Origin: Lineolata rhizophorae
Taxonomy: Eukaryota > Ascomycota > Dothideomycetes > Lineolatales > Lineolataceae
Assembly (NCBI GenBank): GCA_010093515.1
Contig: MU001683.1
Location: forward strand, 910,422 to 974,421
Length of the DNA stretch: 64,000 nucleotides
Direction of reading: 5' to 3'
The position numbers and the translations under genes are program-made. Position 1 is the stretch's first letter. Each line of letters starts with the position of its first letter. Under the pieces are notes generated by a model. It did no database searches and was not told where the DNA came from. It was given only the letters and a program-made list of their open reading frames with translations. Below are positions 1-64,000 of this stretch, one piece after another.

Positions 1-1390
1 TCCTAGATACTATAGTGTTTTTCCGAATAATTTAGCACCTTAACGTAATTTGCTTATGCAGTTGGCGGGCGTAAGAGGGTAAAAGGTGCCGGGTGTGCTG
101 TCGCGCGAGGCGGCTGACGACGACTTCATAGCGTCGCGACGGCACCACTACCACGAGATAGAGCCTGTAAATTACTAGGCAGTTTGGAATGATACTACAT
201 TATCCCGCGATACTTAGAACTAGTAAGAATAGTTTTGTGTTGTAAAGCTGGTTCGTCTAAGATGATGCGGGATCGGTGGGCGCTGTCGACTCGGTGATAT
301 TGACGACTCGGTGATGAAACACGTTATCCTATCTTCGCTAACCTGCGAGCCTTTGGTTGCTTTCTAGTTTATTTTTTTTTTCTCCGCCAACTTAATCTCT
401 TGCTTTTACTCCGCGCAAAATCCACCATTGTTTGCATTTACCAGTCGGAATGTAAGTAACGTGGTCTAGAACCAGCATTATATGTTTCCTATAGCTTTCA
501 GATGTAGAAGAGTTGTCTGGGCGGCGAAGATGGGGCGAAGATACCGTCAGAAAGTTTTTACGACTATATTTCGAAGGCAACCTATTTCAAAATCAAAAAG
601 CTCTTACCAGGAGAACCTTACTATAGTCAATTTTGCCAAGAAGGTAGCATGCTGATGGCTTGTCTTCCATATTCCGCAATGCTTATATATTTTAGCTGCA
701 ATAGGGATGTTGTGAAACACACTGTGTCATTTACTCGGTATTTCTTACTGTCCAATCGCCAATAATCCATCTAAAACGTCCTCTCTTGTAAGCTTTTCAT
801 CATCATGGTTTACTTCTATCGTCTAGTAGTGACCGTAATAAGTACTTAGGGTTACCAAAGTATTTCGTGCTCCCAATCGACCTTGAGGAATTTAACGTAT
901 ATTGAAAAGCAAGTAGCGCCATTTTACCGACGCAACTAGAGTCCACTCTTCCTAAATTAAAAGCATTATAGCGGACGCCGTTCTAATTGGAAAATAGGAG
1001 CGTTAGGACCTGAAGAAAAACTCGTCTCAGACTCCTAATGTTCAAGCAAATTTCACTGTACCAGTATATTGTAAAGCGACTCTAAAGCTAAGACAGCTCA
1101 GCGCCTAATTTATTCTACATACCGTTGTTGATATGTATACAGCTCCTGCCTAGCGTACGCCGCTAAGGTATGACACTATACCACCCTTTTGATCATTTAA
1201 TGGAGGAAACTGGTAAAAGACTTAGTATAAGGACTACCACCTCTGCCCAACCCAATGTTGTACCGCTTGCAATTTTAAATCTGTGCTATAAACTTGTACT
1301 AAATGGAGTACATTATGTTGAAAATAAATATTGATTTGAACGTTTATCTAAATTCCTACGGATACTAAGACCTAACATTTTATGCATACA
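1..1390. other. AT-rich gene-free stretch at left edge
   Basis: The sequence is visibly AT-rich compared with the GC-rich genes that follow, and stops are dense in all six frames. The longest open frame is about 60 codons and resembles nothing I know. It could be a mutated repeat relic or plain AT-rich spacer. I see no RNA gene and no terminal repeats in it. Confidence 0.6.
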
Positions 1391-2341
1391 TCAAGCATCC
1401 ATTCTTTCAAACATCTTCTTCATCGTCTCCATGATCTCGTCTGTCTTGTTAACTGGCAGACTAATGTGACCCTCGTCGGGACTAAGCCGTAACTCAGCGC
1501 CATCCAGTAGGCCCGCTGCTTTTTGGGCCATCGCCACCGGCACATTCACGTCTTTCTCACCATGCCACAGCACCAGCGTCCCTTCCGCCATCTTCACGTC
1601 CTCCAACTTGAATCCCCAATCGCCCGAAAACAACTTGGCTTCGTACGCCGCCCCCTGCGACCCGTGCTTGAGCGCCTCCCTGAAATTCTCCAACATGGCG
1701 TCCCTGAACCCGCCCGCATTCTCCTGGATCACGGCCCGATCGACCTCGGGCCTCGACTCCATGGCCTTGGCCATGGCCGCCTCGAACGCCTCCGGGTGCT
1801 CCCGATCCCTAGCCACCTTCCCGAGCGCGAAATCGAGCCCGAGGGCCACCAGACTCGGCGCCCACCCGGCCACCCACAGCATCAACCTGGTCTCCCACAT
1901 CATGCCGCTGGTGCCCAGCTTCAGCGGGAAGAGGCCGCAGACGACGCCCGCGCCGGCGAGCCGCGCGCGCGGTAGCCGCAGGCAGCAGGCGAGGACGTAG
2001 GGCCCGCCGCCGGAGGTGCCGACGACGCCGAAGCGCCGCGTGTCGAGGTGGTCGGCTAGCGCGAGCATGTCGGCCGGCCAGTCGAGCAGCCGCCGGGAGC
2101 GATCGAGGGGCGACTCGCCCATCCCGGGCCGGTCGGGCGCGACGATGCGCAGCCCGTGGCGCTGCGCCGTCGGGTGCAGCAGCGCGGCTTCGTAGCGCGA
2201 GCTCGGGTGGCTGTGGAAGTAGAAGATGGTTGGCGGCGGTGGGTCGGTGTCGCCGGCCACGCCATAGATGCAGTAGGAGATGGTGTGGCCCTTTGTTTGG
2301 GTGAAGGTGTGGGTTTCTGGCTCCTCGAAAGTGGTGGCCAT
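1391..2341 (-). CDS. alpha/beta hydrolase-fold protein
   Basis: A single-exon gene of 316 residues. The start is the ATG at 2341 (context ATCATGGCC); the frame stays open four codons further upstream but without an ATG. The nucleophile elbow GTSGGGP puts the catalytic Ser at residue 110. Asp264 in HGEKDVNVP and His292 in DEGHISL complete a canonical triad, and HSHPSSR near residue 43 sits where the oxyanion-hole HG motif normally is. APDRPGMGES is typical of the epoxide-hydrolase/prolyl-aminopeptidase-like branch. There is no signal peptide, so it is probably cytosolic. The substrate cannot be read from sequence. It is divergent from the Nudix gene, sharing a promoter of about 410 bp. Confidence 0.9.
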   Translation of the reverse strand: MATTFEEPETHTFTQTKGHTISYCIYGVAGDTDPPPPTIFYFHSHPSSRYEAALLHPTAQRHGLRIVAPDRPGMGESPLDRSRRLLDWPADMLALADHLDTRRFGVVGTSGGGPYVLACCLRLPRARLAGAGVVCGLFPLKLGTSGMMWETRLMLWVAGWAPSLVALGLDFALGKVARDREHPEAFEAAMAKAMESRPEVDRAVIQENAGGFRDAMLENFREALKHGSQGAAYEAKLFSGDWGFKLEDVKMAEGTLVLWHGEKDVNVPVAMAQKAAGLLDGAELRLSPDEGHISLPVNKTDEIMETMKKMFERMDA

Positions 2342-2750
2342 GATGTTGGGCAATGGCTTGTATGCTCCTTCATAAAGCTTTGGGTTGTCTCCCTAGCCAA
2401 TATATGGACTACGTCGGCGATACCAACCCTTCCTCCATGCTTGTTGCCAAGAGTCTTTACCGATTTCTCAGTGTCAACTAGCATTAGCGCAATATTTACG
2501 GAGTATAGGTTGCTATTTCAGGGGCAAGTTACGGCGTATGTATGTAGCCCCCCTGGTCTAGCAGCCAATCGATAAGCCGTTGACGTAGTGATCTAGCGGA
2601 CCACTGCCTTTTCGTCGCTCCCGCTTCTAAAACTCACGAACAGGACAGAGTTCTGACAAATTGCAGTCAATCGAGGCCCTCTGTCCTAATTGAGTAGTTT
2701 GAAACTGTTTTAGCCCTTTTCACCGACTTATCAAGCCTATCGCGCACAAA
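2342..2750. promoter_or_regulatory. divergent promoter, hydrolase / Nudix genes
   Basis: About 409 bp separate the two start codons, so both promoters and 5' leaders must lie here. The half nearer the Nudix gene is AT-richer than either coding region. I cannot assign specific factor sites. Confidence 0.5.
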
Positions 2751-3685
2751 ATGCCTTCGGCGAACAAATCCAAAGTCATCTCTACGGAGCCTCTCGTCAG
2801 TTTCCCTAACTCTCTGTCCTTCGGTACTTAGATCTCTCTCACACCGACACCACTAGGATAATAAAGATGCCCGCTGGGTAAGACTCGTAAAGTAAGCACA
2901 CTGTCCCCACGTCCTTCCCACCGCAAAGACCACACTCACCCTGCCCACCCCCACCTCAGACACACCTACACCGACCCGCTCGGCACCGAGCGCGCATGGG
3001 AATCCGCGCACAGGCAAACGCGCCCCGCCACCAGCGCCGTCGACGGCGTCGGCATCGTAGCCATCTTGCAGCGGCGCGGCTCCGACGGCTCGCAACAGCA
3101 GCAGCAGCAGCAGCAGCGCACGGAGCCGGAGCTGCTGCTGCAGCGCCAGTACCGGCCGCCGGTCGACCGGGTGATGATCGAGGTGCCGGCCGGGCTGGTG
3201 GACGCTGGCGAGACCCCGGCGGCGTGCGCGCTGCGCGAACTGAAGGAAGAGACGGGCTACGTGGGCGAGGTAGCTGGGGAGGAGGAAGGGTTCGGCATCA
3301 GCCCTGTCATGTTCAACGGTGCGTGTGTGCGGTGCATCTATTTCGGCCCCTGGATTTTTGATTCATTCAGTTCTTTGACTTGTTGGCTTTTTCTTACGCC
3401 GGGTACCTGCTGGCACCGTCATCTGACTTGGGGGGAATTCAAGATCCCGGCTTCTGCAACACGAACCTCAACATGGTCCACGTAACGGTTGACCTCTCCC
3501 GCCCGGAGAACCAGAACCCGCAACCGGAGCTCGAGGACAGCGAGTTCATCGAGTGCTTCAGCGTGCCGCTTAGGGACCTGTACGCCGAGTGTCGGCGGCT
3601 CGAGAAAGAAGGGTGTGCTATAGACGCTCGTGTTGGCACGCTCGCCGAAGGCATCGAAATTGCGAAGCGGTGGAAGCTGGTTTAG
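2751..3685 (+). CDS. Nudix hydrolase, ADP-sugar diphosphatase (YSA1-like)
   Basis: It should hydrolyse ADP-ribose and related nucleotide sugars to AMP plus sugar phosphate. There are four exons: 2751-2795, 2857-2891, 2960-3318 and 3444-3685 (226 aa). Introns are 61, 68 and 125 bp with GT-AG ends. The Nudix box GX5EX7REUXEEXGU is complete at residues 104-126 (GLVDAGE...RELKEETGY). The N-terminus (KVISTEPL, DARWVRLVK, TDPLGTERAWE) and the block DPGFCNTNLNMVHV after the last intron are hallmarks of the YSA1/NUDT5 branch, and the length is typical. An oddity is a seven-Gln run (residues 72-78) encoded by CAA(CAG)6 in the loop before the conserved QYRPPV segment. The gene is convergent with the kinesin gene. 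Confidence 0.93.
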
Positions 3686-4288
3686 CAATGTAGATGTTCG
3701 CATGGGGCGAAAAGAGCAATTCAGCTGGCACGGGAAGCCATCTATCCATTAGATTCACATTTCATCGGCTTGCCTGAAGTGTTGCTGAATCTCGTAGTAG
3801 AATTCTTGCCCAGTCAGTCGGGCTTTTAATGGCAATTACCACCATGGCACTCATCAACGACCCATCAAGTCCTCCCTGGGACTACACAATAAATCCCCAA
3901 ACCAGCACTGCACATCATATTCCGACCTACTCAATACACAAAAGTCCAAGCCTGTTGGGTACCAAGGAGCGAGGACCAGTCCGACCAAGTACATCCGTCT
4001 CCCCGGACCAGAAAACAAGCCTCATATGTGAACTCCACGTACTCCTCCCAAAACACAAAACGCCCATTTTAGACCGTTAAAAAGGTTCGAAAGTACGCAA
4101 TAAGCACCGAGACAAGTAGAAGGACAGAAACGCAAAATGCTGATTGTACAATGCAAGACGACATGAGAGCCGACGCCAGGCGCTGCTGGGGTAGGCATGC
4201 AGAAGGAATTATTTACTCGGAACAGCGAATCCGATCGTCTTCGCAGCCGCAGAATTGGAAGCGCTCTCTAGGAAGAAACCCTCCTCCA
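3686..4288. other. convergent intergenic spacer
   Basis: About 600 bp between the stops of the Nudix and kinesin genes. It holds both 3' UTRs. An 83-codon open frame at 3829-4080 looks random and I do not call it a gene. Confidence 0.5.
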
Positions 4289-7200
4289 TTAATCCTTAAC
4301 CTTCGCCTGCCGCCTCGCCGTACCAATATGCGTGTTGTGCACCTGCAAAAGACGAGAGCAATCAGTTTCCCAATCAATCCCTCGGACGCAGCAACCGAAA
4401 AGGCAAACAAGTCGATATGGCATAACCAAAATGCCATGGCACCACTCACCTTCGTCGCAAACTTCAGGCTCGTCAACGTCTCCCCCAGATGCGCCAGCAG
4501 CGGGCTCACCATGACAAACATGAGCGTCTTGCTGTTCCCGCCCAAGCTATACTGGAGCAGGTACGTTAGCTTCGAGTTGCGGTAGGGCACGTGGCCGCCA
4601 CCGGCGCCGCCGTCGGCCTTCTTCGCCCCCGACGATGAGGACGACGCGGCCCCCAGCGCCGCGATGACGTCGCCCAGACAGCTCAGGCTGCGATTGATGT
4701 TCTGCGTCTCCTTGAGGCGGTCGCCCGTGGCGCCCGAGTGCGCGAGGCGCTCGCTGCCCGCCAGGTCGACTAGGTTGAGCACGCCCTCGGAGCGCTCGCC
4801 CGTGAGCGCGTTGGCACCCTGCAGCGAGAGCATGAAGACCGAGTGGCTGCGCGAGCTGCGCTCGTTTGCCTTGGTGGCCGCGACGCTGCGGTTCTTGGCC
4901 GCGCGCGCTAGCAGCGCGTGCACGGCGTCGGGCCCGTCCAGCGCCACCGTCGTCGCGCCGGGCACGCTCGTCTTGCAGCGTTGCGCGTCGTGTCTGATCT
5001 CGAGCTTTTTGCGGTCGAGATCCTCGGCGCGGCCGAGCAGGTCGTTGAGCGACTCGTTGTACACCTCGACGAAGGCGCCCGTCATCGTGTACCGCCAGCC
5101 CTTCTCTTCGAGTCCCTTGGCCTGCTGCCAGATCTGGGCCACGGCCCGGGGGATCATGCCGTCGGCTGGTGCGCTCATCGTGTGCGTCTTGCCCGAGCCT
5201 GTCTGCCCGTAGCAGAAGATGCACACGTTGTACCCGTCCAGCGCGCTCTGCACCAGCTGGCTGATCTCGTCGAAGACGTCGGCGTTCTGCGCTGCGGGCC
5301 CGAAGACGCGGTCGAAGGCGAACGGGTGCGTCGCTGTCGTAACCGTGCCCAGACTCGACTTCTGCTCCGGCCCTTGCACCGTGATCTCCTTGCCGTCAAC
5401 GTCCTGGTCCGGGAACGCGATCTTGGCCGGCGCCACGCTGCCGTCGTCGGCCGCCGCTTCTGCCTCGGACGGCAGCAGCGGCCGCACGCGGCAGAAGACG
5501 CGGATGTTGCCCTTGAGCTCCTGCACCTGGTTGTGTAGCTTGCGGCGCAGCGTCTCTTCCTGGCGCAGCTTCTCGCGGGACCGCTCGGCCTCCTCGATGG
5601 CGGCTTGCATGCGCGCGTGGAGCTCTGCGAATGCCTGGCTCTGCTGCTGATTGTCCGACTCAAGGAAGTCGATGTTAGCCTTCATGGCCTTGTTGGTCCC
5701 GTCCAGCGATGCCAGGTTAGCTGCTGACTCGGCCAGCTTGTCCCGCAGCGATGCCGACTGTGCCCGTTCGCGCTCCAGGTCCGCTTCCCGTGCGCTCAGC
5801 TGGCCCTTGACCGACTCGACTTCCCGCGACACAGCGCCCACGTCGGCCTCGCATTTCTGTCGCGCCTCGGCCAGCTGTCCGCTTAGCTCTTTCATCTCCT
5901 GTAGCAACCGGTTGCGCTCCTCGTCTGCCTCGCCGCGTAGTCGCCGCTCCACTTCGGCCAGTTCTTCCCGGTGGACGCGTAGGAGGCGGTCCGTCTCCTC
6001 TTGCGCGGTGCGCCGCGTACGGCTAAGCTCTTCCTCAGCATCGCGGCGCGTCCGTTCGGATTCGCGGCGATGTTTCTCCTCGACATCCTCCAAGTCGTTG
6101 CGGTGGCGCCGGTGAGCATCTTCGAGGTCACGAGTTCTGGCCCGCTTCTCTTCGTCCAGAGCGGCCGTGTTGGCGAAAAGTGAAGAACGCGTTTCGTTGA
6201 TTTCTGAGGTGAGCTTGATATTGTTCGATTCGAGTTGAGATTTGATGGCCTCAAGTTCGGAAACTAGTGGAGACACGGGCGTGCGTTAATTTGACTCCGC
6301 CATTAAAGGTGCATACGAGGAAGTGCCGCCAATCGACCGGGCCGTAGGGCTGAACGCTTGATTTCATAATCAAAGCTAAATGCACCTTTTGCCCACAGCA
6401 TGCGCGCGCCTGTCATTATGAGGAACTCTGACAAAGGAAAACATACTGCGAGCTTTGTACATCTCGGCCACGTCTGCCAACCCTACGCGCTGGGATTTAA
6501 GGCCCTCCATGGTCTCTTTCATCATATCGTGAAAGTACTCGAGGCCGGACGAGGGGTCGAAGGTCGGTGCTGGTGCGCCTCTCAAGTTAGAATCTTTGGT
6601 CAAAAATACCAGCTGTTGGCGAGCACGGGATGGCTTTTTGGAAGGAGAAACCGTGCTAGGCGTAACGATGGTGGAGCTTTGGGGGGAGAATATTGGCGTG
6701 AGGCTTGCTCTGGCACGGCGGGGTATCTGGGAAGGGGTTGCGGGCCTTTCGGCCTTTGTACTATTGCGTGTCTTTGGTGGTGGCGGCGGCCCCATAGAGT
6801 TCTTATCCGCCAGCGTCATGTTGTTGAGCATGGTAGATATAGACACGCTACGAGATCGCGCCTCAGGGTTGGATGGTGAGGTTGAGTTTTCGCGACGAGT
6901 GTTGAATCGTTGCGATTGCGCCTCATTCCCGGACGGGTCGCATTGAGTAGATGATGAACGAGAAGGAGCATGAGAGGCCGAAGTGCTTCGCGTAGTGGAG
7001 TCGGAGCTTGAGCGTGAGAGTATATAGTTATTCCCTCCGCTGGCCAGGCGTCCGACGATGCGACGCTGCTTCGGCAAGACCATGCCTGGCGGAAACGCGG
7101 AAACTGTTGGAATCGTACCCTTGGGTTCACCTCCACGTGGGTTGTTGCTCGTTGTCTCCGCTATTGTACCAATGCTGCTGCCTTCGGATCCCGGCTGCGC

Positions 7201-7977
7201 GGGGCGACCTCCCCCGTTGCCCGTGGCCGACGTGCTTCGCGAGAGCGACATCGCGGTATGAGGTCTGTAGCCATTGGGCCTCGAGCCGACACTGGTCCCG
7301 AGCGAAGTTGTGTCCGCGTTCCGCGACGCATTGCGCGAGCCGTAAGACGAAGCAGTAGATGAAGAAAAGGACGAGGCATGGTTGCGTGTTGTTGACGGGC
7401 CGCTCATTGCCGTGGCCCGGACTGCCGAGCTGACGGGACGACCGCTGGGCGCGGCAGCAATGGCGGAGCCACCGTTGGGCCGAGAGACCTCGCCGGCGCG
7501 TTCGGCCAGCGTCTTGCGCTTCGGCTCGGGCTCGGGCACTGTGCTGTGGTTAGCTATACTGTAGGGTGGGAACCGCCGGGAGCGGGCTGGACCGTGACGC
7601 GATGGTGGCCCGTCGCAGTAAGAAACAAGTGTCGTACATCCTGGGACTTTGTGCTTGAGGCGATTGCTGGTGCCACTGGGATTGTAGCCAGCCCGAGCGT
7701 TGTTGTCGGACGACGTCATCTCGTGCAGATTGCGGTTGGCCCCGGGAGGCGGAATTCTGCTTGGCGGTCGGAGCCCGGACGGCCGCGCCGTTTGAGGCTG
7801 GAGGACAACAAGTGTATACGTGAGTAGGATGGTTAAGAATATTGTTGAATTGCGCTTCCTCTTCATTGGAGACCGGTAGGAAGCAGCTGTCTCAGAGGGA
7901 TACAGAAGGGACAAGAAAGAAGAGCGTGGGATCGATCTCCAACGTGGGTGACGTACCGCGTTCTCGTTGGAGTCCAT
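4289..7977 (-). CDS. klpA: kinesin-14, C-terminal motor (Kar3/KlpA-like)
   Basis: A minus-end-directed spindle kinesin of 1079 aa. The exons, in transcript order, are 7977-7957, 7797-6447, 6263-4450 and 4342-4289; introns are 159, 183 and 107 bp. Residues 1-457 are a Ser/Pro/Arg-rich disordered tail of the kind that carries microtubule-binding and regulatory sites. About 458-700 is coiled coil for dimerisation. The motor starts at the kinesin-14 neck ELKGNIRVFCRVRP near 705. The P-loop GQTGSGKTHTM lies near 811, switch I is NERSSRSHS, and switch II LVDLAGSERL lies near 956. The last exon supplies VHNTHIGTARRQAKVKD, the usual kinesin-14 end. A Ser/Gly-rich insertion precedes PYRNSKLTYLLQ. All key motor motifs are intact. 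It is divergent from the acyltransferase gene over 458 bp. Confidence 0.95.
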
Positions 7978-8435
7978 TCTGGTTGAGGCGTACGGGGGCA
8001 GTTGCGGCGAGAGGCGGAGGATGCCGAATGCAAGCGCTAAGAGAGAGGGAAAATCATAAAGTCATGGCGGCCGCAACGGCCGGCAACAAGAGAGATGGGG
8101 AGCAGAAGTGATGAGATTGCGGAGACTCGAGCGGCGCCGGGGTGTTTGGGTGTTTGTTTACTGAGGGCGGCCGGGGGCTCGGGGAAAGCGTTGCGCCGGG
8201 GGGCCGGGGCTTCGGCCGGGCCGGGCTTGGCGGCGGGCGAACTGCTGAAAGCGGCACGGGACGCTTCACATGCATCCGGCCGCCGCCACGCCCGTCTGCT
8301 ACGTGCGCAGGTGCCGGCGGCCGCTCTCCGCCGCCGTGCGGCTTCTTCCATCCACCGCCGCAACATCCCTCCCTCGCCAATGGACTGCTAGCACCCGGCT
8401 CGGCTGGCCCGCACCGCCCGCAATCCCTTCGCGCC
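7978..8435. promoter_or_regulatory. divergent promoter, kinesin / acyltransferase
   Basis: 458 bp between the kinesin start (-) and the acyltransferase start (+). It is GC-rich toward the acyltransferase and holds both 5' leaders. No recognised operator. Confidence 0.5.
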
Positions 8436-9943
8436 ATGGAGAAATACTCGCAATTTCGCGACCGCGGTATGTGCGCCTCTTCGCGCAGACGCCCGTGATG
8501 GACTTGGGCGGGTGAGCGCGTGGTCGCCACCGGCGCCAGAGCCTCCACCACCAGCGCACCCCCCCTTCAAGACCTCGGACGGGCCACGGCGACCACAAGC
8601 TAACGCGCCGCTCGTGTCGACACCGCAGGCTCCGGCATCGCGCCCTTCTTCCCGGTCCCCACACAGCCTTCGGGCCTCCGGCTGCCGCTGCACGTCTTCC
8701 TCTTCTGCGTGCGCGTGCCGCTCGTCTTCGCCGGGCTGCTCTTCTACGTGCTCGTCCTCACGTGGCTGCCCATCGGCAACCTGCTCAAGAAGGCGACGCT
8801 GTGGTTCGTGCTGGGCGTGCCGGGCATCTGGTGGGTGGACCTACAGCTGGACGGCGTACGACGAGGGTGAGGCCCCCCAAGAGCCCTTTCGCAAGCTCCG
8901 AAGGCGAGGATAATGAATTGATCTTTTCTCGCTCTCTCGTCCGCAGTTCGCTCTCTCGACAACCCGCGCACCGCCTCCCTAGCGCTGGCACCATCATCGC
9001 CTCCTCCTTCACCTCCCCGCTCGACGCTCTCTACCTAACCGCCATCTTCGACCCTCTCCTCACCGCTTCGTACCCGAGCACACCCCAAATCGAAGTCCTC
9101 TCGCTCCCGCGCGCGCTCCTCCGCGCGCTCTCGCCACCGCTCCTCGCTCCGCCCCCCGGCACCAAGCTCACCGACCTCGCCGCCCTCCTGCGCGCCCACC
9201 CAGACCGCGCCGTCGTCGTCTTCCCCGAATGCACCACGACCAACGGCCGGGCCATCCTGCCCTTCAGCCCCAGCCTGACCCGCGCCCCGCCCGGCGTCAA
9301 GATCTTCCCCGTCAGCCTCCGCTACTCCCCCCCGGACATCACCACCCCCGTGCCGGCCACCTACGCCGACTTCCTCTGGAACCTCTGTAGCAAGCCCACC
9401 CACTGCATCCGCGTGCGCATCGCCGCCGCAGTGCTCAACGATGCAGCCGGCGCCAGTGCCGGCGCCGGCGTCGATTGGGCCGCCGCGCCGACAGCAACGG
9501 GCACGCCCAGACCGGCCGCCTCCCCGAAGCAGCGACCCGTCGCCGGGTCCCCTTCCCAGCCGCAGAAGAACTCGTACGTGACGAACTACTTTGATTCGCT
9601 GGGCCTCGGCTTCGGCGCCGCCGCTACCGCCGCCTCAACCGCTACCACCACCACCACGGCGCAGAAGCACAGCATCACGAGCACCGGGCTTGCCGCCGCT
9701 GCGGCGGCGGGGCCCGAGTCGGAGCGGCTGAGCAGCGCGGACACGCTGATCGGGTCGGAGGATGGTGGTGCCGGTGGTGGTGGTGCTGCTGGTGAGGACT
9801 CGGCGGCGCTGCCACCGCCGGAGTCGCAGAAGGTGCTGGATCGCGTGGCGGAAGATCTGGCGAGGTTGGGGAGGGTCAAGCGGGTGGCGTTGGGGGTGAG
9901 GGATAAGATTGAGTTTGTGAGGAGGTGGCGGAGGGGGAAGTGA
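8436..9943 (+). CDS. membrane lysophospholipid acyltransferase (Vps66/Loa1-like)
   Basis: Exons 8436-8466, 8629-8866 and 8947-9943 encode 421 aa. The short first exon (MEKYSQFRDR) joins SGIAPFFPVPT, typical of the Vps66/Loa1 lysophosphatidate acyltransferase group. Residues about 23-70 are hydrophobic and should anchor it in the ER or lipid-droplet membrane. PlsC-like motifs follow: SSFTSPLD (109-116) where the NHxSxxD box belongs, and FPECTTTNGR (182-191) for the substrate-binding FPEGT box. In this copy the H-box His position is Phe111 and the Gly of EGT is Cys185. An Ala/Gly/Thr-rich insertion (about 235-375) makes it longer than yeast Loa1. The family assignment is good; activity is an open question. 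Confidence 0.85.
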
Positions 9944-11358
9944 GAGGAGTGGGTGGAATGGTGGAGTCCGTGTCGGGGTGTGGGCGGTAGTGGGTTGAGT
10001 GGGGATGTAGTGGCATGGGCGGTGCGCATGTGTTTTGGACGCTTTTGACGGTGACGATTTATCTACAGCGGGGTACCGCATTCATTCATTTTCCCTTATG
10101 TGTATCTCGGTTGTGGTTTGCGAGCCTAGAGGTATCTTTTCTCTTTTTTTCGTTTTTTTTTTCTTTGTCTTTAGCGGGGCGGCTGCGTCGAGGCTCCTGT
10201 TTGCGCTTCTGATGGATATATGTCTTCTTCGCGCAAGCGAAATTACCTACCTGCTTGTCATGTATCGACACAGAAAAAGTTAAGGGGGATGTAGCATGTA
10301 GTGTGGTTTGAGATTTGGCAAGAGGAGCGCTGCGTCGAAGTCGTTCGTTGGAATGGGGCCGGCTAGTTTGGTGCTGGCGCACATTCGTCAGCGGAGGAGT
10401 GATACCTCGCGTCGCATCAGAGGAGCATTGGGACCGGTATAGAGGATGCGGAGTCACTTTGAGCACCCATCGTTCGGGGAGCTAGGTTCTCGGTCCGCAA
10501 CTGTTCGCTTGACTGGAACCTAGTTACTGTATGTAGATGTGGGAGGTACGAGTGTCGAATCGAAGTTTATACCCCCTTGTCGGCGTCTTTCGTTATTCGG
10601 GTGACTTGGACTCGTTTCAGTATCACATCAAAGAATTGGAGTGTCATGTTTTCGTCGTGAACTTAATGAAATTATATTCTTCCATTGAGATGCGTTCCCA
10701 TATGGAACTTGGAGAAGCCAAGTCACTACGTGCATGTGATAGGCAACACATCGCGTCCCATATTGTAGACTCTGCTCCTGTATAAATATGCTACCTACCT
10801 ATTGCAAGACCACCCACTACTTCATTCATACGAGCTACGTAACTCTAAATTATCTAGCGGCCCGCGGCGCCTAGCCGCAAGATCGACGCTAGCCAACCGC
10901 CTTTTACAGAGGAAAGAGTAAGTCGACTTATTATAGAATCCATGAAAAGCGGTATTCCGTGAACCCAGAGCACATTTCGCTGTATATCTCTATGTGCGCG
11001 TGCGGTACACGCCCCAATCACGTACCGCTCTATGCCGAAATGTCCAGGCAAATCATGTGGAATGCAAGGCGCCAAAAAAAAACCCGGAGAGAAAAAGAAT
11101 TAATAGCCTTGCTCTCCTGCCCGCAGTAGCAAATTCCCAAATTGCCTTTTCGTCTCTATGTAGCTTTCTCCCCATGCCCGGCCAATCTACCCATTCTTTT
11201 TCTCGTTTCCTTTCCCCGCGGACCCAACCCCATAACCGCAAAGCCCAAAAGGAATGAACTAAGTTGAACCATCCACCTTTACGGTTTCGACTTGAAACGA
11301 ACCACCATCACTACGCCCCCCCACCCCTCCCATTTTCCAGCCCCGGCTCCCCGCCACT
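9944..11358. other. convergent intergenic spacer
   Basis: 1.4 kb between the acyltransferase and CTP synthase stops. It holds 3' UTRs, a T-rich tract near 10138-10175, an AT-rich middle (10500-10860) and a C-rich tract near 11310-11460 that overlaps the end of CTP synthase. No gene seen. Confidence 0.5.
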
Positions 11359-13883
11359 TCAAAAGTGGCCCCCCTCCACCGCCTTCCCCTCCCCATTAAC
11401 CACCCCATTAACCATCCCCCTCGCCGCCAACCCCCCACCCACCCCCTCTACCACTTCCCTCGTGACTGCCTCCAAGCACCCGCTCGCTGCCGCCACGAGC
11501 CCGAGGTACGGCCTGCTCGGATCGAGCACGCGCGACAGGTACTCGGGGTGGAACTGGACGCCGACGAAGTAAGGATGGTGGCGGAGCTCGACGACCTCCA
11601 TGCGGGCGCCCGACTCGTCGCGGCCGACGAAGGCGAGCGCGCCGTCCGCGGCTGCCTCGAGCCGCGCCACCAGCTCCGGGTTGATCTCATAGCGGTGACG
11701 GTGGCGCTCCAGCACGGCGTGCGTGGCCGTGCCGCCGTAAAGCGCCCGGAGCCGGCTCCACTCGCTTCCCGGCTGGAAGCGCGTCGCGCGCCGCCCGAGC
11801 CGCATGGTGCCGCCCATGGCCAGCTTGTCGATCTCGGGCATGAAGACGACGGCGTGGCGCTCCGGGGGGCTGCCCGCCGGCGCGAACTCCTCCGACGTGG
11901 CGCCCTCGAGCCCGGCCAGGTGGCGGGCCGCCTCGATGACGGCCACTTGCATGCCCAGGCACACGCCCAGGTAGGGCGCGCCTTTTTCGCGCGCCCACCG
12001 CGCTGCCGCGATCATGCCCTCGGTCCCGCGCGCCCCGAACCCGCCGGGCACCAGGATCCCGTGCGCCGTGCTCACGTCGTGCCACGCCTTGTAGTACCGC
12101 GCCGGGTCGCGGTCGCGCGTCGGCGCCTCGAGCGCCTCCGAGTCGATCCACACCAGGTTCAGCCGCCGCCGGCACCGCATCGCGCTGTGTTCGAGAGCCT
12201 TAATGACGCTAAGATACGAGTCGTGGAACTCGGTGTACTTGCCGACGAGGGCGATGTCGACGTTGTGGAATTTGTGTTCGTCGAGCGTCGCCGTCAGGGA
12301 CTGCCATTGGGCCCAGATGCGCGCGCCCTTGGTGACGAGGGCCGGGTCGAGTTTCACGCCGTCGAGGTGCAAGATGTCCTTCAGCAAGGGGACCAGCCCC
12401 TGGTCTTCCAGAAGGACGGGAACCTGGTAGATGGACGGCATGTCTCGGACCACCACCACTTGTTCGACGTCGACTTGGCAAAAATGCGCAATTTTTTCGA
12501 CCGTCGAGGGTTCGAGCGGGCGCTCGCATCGGCATGCAATCTAGCGCGGCACGGTTCGTGTTAGCTTCCTACGTTGTACCACATGAGAAATTGGTGGAAT
12601 ATGGAGGGGTGGGATCGCAATGACGTGCTGGGTGGCTACAGCGTCCACAAATATTCCCCCACCCCGCCGGCTGCGCCCCACCCGTCCATACCCTTTGCCG
12701 AAACCACAAAAAGAAGATCGGCAAGACGAAAAAGAAGCAAAGTATCGAAATTCCCGATGCGTACCAGGTCGGGAAGCAAACCCGCGCTACGCACGCCGCG
12801 GATAGCCTGCTGCGTCGGCTTCGTCTTCTGCTCGCCGTGGATGATGGGAATGTACGAGACGTGGATCTGGAGGAAGTTGTTGCGGCCAGCACGACGGCGC
12901 AGCTGGGTGAGGGCCTCGACGAAAGGCATGCTCTCGATGTCGCCGACGGTACCGCCGAGCTCGATGATACAAACGTCGGGCTCCTCACCGGTGTCGTCGA
13001 CCGGCACCTTCGCAACGCGCTCAACCCAGTCCTGGATCGCGTCCGTGATGTGCGGCACCACCTGAACGGTGCGGCCTAGGTAGTCGCCGTGCCGCTCCCG
13101 CTCGATGACGTGCTTGTAGATCTTGCCCGTCGTGATATTGTTCTCGCTCGTCAGCGTCACGTTCAGGTACCGCTCGTAGTTTCCCAGGTCGAGGTCCACT
13201 TCACCGCCGTCGTTAAGGACGAAGACCTCCCCATGTCTGCGAGGGCGGGGGGGCCAATGGCGCCGCGCGGAAATTCCGCGCGGCGCCGAAGCAGCGGTCA
13301 GCCGGGTCGGTGGAGATCTAGTGCGTATACTCCGTGGAACGTGCCGATGCAGGAAGAGAAGAGGTGGGTGGCGGGCAGGGGTTCGAGGCGCACACATACT
13401 CCTTGGGGTTCATAGTCCCGGCGTCGACATTCAGGTACGGGTCGATCTTGATGGACGAGACGTGCGGAGCTTGTCAGCATGCGCCGCGTCGAGTTGTACG
13501 CATATGCAGCCTTGGCAGCGAAGGGGAGAAGAGCAAGGAACGAAAAAAAATATAGATATACAAAATAAAAACTCTATACGGGTCAATCGGGTAGCAACTT
13601 ATCTTCAAGCCAATCGTCTTGAGCAGCAGGCCCGTCGACGAGGCTAAGACGCGCGAAGAGTCAGCCATTGCGCTGCTGCGGGACGCGTCGCCGCGTAGCC
13701 CATCATCTTTGCACTCTTCCCGTACCGATGATGCCTTTGCCGACGCCGCTAATCACACCTAGACGGGAACAAAACGAGGCGGTGTTAGCTCTCTCAAACG
13801 GCTAGTGGCGGCAGGGGGACAGGCCCAAAGAAATAAGAAAATTCCCCGCAATGCGCACCTCCGGAGACCAGAACGTATTTCAT
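11359..13883 (-). CDS. URA7: CTP synthase (glutamine-hydrolysing)
   Basis: It converts UTP, ATP and glutamine to CTP, the last step of pyrimidine nucleotide synthesis. Six exons in transcript order: 13883-13859, 13758-13726, 13643-13603, 13461-13400, 13236-12765 and 12540-11359 (604 aa, the usual fungal length). The N-terminus [19 protein letters not shown] gives the synthase P-loop. [38 protein letters not shown] and [13 protein letters not shown] are conserved amidoligase blocks. The glutaminase half has GVCLGMQ (Cys near 406) and FHPEY (His/Glu near 543). Introns 1, 2, 4 and 5 are GT-AG. Intron 3 (13462-13602) reads AT-AC and is listed separately. It is an essential metabolic enzyme that may form filaments, as CTP synthases generally do. 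Confidence 0.96.
13462..13602 (-). other. AT-AC intron (intron 3 of CTP synthase)
   Basis: On the minus strand the exon ends GGCTTGAAG and the intron starts ATAAGTTGCT; it ends CATGCTGACAAGCTCCGCAC before GTCTCGTCC. Removing exactly these 141 bases yields [12 protein letters not shown], matching the family with no gap. The 5' site is the common GTAAGT with A at position 1, so it is U2-like rather than the U12 type ATATCCTT. A branch-like TGCTGAC lies about 13 nt before the terminal AC. The intron carries an in-frame TGA, so retention would truncate the protein. A GT-AG alternative exists (GTTGCT to ACAAG) but inserts four residues and puts the branch A only about 4 nt from the AG. Confidence 0.78.
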
Positions 13884-15236
13884 GATGGGCGGCTGCTAGC
13901 GAGCTGTGCGTTGTTTGTGGGTAAGGAGCGCCTCGCCTGGCTAATGCCAGGGGGAGGGAGGGAAGGAGAAGAAGAAAGCGTCGGCGAGCGACGCGTCGGG
14001 ATAGAATTTGTGGTGGGCGCGGCCAAAGCGGGCGCGGGGCCCGTCATTGGCGGGCGGCGGGCGCGCTGCCCACGGTCTACCGTTTTGGCGGGGCACCGAG
14101 GACGAGCCACAGCGCCGAACGCCGGCACCGCGTGGCGCCCGCGCCATCTGCGATCGGGGCTGTGGCTCGGCGGGGCAAGCCACCGGCGCATGGCCGCCAG
14201 CTTAGTCCGGACCTTAATACAACGTATTAAGACGTCGATTGGTCTGGTGCCCTGCGCACCCTATTCCGCCCTCTGTAGCCTCAGTTGCCCTTCGGAAGGG
14301 CGGCGCGCAATGCACGTCGCGGACACGGCAATCGCCAGCAACAAATTTTCTCTCGTCAAATAACGGACTAGGCATTTCGTGCCCCGGAGGGGCGGATATC
14401 GTGCAGCCCGGCATCTAACCCTCCAGAAAAAGGCCCCGAGCAAGTCGTGCTGGTCAAAATCCTCCTCCGGAAATGCCGAAAGACCAAAATTACCGAAACG
14501 GAGAATAGGAAAGGCTAAAAAATGGGCCACGGCGCGAGAAGGAACTCGAATGGCACACCATTCGGGCGCAAATCTTTGTTGAGCATCCCTCCACTTTCTC
14601 GCCGGCGCCTCCCGCAAACTGGTTTCCCTTCCAAAACAATCTTCTCGACGTGCCCGTCATTCTCGGCTGCGTCTTAGACGTTCGTACCTCTAACCGTCCT
14701 TCGTGAACCAAATTAAATCAATCGAAACCAAAATTCCCCATGACATGGCGTCGCTGACCGACCAGTCCGAACTCTTTACCCAGTGGTGTATGGGATTAAT
14801 CAAATAGGACCAAAGAAAATACTAGGTTGCGGGGATCTTGTGTGCATCAGAGAAGAGGGGGACAAGAAAAGAGACAAAGCGAAATTCGGTCAAACCGAGG
14901 AGAGCTCTGGACGATAAAAAGAAAAATTAGGAAGCATAATGAAAGAAAAAAAAAAAAAGGCATGTGGCTGTTACGAATACACCGTTAGCCCGTTAAAATG
15001 TCTAAAAGCCTCCCAAAGAACAGTTCGTCCAGAATGCTATGCCAAAACGCACTCGTTGCTGCGCACTCGACCCGACCCAAAAAAAAAAAAAGAAAATCAC
15101 CTAGTAACCTCCACCAGCATCGCGACGAACAGTGACAAATTTCCGCATCAACTAACCCGGTACCCCGCACTTGCGAATAACCACCACCTCGCCCCTCCCG
15201 TCAAGTACTCTCATCGTGCGTTGAGCGGGCCCGGCT
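13884..15236. other. spacer: CTP synthase promoter and vosA 3' region
   Basis: 1.35 kb. The half next to 13884 must carry the CTP synthase promoter and 5' leader; the half next to 15236 carries the vosA 3' UTR. There are A-runs near 14946-14957 and 15080-15092. No convincing gene. Confidence 0.5.
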
Positions 15237-16842
15237 CTATCGCCTCCTCTTCACCCGCGAGGCGTCCTTATCCGCGTCACCGCCATCATCGTCCTCCTCG
15301 CTCGCATTCAACCGCTTCCTCGCCAACGCCTTCTCATTCCCCTTCTTCACCTGGATGTTGCACCCTTGCAGCTTCAGCGCGCGGGTGAGCGCGCTGCTCG
15401 GCCGCATGCCGGGGAAATCCTTGGCCGTGTACACGGTGAAGACGTCGGACAGGGCCTCGGTGAGGATGGGCGAGTAGCCGCCGACGTGCAGGTTCGTCGG
15501 GTCGATGCGCATGAGCACGAAGCGCAGGCGATACTGGCCGTGGGTGCGGCAGGACAGGTCGGGGAAGCAGAAGAAGCAGCCCTCGACGTCGTGCTCGTCT
15601 TTGGCGACCGACGGCGACGCCACCAGCTGGCCCATGAGCCGCCGCGTCGTGCGCCGGTCCGGCTGCACCAGCGCCGTCTCCTCCGTCAACCCGTCCGAGC
15701 TCCACAGCGTGCAGTGCACCACGTTGAGCGTGTACCGCAGCTCGTCGTGGTCCGTCTGGCCCGTCCGCGGGTCCGTGACGACGAGCTCGATGATGGGCGG
15801 CGGGTCGATCACGCGCCGGTCACGCTCGCCGAAGCCGCAGGCCCGGGCCGCGATTGGCTGTTGTCGCACGCGGAGCTCGTACCGAAGCTGTCTAAAACGG
15901 GGGAAAGAGTGGTTAGAAACCAACAAAATGGAGCAATATCAATTGGCATCTTGTCTCTTACGCTTTGTCTTGCGGTATGCTCTGCCGCGCCGGTACCGAA
16001 TTTGATGGCTTCCGTGGTATCGGTACCCGAGCTTGGGCAGGCGCCGGAGGCGGGGGAGGAGGAGCCGTGGCAGGAGCAGATGCGGGAGCGGGAGCGGGAG
16101 CGGGCACGGGCGCGGGCGCGGGCGCGGGGGCAGGCGCGTGCGCAGCGACAGGCTCCTGGTGTGTCAGCTGCCCGTATGACGAAGAGCCCGATCCTCGAGA
16201 ACTCACGGAGCCATGGTACGACGGCTGGTTGCGATAGCTCGGCGTGTAGCTTGGCGACGGAAGCGGAGCGAAGGGCTGCTTGTTGTAAGACGGCTCCACG
16301 GGAGAGACAAAAGGAGGCTCGAGATTGGCCGGACCCCGGCCGTCCTCGACCGAGTAGCGGTGGTCTGTCATCCGTCTTTGGAGAGACGGAGGCGGTTGCG
16401 GCGCTCCTCCTTCGGAGCGGGGCGACATTGGCGGGCCATAGGTCTGCGGGGAGTAGAGCGAGTCTGATCGAGGAGGCGTGTACGGATTGTTGGTCAGAAG
16501 CTTTTCTACGGGTGCAGCGGAGCCCCCGTGTGACCGTGGTTGAGATCTCGGCGGTGGCGGTGCGGAGTGGGAATGGAGGGGAGGAAGGGAGTTCTGCGGA
16601 GGCGGCTGTTGCTGCTGATGCTGCTGATGGTGATGGTGGTGGTGGTGGTGGGGTGGTAGCGGCGGCGGCGGCGGCGGCTGGTGTTGGTTCGAGTACGGCT
16701 GGTAATGGTCTTGTCGATTGGGCGGGATGACGAGAGGAGGAAGCTGGATGGGCTGGTGGCTCTGGCTGCGGAACGGAGGGTCGTTGCGGAAGTGGGAGTC
16801 GAAGGAGAGGGGAGGGATCGGAGGTTTTTGCGTCTCGGTCAT
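15237..16842 (-). CDS. vosA: velvet-family regulator VosA
   Basis: A velvet-domain DNA-binding factor for spore maturation, viability and trehalose, which usually pairs with VelB. Exons are 16842-15962 and 15891-15237 with a 70-bp GT-AG intron (511 aa). Residues 1-290 are disordered: Pro/Gln-rich, an eight-His run and a Pro-Ala repeat. The velvet domain spans about 296-470, beginning LRYELRVRQQPIAARACGFG, then DRRVIDPPPIIEL, TRRLMGQLVASP, CFFCFPDLSCRTHGQYRLRF and DVFTVYTAKDFPGMRPSSAL. CFFCFPDLSCRT and the uninterrupted domain point to VosA/RYP2 rather than VelB. The C-terminus is basic (RVKRRR). I chose the ATG at 16842 for its context (CGCCACCATGACC); in-frame ATGs at 16908 and 17061 would extend the protein. 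Confidence 0.93.
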
Positions 16843-18558
16843 GGTGGCGATGGCGGACACTCCAATGTTGGGTGGATGTATCGGCGGTGGCGGAGGAGGT
16901 CGGGACATACGTGGACTCTTATTTGCCTGCGGGCGACGATGCAGCCTGCCGCATTGGGGCACCGACGTCGTCGCGACCAGCGGTGGGAGCTCGAACACGC
17001 GGTGCTGAGCCAAAGAGGGAAACCGGGCCAACGACGCAGGTCTCGCGGGGGCGGTGCACAAGAATCCAAACCGGGGCGCGGAGCAGTGTGGCGGTCACGG
17101 TGTTTATAGGCGCGATTGGGGTTGCGGTAGCAATAATAAGAGCGAATCTTAAGGACCATGCGCGAGATCGGCATGCCCCGGCAAGCGCTCTTTCAGGTTG
17201 AAGGCGGCGGCGGTTCCGTCGAGAGCGGGAGGGCGTTTGGACGGGATCCGGGATGGCTTTCCAGGGTTGAGGCGGTGGTCGACGGCAAACGTGCGCAAGC
17301 AGTAAAGGCGGCCGGCCAGCAACCGAGAGGGGGGAGGGGTTTGGGTAGCGCGCCTGGGGTCCTGGGAGGAAGCGGAGGGGAGGGGGGGAGGGGGGGAGGG
17401 GATGGAAGGGACCGCGAAACGGCAGCCACCGCTCAATTGGCCGGGCAGCTGGGCCCTGCGGTGGTTGGTTGGCCGGCGACTGGGGGGGTAGGCCGAGGGC
17501 GGGCGGGCCAGCCAGGGCAGGCTTGCAAGCCAGGGCACCAGGGCACGAGAAAGAGCCGAGCGTTGCTTCGGACAAGGGTGCCAAAGTGCCAGCGGGCGAG
17601 CAAGCTCAGATCCAACGCCCGTCGCGAAGAAACGCGCGCACGGCCGTCGAGGGAGTCGACGAGGGGATCTTCCTGAGGCAGGCCGCAGTGCCGGGCCAGA
17701 GAGCGGCCGCAGCAGGACTTGCGGTGGTGGTGCTTGCTTTGGTGGTAACGGCGATGGTGGTGGCAGAGAGTGGCATTGAGGAGAGGAGAGGAGAGGGGGG
17801 GAGGGAGGGAGGGATAGATGGCTGGAAGGATGGAGAATGGGCGCCTCCTGCTCGGAAGGTAAACGAAAGACGTGGTACCGTACCCCGTTGCCGGGCCGTG
17901 GTAATTGTCGCTCGTCGGCTCGCCGTGTGTGCGCGCTGCGGTCAGGATTATGCCGGGTTTTATCCCGCCGTTGGTTAATAAGTGCTCCCTCAGGCCCGGG
18001 CAGCAGGCTTTGCCCTCGCAAGGAAGATGGGGAAAGAGGAAGACAGGAAAAAGGTTCAAGGGAAAAAAAAAGCACCGATCAACCGTGGAATACAGAGCCT
18101 GGCCCGGCACATGCGGGCCACCGAAAGAGAGCGAGAGGGAGCGGGGATGGAGCGCACGGCAAGCCGTCGGCGGCGTGTGCGAGTGGGCGGGCGCGGGCGG
18201 GCGGGCAGCGGGAAGCCTTTAGGGTTCCTCTAATGCTGGTGTCCAGGCCGGTGGCCAGTCGGCCAGGCTGGCTGGCTGCAGCAACCGCAGCAAGCAGAGC
18301 ACCGGCACTGGGCCTTAGCTGTCTCACCAACTCGAGCACCTAACCTTCTTGCTCCATCCGTCGCCTAGTACGGCTCCGCGTCCTGGCTGCCCGCCTAGTA
18401 CCTGCCGCTGCTAGAGCTGCCGCTGCTGCGCGTCGTCGCGTCTCGTTTCGCGGCCACATCGTCAATTAAAACCACAGGCGCGAATGCGCGCCGGCTAAAA
18501 CGAGCCAGTGTGCGATCCGCAGGTTTGGCCTAGAGCACGGGTAAAGCGCTCCGCTAGG

Positions 18559-18584
18559 AGCAGCAGCAGCAGCAGCAGCAGCAG
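18559..18584. repeat. (CAG)n microsatellite
   Basis: Roughly eight tandem CAG units in gene-free DNA, followed by imperfect GCAGAAGC/CAGCAG copies to about 18640. The open frame through it is low-complexity Ser/Gln and not believed to be coding. Confidence 0.8.
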
Positions 18585-18958
18585 GAAGAGGAGCAACGGC
18601 AGGAGAAGCAGAAGCCAGCAGCAGCAGCTAGCAGAGCTGCCGCTGCTCGAGGAAGGGAGGCGTATCACAAGGGGGAGCCGGCCGGCGGGGCAATATCGAA
18701 GCAATATTGGCGTAGATTGGGCGGCTGGCCCTCGCACACCTCGCCCGCTCGCCCTACATACCACACCTCCCTGGGGTTGCCCGCACTACCCGCCAGCAAT
18801 CCCAGGCCTGCGGTCGCCGTCCGAGACACACGCGATAAGATTCGAAAATGCTCCGGCTTGAAACGACAGCGATACTCGATGCAGTTCAAACGACGGGCCA
18901 CACAACACACCCACACATATCATCCATTACGAGTGTAGTTCACGGATGACCTGGGGTT

Positions 18959-18998
18959 GGGGGAGGGGGGGCTTCTTTCTCCCCCTCCCCCCTCCCCC
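18959..18998. repeat. perfect 12-bp G/C inverted repeat (hairpin-forming)
   Basis: GGGGGAGGGGGG at 18959-18970 pairs exactly with CCCCCCTCCCCC at 18987-18998 across a 16-nt pyrimidine-rich loop. The G strand could also form a quadruplex. It lies about 2.1 kb upstream of the vosA start. Confidence 0.75.
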
Positions 18999-19493
18999 CC
19001 TCTTCCCCGTGGTCGAATCTTCTCCATAGGTCGCATCCCAGGTTCAAGGATGTAAAAAGCCGTTAGAAAGAAGGGAAAAGGAAAAATCAAAAGACGGTAC
19101 GGAGTATGTACCTATGTACCTACGCACATCCGGAGGCGGGTGCGGGTCGCGCTGGCCGGGCCTGAGTGGCAGGCGACTGGTGAGCGTGTGCCGGCGGCTG
19201 CAGCCCGGCCAGAGCATCGAACCTGGAAACGGGCGATCTGTCCAAGGCTGTGGGGGGCCTCGGACCAGGGCTGCCTCCCCCCTCGAAACGAAACTCCCCA
19301 CCCCCGTGTGCAACACCCCCCCCCTCCCCCGAGTCGGGCCAGCCAGGCGCTCCTGCCTGCTGCCGTGGAACACGCCTCCGGAGCAGATTCGTCGAATTTT
19401 CCATCGCCGCTATCCGGCTCCTCGGTCGGCGGTCGCGGGTCCTGCAGAGAGGCACGGGGGCACACGAGGGTTTCCTCCAAACAGTCCCGTCCA

Positions 19494-19521
19494 CGCCGCA
19501 CGCCGCACGCCGCACGCCGCA
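19494..19521. repeat. tandem heptamer CGCCGCA x4
   Basis: Four perfect head-to-tail copies of CGCCGCA in non-coding DNA. Confidence 0.85.
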
Positions 19522-22500
19522 ACTCCAAGCATCTCCAAAAGGCCTTAGTCGTGCGCGTAGTGTGTCCTCGTGGCCCATTTTCCCCTTTGCTTTAGCATTG
19601 CCATCTCCTCGACGAACGCCATTTATTAGTGCGCGGGCCCCAGCGGCATTGCAGCATCTGGCCCGGCCAACCCACCAAAAGCTCTTCCGGGAGCCGCCCG
19701 TTAGCGCCCCGCGCGCATCCAAGGTCCGTCATGCGGAGAATAATGCAGGCATCTGGGCATGTATGTATCGGGGACCATGGGCTGTCCGGCTGCACCAGAT
19801 AGGAGCGTGTCAGCAGGCAAGACCCCGGAAGCGAAAAGGGAATATGTAGGTTTGGACCCATGGTAAGCAGCGATGGAGGGCGTGTGTCTCTCTGCCCCTC
19901 TCAGCCTCGGCCACCGTGCAAATTGACGCCGCGTTTTAGAGCACTTTGGGCAAGCAAGCCGCTGGACGTCTCGGCCCTGCAAGGCGCTTCACGCAACCCC
20001 GAGTTGCCGGCCATGCCGGGGAGCCGGATAGGAAGGGCGCCAATGATCGGCGGCCGCTTTCGGCGAGGCCTACCTACATACATACCTGCCACTCCCCCTC
20101 ATTCGCACATCGCAGGTACATGCAATATGTACGCAGGAAAACCTAGGTAAGTCGAGGTAGGTACATACTGGACACACATACGTTGGCCGCAGTACTGTGT
20201 GTGAGAGGTCGAACGGGCTGGCGGCACCCAATGCGACTGGTAACAAATATGAGCCGGTTGTCCAGATGTTTTGGACAGACGGCGGCGGGCCGGCCCAATT
20301 GGCGGCCCCCTGCAGAATGGGTGCTAAATGTCGTTCGATCTCGGGGTCGAAAACGGTGCGGTGGGACGGCGACTGCGGGATGCGGTCACCAGCCCGCCCG
20401 ACCAGCCAGCCAAGACGCTCGTTCAATGGTCGCGCCTGGGCGGCCGCCGAACGCTTGCGTCCGTGGACGACCGGTTCGGGCCATCTGGCTGCCGGGACGG
20501 CTTCCGCATCGAGCACGCCCGGCGGGGTCGCTGCTACATCCCCTGCCGCGTTCGTGCTAGCGCGCCGGTGGGTTGCTCCTCCCAATCAGCGGCTGTGGCG
20601 CTCTTGGCCCGCCCCCTTTGGGCCTTGAGGTCCCGGTCCATTTGTACATAGCCGTGGCCCGGCTCCAAACCCCAATCGAGCCCGTCGATCGCCCCCGTCC
20701 GGGTACCGCGCCGCACGCGTGCCCGACACCGTGTACATACATAGGTGTCGTCGCGATGGTTCATGCCTGGAGCCGCTTCGGAGCGGCTAGTTTTGTCGAG
20801 AACGACCGCGCCGCACGAGCGGGACACGCTAGATTCTCCCTGCGTGCATGCCTACGTAGGCAGCCTCCGTCGGCCGCTTCCTTCGCAACATCATTCGCAT
20901 TCTCTTTCGGTAGCTGCTACCCTTCCTTCCTTCCCTCCTTCCTTTGCAATCTCTGCGTCTTGAGCGCTTTTCTTCCTGAAACCCGCCCGCCGTGACTGTT
21001 TCTCCGCCCTTGATTGCCATTATTTGCCCACTTATCGCCTCTTGGACGCTTCTCCTCCACCACCCTCCTCCAAAATTAAGATTGCTCGTTCACTTGAAAC
21101 GAAACGTCCAGTGCCCGTGAGTCGCGCGCGGCAAGCTAAGCGAGTGGTGGAAGCCGCGCGTTGGACGGTGCTGGACGGGATGGCCTGAGCTACAACAACC
21201 TGCCAAACTGGACGGCATCGTTGGTCCATGTGCCTCATCACCACCTCCTCGCTGTAACCTCGACGTGCCCGGACACGACGCTCAGTCTCCGCCGTGTCGC
21301 GTCGCGTCCAGAACGCGTTCCTGCAACCCCGTCTCTCCCCGCTCGAGGAACGCACGGCCGGAACCACCCAACACAGGTCGTCCCTGTATGTACCTAGATC
21401 CCAAGGATCGCTGGGACGTCGCGGACGTGGATGTACACGTCGTCAATCAAGACCACGCTGTCTAGCCGTCGTCTCCGCCAAGCGCTCTACTGCCGACTCG
21501 GGCCATATGATTCCCTGGGTTATAGAATGCCAGCTAACGTGCCGTGCGTCGAGTTTCGCCCTTTGGATTGGCCGGGACCGCCACTGCCACCATTTCGTCA
21601 CGGCGATGGCGCGTGTATCCGCTCGCTACCCGCTCCATGGTTCGGCGACGATAAGATTCCGAGTTATCGGTCCATCCCTTCGTCAGCTAACTAACGGGTG
21701 TCCTGACCGGGGTATAACGTACCAGGTATGTCCTCAAGAGGGCGGGGCCATGCCACGCTGCCGTAATTACCGGCGTGAAATACACTGCAACCTCACGGGG
21801 GACGTTAGATTGTTAGTCGCCCGACGTAATCCTCTATCTGAGCCAGAGTCATCAATCTTGCTGACAACGCCTCCCCGTGAGTCGTCCATGACGGGACGAC
21901 GTCGGCATGGTCCGGCGTGCCAGAGAACTCTTTCCCGGTTTGGCGCCACCTCCTTCACATACGCCAGGTCCACGCCTTGAGCCATTTGCCGCCTGCATTC
22001 CCTAGCACCTCCAACTGCAGATTCATCTTGGATATTACCCAGGATGCTCCGTGAGCCTCCCTCCGGCCAATTGGGTGGGCGATGGCGTGGCCGGGGTCCT
22101 ATCCCTTCCCTTCCTGTCCGGGCGTCTAGCCGCTCCGTCGCGATATTGCCGCTCGGCCAAATCCTGCTGATATTGGTTTCTGACCCTCCTTAGACCTTTG
22201 ATGATGTGCGCCGCGTGCACGATGATGAGTATCTCATTGAAAAGATCTGGCGCTCGACTGTCAACTCATCCCAAAGTTAGATGTCATACCAACCAGCAGT
22301 GTCACATGGCCCTCAGCTGATGGGCGAGGATTTGAATTACTTTCCCTACTTAAGTCATTTATTGGCAAGGTCGCGAACATTTTGATATTGGGACAAGGAT
22401 AGACGAAAACAAGGAGCAAACCAAGAGAACGGGATTAGCCATTTCGTCGACACACGGAGTGGATCTCGAGCCGGTATGCCTCCACCCGCTTAGATTTTGA

Positions 22501-25500
22501 CTGCAAACAGCGGGCGCCTTGAACTGAAGCTATTGGGATGCACGACATCATAGCTTCTTTCTGCGCGCGGAACAATGATCCCATGGGGCGGGTTCGTGGA
22601 GGCCTTCGAGAAATGCTCCGCATGCTTTAGTGTGGGCGGGAACCTTGTCAGTGAGATCCGGCCCTGGAATCCTCACGGACAAATCGTGAACGGGGCGGGT
22701 GCACCGCTGCTTCTCGGCTCCAATTTCCAGGGCGCACACATCCGCCCAGAGATACCCCTCCACCAACATTCCGGCCGGGCTCCGGCTGGACCCACGTTAT
22801 TCTCTCCGAGAGGACCCTATCGCGGCGAATAGCTGTCCTGCCGTATATCGGAAACGCGTGGTCGCGCCGTTGATTATCGTTAGGACCCTGGGACAGGGAG
22901 GGGTGGATTGATTGCGGTGGGGGTGGACGCCGGCCCGGGTTGGTCGACTGGGCTTTCCTCGAGCGAAAATCCGACTTTCATATCGGCCATTCAGCCGAAG
23001 AAGCCATTCTTGCATCCCGGACGCACATCCTGAAGAGTTGCAGCGCGCCCACACTACCGTCACACCCTCTCCAAGACCCCACGGACCCGTTTATTGACAT
23101 CCTGCGCGTGGGTTCATCAATTGATCAAGATCGATTGCATGGGTGTGTGCGCTGCAGTTGACCGACCTTGGACCATTAGTGGTGTAGGCAAGGTAGACGT
23201 GCCGGCTCTGACTGCAGTCACACCTGCAGGACCGAATATCCAAAATCTTGGGTACGAGCCCCGCTAAGTGCCAGTTAGCCAATTTTCCGGCGTCCCTGCC
23301 ATGCTGCCACGGCCCCCTTCCCTGCCCTTCTCCCAGGGCCCTATGTGCGCGGCAGCCGCCGATTATGATGGGGCCTCTGGTTCTTTTGGTCCGACATTCC
23401 GAACGACTTCCTCTTTGGACGGCGTTTTATTGACCTTCGACTGCCGTTTCTCGCCGTCAATCAGGCATTCTGTGACGGTTCTGGAAAGCGGCTGATGGCG
23501 AGCCATCCCTGCGTGCTTACAAGGGTCCTTTGACAAATCCGGCAATCGTTTAATCTTCAGAGCCAACCCTAGGCTCCAGACATCCGTTGCTACATCAACT
23601 GTCCCCAAGATGATGCCATGATTCCGGAGATTGCTTATCAGAAAATTTCAGACGGGGTTGATCCAACGGATACCCAGACTCACAGGTCCCTCCCCTTGAA
23701 TTTGACTTTGTATGTGTTTGAAGAGACAGAAACTTGGAAGACCTAGGCCAGGTTTGGTCTCACATTGAAGCTTGTTTGGACGTTTCCACCTCATCGTGCG
23801 GAACGTCAATTACTGATACCTCCACGATAGAGTGACGAGGTCAGTAGGTTTTTCTGTTAATTTTTATGGGTCTTACATCCATTACGAGGTACCCTAGAAC
23901 CAAAATCCGCCTTAAAACGGCCTTCGTTTGCGGTCATTATTCCCGTCATTTCAGGCAATATTTTCGAATTTCGTTTTATCATTTCTTCTCAATAATGAAC
24001 AAACATGTCATGATCATCCTTCTGGCCAATCGTGATTCGTCGCTCGCCTTTTTTATCGGGGATTTTCTAATCCCTGGCCGGTGGGGTGATCCATGCCTTG
24101 TGTCCCTTACAGCTAGGAGCTGATTCTGAGAAAACAGGCAAGGGAGCAAGCAAGTAAGCAGGCAGACAGGCAAGCAACCATGTCACTGTAAGGCACACGT
24201 AGCCTGGACGGCACTTAACGGACCAGGCCTGTATGTAGCTCACCAGGGGCCCGGCCACGTGAGCGCGTACCTCGGAAGCGAGTGGAAGGGATGGAGACAA
24301 CCCCGAAGTCTTTTACAATCTTCTCATCAGCGGCTGGCCATGCTGGTGGTGCTCAACAACATACGTAGTACGTGGAGGATTCTCATTGCGTATCCATGTA
24401 CAGTTTTCCATGATTGGGAAACAACGTTTCGACTATGAATGCAACGCACTGCTAATGCCCAGGATTTCGCGCTCGCATTTTCGCATTTGCACAGGCCATC
24501 CGAGAGCCTTGCAGCGGCGCTCAACCCAAGGCGCCGGGCTCGCTGCATGCTGTCCAGCTGACGCGTTTGCTTTTGCAAACCTACCTACGACGTCCGGCGA
24601 TTCTCTTTCACCCGGCAGCGGCTCGCTGCTGCTGCTGCCGCTGCCACAATCCGCTAGATTGGAAGCATGATGGAATGACGGATGAGGCGCTATTGCGCGC
24701 GGCATGCTTGCTGCAGCTGTTCGGACCGTCTTGATGCACGATGCAACTAGGGAAAGCGAAGACAGACTATACTAATGGTGAGAGTATCTAGATTGTAGGA
24801 GCATGGGAGGCCGCCCGCGCAAGAGACTGGTCACACTGAACTGAAGCACGCCGATCGGGGAAAGCACATACGGACTTCTTCCACCAAAAAATTTTTATCT
24901 GTGCATTTGCTCTGTGATCACAGGTTTATTATACAACTGCCACGCGGCATCGAGCGTCCCGCCCGTGTGAGGGCGAAGAACGTAATATCGGCTCGGTGGC
25001 GGTCTGTTTGAAGTCAATGAGTCCCCCTAGTAGAGGTATACAGGAGGACTAATTGGTATAACACGGAGTCTTCCCATTCACCGACCGCACATCCACCAGC
25101 GCACCAGCTGGACCGTGAAGAAATACCGCATTCGAGCCTGCTGTTGGCGACAATTGCCTCCTCTCCGTGGTCCTGTGCTCACTGGGACGAGTGAATCGAG
25201 ACCGCGTCCGCTTGACGCGTTGCTCGGACGCGTCCTTCAGGCCCATCATCCTGTGGGCACATCGCGGTCGGACTGCACGTCGCCCCGTGCAAAGCACGAC
25301 GGGACTCTTCCCCCCGGCCGTGCTCGATACCGCAGGAACGGGACGCGTCTCGATTTGTGTGAGGCATGGGGAGGATCGCAAGGCGGTCTGGCCATGTGAT
25401 GGCGGCTGGGGCAGGAACGTCACCACTCGCTCTTTTCTCGGGGTTTTCCATATTGTCGCAATATCGTGGCGCGCCCCGAAGGAGAAAAGTCCGCTGGCAG

Positions 25501-28500
25501 AGATGTTTTACCTAAGACGTAAGGTGTATTTGGTGCAGGCTACCCGAAAGGCGGGCGTGAGTGAGAAGGGGCAGATCCCTTGGTGGTTGCTGGCATTCAA
25601 ATGCCGACGTGTACTATTGTATCATTTTTGCAGACGATGGCACCGGCAAAGCTTGCAATTTCCACACGCTGCAATGCGGGCGCAACTACTGAGCACCAGC
25701 AGGCTGAATAAAGGCCAATGCCGCATCTCAGCGAACGAAACATGCACGGCGTTCGGGGTCGCTGCGGGCAGCTGGTCAGCCCCCGAGAGAGCGAACCGGG
25801 CACGCGTACCAGGTATCCGGTTGCTAGGTTGACTCCAACAGACGTCCAACATTGGTTGGGGAGAACTTCGCGAAGCAATCTTCCGACACGCAACGGAAAA
25901 GGAGAACAGGGGCGCCCAAAATCTCAGACGAAAATTGAAAATTTGCGACGGGCGAGGCGCCATTGGACAGCGGAGTAAGATTGGTGCGGGAGTTTGGGCG
26001 ATGTCGAGGTTCGATGCACCGTCTGATCGGATCGACGCGGGCACTGGGGGGCAGGGGGAAATTTGCCGCCCATTCTCGAAACCTGCCTGATTCGGAACTA
26101 GGACCGAGGCCACTCCCAACCTATCGCGTCCACTAACAAGTGAAATGAAGACACGACCGATGATGCGTCTGTCTTCTCGCCCAGGCAAGCAATTGAGCAC
26201 AATGCGTTCTTCTTTCACTCGATTTCCACTACTCTCACTGCTCGGTCCTGCGATCGATCGGAAAATATTCGCTCTGTGGTCTGTTCATCGAGTCAGCTCA
26301 TTTCTTAGACTCAAGGTTTTTGTTCACTCGCCGCATCCTTGTCCAGTGCAGCGCTAGCCTCGAGACAAAAACACCCCTCTGGATTCGTGCCAGAAGAGCT
26401 AGCGCGCCGTATACGCTCATACGTGGTCGACGAGGTCTGGACGGGAAGCGGCCGCGGCCGCGCGCACTCTGTCGTACGTCCCAGAAGGCATCGCATGTCG
26501 TCGTATCCCTGGTGGAACTGAGCGGCTTTTGCCTAGATCTAGGGATCGCGCACTCAATTTATGAGCGAGGGGAGAGGGCGCGCGCCGGAGGACGTTCGAT
26601 CTTCAGCCCGGTGGAATGCTGTGTCACGAGGGTGGCGCGATCGGCGTCGTGCCGGTCGTCTTTGACAGGTCCCGCTGGATCGAGCCTCTGTGTGGTCAAC
26701 CGGTGCGTTTGACACTTTGCGCTGAAGCAGCTAGTCCTACGCTCGCGCCCAGATCTTTGTGGCACGGGTTAGACGGGTGATAATTGGGGCTATGGCTGTG
26801 TGACTAAACTTGAGGGGACACGTGGGGGGAAGGTGGTATAACGGCGCTGCGTCAATGGCGGAGACACTTTGGTTTCTGTCGCGCAACTGAGTCCTCTGAA
26901 TGATTTGCAGTTGCAGTCGTTTACGATTAGAGATCACGGCGACGCCGACACTCAAGCAGCAGCGGGAATCACTCGTTGCACTGGCTCTCCTGGCCGTGCA
27001 TTGCGCAAGCATATCGACTCGCGGGTTCCATATTACGAAGCTAGAAGTCCGGGCAAAAGACTGGACCGGTTTGAATCACGCATGTGAACATTTAGTTGCT
27101 GTTCACACTGAACCACTTACGCCCTAACACTAGGTTCCCCTGTCGCCGCAGACGGTCCGTTCTCCGCCGTCTGCCTGATCCTCCGCATGCAAGTCGCCTC
27201 TCTGAGGCACGAGTAAGGCACCGGCGACGGACCGCATCGACGGCTGAACGCTGCCATCGGCAGGGTAAGCAGCCGGAAGATCAACCGCTTGTGGGGGAAA
27301 GTATATACGAACGGCACGTTGTGAGACAATCATCTTAGAGGGTTGGATCCTCTGACATCAGCGCTTTTTTTTTGCCGTTCCCACCGTTGCAGCTCGCACG
27401 CGGGGGGCCTCTCGTGGGATCTCACATGCCGAATCATGTTCTTCCCCGCCACGTGCTATCTGCAAATCGATTGCCATGTATATGATCTTAGGGATCCGGT
27501 CCGATAGCGTACGTTATACGCTGTTGGGGAGGTCGTCAATTGACTCTGCCTTCGTTGAGCGGAGTGATCCGGAGCTGTATGTCTTAAAAGCCCCATCACA
27601 CTGAACGTCGGCCATGGCGACGCAGGGTCTCAGTAAAAAAGACGCAATGACTAGCAAGCACACAAACAGAGAGACAAAGGGATACAGGGCGCATGAAGGC
27701 GGTACGGGCAGGTAGCGTTCGCCCCGCAGCCTGGTCAACGTCTCATCTGTTGGCACCAACTTTCTTTGGTGTAGCATCGCGGCAACCTCAACTGTCGACT
27801 TGATAGCGGCATTCTAGGGAGAACCTTCGCTAGCAAGGGGGCAGATAGACGCCGCAGAGGACTCAAGTCTGCAAAAGGTCCAATAGGCGGCCTTCACCGC
27901 CTCCTCCGCATCCTAGACGGCAGGTTCCATGGCATTGCTGCGGGCCTGTACCACCAACACATCACATGGGGAAACACACAGATCACGTGCGGTCCGTCAC
28001 CAACCTCAGTCCTCGTCCTTCCCGCACGGGCACCACGGAGGGTTGCATGGAAGAGGACGAGAGGGGACGAACGCAGCCGACCGTCGGGACGGTAGGGCTC
28101 CCACGCAGCACTCGGGCGTGCCTGGTTGGACCGCGCCGCGTCGATCCAATGGGCCGCAGCACAGCTCTTGTGCCCGGTCCAGAGAGCATTCGCCGCTCCA
28201 AGAGAACCAGAGGCGGGCAGCCGTCGCCCGCTGAGTGGAGGAGAGCGCCGGCTACCTGGGTGCCTGCCTGCATCCGCTGCGTGACATGCCGCCGCGGCTT
28301 GCTGCTACCGTTGCTAACCATCGTTACCGCTGCCGCCGCCGCGGCCGGTGCTCCGCGCTGGTAGGTGAACAGCTCATCGTGCGCAGATTGGCGACGAGAA
28401 CCCGCAGCAGGCCCACCACGCAGCGGCCGCGGCCCGCCGCATGCGGCGGCAAAAGGCGAGAGGAAGAATGGGGAGGAGATCGCATGCGGGGCGCCGCGGC

Positions 28501-31049
28501 CCGCGGCGGCCAAGGTCGTCCATCATCGTCATCATCTCTTTGGATGTGGTTCGCCCCATCGTCGTGCGTCTTCTCCATATTATTTTTTTTCCCACGAAGT
28601 CGTGCCATCCCGGGAGCGGCTGGATGCGTTGCTCATGTCTTTGTGCCTCCGGACCGCCACTCTCGTACGTCCCGTGGTCCGTTCGTGCAGCGAGGACTCG
28701 GTGAGCTTCCCGGCCCTCCTTGTTGCTGCTTGCTGATGCTGCTGCCGTTGCCCTGCTTGCTTGCTAGCTTGCTAGCTTGTCTCCTTCGGGTTGTTTGGGT
28801 TGCTGGCTGCAGGACAGCACCCTCTTCCGCTGCGTCCCTTCGGCGCCGCGCCTCCCTTCGCCGCCCACGCTTCGGCGGCCCGAACCCCGGCCGTCGGCGG
28901 GACCACCGCGCCGTGCTGCGCTGGGCCGACGTGGTGCGCGGATGAAGCATTTGCCACGTAAGAAGTGCTCGGAACGCCTGAAAGGTTCGCCGAATATGAC
29001 CAAGGGAAGGGCGGAAGGGGAACGCGAGTCGTAGGTGAGCTCGACCGGAGGGGCAATGCGCGGTTGATCTACAAGCCCGGCCAGCGGGAAAGCAATTGCG
29101 TCGAACTTACAGGCATTATTAATTGAGATTGCGTTTCTTTTGGAGAGACACCGCTCCTGGGAGCCTCCAACCGACCTACCACTTTCCTTTGGCCACCTCT
29201 GAGTGAGATGGCGGCCTCAGGCCGTGTGCGTTTCTTTCTTCCGACTCCTCCGCCCGTCTACCTTTGGGGGCAGCAAGGCCGAGCGTCGCTACACAGAGCC
29301 GCCCGGGAGCCAGCAGCTGGGCCGCGATGCACCGCCGCACTGTCACTAGCACGCCCTGGAACGCTCCGCCCTGCGCCCCTGGCGCCTCGTGCGGCGGGAC
29401 CAGCCTCGATCTGCCAATGAGGCGGCTGCGCTCCGTGCACGAGAAGATGAAGCAGCGGCGAGGGAACCACGCGTGTTCGACGTCTGCCCCAGTGGCCGCG
29501 CGACTCTCCTCTCAGACCCCAAAAAGCGGCGACGGAACGAGGGCTGGGCGGAGGGCTGTGGCCATTGGGCCGGGAAGATCGATCCTGCTGCTCACCTGCG
29601 CGCTGCTGTCCCAGGGTTACGCGCATATGCCATGCCCTCCGTCATGCAGCGCGAGGGAGAAGAGAAGAAGAAAAATATTTATATCGATCCGGGGCTGTGG
29701 GGGACGGAGGTAACTGGCGGAGACGGAGGAGCTCAGAGGAGCCTCGGTATACGGGTCGACGTCGAGGATTTTAAATCGCCTTCAAATCGCGCTCTGGACC
29801 GCTTCCCATTCGCTCCCGCGCTGCCACCCCCCGCCGGGATCCAACAGTCAAGGCCAATTTGACTTTCCACGGAGCAGTCGCAGCCGGATCGTCGTTCACT
29901 CGTTGGTGGACTCGAGAAAAGGACTCGATCAGGTCCGGCCGGCCGCGCGCGCGGTGGATGCACCGCTCCAATCGGAATTAATATCGTCGGTCGACGCAGA
30001 CCAAACCACCAACAACTGCTCATTCCGCATCGGGGACAGAGGCGGGAGAGGGTCTCGCGGCCGGGCTGGTACGTACTGCGTAAGCGTTCAGGCCTTTCTC
30101 CAAACCCACGCACGCACTCGCGCGCGCTGGGGCTTCTCCATCGCGTGTCTCACGTTTCGTTGTGTGTGCCCTCCCCCGCCGCCACGCTTCAGGGGGTGAA
30201 CCCCCCTCGAGAATGCCGTCAGCACTAAACATTAATGCCGCCTGGGTTAACGGTACGATCAGTTAGGCTTTCGGTACTTTCGAGATCCCCTGCACCGTGC
30301 TCCCGTCACTTGTGCATAGCCGGGCGCGACTACATACAACGTACCTTTCTTTATAAAGCTCAATCCAACACGTCCGTTCTGCCTCCCCGGCCACGCGCTA
30401 AGTCTCACGTCCTGTCACGTTTGGCTTCTTGTTTAGCGTCGAGCTCGCCGTTTCGACGTTTGCGCCGCCGCTAGAGCTCCTTCCATCACCCTCGAGCTGC
30501 CCAAGTTCCTGTGCTCGTCGCCTGCCCTCACGCTTATGTGGACCCACCGCAGCAGTCACGCCCAGGCAAGCGAATGATCGCTGGCCAGGACTCAATTCAA
30601 CGACGAGAGCATCCGTGGGCTGCGGCGCACCGATTGGGCAAGGGCCAGGTTTAAATCCACCGGGGTCCCTCGCTTGAAACGTGAACAAGCGCTCGTGGAC
30701 TGCCCGCCTTGTGCCAAAAAACAACGCCCTGTTTAAGTGGGGACAAAAGAGTACTTGAACTGTTCACCCTCGTTCCCGGACGAACCACAGCCGAGAATCG
30801 ACGCAGTTGAGCTCCGCTTCTTCTTCCGATTTGCATTTCCATTACTATCACCCGTTCCTATCATTGTCAGCCCCCAACCTCGCCCGTGGTTGGTCCTCTC
30901 TACTCTGATCGACTCCGCTCCAAGGGCACAGTCTTGGAAAAAGAAGACCCAGTAGGGTTGGCCAAACAAGGCGCACGGCAGGATCTCCCCTCCCACGGCC
31001 CGCCCCGCACTTTGGATATTCGTCAATTCAAAAGGAGACCCGGCCCGCC

Positions 31050-32069
31050 ATGCCTCCCACCAGCTCGTGCTTCACCCCGCTCAACGTGCCTCCGTCCGAG
31101 ATGCCCGAGTGGATGGACTCGTTCACGCTCTCGGCGCCGCCCAACACGGATCTCTGGCGCAAGCCGCCAGCCCGCGATACCTCGACGGCGCCCATCCTGT
31201 ACACAGCGCTGCGCAACCCCTTTGTCTCGGCCGAGGTCACCGTCTCGGCTGACTGGGAGCTCGAATGGGACCAGGGTGGGCTCGTCATCTTCGCGGGCGC
31301 GCCGCCTGGCCGGTCGACGGGCTCGAACCAGGACGGGCCGCCGGCGCGGTCGGCGACAGCGCCAGGTGCCGGCAACATCCCCGGGAGCGGCGATGGGAAC
31401 GGGCGCGCAGTAGCTCGGGAGGGGCCCGAGCGAACCGCAGGAGGCGGAGAGCGTGAAGGAAGCGGACAAAGCGTTCAGAGCTCTCTCGAGGAGCTGCTGG
31501 GCCAACGGGAGCAGGACGCCGGGCAGCAGCAGCAGCAGCAGCAGCCTCCTCCTCCCTACTCGCCTCCTGCGCCCGCCTCTAAGTGGGTCAAGGTCGGCCT
31601 CGAGTTCTGCAACAACGCCTGCAACGCGACGTCGGTGTGCGCGACGGCAGACGGGGCCGACTGGTCGTCGTCGGCGCTGCCGGCCTCGCACGCGCGCGCG
31701 CGCCGCGCCGACCTGCGCCTCAAGCTCGAGCGCATCGGCTACGCGCTCTGGGTGTGGTACGAGGACGTGGAGATGGCGGCCGGGGCCACGTCGGCGGCCA
31801 TGGGCACCGCAGGAGGGGGAGGAGGAGGTGGAGGCGGCGGCGTCGTGTCGGTGAGCGCCGGCGGCACCGCCCACGCGTGGAAGAAGCTGCGCGAGGTGAC
31901 GTGGTTCTTTTGGGGGGTCGAGGACAAGGCGGTGCGCGTGGGTGTGTATGCCAGTCGGCCGGCAAATATCGGCCCTACGGCGTATAGAGAGAGGGGCGTG
32001 GGACGCGGCGCGCCGAGCGTCACGCAGAGGAACTTGAGGGTCGAGTTTGAAGGGCTTGAGATTTTCTAA
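31050..32069 (+). CDS. DUF1349 family protein (concanavalin A-like fold)
   Basis: A single-exon gene of 339 aa from the ATG at 31050. DUF1349 proteins have a lectin/glucanase-type beta-sandwich; yeast Ree1-like members influence metabolism, but no enzymatic activity is established. The N-terminal block (PEWMDSFTLSAPPNTDLWRKPP, with sheet positions through VSADWELEWDQGGLVIF) and the C-terminal block (WVKVGLEFCNNACNATSVCAT, then WKKLREVTWFFWGVEDKAVRVGVYASRP) are recognisable. They are separated by an unusual disordered insertion (about residues 90-175) rich in Gly/Glu and with a seven-Gln run. A second Gly run (near 255) interrupts the last sheet. No signal peptide, so probably cytosolic. Confidence 0.85.
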   Translation: MPPTSSCFTPLNVPPSEMPEWMDSFTLSAPPNTDLWRKPPARDTSTAPILYTALRNPFVSAEVTVSADWELEWDQGGLVIFAGAPPGRSTGSNQDGPPARSATAPGAGNIPGSGDGNGRAVAREGPERTAGGGEREGSGQSVQSSLEELLGQREQDAGQQQQQQQPPPPYSPPAPASKWVKVGLEFCNNACNATSVCATADGADWSSSALPASHARARRADLRLKLERIGYALWVWYEDVEMAAGATSAAMGTAGGGGGGGGGGVVSVSAGGTAHAWKKLREVTWFFWGVEDKAVRVGVYASRPANIGPTAYRERGVGRGAPSVTQRNLRVEFEGLEIF

Positions 32070-33345
32070 GGGCGGGAAGGGAGGAAAGAGGAGGGTAGGG
32101 GGGTTAGTAGGGGAAGGGCATGTGGATGCATTTTCGAAGGCGTGTGGTACGCGGCGAACCCTTATTTCCGTCGGAGCAATCGTGACGATTTTCGTTTCGT
32201 TGAAGTTTCTTGCCTCTCTATCCGAGACCTTCCCTTTTCCTACTTTTCTATTGCTCATGAGAGATGACATCGACGAGTTTATGGCCCTTTCCATTGCAAC
32301 CCTCTCAAATGCCACGTGACAAAAATCTCAAGGCAGGCGGACTCTGGGCTATATTTCGAAAGGTTTTCCGTTTTATTAATTTTTCGGGGGCGTACGCTCT
32401 TCACAGGTGACTAAAGAATTTTTTCTGTCTTGCCTTCCATAGACGTGGCGCGTCGGGGGCTTTCCAAATACCTTTTATGAAATACATCTCCTTTGGAACA
32501 CAGGAAAACAAGGTGCCTTTTCTTTTTCTTTTTCTTTTTCTTTTCCTTTTCACATGAACCTTTTTCTTCTTTGGTCACGTATACGGAGATATCTCTATTT
32601 CCAGTTAGGGACTTTTCGTGTGGCGGGCAGGTGGCTGAGGCAAGAATCACCATAGTAATTTGACACAGCCGAGGTGTTACGCCAACGGTCCTTGCGACCG
32701 GAAGGATTCATCGGTGATCCGCTAATGATTCACCAGGAACCGCGCCTTCGCTAAATAGAAATAGCCGTGGGCAAAGCAATCAAACCAACCATCAGACTTT
32801 TGAAGGGCATTTGAGCGTGAGTCGAAGATGGCATCGTGGAGAACAAGTTACAGCCTGGAGGCATTCACAATCATGATGCTTTGCTCTTTTGTAACAGCCA
32901 GTTTGCCCTTTCCGTGCTACGCTAACATGCCAGGACGACGAATCACAGTAAATGCTACGCACCTGTCGGTTCTGTGTGACAAACAAGTCACACAAACAAC
33001 TAACCTTCGAGGGGTTTCACAGGCTCCTGCTGGCTGTTCTGCTGTTTGGCATCATTATTCACAGCTCCCAAACAGTAACTTCCACCATCGACGAAGTCGG
33101 CATTTCTGACGATAAATAAATTCGCAAACCGACTATCGAGCATGTCTCTACACCGACAAAGAACCTCGACCTTGAGCGCGCACGACGAGCAACTAGGCGT
33201 CCCTCTTCTATCGAATATAAGGGCAGAAAGGCGAATTATAAAGTCGACAGAACACGATAAGAAAAACACCTGCGACTAGCTTTTCACATCTGTTTTCGCG
33301 CCTTACCATCCTGACATAGTCGTATACGCGCGTGCTAGGACAACG
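32070..33345. other. intergenic spacer, AT-rich
   Basis: 1.3 kb of relatively AT-rich DNA between two co-directional genes: the DUF1349 3' UTR, then the promoter of the secreted-protein gene. It includes a T/C microsatellite. An open frame at 32828-33109 (93 codons) starts with a hydrophobic stretch but has no recognisable family, and I do not call it. Confidence 0.5.
32518..32551. repeat. (CTTTTT)n pyrimidine microsatellite
   Basis: About five imperfect TTTTTC units in the spacer after the DUF1349 gene. Confidence 0.8.
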
Positions 33346-34798
33346 ATGAAGGCCGCACCCGGCCTGGGCACCGGAACCCTGCTTCTCCTCGTGGAGGCTC
33401 TGTCCGGCCTGCCGGTCCTCAGCCGCGCCGCGTCCACGACTTCTACTTCTCACAGCCGTGGTCCCAACGACATTGCGACGCTCGTCTCCGGCAGCATCAG
33501 CGACCCGGTAGCGGCAAGCCTCCAACCGAACACCTTCCTCGCCCCGGCCCGCGCGGCGTACCACCCCTTCGCCCGCGCGCATCGGCACAACGTCCTCCGG
33601 GACCGGACGGCCGAGGATTTGCCCGACTTCACCGGTCTGCGGCAGTGCTTCGCGAGCCAGGCGTGCCGGGACGAGTACGGCGTGCTGCAGCGGTGCTTTG
33701 ACCAGGAAGGCCCGATTGAGGATCCGAATGGCGGGACGGAACAAGATGTGAGGTTCAGGACGTGCGTGTGCGAGGATTTCCGGGTGAATAGCAAGTAAGT
33801 TAGGTTCGAGTTGTTGCCGGAGTCGATGTTGATGTGGAGTGAGAATGATGAGGGTGGAGGCTTGGAATTGGATTGATCGTGCTAATCGTCGTCATCTGTC
33901 TCCGATGAGCAGGAATTCATTTGCCAAGTGCGTGGGGTGCTTTGGATTGATGCCGGGCGTCGACGAGCGCGTCATCAACTACATGACGACGATGCTGCTG
34001 GGATTTTGCACTGTCGAAGGTACGTCTACGGGCAACTGAAATCCAATGGAACAATGACCCCCCTCTTATCACAAAAGCATCATAACACCATCACCACATC
34101 CCCTTCACCATCACATTACCAACGCCAAAACATCAAACCTGGGTATACACCCACCCACACACATTACTAACTCACCTCTTCCTCAACCCTCTACAGACCC
34201 AAACGCCTACCTCTTCATCACCTCCGCCCTCAACGCAACCCTCCACCTCGACCCGCTCGCCTTCTCCCCCTCGGCAAACTCCAACCCCCCACTCACCGGC
34301 CCCATCACCTCGCTGGCCGGCAACGCCGCCCTGCGCGCCGCCTTCACGGCCGACCCGCTCGCCAACCTGCCCGCGACCTGGTCCTCCGGCTTCGAGTCGG
34401 TGCTGCCGACGCCGCGGCTATGGCCGCTGCCGCCGCCGCCGCCGGCAGCGTCCACGGGCGAGGCGCCTCCTCCGCCGGAGGCTACGACGGGAGCGCCGCA
34501 GCAGGGCGAAAGCAGCGAGCCGACGGCGACGGGGACGGGAGCAGCGAGCAGCGGCACGGCTGCGGGCGAGGGCGAGGGCATCGTAGTGCAGCCTGTCAAC
34601 GTGACGGGGGCGCGCGGCGGCCAGTATCCGCAGCTGCAGCCGCAGCAGCAGCACGAGGAAGGCGAGGGCGACGGGGCGGCGGGCTCGGGGAGGCCGACGT
34701 TCACGAGCGGCATCGCGGAGGTGGGCGGCGGGGCGTCATTGGTCGGCGTGGTCGGAGTGTTGGTCGGGATGGGGATCGCGGCGGTTCTGAGGGTTTAG
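33346..34798 (+). CDS. secreted Cys-rich protein with GPI-like C-terminus
   Basis: Exons 33346-33794, 33913-34019 and 34197-34798 encode 385 aa. Residues 1-28 form a signal peptide (LGTGTLLLLVEALSGLPVLSRA). The mature protein has eight Cys spaced C-x5-C-x9-C-x22-C-x-C-x13-C-x2-C-x22-C. This recalls the CFEM order (three Cys, CxC, then three more) but the spacings do not fit the CFEM definition. Residues about 240-360 are a Pro/Ala/Gly/Gln-rich, probably O-glycosylated stalk. The last 23 residues (GGASLVGVVGVLVG...) are hydrophobic with almost no polar tail, as in GPI-anchored proteins. It likely sits at the cell surface or wall; molecular role unknown. Confidence 0.8.
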
Positions 34799-34857
34799 AT
34801 TGGAAGTTGACGGGAGGAGGGCAGGGGAGGTCGGAGAGGTGTAGAGATGGCGGAGGG

Positions 34858-34921
<64 letters not shown>

Positions 34922-36248
34922 GGTGAAGAGCGGAAGGGCGAAGAGTGGAAGTTGGGGGTTGTTAGTGGGGTAAGTGAATGAGTGAGGGAGTCAGTGAGTG
35001 CCAGGGCGGTTGGGTGAGCGTTCACGAGCGAGAGACCTGCAGGCGGGTCGGCGGCAAAGAATGTAACTCAGGACGGAAGGAGCGAGTGGGTCAGTCTGGG
35101 CGCTAGGCGTAAGGCAACGGCGTTGGGTCTGCCATTGGCCGGAGGGAGTTGATGTTGGCAGTGGAGCCTTGCTGTTGGGAGTATTTAGCAGATTTGTCGA
35201 GGTGTTGGAACGCGTATTTCGAGAGTCAATTTGAGGGTTCCAGGGTGCATGAACACGCTCCTTTGGCCTAGCTTGGCTGAGTGGTGGGTTTGAATGCGGC
35301 GAGCGAGCGAGAGTGCGCAGTGACAGGTCTGGTTGCTGTAGGGCTAGCGGGCTGCACGATGAGGCCGGATCGACGGTGCATAGTGCTCGGCTCCAGGCGG
35401 CCGGGACTGCGGCAGACGGGGACGGTGGGTCCGTGGGGCAACGGTTGGGCCCGGCATGTGTTCGTGGCCGAGGCCGGGACGCGAGTCCGAAGCGGCGTCT
35501 GTGTTGTTGGTTGGGATTTCCAACAGACGGACGCTGGCGCGGAGCCGGCGAGGCGCGAGTGGAGGAGGACGGGCCGCTCCCGGGGGCCGCAGCGAAACAC
35601 GTGCGCACAGCGCCTCGTGCTCTCCACTTTTCGCAAAGCAGACAGCGGCAGTTGGGAGTTGGAAATGGGATTTGAGTTTCAGCGGAGGCCGGGCCAAGAG
35701 GCAATGGCCGCTTTTGAAGCTGTTGCGGGCCGCCGGACGGGCTGACGCGCAGGAGCAGGCGTGGCATTACGAAAGCGGGTCGAGGCCGATTACGAAGCCT
35801 CGCGGGGGTGGACGGCGGAGGGCCTGGCTGAATCAGCCGGGAACCGCTCGCTCTGCGTGCGCGGGGCGCGAGAGCGTCTCCTGCGCCGGCATGAGGGCTC
35901 CGCGTGTTCGCGGCGACGGGCCCCGAAGCGGAAATTGGTGATGGGCCCGGCGGCGCCACCGTCGGACGGGAGTCGTACGACCAATCGGCGTCGGCCGGGG
36001 CGCGGGAGTCGGACCGGGGCACGTGACCGCCGGCGCCGGCGCCACACCCGCCCTGCAGCCCCGAACACCGCCTCTCTCGCACCACCATCGCCGCCGCTCC
36101 CAGGCCCATTCGTACATATCCACGCCCCGCGGCCTGGCGCTCCGATTGCTCGTCCCTCGGTCCGGCGCGACGGACGCCGACCAACACCAACCGCCTCGCC
36201 GCTCCATACATGCCTTAGCGCGCCGCACCGCACCCCATCCCGCCGCCA
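34799..36248. other. intergenic spacer with G61 tract; squalene epoxidase promoter
   Basis: 1.45 kb. It starts with the 3' region of the secreted-protein gene, then the poly-G run, then GC-rich DNA that must hold the promoter of the sterol gene at 36249. Open frames here are low-complexity and on the opposite strand; none is believed. Confidence 0.5.
34860..34920. repeat. uninterrupted poly-G tract, 61 bases
   Basis: Sixty-one consecutive G residues begin about 61 bases after the stop codon of the secreted-protein gene, probably inside its 3' UTR. The length may be inexact because such tracts are hard to sequence. Confidence 0.8.
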
Positions 36249-38083
36249 ATGCCGCTCATCCTCGACTCGCCCGCCGGCTCCGCCGACTCGGGCGACCCCA
36301 GCGACCCGACCACCTCGTCCGCCTCCAGCAGCTCCTTCACCCACGTCTCCCGCAAGCCGGCGTCTTCCGCCGCGCCCACGTCCGTCCTCCCGCCGCCGCC
36401 CGTTACCTTCGCCAACCCGCTCCCTGCCGCCACCGCCGCCGCGCTCGCCCGCCGCCGCGCCGAGCACCACGAGGCCGACGTCCTCATCGTCGGCGGCGGC
36501 GTCCTGGGCTGCGCCGCGGCCGTCGCGCTCGGCCGCCAGGGCCGCAGCGTGCTGCTGCTGGAGCGCTCGCTCAAGGAGCCCGACCGCATCGTCGGCGAGC
36601 TGCTGCAGCCGGGAGGGGTGCGCGCCCTGGAGGAGCTGGGCCTGGAGAGCTGTCTGGAGGGCATCGAGGCCGTCAAGTGCGAGGGCTACGACGTGTTTTA
36701 TGGCGCCCAGGAGGTGCTGATTCCCTATCCGGCCGAGGCGGCGGGGAAAGCCCGCCGGGGCAAGAAAGCCGAGGGGAGATCGTTCCATCACGGCCGCTTC
36801 GTGCAGAAGCTGAGGGCCGCCGCCGCCGCCGCGCCCAACGTGACCGTGGTGGAGACGACGGCGAAGGAGTTGGTGCGAAATGGATGGACCGGACAGGTCT
36901 TGGGCGTCGAGTCTAGCACAAATCTCCGGAAGGACTACGTGAGTATCCGTACACGGTTGCGCATCCTCCCTGAGCTTGGGCGCCCACGCTGACGCCGAAC
37001 CCAGTACTTCGCCCACCTCACCATCGTAGCCGACGGACACGCCTCCAATTTCCGCAAGTTCGCTCACCCGCGCCCCACCCCCGAGGTCCGCTCTAAGTTC
37101 TTCGCCCTCGAGCTCATCGACTGCGACCTGCCGGCCCCGCGCCACGGCCACGTGATCCTGCACTCAGACTCGCCGCCCGCGCTGCTCTACCAGATCGGCC
37201 CGCGCGAGACGCGCGCCCTCATCGACGTGCCGACCGGCTGCCCGACGGCGCGGCCCGAGGCCGGCGGCGTGCGCGCCCACCTGCGCAACGCGGTCCTGCC
37301 CACGCTGCCCGCGCGCGTGCGGCCCAGCTTCGCGGCCGCCCTTGACGCCATCGAGGACGGCAAAGCCCCGCTCCGCAGCATGGCGAACAGCTTCCTCGCG
37401 CCCGCCCGCCAGGGCCACGTCCCCGGCCTGTGCCTGCTTGGCGACGCTATGAATATGCGGCATCCGCTCACGGGTGGCGGCATGACGGTCGCGCTGTCTG
37501 ACGTGGTGCTGCTGGCTGAGGTGCTGGCGCCCGACGGTCCGGCCGGCGGACCGCGTGGGTTGGAGGACGAGTCCGTGGTGGCGAGGCAGTTGGGGAGCAT
37601 GCACTGGAGGCGGAAGGGGCTCGCGAGCGTAATCAATATTCTAGCCATGGCCTTGTACAGCTTGTTTGCCGCCGATGGTGAGATTGACCCACCCGGACAC
37701 ATTCTAGCCCTAAATTATCCCCCCATTCTCCCCTTCTCCTTTGCCCACCGTTACTACAGTAGCCCATGCCTCCCCCTTCTAGCTGACGCAACGAAACAAA
37801 TGCAGACGCAACCCTTCGCGCCCTCCAACTCGGCTGCTTCCGCTACTTCCAGCTCGGCGGCATCTGCGTCGACGGGCCCGTCTCCCTGCTCGCCGGCATC
37901 CTGCGCAACCCGCTTGTCCTCTTCCTGCACTTTTTCGCCGTAGCCATCTACGCCATGTGGGTGAGCGTGCTGCAGGCGCCGCTGCTGGCCAAGCCCTGGG
38001 CCGTCGTGTCGAGCCCGGCCGTCTTCTTGAAGGCGTGCGTCGTCATTTTTCCGTACATTTGGAGCGAGGTGGTGTGGTGGTGA
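36249..38083 (+). CDS. ERG1: squalene epoxidase (squalene monooxygenase)
   Basis: An FAD/NADPH-dependent ER enzyme that oxidises squalene to 2,3-epoxysqualene in ergosterol synthesis; it is the allylamine (terbinafine) target. Exons are 36249-36938, 37005-37677 and 37806-38083, with GT-AG introns of 66 and 128 bp (546 aa). Residues 1-75 are a Ser/Pro/Ala-rich extension. The Rossmann motif DVLIVGGGVLGCAAAVALGR starts near 78 and RIVGELLQPGG follows. After intron 1 come LTIVADGHASNFRK and the second FAD motif GDAMNMRHPLTGGGMTVALSD. The last exon holds two hydrophobic segments (LVLFLHFFAVAIYAM, AVFLKACVVIFPYIW) for membrane association. All diagnostic motifs are present. Confidence 0.96.
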
Positions 38084-38466
38084 GGGCGTGTTTATGCGGG
38101 GTGCATTTCAGGTGCAAAGGGGGCGTTCGAATCGGCCTTGATAGTTCCCTCTTCCATTCGTATACATCTAGACCCCTCACTGGATCGCGCGGGCTGGGAT
38201 CTCGACAGCTCCCGCCGTATTGTACAGTTCTGGTTTCGAGTCCCGGTCTGGTTCGTGCCGTCTCGGGCAGCATCAGCTTTATGGGGATATAGTGTTTACT
38301 CATAGACCATTTTAATGCTTAATTTTTGGAATTGCAACTGGCACGGGAGTGATGTGCTAGTACTTTTTCTTTTCTTTTTTTTTTTTTTTGTAATTCTACT
38401 AATCGGGCGCGCAATATACATAGACCGTCATGCACGCTCGGACGCAGCAAGACTAAGTTCCCTCAT
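38084..38466. other. convergent spacer, squalene epoxidase / PUS1
   Basis: 383 bp holding both 3' UTRs. It contains a T-rich run at about 38364-38389. No gene. Confidence 0.5.
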
Positions 38467-41037
38467 TCATCCTTCTTCTTCGCTAACAGCAACCGTCTCT
38501 TCGTCCGAGTCTACACCTGCGATTCCACCTACAACGCGAGTATCGCTGATGGTCTCCTCTTGTGCACCGGCCGTCTCCGTAGTCGCTTCCGTCCTAGAGC
38601 CTGTCACCGGAGCTTCTTGCCATTTCTTGCTCGGGGCCTTCTTCTTGCCCCAGTTGCGCTGCTTGAAATCACGGTCCTTAATGGCTGCCTTAGAGCCCGG
38701 GTCCGCTGTGATACGAGACTTTGCGGCCGGGATGCCTGCGGAAGTGAGATAGAGGAAGATGGGTTCGCGATACGAGTCCACGTGAGCGTAAAAGTTGTAG
38801 AAACTGCGGATAGAGTCAGCGACGTCCGACTCAAAGGGGAGGTTATTAACCTCTAGATGCCCCGCATCAGTCACTTACACATTATCAGCAACCTCCTCGG
38901 CTCGCATTCGGCCGTAGATCTCCTTCCGCTTGAACTCCACCAGCTCCTTCTCGTATTTGTCAAAAGCAATTGGCGCCCTACCGTGCTCTTCCGCCTTGGC
39001 ATTGTACGAGTCGAACACGGGCCTCTCGAGCAAGAGTCCCAACCCTGGTGCCTTAGGGATGCTGATGGCCGTGTCGTAGCGAAGTGACTCCTTGATACGC
39101 TCGGGAGGACACCCGCAACGCACTACCAGGGAGGCCATGCCTACCATCTTGCGAATCTGGTGCATCATGAAGGACTGGCCGTGCACGCGTAGCGAGAGAT
39201 ACTGCGTCTTGTCATCAACGCGAGGAGCTGGAGTTACAGGTGCGGGTTGGACGGTCTGGTCGGCAGTCTCTGGTTCGACTCGAGTGGCCTCGGACTGAGC
39301 CTCCCAGACTTCTACCTCACTAGGTTGGTCCATAACCCCCTTCTTGCCCGCTGCCGGTGTGGATTCCTTGCTCTTTTCTTTGGTTGTCTCGACAGAGACG
39401 GAATTTTCTTCCATTGATCCCACACCATCCTGCTTCACAGGCCCGGTACCTTCTCTTTTTTTGTCGTCGAATACAGTCGCAATATCCACCTCGAAGCTCT
39501 TGATATGTCGTTTCACGCTCGGATCCTTGCCATTTTTGCCCACTGTATAGTTGTGATAATTTTGGGTCCCCACATACTTGCCGAGCGCTTCCCGGACCCG
39601 CGCTAATCGCGCATCGTCGATCTGATACGTCCGTGCCGCTTCGATGTATGCCGCTTTGATAGTGCGTATCCCAGCCGTGAGTTCTTTTCTCGTGTCGATG
39701 GATAGTTGTGCCAAAGCATCTCCCGGAGGTAGTTCCTTGCTAACGTCGGCAGGATCGTTATATGGTGCTTGTAATTTTTCGTCCGCCACATCGCTGCCAG
39801 ATGAAGAGTCAGCGCCCTCGCCCGTGATTTCCTCTCGGAAGAGGGCACGTTCAACAAGTAGCCTGATCTCCGGATCCAGTTTTTCAAGAGCAGGCTTGAC
39901 GAACTCCTCCTCCTTGCTCTCCCACCACCCTCGAACCTCCTTCTGCCTCTCCTCATACCCTTGTAGATCACCTTCCTTCTCCGCTACCTCCCTCAGTTGC
40001 TTTCCTAGAAAACTGTTCGGATGGGGGGGCAAAAATGCGTATGATGGGATCAGATATTCATACCAGCGCGAATCACACGCTTGGTAGCAACTAAAGGACC
40101 CTAGAGCGCGTTCGATACCCCATACCCGGATCTGTGGGCCTAAGTGCGCATTTATTCTCTCTACAATGTCCGGATCCTCCACAATGAGCTTCAACGAAAT
40201 GACGTTCCCGGCTGCGTGTACTCCTTTGTCAGTACGCGCGCAACGAACTAGAGATGACTTTTTAGGGTCGTCGGCATTGGCTTTGCTGATAGCACCGGCA
40301 AGGACGAAGGCCGTGAAAAGGTCGCCTTCGATGGTCTTCTCGGACGGCGTTCTGTCCACGAGTTAGCGACTCCTGGAGATGATTTGAGACGACCAAATCC
40401 ACCGTCTCTCGACAACGAAACACTACTGCGGTCTAACGTTCTGAAATATGAAGTTGACCATATAATAATTCCAACAGAATGTGTGGAGTGGAAACTGCAA
40501 ACTGAAACCGCGACGAACGAGAAAAGAAGTCACACTTACATTTGCATTCCCTTGTAACCGCTCCCAGAGTATCCAATCATCACGGCAACTTTCCTTTTTG
40601 GCCTCTTCTCCTCTGCCTCGATCTCCTCCTTGGAAAAAGCCGGCGGCCCATTGGGCGTTGCGGTCTCACCACCCCCCTCTTCGGTTCGGCGTCGCTTGGC
40701 CTTCTCCACCTCGTTGCGTTCGCGACGATCTAGTTGATTTTCGCTTGATACGTCAGCTACTTTGTTTGATAGCGCCCTGTTAAAGTGCAAGGCACGAGAC
40801 CACGTGATCGGCGTCTCGTATGAGGTAGTTCAAGAGCTGGACGGATTGACCCGGGGTCACCCACAAATATTCTTTCCGTCCAAGATTCTTTCTCTTACCG
40901 CGGCTGCCATGCTTGAGTTTACCGCGATCGTCCCGCTTGCGTTTGCGGAAATTGTCCTGGCGGTCCTGTTCCCCCTGCCCGGAATTATCGTTCTTGGGGG
41001 GTTCATCGCGAGCGGCGTCACCGCTTTCGGAAGCCAT
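38467..41037 (-). CDS. PUS1: tRNA pseudouridine synthase (PUS1 family)
   Basis: It isomerises uridines in tRNAs (and some snRNA/mRNA), mainly in the nucleus. Four exons in transcript order: 41037-40865, 40776-40540, 40351-38879 and 38803-38467; introns of 88, 188 and 75 bp (739 aa). The basic N-terminus (KRKRDDRGKLKHGSRGKRK) is typical and may be nuclear-targeting. VAVMIGYSGSGYKGMQ precedes intron 2 and EKTIEGDLFTAFVLAGAISKAN follows. The catalytic motif RCARTDKGVHAAGN puts the nucleophile at Asp178; SFSCYQACDSRWYEYLIPSY and the HQIRKMVGM block are conserved. Acidic, Ser-rich insertions near 310-390 and 440-520 make it long. The start is the first ATG compatible with the exon 1 donor. It shares a 440-bp promoter with TFIIE-alpha. 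Confidence 0.93.
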
Positions 41038-41477
41038 AATGAGTCGATGAAGGGTCTTACCGTCCGTAGAATAGACAGCAAGATGGCGGGCATGGAATTC
41101 GAGTGCCCGCGGGTACAGAATTACTCGACCGGGGGCTTTTGGGTCGAGGCCTGCCGGGGGCACACGGAAGTCGGCGCAAAATCGTTGGCGCGCGTTCCAC
41201 CCCCGGCTCTGACCGCCCAGGAGTTTTGCCGGCAAAATGGCTGCCACCGCTTTGTCATACCTCACGCCCTGGAGCTTCCGCGCCCGCCTATCTCAAGTCT
41301 TTCGTCTCTTCTCTTTCATCTGCCACTCCGACGTCGCTGCAGGCCTGCGCGGCGCTCATAGCACCGAACAACAAGAATATCTATTTGGGTACTTCTCACT
41401 TTCACCTTGCGACGGGGTTTTGCTTTTGGCACCGCCACTGCAGGTCGTGCGCGGTCAGCGCTTCTTCAGGTGCCAAC
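41038..41477. promoter_or_regulatory. divergent promoter, PUS1 / TFIIE-alpha
   Basis: 440 bp between two divergent housekeeping starts, holding both 5' leaders. Open frames crossing it have no family match. Confidence 0.55.
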
Positions 41478-43055
41478 ATGGACTACGCGCGCGTCCTCGT
41501 CCGCACCGTCGTGCGCGCCTTCTACGAAACGGAGCATGTCGTGCTTGTCGATGCTCTCGTCACCCATAATGCGTGCGTCTCCCTGCGCAGCTGAAGCTAC
41601 GGGCTTCCATCGTCAGCATTTGGAATTTGAGGAGCAGGCTTGCTCACAGACTTGGCAGGCTTTCCCTGAGCGACCTGGCGCTCGTCATGGACCTTGGAAA
41701 GCAAATAAAGGCAGTTCAGAAGCTCTGCGGCAAGCTGAAGGAGGGCGGCCTGGTGTCTGTGTAGGTGCTTCCGTCGCCTGGCTCTAATGCCATCGTCAAT
41801 GCCTCCTTACGGAAGATGGAGTTTGGCTAGCTAACGGTTGACTAGGCTGGCCCGCCAAGAAACTCGCCAGGGTGCCCAGAAGCCTATCACCAAGGAATAC
41901 TACTACATCGACTATCGCCGCGCTATCGATGCGACCAAGTATCGCATCCATATGCTGGATGAGAAGGTCAAGGCGGATGCGAAACCTACTACGGAGAAGA
42001 AGGATCTCTTTTGCAAGCAATGTGGCTCCGAATACACCATCCTCGAGGCCCTCGACCATCCTGACCTCCTAGGTAGTGGTTCTGGCTTTTCTTGCCGCCG
42101 TTGCAGATATAGCCTCGAGTATCGGGACCAGAACGGCGAAGATGACGAGCCTCAGCCTGCGGGCGACGACACTCCGGCTCAATTCAACCGCCAGTTTGCC
42201 AACCTTCTTAGCCTTCTGCAGCAAATCGACGGCACTACGGTACCTGCCGTGACGGGCGAGTCTGCGCTTGCGGATGCCCGACCTATTATCCGCGATCAGA
42301 CCATAAATCCCGCAGCCAAAACGGAAGTGGTTGACGAGCAAAAAGTCAAGCCTACCGCCGTCAGAGGCATCACTTCGGGCCCGGAGAAGATCGAAGTCTC
42401 ATTTACCACGAGCGCGGAGCGCAGCGCCGCAGAGCGCGCTGCCGAGGAAGAACGCAAGGCGAAGATTGCCGCCCAGAACATGCTGCCGACGTGGCACACA
42501 CATAGCACCGTCACCGGCGAGCAGACTCGCGAGATGGCCCAAGCACAGCAACCGTCGCGCACCGAAACGTCTACTCCTGCTCCTGGAGCGGGCGGCGGTG
42601 CCACTCCGCTTGCCATGTCTGCCACGGCTGCCGATGAAAAAGACGAGGCGGATGACAAACGCGACCCTGCGCTCGACGCATACTTTGCGGCGCTCAAAGC
42701 CGAGCAAGAGCGTGTGGCGAAGGAGGAGGAAGACGAGGACGACGAAGACGAAGAAGAAGAGGACGAAGACGAAGAAGAGTTTGAGGACGTTGGCGTTGCT
42801 TCGGCCGCTGTTTCAACCCCTGTTCCGGAGCAGAACGGGGACATTGGTACCCCTTCGGCGAAGCGCGTTAAGATAGAGGAGCCGAATCACGTGAAGATGG
42901 AAGGTGTGGGGACTTCCCCGATGGAGCCTAACGACTCCCCGGTGAAGGTCAAGCAGGAGCAGAAGCCGGCAATGCGACCTGCCCCGACTTCAACCCAGGG
43001 ATCTGCACAAGGCGACGAATCGGATGCGGATGATGACTTTGAGGATGCCTTGTGA
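41478..43055 (+). CDS. TFA1: transcription initiation factor TFIIE alpha subunit
   Basis: Part of the RNA polymerase II pre-initiation complex; it recruits and stimulates TFIIH. Exons are 41478-41572, 41659-41760 and 41846-43055, with GT-AG introns of 86 and 85 bp (468 aa). Residues 1-90 are the winged helix (ARVLVRTVVRAFYETEHVVLVDAL, then LCGKLKEGGLVSVLARQE). A zinc ribbon follows with CKQC at 122-125 and CRRC at 149-152. The middle is a charged linker, and a stretch of about 25 Asp/Glu near 290-320 plus the DESDADDDFEDAL end form the acidic TFIIH-binding region. All expected parts are present. Confidence 0.95.
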
Positions 43056-43527
43056 TGGCATTACCAACGAATTTCGTGCTTGGGTCGGGTTTCGGTTGTG
43101 GCGTTTTCTGCTTTCGGAGTCACTACACATTTGCTTTCTGACTAGTTCTGCCGTTGATTTCTTTACAGCCATAGCGGGTGGCGATTTCTTTTACTGTACA
43201 CTCTGCAACTTCCTTAGAAAGGTGTTATACCCGGCGGGACACGGAACATGGCGAATGGAGGTTCGACAAAATCCGGAGTTTAAAGGGCCTGTATTTTATA
43301 GCATAGCGCTTGGCGTAGTCGACATGGCTGCTGTTGGTAGTAGATCGGGAGAATAGGCAAAATTTACCGACGTAACCTGAAAAGGCAACAAGATCACCAC
43401 GGCGCCAGACACTTGGTGGCGCTGTAAAACTAAACTTTGTCGGGTTGAACAGTCAGTACAATCGTTTGTATATTCACTGTGGTTTCAAGTCAGGGACTAT
43501 TGTCCCCGCTGTCTATGTATTGCGCTA
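43056..43527. other. convergent spacer
   Basis: 472 bp between the TFIIE-alpha and transcription-factor stops; AT-richer than its neighbours; 3' UTRs only. Confidence 0.5.
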
Positions 43528-46086
43528 TCACATCAAGCACAGAGTCCCTACTGTTTCTGTTGCATGTGCGACGATATCTTCCCACCAAGGCTGCCGCTGC
43601 CCAACTGGTATCATGTCTATATGCGGCTCATCCGTAATCTCTCCATCTACCCAAATTCTTAATATCTTAAGTGCGTCCCATACAGGAGGAACGCTCTGTG
43701 AGAGCGTGAGCTGCTTTGCCCAAGTACTTGTACCAGCGGAAGAAGGGACGCGCAGACTCACCGATCTACAAGAAGTCGCTGAAAGAACAGTCTCAAACCA
43801 ATTCCGTGCAATGCCAAAGTCTTCTTCAGAAACGGAGACAAGGCCTAGAAGAAAAACGGGAAATAGAGGAGCTTGGGCCGTAAACAACGGCCCGTAACAC
43901 GGCATGCGCCTGACGCATTCTGAAAGCCTTCTGCAGTTGGTCATGACTTCTGCGTGGCTTCGAGGAAGACTGAAAAGCGATACAATAGTCAAAAACCCAA
44001 TGCCCCATTTGCTCATTCAAGGAAGCGCTCGCCCAAAAATGACTTACCGGAAGAACCTGCATTGCAGGTAAATCTGGGCCGCGATTCGCCAGGCCTCGGC
44101 TCCCAGGTCCGTCATTTTCTTCGGGCACTCGATGACGCCGTGCTCGTTGAGAACGCACGAGTCAAGCAATGCTTCCGTGCTCGCGTAACCGTCTGTTTCC
44201 GGAGACAGCTCTGACCACTGGCGCAGGTTCGCGAGCTTGGACTTAATGTACTCGGCACCTTTTGGCAGGATGACGGAACTCGGCTCGAGGGCCATCTGGG
44301 AGGCCAGCTGGGTGATCTGGGCGAAGATGTGCAGTAGCTTGGGCGAGAAGCCGCAGCCGCCGTGCACCTTGCGCGCGTTGCGCTCGATGCCGTGCAGTAA
44401 CCAGCCGAACTGGCCCTTGGTGTGGATCGGGTCGAGCGGCGTCATGAGAAGTCCCAGGATGGCGGCACGCGCTACCAGTACCGTGTTCGACGTGTACGCT
44501 GTGGTGGACTGCACGTTCTCGGGTGAGTGCCAGTACCGGTATCCTGGGTCCGTCGCGTCGAGGATCCGGCTCGCTAGCCGGGCGCCCTCCAGCCACCGGG
44601 GCACCTGCGATTTGGGTCGGCGGTGCTCCCACGTTACCGTCTGCGTGGACATCGAATCGTTAGCAAAAGGAGAGAGGGTCTGGGAATAACCTCCTCGGGG
44701 CTAGGAAAGATCTCTCGACTCACATCGTGCATGATGAATACGACAATCGTGCCTACCAAACTGTCGCCGCCTCCAATCATCTGCTCCTCGGGTTGCGAGA
44801 GCGCGTCCGAGAGCAGCGCAACAGCCCTTTGATAATAGGCGTTTGCCCGGGTCCGAATGTCCTCGTTTGGAAAGTAATCCAAAACATAAGTCGCCGCCAA
44901 CGACAGCAACGTATATCTGAGGGATTCGCTGCTCGTCAGCATCGGCGCAATATCAACCTGCCAGCAGTTGGTCCTGGGCAGGATCGTCCTGCCGCGGCAG
45001 AACGCAGATCTATCTGCAAACAGGGAGTCAGCCAATTCCAACGCCCAAAACATCCCTCGTCTGGTGGTCATGAAGGGCGGATTTACAGAACGAGAAGAGG
45101 TTGTGATCCAAAGGATCCAAAGAGCAATTCATGCCGAAGCCTGGCGGGGAGGGCATGATCCTTCCTGGAGCGCTGGCTGCTGATTCAGACGTTCTTCGCG
45201 GCGGTGCGGGCTCTGGAGCAGCGCGCTGCCTGAAAGCTTCGGCCACAACGCTCCGCCGCGATTGGACATTGTGGCCCTGGTGGAAGCCAGCTCTCCCCAA
45301 TGAAAACTTGATGTAGCCGTTGACGACTCCATTTTGAGGGCGCACAACGGCCGGGACTGATCTATGCGAGGGCAGGTGTTCCGTAGCATTGTCAGAGAAA
45401 GGGTTTGTCAACGACGTAGTCACTTGTCGGGATTCTTTATCAGGAAGCACTGGGAAAAAGCCCGGAAACGTGTGAGCAGTCCACTCTAGATTATCAGGCA
45501 AAGAATGTGTTGGGCTTGAAAGAGGCATAGACAAGTCTGGACGCCAGACTGCACCGTGTACATCGTATAGCGCCCCTAAAAAGACGCGTAAGAACCGTCA
45601 GCCAGCAGGAATACAATGTTCTACCCTAGACAGAAACAAGAGCGCTAAGTATTGTGCAGCTACCGAAACAAGTAGGAAAAAAAGAAAACCTGAAACCAAG
45701 AAATCATAAGAAGTATGATGGAGACGGCTAAGAACAGCAGAATGCACGACAGAGTCGCACAAGCAAAACAGCTAAATATGTATATATATGTGTGCGTTGA
45801 AAAAAAAAAAATGAGAGGTATAAATGCACGAGGCTAGCGCCTCCATACCTTCTTCATCTTGGCCAGATGGCCTAGCCAAAACAAAATCCGCTTGGACGAG
45901 CGGAGCATTCGGCAACCAGGGTAATTGAGTCACGTTGGAAGGGAAGGGAGCTAAAGAGTTCCAGGGTGCTCCGTCGGGCAGAGTTTCGTCGACCAGAAGT
46001 GGTTCCGGCTGGGAGAGGGCACGACCGGCGCGCACATCAACGTGTTGGCCAAGTCTGCGCCTCTTCCTTGAGTAATTGTTCCCCAT
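43528..46086 (-). CDS. fungal-specific transcription factor domain protein
   Basis: Five exons in transcript order: 46086-45849, 45575-45087, 45013-44724, 44640-44048 and 43969-43528 (683 aa). Introns are 273, 73, 83 and 78 bp, all GT-AG. The C-terminal two thirds match the fungal transcription-factor regulatory domain (PF11951-like). Blocks include LFSFYRSAFCRGRTILPRTN, DIAPMLTSSESLRYTLLSLAATYVLDYF, NAYYQRAVALLSDAL, VTWEHRRPKSQVPRWLEGA and HLGE-type helices to the end. The N-terminus starts MGNNYSRKRRRLG and has no Zn2Cys6 motif. Either the protein lacks one, as some family members do, or a further 5' exon is missed; an acceptor-like GTGCACGTGCAG sits directly before this ATG. It is probably a nuclear regulator; target unknown. 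Confidence 0.82.
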
Positions 46087-47567
46087 CTGCACGTGCACGC
46101 AGCACACAACGGGTTAACAGAAGAACCGTGACACAGGACTAATTGCCACAGCGGTTTTTGGTGGGGGGAGGGGTGTGTTTGAGGCGAAATATTTCAATCA
46201 AAGCTCCGCGACTGGGTCCACCGACGCACCCACGGCGGCGGCAGCGGCGGCAGTAGCAGCAGCGGTGCGGCGCTGGCGGAAGGAGCAGCAGCAGCAGGTA
46301 GTGTGTAACGGCCGCCGGCGGACGACCTGAAACTGGCGGCGGGCAGAAGAGAGAAGCCGGACCGTGCAACACGTACCGAGTGAGAGGAGACCAGCCCCTT
46401 GCAGCGCGGCGGGACGAGAGCGCGAGCCGACGTGCAATGGCAGCGGGACGCGGCAGCCTGTCGCACAAGGCTACTGGGCGTAATTCATGCTTGGGCCGAG
46501 GCGGAGCGGAGGCGTCCAGACGGGATTGCCAGAGGAAAGAGAGAAAACAGAGGAAAGGGGAGAGGAAAGTATAGAGTTCACTGCCGTGCGCAGGCGGCGG
46601 GTGGGCTTGGCTTGGGGCGGGCGGTGTGTGGGTCCCAAGGTACTCGTTGTACACGGGCCGGAGCATTTTAAGTCGGCGGGCGGGCGACGACATTGACATT
46701 GCCGTGGCATGTGGTCGCTTGATGAGCCGGGCCCGCCCGCCCGCCGGCGCCCACGTTGTCAAGCCGCGGTGCTGGGGCTCCATGGCCCACGGTGTGGCCC
46801 ACGGTGCAGCCCACGCAGCCTGGCAGCCTGGCGCTGGGCGAAGGTGCGAGCGAAGGCTTGGCGGGGCCGCCCGTGGGTCCGTTCTGGGCTCGAGCCGTCA
46901 CGGCGGCCGGGACGCGACCCGTGGGACCGCGGCACTCGAGCCATCGACGGCTTCTCGAGTCTGCCATGGGTAGGGCGGCACACAGTGGCCAGGCAGCACC
47001 GTGGCACTTGGGGACCCCTCGGACCAGGCGGGGTGGGGTCCCTTGGGTTGGCGACGCCCACTGCCCCGCCTTGAAGGCGCCCACCATTGAGCGCGCCGCG
47101 TTCGCCCACACGCCCAGTCGCCGCCGGGTTGGGCACCGCGCACAGCCGTGGTAGCCTCCTTCCGCTGTGGCGCCGTGGTAGTAGGGCACGTACTCCGTAC
47201 CGCAGGTGAACAGCCCGCAGCCTGACCAGCCCCGCCGCGCCTTACCCAAAGCGAGCGCCGAGCCCTATCGAGTATGCGCCGTGCTACCTACTAAGGCACA
47301 TAGCTTTGCGGCCCTTGCCGTATGTAGCCGCACCTAAGTTGCCCACTCCTCCGTCTTCTCTCCTTTCTCTTTTCTCTTTCCCCCTTTTCCCTCTCCGCCG
47401 CCGCCGCAGCCCCTCTCCTCTTTCCCGAACCCAGTGCTCCTTTCAGCTTGCGTCCTCGCAAAAAATCTCAGGTAACAGCTTTGACGTTTAGCAGAGGATA
47501 AAATATCTAGGCTGGCCGGGTGCCGTGGGCGCGCCGGCGTCTTGTACCATGCTAGCCTCCCACAAGA
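46087..47567. promoter_or_regulatory. divergent intergenic region between two regulator genes
   Basis: 1.5 kb between divergent starts, strongly GC-rich (46200-47250) with Ala/Pro/Gly-type random frames, then a pyrimidine-rich tract (47340-47420) just upstream of the C2H2 gene, typical of a fungal 5' leader. A GTACTCCGTAC palindrome-like word lies near 47191. Confidence 0.5.
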
Positions 47568-48607
47568 ATGTCCTCGGACGCCTTCCTCAGAGCCATCTCC
47601 ATCCCTGCACGTGATCCCCACGGCCGCGGCTTAGTGGACGAGATCCTCCAGGCCCAGCTCGAGGACGTGGCAGCGGCGGGCGGCGGCGGTGCGCCCGACC
47701 GCAAGACCTCCGCCTGCCCTCTGACGGAGATCGGGGACTTTCTCACGCGTGCGTCGGCTATCTTATCGCACCTGGCCGACTCTCTGGTCAACAGCGACCA
47801 TGTCAACGCCCACATCGGCGGCGTGCTGCATGAAATTGACAAGACCAACGACTTTTCCGAGCTGGATGTGCTCGAGGAAATTAACAGGAAGCACAATTCC
47901 TTGAGGTATCGTCCCGCCCCCTCTCCAAACACTTATCTTTCATTCGCCGATCCAACCCGACTAAGCCTCGACCAGGTCAATTTGCGAGAGTCTGCAAAAG
48001 TCCGCCAAGGTAGTCCGCGGCGTCTGGAATGACGTCCCGGCTCCCACGCCCGAATGCGACCCGCATGTGTTTTCCAGGTCAGCTGAGCAGGTGTCGCCGG
48101 AACACACTGTTCGGTGTTCGAGCTCGCCCGAGTCTATGCAGCATCACGAAGATTCCGACGGGTCCTTATCTCAGCCGTCGGCACTGGCAGACGAACGGAC
48201 GTCTTCGTTGCCGCTTAGGTCCATGCAAGAGTGGGAGCCCACGCCCGCCGTGAAGGACATTAACATGGAGGCGTTGAACACGCGAGGGAAGGGATCCTAC
48301 ATCTGCCCGCACGGCGCCAAATGCAACAAGGGGGGAGTGCGGCCGTCCGGCGAATTGGTTGTTTTTGAACGTAATTCTGAATTTAGGCAAGTCGTTCGCC
48401 TTAATGCATACAATGGTGCCTTCTAGAAACCGGTGTGGCCGCATCGGGCCAATGAGCTAGCTGCTGACCGGCACACTCGTCCGCAGGGCGCACCTTCAAA
48501 AGCATACCAAGGCGTTCAGATGCGAACTGCGAGGCTGTCGGAACAAGAAGGGCTTCGCGAGGATTGACCAACTTAGAAGGCACCAGCAGATGGTGCGTCA
48601 TGACTAA
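47568..48607 (+). CDS. C2H2 zinc-finger protein
   Basis: Exons 47568-47905, 47976-48386 and 48487-48607 encode 289 aa. Exon 1 is helical and acidic (residues 1-112) with no known domain. Exon 2 is mostly disordered and leads into the first finger, CPHGAKC...EFRAHLQKH. Exon 3 completes it and gives the second, CELRGCRNKKGFARIDQLRRHQQMVRH, two residues from the stop. Intron 1 is GT-AG (70 bp). Intron 2 (48387-48486) starts GCAAGT and ends CGCAG, i.e. GC-AG; it is required to join EF to RAHLQKH. A GTGCGT inside the last finger at 48593 could be a donor to further exons, so the C-terminus is less certain. Likely a DNA-binding regulator; target unknown. Confidence 0.8.
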
Positions 48608-51061
48608 TGCTAGAGATTGCGTGATAATGGATAGCTTCGGCGAATACACTTGGCTTATCCTCGGGCTAGCGCACTGTGATAGGTCACGCTTGAATCTAGG
48701 GCTTTAGTTGTGCGCGGTAGGTGGTGACCGGAAAGTCGATAGAGCGTAGAGTGATTCGTAAAGCCCGGCTTCGCCCGTGACTCCAGTTTCTCTAGCTCGC
48801 CGTCTGCTACCTGGGCAGGATCTCACAACCAACCCGGCGAGCGTGATCGATGGCCGTATCCCTGCTGGCTTGGAATTGCCCGATAGGCCACTTCCGATAA
48901 GCATCTCGACTGCTTTGCCCTGCTGCAGCTCGTAGATCTCATTATGTCATGCATGTGCGCCTTTCCCGGAATTTAGGTCCGCCACCTGGGAGAGCCGCAG
49001 GTCCGCGCGTGCTTAAATCCAACGTTTTCTCGTTGACATAGCCCTAGAGAACGGCTTCGAGGTCGAATTCTCCGAGCCTCAAGTATGTGTGACCCCGAGG
49101 AGCATAAAGATAATGTGCTCGCTCCTTCCACAGTGACGCTTCGCTGCTTACCTACATGTAGTGTCATGCGCAGAGAGCCTCACCCCACGCCAGTGGCACT
49201 CAGGCCAACCAGAGATGGCAGTTCAAAAAGCAAATAGTAGTCGGACTGTTGGTTCCGTATTCTGTCCTGCTGATGTTGCACCGAGTTTGGGAAGCTAAAA
49301 TGGAGTCCGTTCTTATCATTCGCATGTTACTCAAAAGCCAAGCTGACCTATCTTGTCCTACGTACTAGGTTGCTGAAGGATTGCCTCACCCCCACGCATC
49401 TCGATTTCTATGTTGAAAGTCAAGAGTGGTGGTGCTTTGTTTGCTCCCTTAGATGCACTCAGCGAGGTTTTGTAAGTTGATAAAATGAACTTCTTGGCAC
49501 TCTGGAGTCGTCGTATGCAATTGCAATTCAATTTTTCGGGTCCATTATTAATTGTTTTCACTTGTTTTGTGCTAAGACGTCGTCTAGGGGTTTTGAGGTG
49601 CGAGAGAAGACCTCAACTAAAATATATAAACCATTGTTTTGAAGTTGAAAATTTCCCAATATTTGTTTCCTGAGCGTTGATGGAGGATACGACGATCAGT
49701 GAGAAAATTTGTCTCTCTTCTCTCATTGGCATTCTCGTTGTTTAGTGAGCAGGTGCAAACTTCCGTCCACAGAGGAAGAGTCACGAGGCTTTTCGTTCGC
49801 CTGAAGCTTAGAATAGGAAACGCTAGTCCTGTCAGGATCAGTCACGATTTGAGAGCTCCTGAGCGTTAATTATCGGTGGGCGCATCCCCGGTCATCTCGA
49901 GCGAAGTAAACGGTGCAACCTGACGCAATTTTCTAAAAAAAAAAAAAAAAAAGTAACAGAAAATAAAAGATGGCGTACTCGAGACCCGCAGATCGACAGA
50001 CAGTCGAGTCATATCTACATTAGACCTGCAGCATGACTTGTCTCTTCGACGTTCCACTTCAAAGACCCGAGTGTTGGGGAGTGAGACTTCGATAGCGGCC
50101 GCTGTCGCACGTACTCGGCACCGTTCGCAGCGAGAGAAGTCCTCGCGTCGGCGGCGGCCGCAGGGATCGCAATTGGCGTCGAGGAAAGAGAAATGCGCAG
50201 ATGGAGGTGGTGGTGAGTGAAACAGAGGAGACGGACGAGAGAGGCTAGGAGGAGTTCGACACGGTGTTATGGGTCCCTTTTTCTCGCCTTCTGGTGGTTT
50301 TGGACTGGGGAAGGAGAAAAGAGATAAGAGCGCCAAGAACGACGGGCGCGCGGCGTGATAGGCTCGGCTGGGGCGAAGCGAGAGCACGGCCGAGGCTGGA
50401 ACACGCGCGGAACAACGTCCGGGTCACGCCGGCAGGGGCAGCTTCCCAAGCAGGCAGCCCTGCTTAACGTCTTGGCAATAAGACGTCGAACCAAGGGCGA
50501 CGGGCACACGTCGTGCCCGTGGATGGATGGACCGTCCGTCCGCAGGCGCGCAGCCGCCGCGCCGTCCGGTCCGCCTGGTCAGCTGCGCCGCGGGTGGAGA
50601 TGGCTCACTCCACTGCGCGCCTGCCCTGCCCGCCCCGGCGCGTCAAGCGGCGTACGTAACACACGGCCGCTGCCACAACCTGGCCGATGCCGTAGTCGTC
50701 CCGTCTCGTCGTCTCCTCTCGCCCTTGGGACTGCCCTCTCCTCGTGCCTAGGTCGCCGTCCCGCAAGCGGACCATGGGCCCCGCGACTTTCCGCCCATTG
50801 TCCACGCCTCTCTCTGCTCGTCCAGACCAGCCCCGGCTGGCGCTGCCTCTGTAGCCCCCGTCCCGTGTGCAATGGTCGAAACTCTTGTGCCCCGTCTCGG
50901 CACACCGCCATGCCTGTCTATAATAATAGTGAGGCGCCGGGTCTCCGCTCCCAGGCTGCTGGCTCCCGGCCGCCGCCTTCCACTTCAATCCCTTCGTTCT
51001 TCCTCTTTCTAGACGCCCAATTGATCGCCTCGATCGCTCCGAAACCATTAATCCTCTGAGC
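48608..51061. other. 2.45-kb intergenic region
   Basis: The first 1.3 kb (48608-49960) is AT-rich with short frames only, and has an A-run near 49935-49952. The rest is GC-rich and contains the promoter and leader of the oxidase gene at 51062. A clean frame at about 48770-48925 could be a further exon of the C2H2 gene, but I cannot support it. Confidence 0.45.
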
Positions 51062-52542
51062 ATGGCACGGTCATTCGTGATCGTGGGAGCCGGCAACTTC
51101 GGCGCTGCCACCGCGCTTGAGCTCGTCACCCAGCACCCCATGGCCGACGTCGCCTTGATTGATACAAGCCCGTTCCCCAACCCGCAGGCCGCGTCACATG
51201 ACATCAACAAAATCATCCGTCCCGACTATTCGGACCCTGCCTACACGCGTCTGATGGCCGAAGCCATGCCGCTATGGCGCGCCTCTCCGCTGTACTCCGC
51301 CTTCTATCACGAAACCGGCGTCTTGCGTGCCGACCCTTCCCACTTCAGTGATGCGTGCTTTGACAGTTACGACGTGGTGGGGTCCAAGACCGCTGCGACA
51401 TGGTTGTCGGTCGATGAGGTGAGACGTAGATGGAACGGTGTCTTCCGCCACGCCAATCTCGACGGCGTCGACAAGTGCTACTGGAACCCCAAGTCTGGGT
51501 GGGCCGAAGCCGACCGCGCTCTCGAAGCCGTGATTAGAGATGCCGTTAGTCGAGGCGTTCGGTATTACTCGGACGGCGTACAGACCCTCTTGATCGGCGC
51601 CGATGGGACCTGCCGTGGCGTTCGTCTCAAGAGTGGTGCAGAAATGCTCGCGGACTCTGTTGTCCTGAGTGCTGGTGCTAGGACGGCGCTGCTGCTGGCC
51701 GAAAGCGCCCCGGACAATAGAGAGATCCAAGCTGGGGATCGAATAGTTGCAACGGGCGCCGTGAGCTTTTATGCGACTCTAGAAGGCGTCGTGCGCGACA
51801 AGTTCAGAGAGGTTCCGGTGTTCAAAAGTTGTCTGAAACAAGCCAAAGGTGAGTCGGCAAATTTTCGCACAAGGGAAATTAATCGGTAATAATAATGTGC
51901 CCGCCTAGGAGAGAGCATTTCCCTCGCTTCGAATGGCATTCTCAAATTCAACTGTGATCTCAGCTTTACCAATATGGGATATCATGTTGCATCTGGCCAA
52001 TTGATGTCCATTCCGCCGGAGGGAATCGGTCAAGGTTTATGGAACCCATCGAACTTTCCGCAAGCGCTGAAAGACCGCTGTAAGCAAGTGCTGGCCAACT
52101 TGTACGGTGAAATGGTTGACGGCGTCGAAATCGAAGCTTATCGAATGTGTTGGTGAGTTCAAAACATGATGCTGCTGATACGGTTCAAATCGTTGTTCTG
52201 ATGTTTCCAAGGGATGCGACTACACCGTCACACGACTTCTTGATTGGACCTCACCCGCACTGCAAGAACCTTTACATTCTCACAGGCGGATCTTTCCACG
52301 GGTGGAAGTTTCTGCCAATAATCGGAAAATACACGGTCCAAATGTTGAACGGCACTTTAGAGGAAAGCTTGCAGAAGAAATGGTCCTGGACTGAGGGATG
52401 TCTTCCCTGGGAAGGACACAAGGCAAACCCAACTTACCAATTGGAGGCGGACCTCAAAGACTTCGCCGATTGCCTCGGACAAGAGATCAATACACGTGCG
52501 CCGCATGAGGGACTGACTGGTGCCGAGCGAGCTTTCCTTTAA
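51062..52542 (+). CDS. FAD-dependent amine oxidase, fructosyl-amino-acid/saccharopine oxidase type
   Basis: Exons 51062-51848, 51909-52152 and 52212-52542 (453 aa); introns of 60 and 59 bp. A member of the D-amino-acid/sarcosine oxidase fold family that oxidises secondary amines of amino acids (N-methyl, fructosyl or glutaryl side) with O2. The N-terminal FAD motif is FVIVGAGNFGAATALEL, followed by HDINKIIRPDYSDPAYTRL, typical of amadoriases and saccharopine oxidases. Cys343 in RMCWDATTP is the position of the covalent flavin link. HDFLIGPHP and GGSFHGWKFLPIIG complete the flavin and substrate pocket. The end AERAFL is not a PTS1 peroxisome signal. Substrate uncertain. It is convergent with the methyltransferase gene 268 bp away. 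Confidence 0.88.
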
Positions 52543-52810
52543 ATTAGCCATTGTGGCTTGCATTCGCATCCGTTGCATCACGAAGGAATCGAGGGCTGTG
52601 GAACTTCATCAGTTCGTTATCAAGGGCATAGTTCCTTTGTTACCATTGCGTCCTGCATCGCATTAATCTAGAATAGACATTATCGTGTGACACTTGGCTA
52701 AGAAGGAAAACAGAATAAAGCAATAGGTTGGTGCCCACCTTTGACCGTCATAGTGAAGCTTTCTTTTAACGGCACCATAGACGCTATTGCGAGGCCAAAA
52801 TGCTGTAATG

Positions 52811-53993
52811 TCACGTGTCAAGAGGCTTCAGGTCGGGTTTACTATCGCTACAGCTTGGTTGTTTGATCAAGTACTGGCCTGAACGACGACGATAAGCATG
52901 CATTCAACCAGTGCTTTCGAAGGTGGAGATCACTCACGCATTTCCGAATCTTGCGCCTTCCACACAGATTTGACAACCAGACCAGCCGCGATACACATCT
53001 TTCGGACGTCCATTTCGCCATACTTATGTGCGTCAAACCAGTCGATTTCTTCACCTTCGTTGAACTTGATACCGGAGTCTCCAAGGCACAAGTCTCGGGT
53101 CGCCGTCAATATGAATCGATGGCAAACTGGATTATCCTCGATTACTGCCCTCACAGCCCAATCAGACGCTTTAAACCATTCACTCTCCACGAGCCGGTTA
53201 GCATGGCGAAAGCCGTTCTCCCAGAAGCGATTAAAGAGCTCATCGTTGCCGTGGTAAGACGTCCAAACCTTGCCATAGTCTTGCGGTCTTGAATGGCCGT
53301 CCATACCAACCAGCATCATGTCTTCTTCGCGCATTTGGGAGGCCCAGGAGCGCAGGCTTTCCACCGCCCTTTCCGTCGGATCATTGCAAAGAACGGAGCC
53401 GAGTGAGAGAAAGAGGCGAGGGGACGGGACTTTATTGCACAAGGATATTGCGTCGGAGAAGGTACCCCAAAGTCCGATACATCGAACGTTAGAGTATCTG
53501 CTGCATAGAAAAGCCAAATTGTCCGACAGTGACGACTCGGAAATATCCAACGCCAGATACGTGGCCGGGATACCGCGTTCCTCGATCACGTCAAGAAGGT
53601 GCGCGACTTTGCGAGTGTCTCTGCATCGCGTATGCGCGTTCAGAAATTGGATCCAATACAAGCGACAATCCCGACTTACCCTGCACCAATGTCGAACAGC
53701 GTGGTCCGGGGCTTGACTAAGGAGCCAACTTCGCTGCCGTTTCTCTCCAAGATGGCAATCTCGTCACGGGTTTGGTAATACTCGGGAAGGTAGATGATGT
53801 CGCTCCAAATCTGAAGTCCGGCGTCGTCATAAAGGAGTTCGTCAGGAAGACATGGCCTGTCGCCCCTCAACCTCGCCCCGGTAAAGGAAGATTTGAGCTG
53901 TCCAAGGGTATAACTGTCGAGACGACTGCCCCCGATGTCAATGATGGATCCGTCGACGATAGCGTCAAAGTCGTCTATGCAATCGTCCTGCAT
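52811..53993 (-). CDS. SAM methyltransferase, EgtD/EasF type (Methyltransf_33)
   Basis: Exons in transcript order are 53993-53680, 53620-52938 and 52878-52811; both introns are 59 bp (354 aa, the normal family length). The family N-methylates amino-acid amines: EgtD makes hercynine from histidine, and EasF methylates dimethylallyltryptophan. Seen here: LPDELLYDDAGLQIWSDI and YLPEYYQTRDEIAIL at about 45-80, the SAM-binding loop TLFDIGAGDTRKVAHLLD across exon 1/2 (98-115), YLALDIS, FLSLGSVLCND, and a C-terminal VWKAQDSEMRQYLIKQP. The start is the ATG at 53993; the frame is open further but CCCCACAG precedes it, so a 5' exon is possible. The acceptor amino acid cannot be told from sequence. Confidence 0.87.
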
Positions 53994-56900
53994 CTGTGGG
54001 GCACGTGACCAGTAAACTGAATGGGAAGTAGCAAGAAGAAAGTATGCCAATGCGTCCTTTCAAGGTAGCAACTTAGTACAACGGGAGCAACACAAAGGAC
54101 GTAGTTGAAATCGAAGTAAGTATCAAAGTGCGGTCCATTGTATTAATTTATGCTTAGAAGGGTCTCTGCAATAAGTTGTACAAGCTGATACTTCGTGCAT
54201 ATGTAAAGGCGAGTGATTAGGCGCGGCTAATACGTATACTGTAACGGGGCTAGACCTAAATCGCGGGTATGGCGACACAGGACTCGCCAACGGTGACGCC
54301 GGGTAGAAGAACAAGCAACTAAGGTAGAGCCTCAAAAATACCTAGGCTTAGCATTCGCTCGGCGGTTCATCCACTCGCCTGCAGCGGTGACACGCATGCC
54401 AAGGTCGGGGAGGGCGGGGCGAGCAGGGGTGAGCGAACACTTACCCGCAGACCTTACCTATGGCTGTATGCCACTAAGGCATAACATATGTGTTGTGGGG
54501 TGATTCGAGGAAAGCGTGAAGGCAAGGCCAAAATGTAAGTACGCAAGGATGCAAGCGTCGTCAGCGAATGCCCGCCCCTGTGTAGTGCTGGACGTTACAT
54601 TTTATGACAAAGAGTTGCCAACCACAGACATCTTTGTACTTTGTCAAGTAGTTCCGTGTAACGGGGCACCCTCTACTTTGAATCGGATATACTGGATACG
54701 GGTACCGGCCTCTCGATGACTTGTAGCCATGGTACGCCTCATTCGGTCCAAATGCGTATCGTCGACGACGATGGAGCGTCCCCGATTGTTTGGCAGGCGC
54801 CGCGTTTCGAAGCTAGCCAGGGCGGCCACAGGAAACCTGCCCAACGCGCGGCGTATCCAGGGGTGGTGACTAAACAGAGGTCGCCATATGTCGCAACGAC
54901 CATTGTTGGAGAACCAAAACCGGCAATCCGCCCTCGGCGAAAGTGGCGTGGGCTGTAGGCGCGGGAAGCGCTCGTGGATATTAGGGCACGCCTCTTATCG
55001 GACAGCCATGCCGATGCCGAAGCTCGGGGAGGGAGGGCGGCATGCACGGCATCGGGGAAGCGTCCGCGAGGTGCTGCCCGTATCCCTAGTCGCATCGCAA
55101 TCTCCACTTATTGAGCGCCGGAGCAAACGGGGATTTGGAAACATGGAGCCACGGCAACCAGCATACGGCGAGGCAGGAATGAAGATGCGGGAAAGGGCGC
55201 GGGCTGTCTGGCGCTGGGCGAAATGCAGGAACAACACGTTTGGCTGTATCACGTCGCACGGCCTTGGCCCCAACGGCCGCGACGACGGGCCCGCCCGGGT
55301 ATCCGCGCGGTGGGCCCTTGGGCCCGTGGATGGCGCCCTCGGCCGCTTGGTCGCTCGGACCGTGGGCAGCAAAATCCGGCTGTGCGACCATGGGGCGGGC
55401 CGCAGCCGAGCGTCTAATCCGCCTGCGGGGTGGCTAGCTGTGCGTGGCTGTGCAACGGTCCTAGCCCGGTAAGGAAGCACGCGAGCGCATGGCGGCATCA
55501 AGGCCGTGATCACATGAGTGCTGCGTCAAGTGCGGACCTCAGGTCTCGTCGGCAGCTCCGTCGCACTTTTGAGCTGCGCTCAACCACCTGTCCGAAGCTG
55601 CTGCGGGTCCTCGATGCCCAGAACAGAAATAGATTCCGGGTGCTATTGAGGAGGCCTGGGTACTAGGTTACATACCGGGCCGTCTCACCCACAGCAACTG
55701 TACAGTCCGGGCGAGCCCCGTGCACCCCTTGCGCCATTGTGGTGCCGGGGCAAGGAGAAGCTCCTACTACGAACAGTAACCCCGACAGACAGCCGCACCG
55801 AATTCGCCATCCAGCTCTTGGCCCGGCCCGAAAATCTTGATGTCGCACTTCTCTCAAGTTGACGTGGCAAAGCCGGCGAGACAACATCTCCCACGAGGAG
55901 GTGGCGGCAAGGCCGGAGCTGGGTACACTGGAACGATCCATCATGTAAGAAGACAGTCGGATAGGCATTAGGATACCTAGAGTCGACTTAGAGCCAAGCC
56001 TGAGGTGAATATGTAGTAGATCGAATCGCATCACCCTCCACGGCGATGCGTTGGCAATGCAAGCCCATGCAAGCGGCCCTGGCCGTCTGGCAAGACGCTG
56101 GCCTCAACAACGAGATTGAGAACAGCTGCTATTGGCGCAGGATCGGCCGCGGGTGGGATGGGTGCGTCTGAAAATTTGGTTAGGAGCTGCTCTCGCGCTG
56201 TAACGCATTGTGCAATATGACGGCGTCTCTCGCGGCGGCTACGATGAGAGGGGGAAAAAAGCGTATCGATTGGCCGCTAGCCCTTCGTTCATCCGGGAGG
56301 ACGAGTGTCAATGGCGGCAAATGGGGCGCAAATCCGCAGCGGAAACAATGGAAAAACATGATGCTGCTGCGCGGCCGACTGGCAATCCGTCAGTGTCGGA
56401 GGGGCAGCCGCACCGAACCGGCGCGCATATGCGTGTGTCGACTCGATGGAAGTACGATGCAGGGGACAGCAGCCACGCAGTCTGCAACGGGAGACGAGAG
56501 AAGAGGAGAGAAAAAAGAGAAGAGCCACGGGAAGCAATAACGTGCAGTTGAATGATTCAACCGCTTGAGTAATATGTAACACGTGGATTGCGGCCCGTCC
56601 TGGGCCCAGGGGTACGGCGCTGGGACCGTAGCGGGCCCGACGAGGGCTGATCCGCGCAAATCGTGGTTGTTGGGTGCTCAGGCATCGCGGGCGGCGCGAT
56701 GACCTGCATTTTCGTGCCGTCGTGTCCGGGACGGGAAGGGACGTGGAGGGCGGGCAGCGCCACCATGAACGACGCGGCCGACGACGCTCTCGCGCCGCCA
56801 TTGCCCGTCTTCCCCCTAGGGCCACATTCGGCACTGCGGGCACTCCCGCGTGGCCGGGCCTACAGCAGCAGGCCCGTAGCGTCGAAGCCGTGCCGCCAAT

Positions 56901-57648
56901 CGCGGGGTGCCGAGTTCAGTTCGTTGAGGGGCCGTCCGACGTGTGGCACGCAAGCGCAAGCGGGAGTCAAAAGCAAACATGAGATGGCGGCGACTTTGAG
57001 GGACGAGGGCTGTCGTGGCTGCTGGGTTGCCGCAGCGTTAGGCTCCGGACGATCGGAAAAACGTCGGTGCCGCCGCGCGGACCCGCGCAGGGCGAGATGG
57101 CCGGCCGCGGCGGCAGCCCGGATGGCATTTGCCTGAAGGGCGTTTCGGCCAAAATTAGAACGGGGCCGCCCTTCAGCTGCGCTACCCCAGTGTGACATAT
57201 TAGCCCTCGCCCGGTCTATTCATTTGCGTTTAATATGTGTTTCCGAGTCGAGCGTCGTCAATGGCGCGAGCCCGACCAACCGCGTCCCATCCCGCTTCCG
57301 CATCCTTGCCAGCACTGCAGCGCCGCACAAAAATGTTCCAAGCCAACCTATCACCCCGACGCGAGCGCACTATAACGGCGGCCGTAACGGCAAGGTCCCT
57401 GCCATGGCGCGCAGACACGAAAATGATCCTCCGAGCGGACCACCGCGGCAGTTGCTCTAACCCTGCCGACGTATTCAACCCCTCAACGCGCTTTGTACTC
57501 ATGGACAAATCTCCGGGCCGTCCCAGACTCATGATTTTGCCTTTGGATGAAATGATTTCTCGTTCCGCTGTCTGAATCCTACCCTTGACGATGGCTCCCC
57601 AACGATAGTCGCCCAAAGGCTATTATATCGCCCTCATGCGCATTTGCA
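53994..57648. other. 3.65-kb intergenic region
   Basis: Gene-free as far as I can read. It is AT-rich at 54000-54600, then GC-rich with scattered frames of 60-195 codons on both strands that overlap each other and resemble no family. It holds the promoters of the methyltransferase (left) and of the protease-like gene (right). Confidence 0.45.
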
Positions 57649-59947
57649 ATGCCTTCTCTACCCAGCCTCATCGGCGTAGGGGGCATCCCTAGGAAGTCGG
57701 CCGGCCAAAGGAGGGCCGACAACGCCGAGCTAGTACCTTTGGCCGTTGAGCCGACAGGAGACTTGTACGTCAAATCAACCACCGCGTATACAGTCTTAGT
57801 CGCTAATAGGTTGTAAAACTGACCATTCGCTAGCGACGGCTCCGACGGCCCTTGGTCAACCTTTGCGTTTCGCGTCGGAACGCCGCCTCAAACCGTCAAA
57901 CTACTCATCGCGACATCTGGCCAGGAGACATGGGTGGTCAACTCTGGGGCATGTGCAAGTGCTGGAAGTGAGGAAGAGACTGCGTTGTGTGACCGCGATC
58001 GAGGGTTCACCTTCAACGTGACAAATTCGGAGTCCTGGAGCGACAACGGCGACTATGTACTCGAGGAAGAGTCCAACCTGGGCTATGGTGGCATTGGAAA
58101 CTATGGATTTGACGTGGTGACGGTAGGCTGGGAGGGAAGCGGGGGCCCGAAGTTGGACGATCAGATCGTGGCCGCCATAATGGCCGAGGAATGGAGTACA
58201 GGTATGGGTTCCGGCGCAAGGCGTTGACGCGATCAGCAACTTTGCTCCGAGGACGAACCGCTGAAGCTGCGTCAGGAATGTTCGGTGTTAGCCCAAGACC
58301 AACGAACTTTACCGACTTTAGGAACCCTCGGCCAAGCTTCCTATCTTCTCTTCGTGAGCGCAATCTCGTCCCTAGCCTCTCCTACGGCTACACAGCAGGA
58401 TCGCGCGGTGGTGAGTATGCCCCGGCACCGAATTACTCGTTGTTTGCTCGTGAATGTCGGATTCTAACTGCGCCGCAGCGCGTGCTGGTGCTGGCGTGCT
58501 TGGTAGCTTGACGCTCGGAGGTTACGATGCTTCACGACGCACTATCAACGACGTTACATTCCAGCTTAGCTCAGTCACATACCGGGACGTCGTAGTCGGG
58601 CTGCGTTCCGTTCGCGCTCCCGGAGCTCTGTCGGCTCTCTCGTCGTCGATTTACGCCTTTCTAGATGCAGGCACGCCACACATTTGGCTCCCGGAAGATG
58701 CGTGCGAAATAATCGCTAGCGCCTATGGACTGACTTACGATGAAGAATCAGACCTGTATCTTTGGAATGAGACGGCGCGAGACGCCATGGACGTCACCAG
58801 TGCAAGCGGAAACCTCGAGTTTGAGCTGGCGCCGGACGTTCAGTCGGGTCCAAGTGTGACCATCACAGTACCGTTCACGAGCTTGGACATGGTAGCCACG
58901 AGTGCGTACCCGGGTCTCGGGACAGCAAATACGTCGCGCTATTTTCCGATGCGACGCGCCGCCAATGCGACCCAGTTCACCCTCGGGCGCGCATTCTTCC
59001 AGGACTCTTTTCTGATCGTCGACTACGAGCGCGGTAACTTCTCTGTCGCGCAAGCGCGATTCGACTCGCAGGCGTCCCCCGACCTGGTCACTATTAAAGC
59101 ACTGGGCTCGGATGGCCCCGACACTGCCCAAGTTGACGCCGACGACTCGCGGTCGTCGTCCTCGAGTTTGAGCACACCCGCTAAGGCTGGCGTCATTGCC
59201 GGCGGAGTCCTTCTGCTTCTCGTTCTGCTCATCCTCGCCCTCGGGGCATATCGGCGCCTTACTCGGACACGGCGGCGCCAAGAGGCCGACAAACTCGAGG
59301 AAGAAGAGCGGCGCGAGCAGAAAGCGAAACGAGGCCTCGAGCTGGACGGTTGGACGCGCGCCGAGCTGGAAGGTCAGATAGGCCCCAGCGAGATGGACGC
59401 GCAAAAGGACGGGGCGCGCGGCCACGAGCTGGACCCGCAGGCCGACGGCACGATGAAGTTCGAAATGGACCCTCACGATGATGCGACGCCAAGGTTCGAG
59501 GCGGACGGGGTCGAAAGGGTGGAGTTGGAGGCGGAGCTCAAGGTGTGCGAGCTGGAAGGGGAAGGGCGGCGGTCGTGGCAGGAGGGCCAGGGGCGGGACG
59601 ACTGTTCGGGCGCAGAACCGGCAACAGGGGGTGGCGGCGAGGGAGGCGGTGGTGGTGGCGACGGCGTCAGCACCGGGGCCGGCGACGGCGGGAGGGGTGG
59701 TGATGACGGCTGCGGCGATGGTGGTGGTGGTGGTGGTGGTGGTGGTGGTGACGGTGGGGCGAGCATGCGGACGGCGGGCAGGGATGGGCCGGCCGCGGAT
59801 GCAGGAGCCAGTGCAGGTGCAGGCGCGGACGCCGGCGCGGAAGCGGGTGCGGGTGCTGGCGCGTGTGCAGCAGCGGGCTCGGCTGCAGCAGCGCGCGGCC
59901 AATCAGAGCGCGCGGCGGGGCTCTGGCGCGTGGAACGCCCCGCGTGA
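57649..59947 (+). CDS. membrane-anchored aspartic-protease-like protein, catalytic motifs altered
   Basis: Exons 57649-57785, 57834-58201, 58276-58410 and 58479-59947 (702 aa); introns of 48, 74 and 68 bp. The pepsin fold is clear: DGPWSTFAFRVGTPPQTVKLL, NYGFDVVTVGW, PTNFTDFRNPRPSFLSSL, GSLTLGGYD, FTLGRAFFQDSFLIVDYERGNFSVAQA. The first DTG motif reads ATSG (Ala72 for Asp) and the second reads DAGT (276-279), so it is probably not a protease. Residues about 450-472 are one transmembrane helix, followed by basic residues and a tail of about 230 aa. That tail has repeats of ELDG/EMDA/ELDP type, a Gly run and Ala/Gly repeats. The N-terminus up to 57649 shows no signal peptide, so an upstream exon may be missing. 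Confidence 0.78.
59718..59750. repeat. (GGT)n microsatellite inside coding sequence
   Basis: About eleven GGT-like units encode the poly-Gly run in the cytoplasmic tail of the protease-like protein. Length variation would keep the frame. Confidence 0.8.
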
Positions 59948-60650
59948 TCACCAGCCCGGCGCCGGGCCCGGGCCCGCGGCGCGGCGTGACTTGCCCGCTT
60001 GACGACGGCTCGCGGCACCGGTGCCAGCGGTTCCCCCGGCTTGGGGGCCACGGCTGAGACGCCGCCGCCAGAGCTGGGTAAGCCCGCGCTGCTGCACACC
60101 ACCACGCCGACGCCGCCATCCCCAACTCCATCCTGCTGCTAGTGCCCTGACACATGCGCCTGCCCGCCCTCGGCCCTCCGAGCCTGGATATCGACGCAGG
60201 TCCGCGCCCCCTCCCCGGCCCGCCGCCGCCTGAGGTCATGACCCTCCCTTCGCTCCACTCACCCTCCCAGCCGGCTCCTTGCGTTTATCATGGCCGCCGC
60301 GCGCCGCTGTCGCTCTCTGCCTTGCTCCTTCTCGACGCCGGGCTCCGTCGCAGACCCCATTCGGCGCCTCCTATCGACCGTCCTCGCCGTTATTACGACG
60401 GCCGAAGCCCGTCCGCGCCGGTTCTACGCGTCGAGCCCAGCCCGTATCCGCATCCGGAAACCCTTGCCATCACCGGCGACAGCCACCAACAAGCCTATCG
60501 CCCACCATTTGGATCTTCCAAGGTTCCCGATCTAGTTTTGCCCATGCGGACCAGCTATTCCCGCGCTCTCCCCTCGACTCCGCTGCCCCGCACTTCTCCA
60601 TCCCCCTCGCCTTCCCCGTCGCCTCCCGGGGTCGCTTCAACTCGTCCGCA
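59948..60650. other. GC-rich spacer
   Basis: 700 bp between two co-directional genes. The frame of the next gene is open back to 60279, but the translation there is Arg/Pro/Ser-rich and unconvincing, so I treat it as leader and promoter. Confidence 0.4.
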
Positions 60651-61595
60651 ATGGCCGGCGACGACCTTGCTCGCAAGTTCGAGAACAACAGCTTGTATCT
60701 GCTGTTGACTTCGCAGTGCGCTCATGGCACTAGGCCATATCACCGAGCTTTGTTCCTTCCAACGAGAGCGCCGTACGGGCACTTATGGCACGCCGTAAAG
60801 CCGGCAGGCCGCTGGAGGCTAGAGAAAAAGGACCGGCTCGAATTTCCCGAATCTCGCGCTTTGATTCTTGCCCACAAAGTCGCGCATATTCCACGCCACT
60901 TGATCTCGTTGTGCATCTGGATCTTGGATCGCGGAGGTCCGCTGCCTCCGGCAGTTATGGCAGGGGCCGACCAGTGCGAATATCACGGCCAGTACCGGTA
61001 CCAGGGCCAGCAATATTACCAGCAGCAATATCAGCAGCCATATCAGTACCGGTACCAGGAGCCACCGCCACGCGAGCTTCGCAGGTCTCGTCGTCACTCC
61101 GATCGGCACGAGAGCCACCATCACCACCAGCGGCACCACTCGCATCGGGAAAAGGACCGTGACCGGGATCGCTATTCCACCCGAGAACACCATGGCCACC
61201 GTGAGCGTCACTCGTCGCGGCATCATTCTTCATCTTCCTATTCCGCTTACACGTCCTCCTACCCGTCCACTTACCCAGCTGTTTACACTCACCCATCCTA
61301 CCCCCCTACCACGCCTTCCTACCCTCCTCCCGAGCCTTTCGGCTGCGATGTCTGGGTTAGCAGCGCTCTTCTGGCACTACATTGTGCCGGAGTGCTTGTC
61401 CTTCGGCAAAACCTAGACCAGATGAATGACGAGCTCGTGGCTAAAGCACGGCCGTATTTGCGCCGGGTAGAACGCCACATGGGCATTCTTGGCATGGCTC
61501 ATGGTAGTGGCTCGTCTGAAAGGTCTAGGGTGGCCGTAGCCGGAATGTTTCTGCTGCGCGGCGACAGCGGAAGAGGACGGAGAAGCGGCAGGTGA
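60651..61595 (+). CDS. hypothetical protein, Tyr/Gln- and His/Arg-rich
   Basis: A single open frame of 314 aa from the ATG at 60651 (context TCCGCAATGGCC). I do not recognise it with confidence. Residues 1-90 look folded (LYLLLTSQ, HRALFLPTRAPYGHLWHAV, WRLEKKDRLEFPESRALILAHKVAHI), with an alternation of His/Trp and strands like some fungal DUF families. Residues 100-145 are Tyr/Gln-rich, 145-190 are Arg/His-rich (RRHSDRHESHHHHQRHHSHR), and 190-230 are Ser/Tyr/Pro-rich. A helical end follows (LDQMNDELVAKARPYLRRVERHMGI). Introns may be hidden: GTCCGC...GGCAG near 60925-60955 could be one, making two different proteins possible. Expression is unknown. Confidence 0.45.
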   Translation: MAGDDLARKFENNSLYLLLTSQCAHGTRPYHRALFLPTRAPYGHLWHAVKPAGRWRLEKKDRLEFPESRALILAHKVAHIPRHLISLCIWILDRGGPLPPAVMAGADQCEYHGQYRYQGQQYYQQQYQQPYQYRYQEPPPRELRRSRRHSDRHESHHHHQRHHSHREKDRDRDRYSTREHHGHRERHSSRHHSSSSYSAYTSSYPSTYPAVYTHPSYPPTTPSYPPPEPFGCDVWVSSALLALHCAGVLVLRQNLDQMNDELVAKARPYLRRVERHMGILGMAHGSGSSERSRVAVAGMFLLRGDSGRGRRSGR

Positions 61596-62380
61596 ACTGC
61601 GATCCACGTGTTGTAATTGCATATTAGCGCGCGAGAATTGTTGCGAAGGTGCTTGAAAGATAACGTGGAGTTTGGAGTTTTCGACACGTTCTCCATTAGT
61701 TTATTGATGCATCTCTCTGTTTCGGCTATGTCGTTGAATACTGGCGTTTGAAGAACACGCATTCACATGTATTTGAACATGTACAATTTCTGGTAGATAA
61801 TAATATCTTAATTCTCGGCGCGCGTTTGATAGCCTGTCTTTCTTTAGTGCCTTCTCATCGCCAAGGGTGCATGCATTGAATCTGCAAGAGAGGCCAGTCG
61901 GATGCGCAACACGTAGTTTTGCATGCATGCGCCACTTGCTTCTAGTTTCGCGGGCCGTCACGGTGCATGCGAGCTTGCTCCGTCGCTGCCTGGCCCAATC
62001 ACAGTTTTGGACAGCTAGCCTGCGAACCGCAGGCCTGCACTGAGACTAGTTGGAGGGAGGAGACTGAGGCTCGAGATATATTATCGTCCTTGTTAAGGCC
62101 GATAAAACTCGCAAGCCACATGCTGGTAAACAATGCACCAAAATAGGCCCTCATAGCAAACTATCAAATTTTGACCTACTACGTGGTAGGTTGTTATGCT
62201 TAATACATGATCATGTCCACTACTTTCCCACAAAAAGTTAAAAATGCTTTATTCGTAAATACTGTCTTGCAAAATGAGGACCAAAGCAATGTACTTTCGA
62301 ACTGGTATTGAGTTAAACATGCCAAACTAATACAAAGGATTAAATAGTTGCCAGCCCATGCAAATCTGAAAGTCCTCTCT
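61596..62380. other. AT-rich spacer
   Basis: 785 bp, AT-rich, no frame above about 90 codons and no family resemblance. I see nothing else in it. Confidence 0.5.
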
Positions 62381-63298
62381 TTAGTTCTGGTCGATGGCTT
62401 TTTGGGGTTTCCTTTCGTCTTGCACTCGACTAAAGTACCAGATGGTAGTCAAGATATGGTAATAGAACAGAAGAGCCCATGCAGTGAACATAACGAACAC
62501 GCCAGCTGCGACAACAATGATCGAAGCCGCGGAGAATCCCTATGATAATCGTGGGAAGATAAGGTTTAATTTTAATTTGTTCGTGCCCAAAGCCACTTGC
62601 ATTGCTTAGATGACGATGGAAATGTACGCAAACAAGACGAGAAGCCAGGCAAAATTGCGGGAGAAGTAATCTTGATACCACGTGCAGCCTGACATGTAGT
62701 CCCGAACGAGATTGCGCAATGAAAAAAATTGAAGGCGAGAAACAGTAGAGACTATTCAGGCGTGAGAGGCGTAGCTCGCCATACTGATAGCGCTTGTTGA
62801 CATCTTCCAGCGTAGCCGGGTTGATCTTGGCGAGAAAGTCCTTGACAAACGCTGTCCACGCAATCTCTTTAAGCACTATTCTGATCTCCTTGGTGATTTC
62901 CAAGTCGTTCCTGTAGCTAACAAGCTAGGCATAAGATAGAAACATCCTACAGGCGGCTCAAGTTCTTCGTTTTGCCATAAGGTCGCCTCTCAGGTGTCAA
63001 AGAGACGCAAGAACTCCGGCAAAGGTTTGACAAAAATGTTCGATCTAACCCAAAGAAGATGCTCCTCTGGGTTTTCTGTCAGCAGAAGCTCGCGTCACAG
63101 AAGCTTTTGATGGCGGAGTGGCCGAGCTGGGCGCGGTAAGCCGGCGAGCCAAAGGCTCTCGCGAACATTGTCTAACTGCGGAGTGGTGAGGTCCGCAGAG
63201 AGCAATAATGTCTGATTTCGGTCTCGGATCGCGGCCGGATATTCTGGCTTCAGATTCCAGAGCTCACGCTTTATAGCAACCGGAGGCAACAGCGACAT
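62381..63298 (-). pseudogene. degraded copy of a fungal membrane-protein gene (DUF6601-like)
   Basis: Pieces of one fungal family are visible in order on the minus strand but in different frames. First comes TPQLDNVRESLWLAGLPRPARPL (near 63150), then HLLWVRSNIFVKPLPEFL, FVKDFLAKINPATLEDVNKRY with QYGELRLSRLN (near 62780-62860), and SRNFAWLLVLFAYISIVI (near 62640). The last helix AGVFVMFTAWALLFYY (near 62450) ends at a TAA at 62381. At least four in-frame stops and two frame changes interrupt them. The stops at the positions of CGA or TGG codons need only C:G to T:A changes, as in RIP or cytosine deamination. The DUF number is from memory; the family (about 330 aa, C-terminal membrane helices, unknown function) I recognise well. 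Confidence 0.75.
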
Positions 63299-63845
63299 CG
63301 TCGCCCTGCAACGGAGGACACAAGCAGAACCTTGCCCAGCTGCCTTTTGAGCGACTAGCTACGGAGTAGTGTGGGGCGGGATGCCTGTGAGAATTGGGTG
63401 GCCCATTTAGGCCTAGTTTGTCAACCCCTGGCAGGGGTCCTATGTACAAGTGTATTCCTCCGTATGCAGCTCCAGATAGCACCGTCTTTCAATGTCAATG
63501 GACTTGGCCTACCCATTCCAGATCTCTGCCGGAATCTGTCAATGCCCGTTGTCGCATTTAGCAAACTTCGCTGACTAATTGAACTAGAGAACGGTGACTT
63601 TCGCGGACCGTAAAATCGGATTGTCAACAGCAAGAATCTCACACGGGTGGCAAAGGCGGGGATCTCAGGGGCCCAAAATCCTTTCTGCTAGGCTTAGGAC
63701 CCAAACTTACTTTTATTGTAGTTACATAGAGTGCCTAGACTCGCTTACATTACTGTGTTGGTTCAGTAGTTGTTGCACATGGTTTTTCGCTCCTTTTCGT
63801 GGCTTCTTCCAATAACAACACATTTCAAGTTCACGCCTGCAGTCA
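63299..63845. other. spacer near right edge
   Basis: 547 bp, moderately AT-rich; would hold the promoter of the former gene at 63298. No gene recognised. Confidence 0.4.
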
Positions 63846-64000
63846 ATGACCAGTCGCTTGCCCGGTACCGGCGCTTCTAGAATACCAACGCTGCGAGCGC
63901 AGAATGTTCCGGCGCGCATGACCGCCGAGCCGTTTGTTGGCCTGTTCGCGGCAGAAGACCAACCATACATCAACGTCCGGTCCCTGGCGTCTGCGGCGAG
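63846..64000 (+). CDS. possible 5' part of a gene cut by the window edge
   Basis: From the ATG at 63846 the frame is open to the end of the window (51 codons: MTSRLPGTGASRIPTLRAQN..., then MTAEPFVGLFAAEDQPYINV). Codon use looks like a real GC-rich fungal exon, but I recognise no family and the opposite strand is open too. Low confidence. Confidence 0.2.
   Translation, partial: MTSRLPGTGASRIPTLRAQNVPARMTAEPFVGLFAAEDQPYINVRSLASAA

Follow-up and report, generated by a model that had tools for sequence, protein, structure and literature searches.

A probable U2-type AT-AC intron in the CTP synthase gene of Lineolata rhizophorae

The minus strand of the window (the whole 64,000-nt stretch of Lineolata rhizophorae DNA analysed here) carries a CTP synthase gene at positions 13883–11359, whose six exons, the last of which includes the stop codon, encode 604 amino acids (Table 1). 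The product contains a CTP_synth_N domain and resembles solved CTP synthases over nearly its full length, which identifies it as a member of the PyrG/Ura7 family. A search of the 31-Mb genome with this protein returned this gene alone, and the 604 codons are otherwise open along the whole length of the gene. Introns 1, 2, 4, and 5 have GT-AG ends. Intron 3 is the exception: it reads ATAAGT ... TGCTGACAAGCTCCGCAC and is 141 nt (3 × 47) long. Intron 4 contains a perfect 29-nt hairpin (window 13259–13287; 14 pairs and one unpaired middle base) between its sole GCTRAC and the 3′ splice site; folding would bring the branch A, which lies 61 nt from the intron end, closer to that site. Viral contigs scanned for relatives of exon 5 gave two pattern matches, neither of which was a relative.

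Table 1. Features of the CTP synthase gene (window positions) and U2 snRNA matches elsewhere in the genome
Feature	Location	Strand	Remarks
CTP synthase exon 1	13859..13883	-	ATG at 13883; MKYVLVSGG aligned from residue 1 with PDB CTP synthases
CTP synthase exon 2	13726..13758	-	
CTP synthase exon 3	13603..13643	-	ends ...GGCTTGAAG (GLK)
CTP synthase intron 3	13462..13602	-	141 nt, AT-AC, U2-type signals
Intron 3 5′ splice site ATAAGT	13597..13602	-	AAG/ATAAGT (/, exon–intron boundary) pairs 8/9 with own U1
Intron 3 branch-site motif TGCTGAC	13473..13479	-	branch A 13474; contains TGA, the in-frame stop on retention
Intron 3 3′ splice site CAC	13462..13464	-	
Exon-4-like repeat GATTGACCCGTA in intron 3	13577..13588	-	11/12 identical to 13436–13447, exact register
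Exon 4 counterpart of repeat, GATCGACCCGTA	13436..13447	-	codes for part of KIDPY
CTP synthase exon 4	13400..13461	-	
CTP synthase exon 5	12765..13236	-	
CTP synthase exon 6	11359..12540	-	includes stop TGA, 11361–11359
GAAGUA-box U2	L005–L009, L047, L048		contigs 8 and 13
GUAGUA-box U2	L002–L004, L044–L046, L049, L050		
Degenerate U2-like copies	L050:1–188 (GUAGUA), L051:1–197 (GCAAUA)		48.2 bits each

We enumerated the cuts between exon 3 and exon 4 that would leave an intron of at least 30 nt, allowing 12 dinucleotide classes, and scored the products against a CTP synthase segment from a PDB alignment. The AT-AC cut 13602–13462 ranked first among 165 stop-free in-frame products (323 versus 312 for the next) and was the only one to give the family sequence at the exact family length. 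Among the rows shown, three further 141-nt cuts, including an AT-AG and a GT-TG pair, preserved the length and altered conserved residues; one length-preserving alternative of 141 nt yields KTIAPHVSS. The best GT-AG cut, 13598–13470, scored 312 and inserts four residues, ITPH, between GLK and VSSIK. Scores of three isoforms against CTP_synth_N were 400.1 bits for the AT-AC product, 392.0 for the product with ITPH, and 393.4 for one with ISCYP. On sequence grounds, the advantage of the AT-AC cut over its GT-AG rival thus appears modest though real (323 versus 312, and 8 Pfam bits), and in the three PDB alignments shown the AT-AC junction is free of gaps. A preliminary description of this DNA had placed the intron at these coordinates, with an ATAAGT start, a CAC end, and a TGCTGAC motif, all of which the minus-strand sequence confirmed. 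Its statements that only the AT-AC cut gives both the exact length and sequence of the family and that a GT-AG alternative would add four residues were borne out by the enumeration. Protein conservation accordingly assigns AT and AC ends to the intron, as in U2-type AT-AC (type II) introns.

We then compared the splicing signals of intron 3 with the snRNAs of the genome. All nine positions of AAG/ATAAGT except +1 pair with the U1 arm of this genome (8 of 9), against 5 of 9 for each of the four GT donors of the gene. The arm used for pairing, ATACTTACCTTG, is found in six of seven U1 matches; the seventh reads ATACTTACCTCG, with C at position 11, and by reading would form 7 of 9 pairs with the ATAAGT donor. 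All seven matches begin ATACTTACCT and fall under the Rfam gathering score (best 65.1 versus 69.5), and none of the seven has the U at position 8 that would pair with A at +1. Pairing with U1 cannot by itself prove that A at +1 is used. Consensus strings for scoring were GTAAGT for the U2-type donor, ATATCCTT for the U12-type donor, and TCCTTAAC for the U12-type branch site. The intron 3 donor agrees with the first at 5 of 6 positions versus 4 of 8 for the second, and the intron has a full GCTGAC near its 3′ end, its best match to the U12 branch consensus being 4 of 8. Each of the five introns has exactly one GCTRAC; in introns 1–5, respectively, its branch A stands 26, 17, 12, 61, and 20 nt from the end. 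The branch motif of intron 3 had been put about 13 nt from the end; the motif itself stood, and its A at 13474 lies 12 nt before the end. RNA folding of intron 3 gave no structure beyond that of shuffled sequences (z 0.28).

Rfam models for U1 (under its gathering score), U2, U4, U5, and U6 all found matches in the genome. Those for U11, U12, U4atac, and U6atac found none in the genome and also none in any of 14 control genomes; the major snRNA models likewise matched none of the 14, and taken alone the lack of minor snRNA matches is weak evidence of absence. Removal by the minor spliceosome might be suggested by the ends of the intron, as many U12 introns typically have AT-AC ends (PMC7072748), but donor and branch each reach only 4 of 8 positions of the U12 consensus, the minor snRNAs went unmatched, and Ascomycota yielded no convincing minor introns in a survey of more than 3000 genomes (PMC10639083), so that a U12-type intron is most improbable here. 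The donor, the GCTGAC branch, the 8/9 pairing with U1, the poor U12 signals, and that survey instead support the earlier assignment to the U2 type, together with its statement that U12 signals are lacking. Intron 3 is most likely a U2-type AT-AC intron, a kind that is already known.

Three other explanations were weighed. Use of the GT-AG intron 13598–13470, giving an enzyme with ITPH between GLK and VSSIK, would be in frame and stop-free, would have canonical ends, and would cost just 8 Pfam bits. We nevertheless consider it unlikely. Only 4 of 9 positions of its donor, TAA/GTTGCT, pair with the U1 of this genome, as against 8 of 9 for the AT donor; its acceptor AG is 4 nt beyond the branch A in the sole GCTRAC of the intron; and no gap where ITPH would sit is seen in the three PDB alignments shown. 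Slightly less likely again is that the AT and AC ends come from an error in sequencing or assembly, or from a lesion of this strain that disrupts splicing: going from G to A at +1 takes only a transition, but both ends must have changed and have happened upon the one compensating pair, in a gene whose remainder is open and which was the only copy found in the 31-Mb genome. As improbable as the minor spliceosome are a stwintron (an intron nested within another), a microexon flanked by two introns, and an intron whose retention is regulated. In their favor, 288 sequence-similar stwintrons are reported from Hypoxylaceae and Xylariaceae (PMC12403724), and intron 3 is in frame save for one TGA. By hand reasoning, however, a stwintron built of GT-AG units should have an outer G at both ends, where here there are A and C.

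Intron 3 is very probably a genuine AT-AC (type II) intron that is removed by the major spliceosome. U1 would bind AAG/ATAAGT through its 8 of 9 pairs, and U2 would bind GCTGAC, with the A at 13474 as the branch point. In place of the usual G–G, the first A and the last C of the intron would then form a non-Watson–Crick contact, permitting step 2 at CAC. We infer splicing itself and its efficiency on this basis: the very strong U1 match would keep the donor usable and the terminal C would restore step 2. The AG located 4 nt beyond the branch A would be skipped, perhaps because it is too close to that A, and the following AG, within exon 4, would remove VSSIK and give an AT-AG pair. Parker and Siliciano reportedly established the compensation between A at the first and C at the last position, and with it the contact between the first and last intron bases. 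Their work is cited in PMC6726248, which gives AT-AC as the most efficient combination in yeast after GT-AG; that paper reports a single natural AT-AC protointron, and none of the standard introns of yeast normally uses the pair.

Retention of intron 3 would add 42 open codons before a TGA, the A of which is the branch A, and would give a product of 75 residues. This corrects the earlier statement that retention truncates the enzyme near residue 33, which is where the foreign residues begin, 42 codons ahead of the stop. Positions 15–26 of the intron match positions 15–26 of exon 4 at 11 of 12 positions; the two copies lie one intron length apart and IDPY is read in both frames. In a test devised after the match had been noticed, a repeat in exact register arose in 23 and 57 of 200,000 random sequences and one in any register in 91 of 1500, and across the window 22 of 63,938 positions on one strand and 17 on the other scored as high. 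The exact register is therefore unlikely by chance, a match in any register is not, and the repeat is unexplained. The 14 nt before the repeat match at just 4 of 14 positions, which speaks against a simple recent duplication as its origin.

We also surveyed 264 kb (the window and positions 1–200000 of contig 14) ab initio for further AT-AC introns, an approach of low power. The first run gave 0 AT-AC and 8 GT-AG candidates, with a mean of 0.98 for other dinucleotide pairs, and missed the CTP synthase intron. A second survey of the same 264 kb was made at four settings, which gave, for AT-AC, GT-AG, and the mean of other pairs, 14, 42, and 23.8 (setting one), 2, 9, and 2.7 (two), 5, 32, and 10.1 (three), and 2, 8, and 1.25 (four). 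In all four settings the CTP synthase intron was the best-scoring AT-AC candidate, and no clear AT-AC excess was detected in this low-power survey.

The snRNA searches also uncovered variation in U2. All 16 U2 matches in the genome score above the gathering threshold, and their branch-pairing box is GUAGUA in 8, GAAGUA in 7, and GCAAUA in 1; L050 and L051, the two degenerate copies in Table 1, are probably pseudogenes. Stem IIa has 7–8 pairs in five of the GAAGUA copies and 5 pairs in two, with differing sequences, and therefore seems largely preserved through compensating changes; the best stem IIa of the GUAGUA copies has 4 to 8 pairs. By eye, the alignments of the GAAGUA copies retain an Sm-like T run and the 3′ region. 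A divergent second U6-like gene (L041:1501–1605; contig 17:441854–441958) scores 43.6 bits against a gathering score of 44 and is one A shorter between its ACAGAGA and its AGC triad.

By the pairing rules of U2, a GAAGUA box would pair with CTTAC branch sites. We counted four motifs in 107 GT-AG candidates, which are not verified introns, and in 2322 controls. CTTAC was present in 5 of the candidates versus 26 controls (Fisher p 0.01), CTAAC in 12 versus 48 (p 6.8e-6), CTGAC in 8 versus 60 (p 0.009), and CTCAC in 5 versus 54 (p 0.12); a stricter set of 20 candidates contained CTTAC in 2, CTAAC in 4, and CTGAC in 1. The CTTAC excess is suggestive only as a sign of a second U2 specificity. CTTAC is already among the minor branch motifs reported in Fusarium (PMC5677156) and hence requires no variant U2. 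Among the non-subscription papers listed in searches bearing on U2 variants, no title or abstract opening describes GAAGUA-box U2 genes in a fungus. It is unlikely that the AT-AC intron reflects relaxed splice-site choice in a diversified major spliceosome with GUAGUA and GAAGUA U2 and a second U6-like gene; on that reading the exon-4-like repeat near its start would be relic-like, and the intron perhaps born AT-AC by internal duplication. Its branch site fits the normal (GUAGUA) U2 class.

Wu and Krainer are said to have described U2-dependent AT-AC (type II) introns, which have the same ends as intron 3 and the donor and branch signals of the major spliceosome. That work is cited in PMC6726248, and type II is named in PMC7072748 too. 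The present case differs from these in lying in an ascomycete housekeeping gene for which no second copy was found and in being known from sequence alone. A comparable case is the AT-AC protointron of yeast SUT635 (PMC6726248), likewise handled by a major spliceosome in an organism that has no minor one; SUT635, however, is a noncoding RNA in which GT-AG is used alongside, whereas the CTP synthase intron is apparently needed for the enzyme. Filamentous ascomycetes with AT-AC junctions include Fusarium graminearum (PMC3577648) and Trichoderma longibrachiatum (PMC4324775), where the evidence is from transcripts whereas ours is from protein conservation. In T. longibrachiatum, 69 of 14,305 junctions were AT-AC by TopHat, a mapper-based figure (PMC4324775). 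In F. graminearum, AT-AC is one of six rare classes that together make up 0.31% of 2604 introns, and the splice sites of seven genes were Sanger-checked (PMC3577648). At least 42 likely AT-AC introns are reported for C. elegans, which nevertheless seems to be without minor snRNAs (PMC3033335). Of the AT-AC introns counted in PMC7072748, 10.7% (46) are fungal, as are 9.2% (208,522) of the GT-AG introns, from which we derive by arithmetic about 430 AT-AC versus 2.3 million GT-AG introns overall, or near 0.02%. AT-AC introns in fungi are therefore known, rare, and easily misannotated. Our literature search for CTP synthase together with AT-AC, covering papers outside subscription, matched only a maize paper; the AT-AC mentions met in PMC3091305 are polyketide domain names.

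Introns of this kind are not new. With no minor spliceosome detected in the genome, a housekeeping enzyme reliant on AT-AC splicing would nonetheless be a clean natural example of compensation between the first and last intron bases, and the strong match to U1 suggests how the change at +1 is tolerated. Annotation programs that accept only GT-AG or GC-AG introns would break or pad CTP synthase at a conserved strand. Perhaps more interesting than the AT-AC intron are the GAAGUA-box U2 genes, which, if expressed, would give one major spliceosome a second branch-site specificity that is directly testable.
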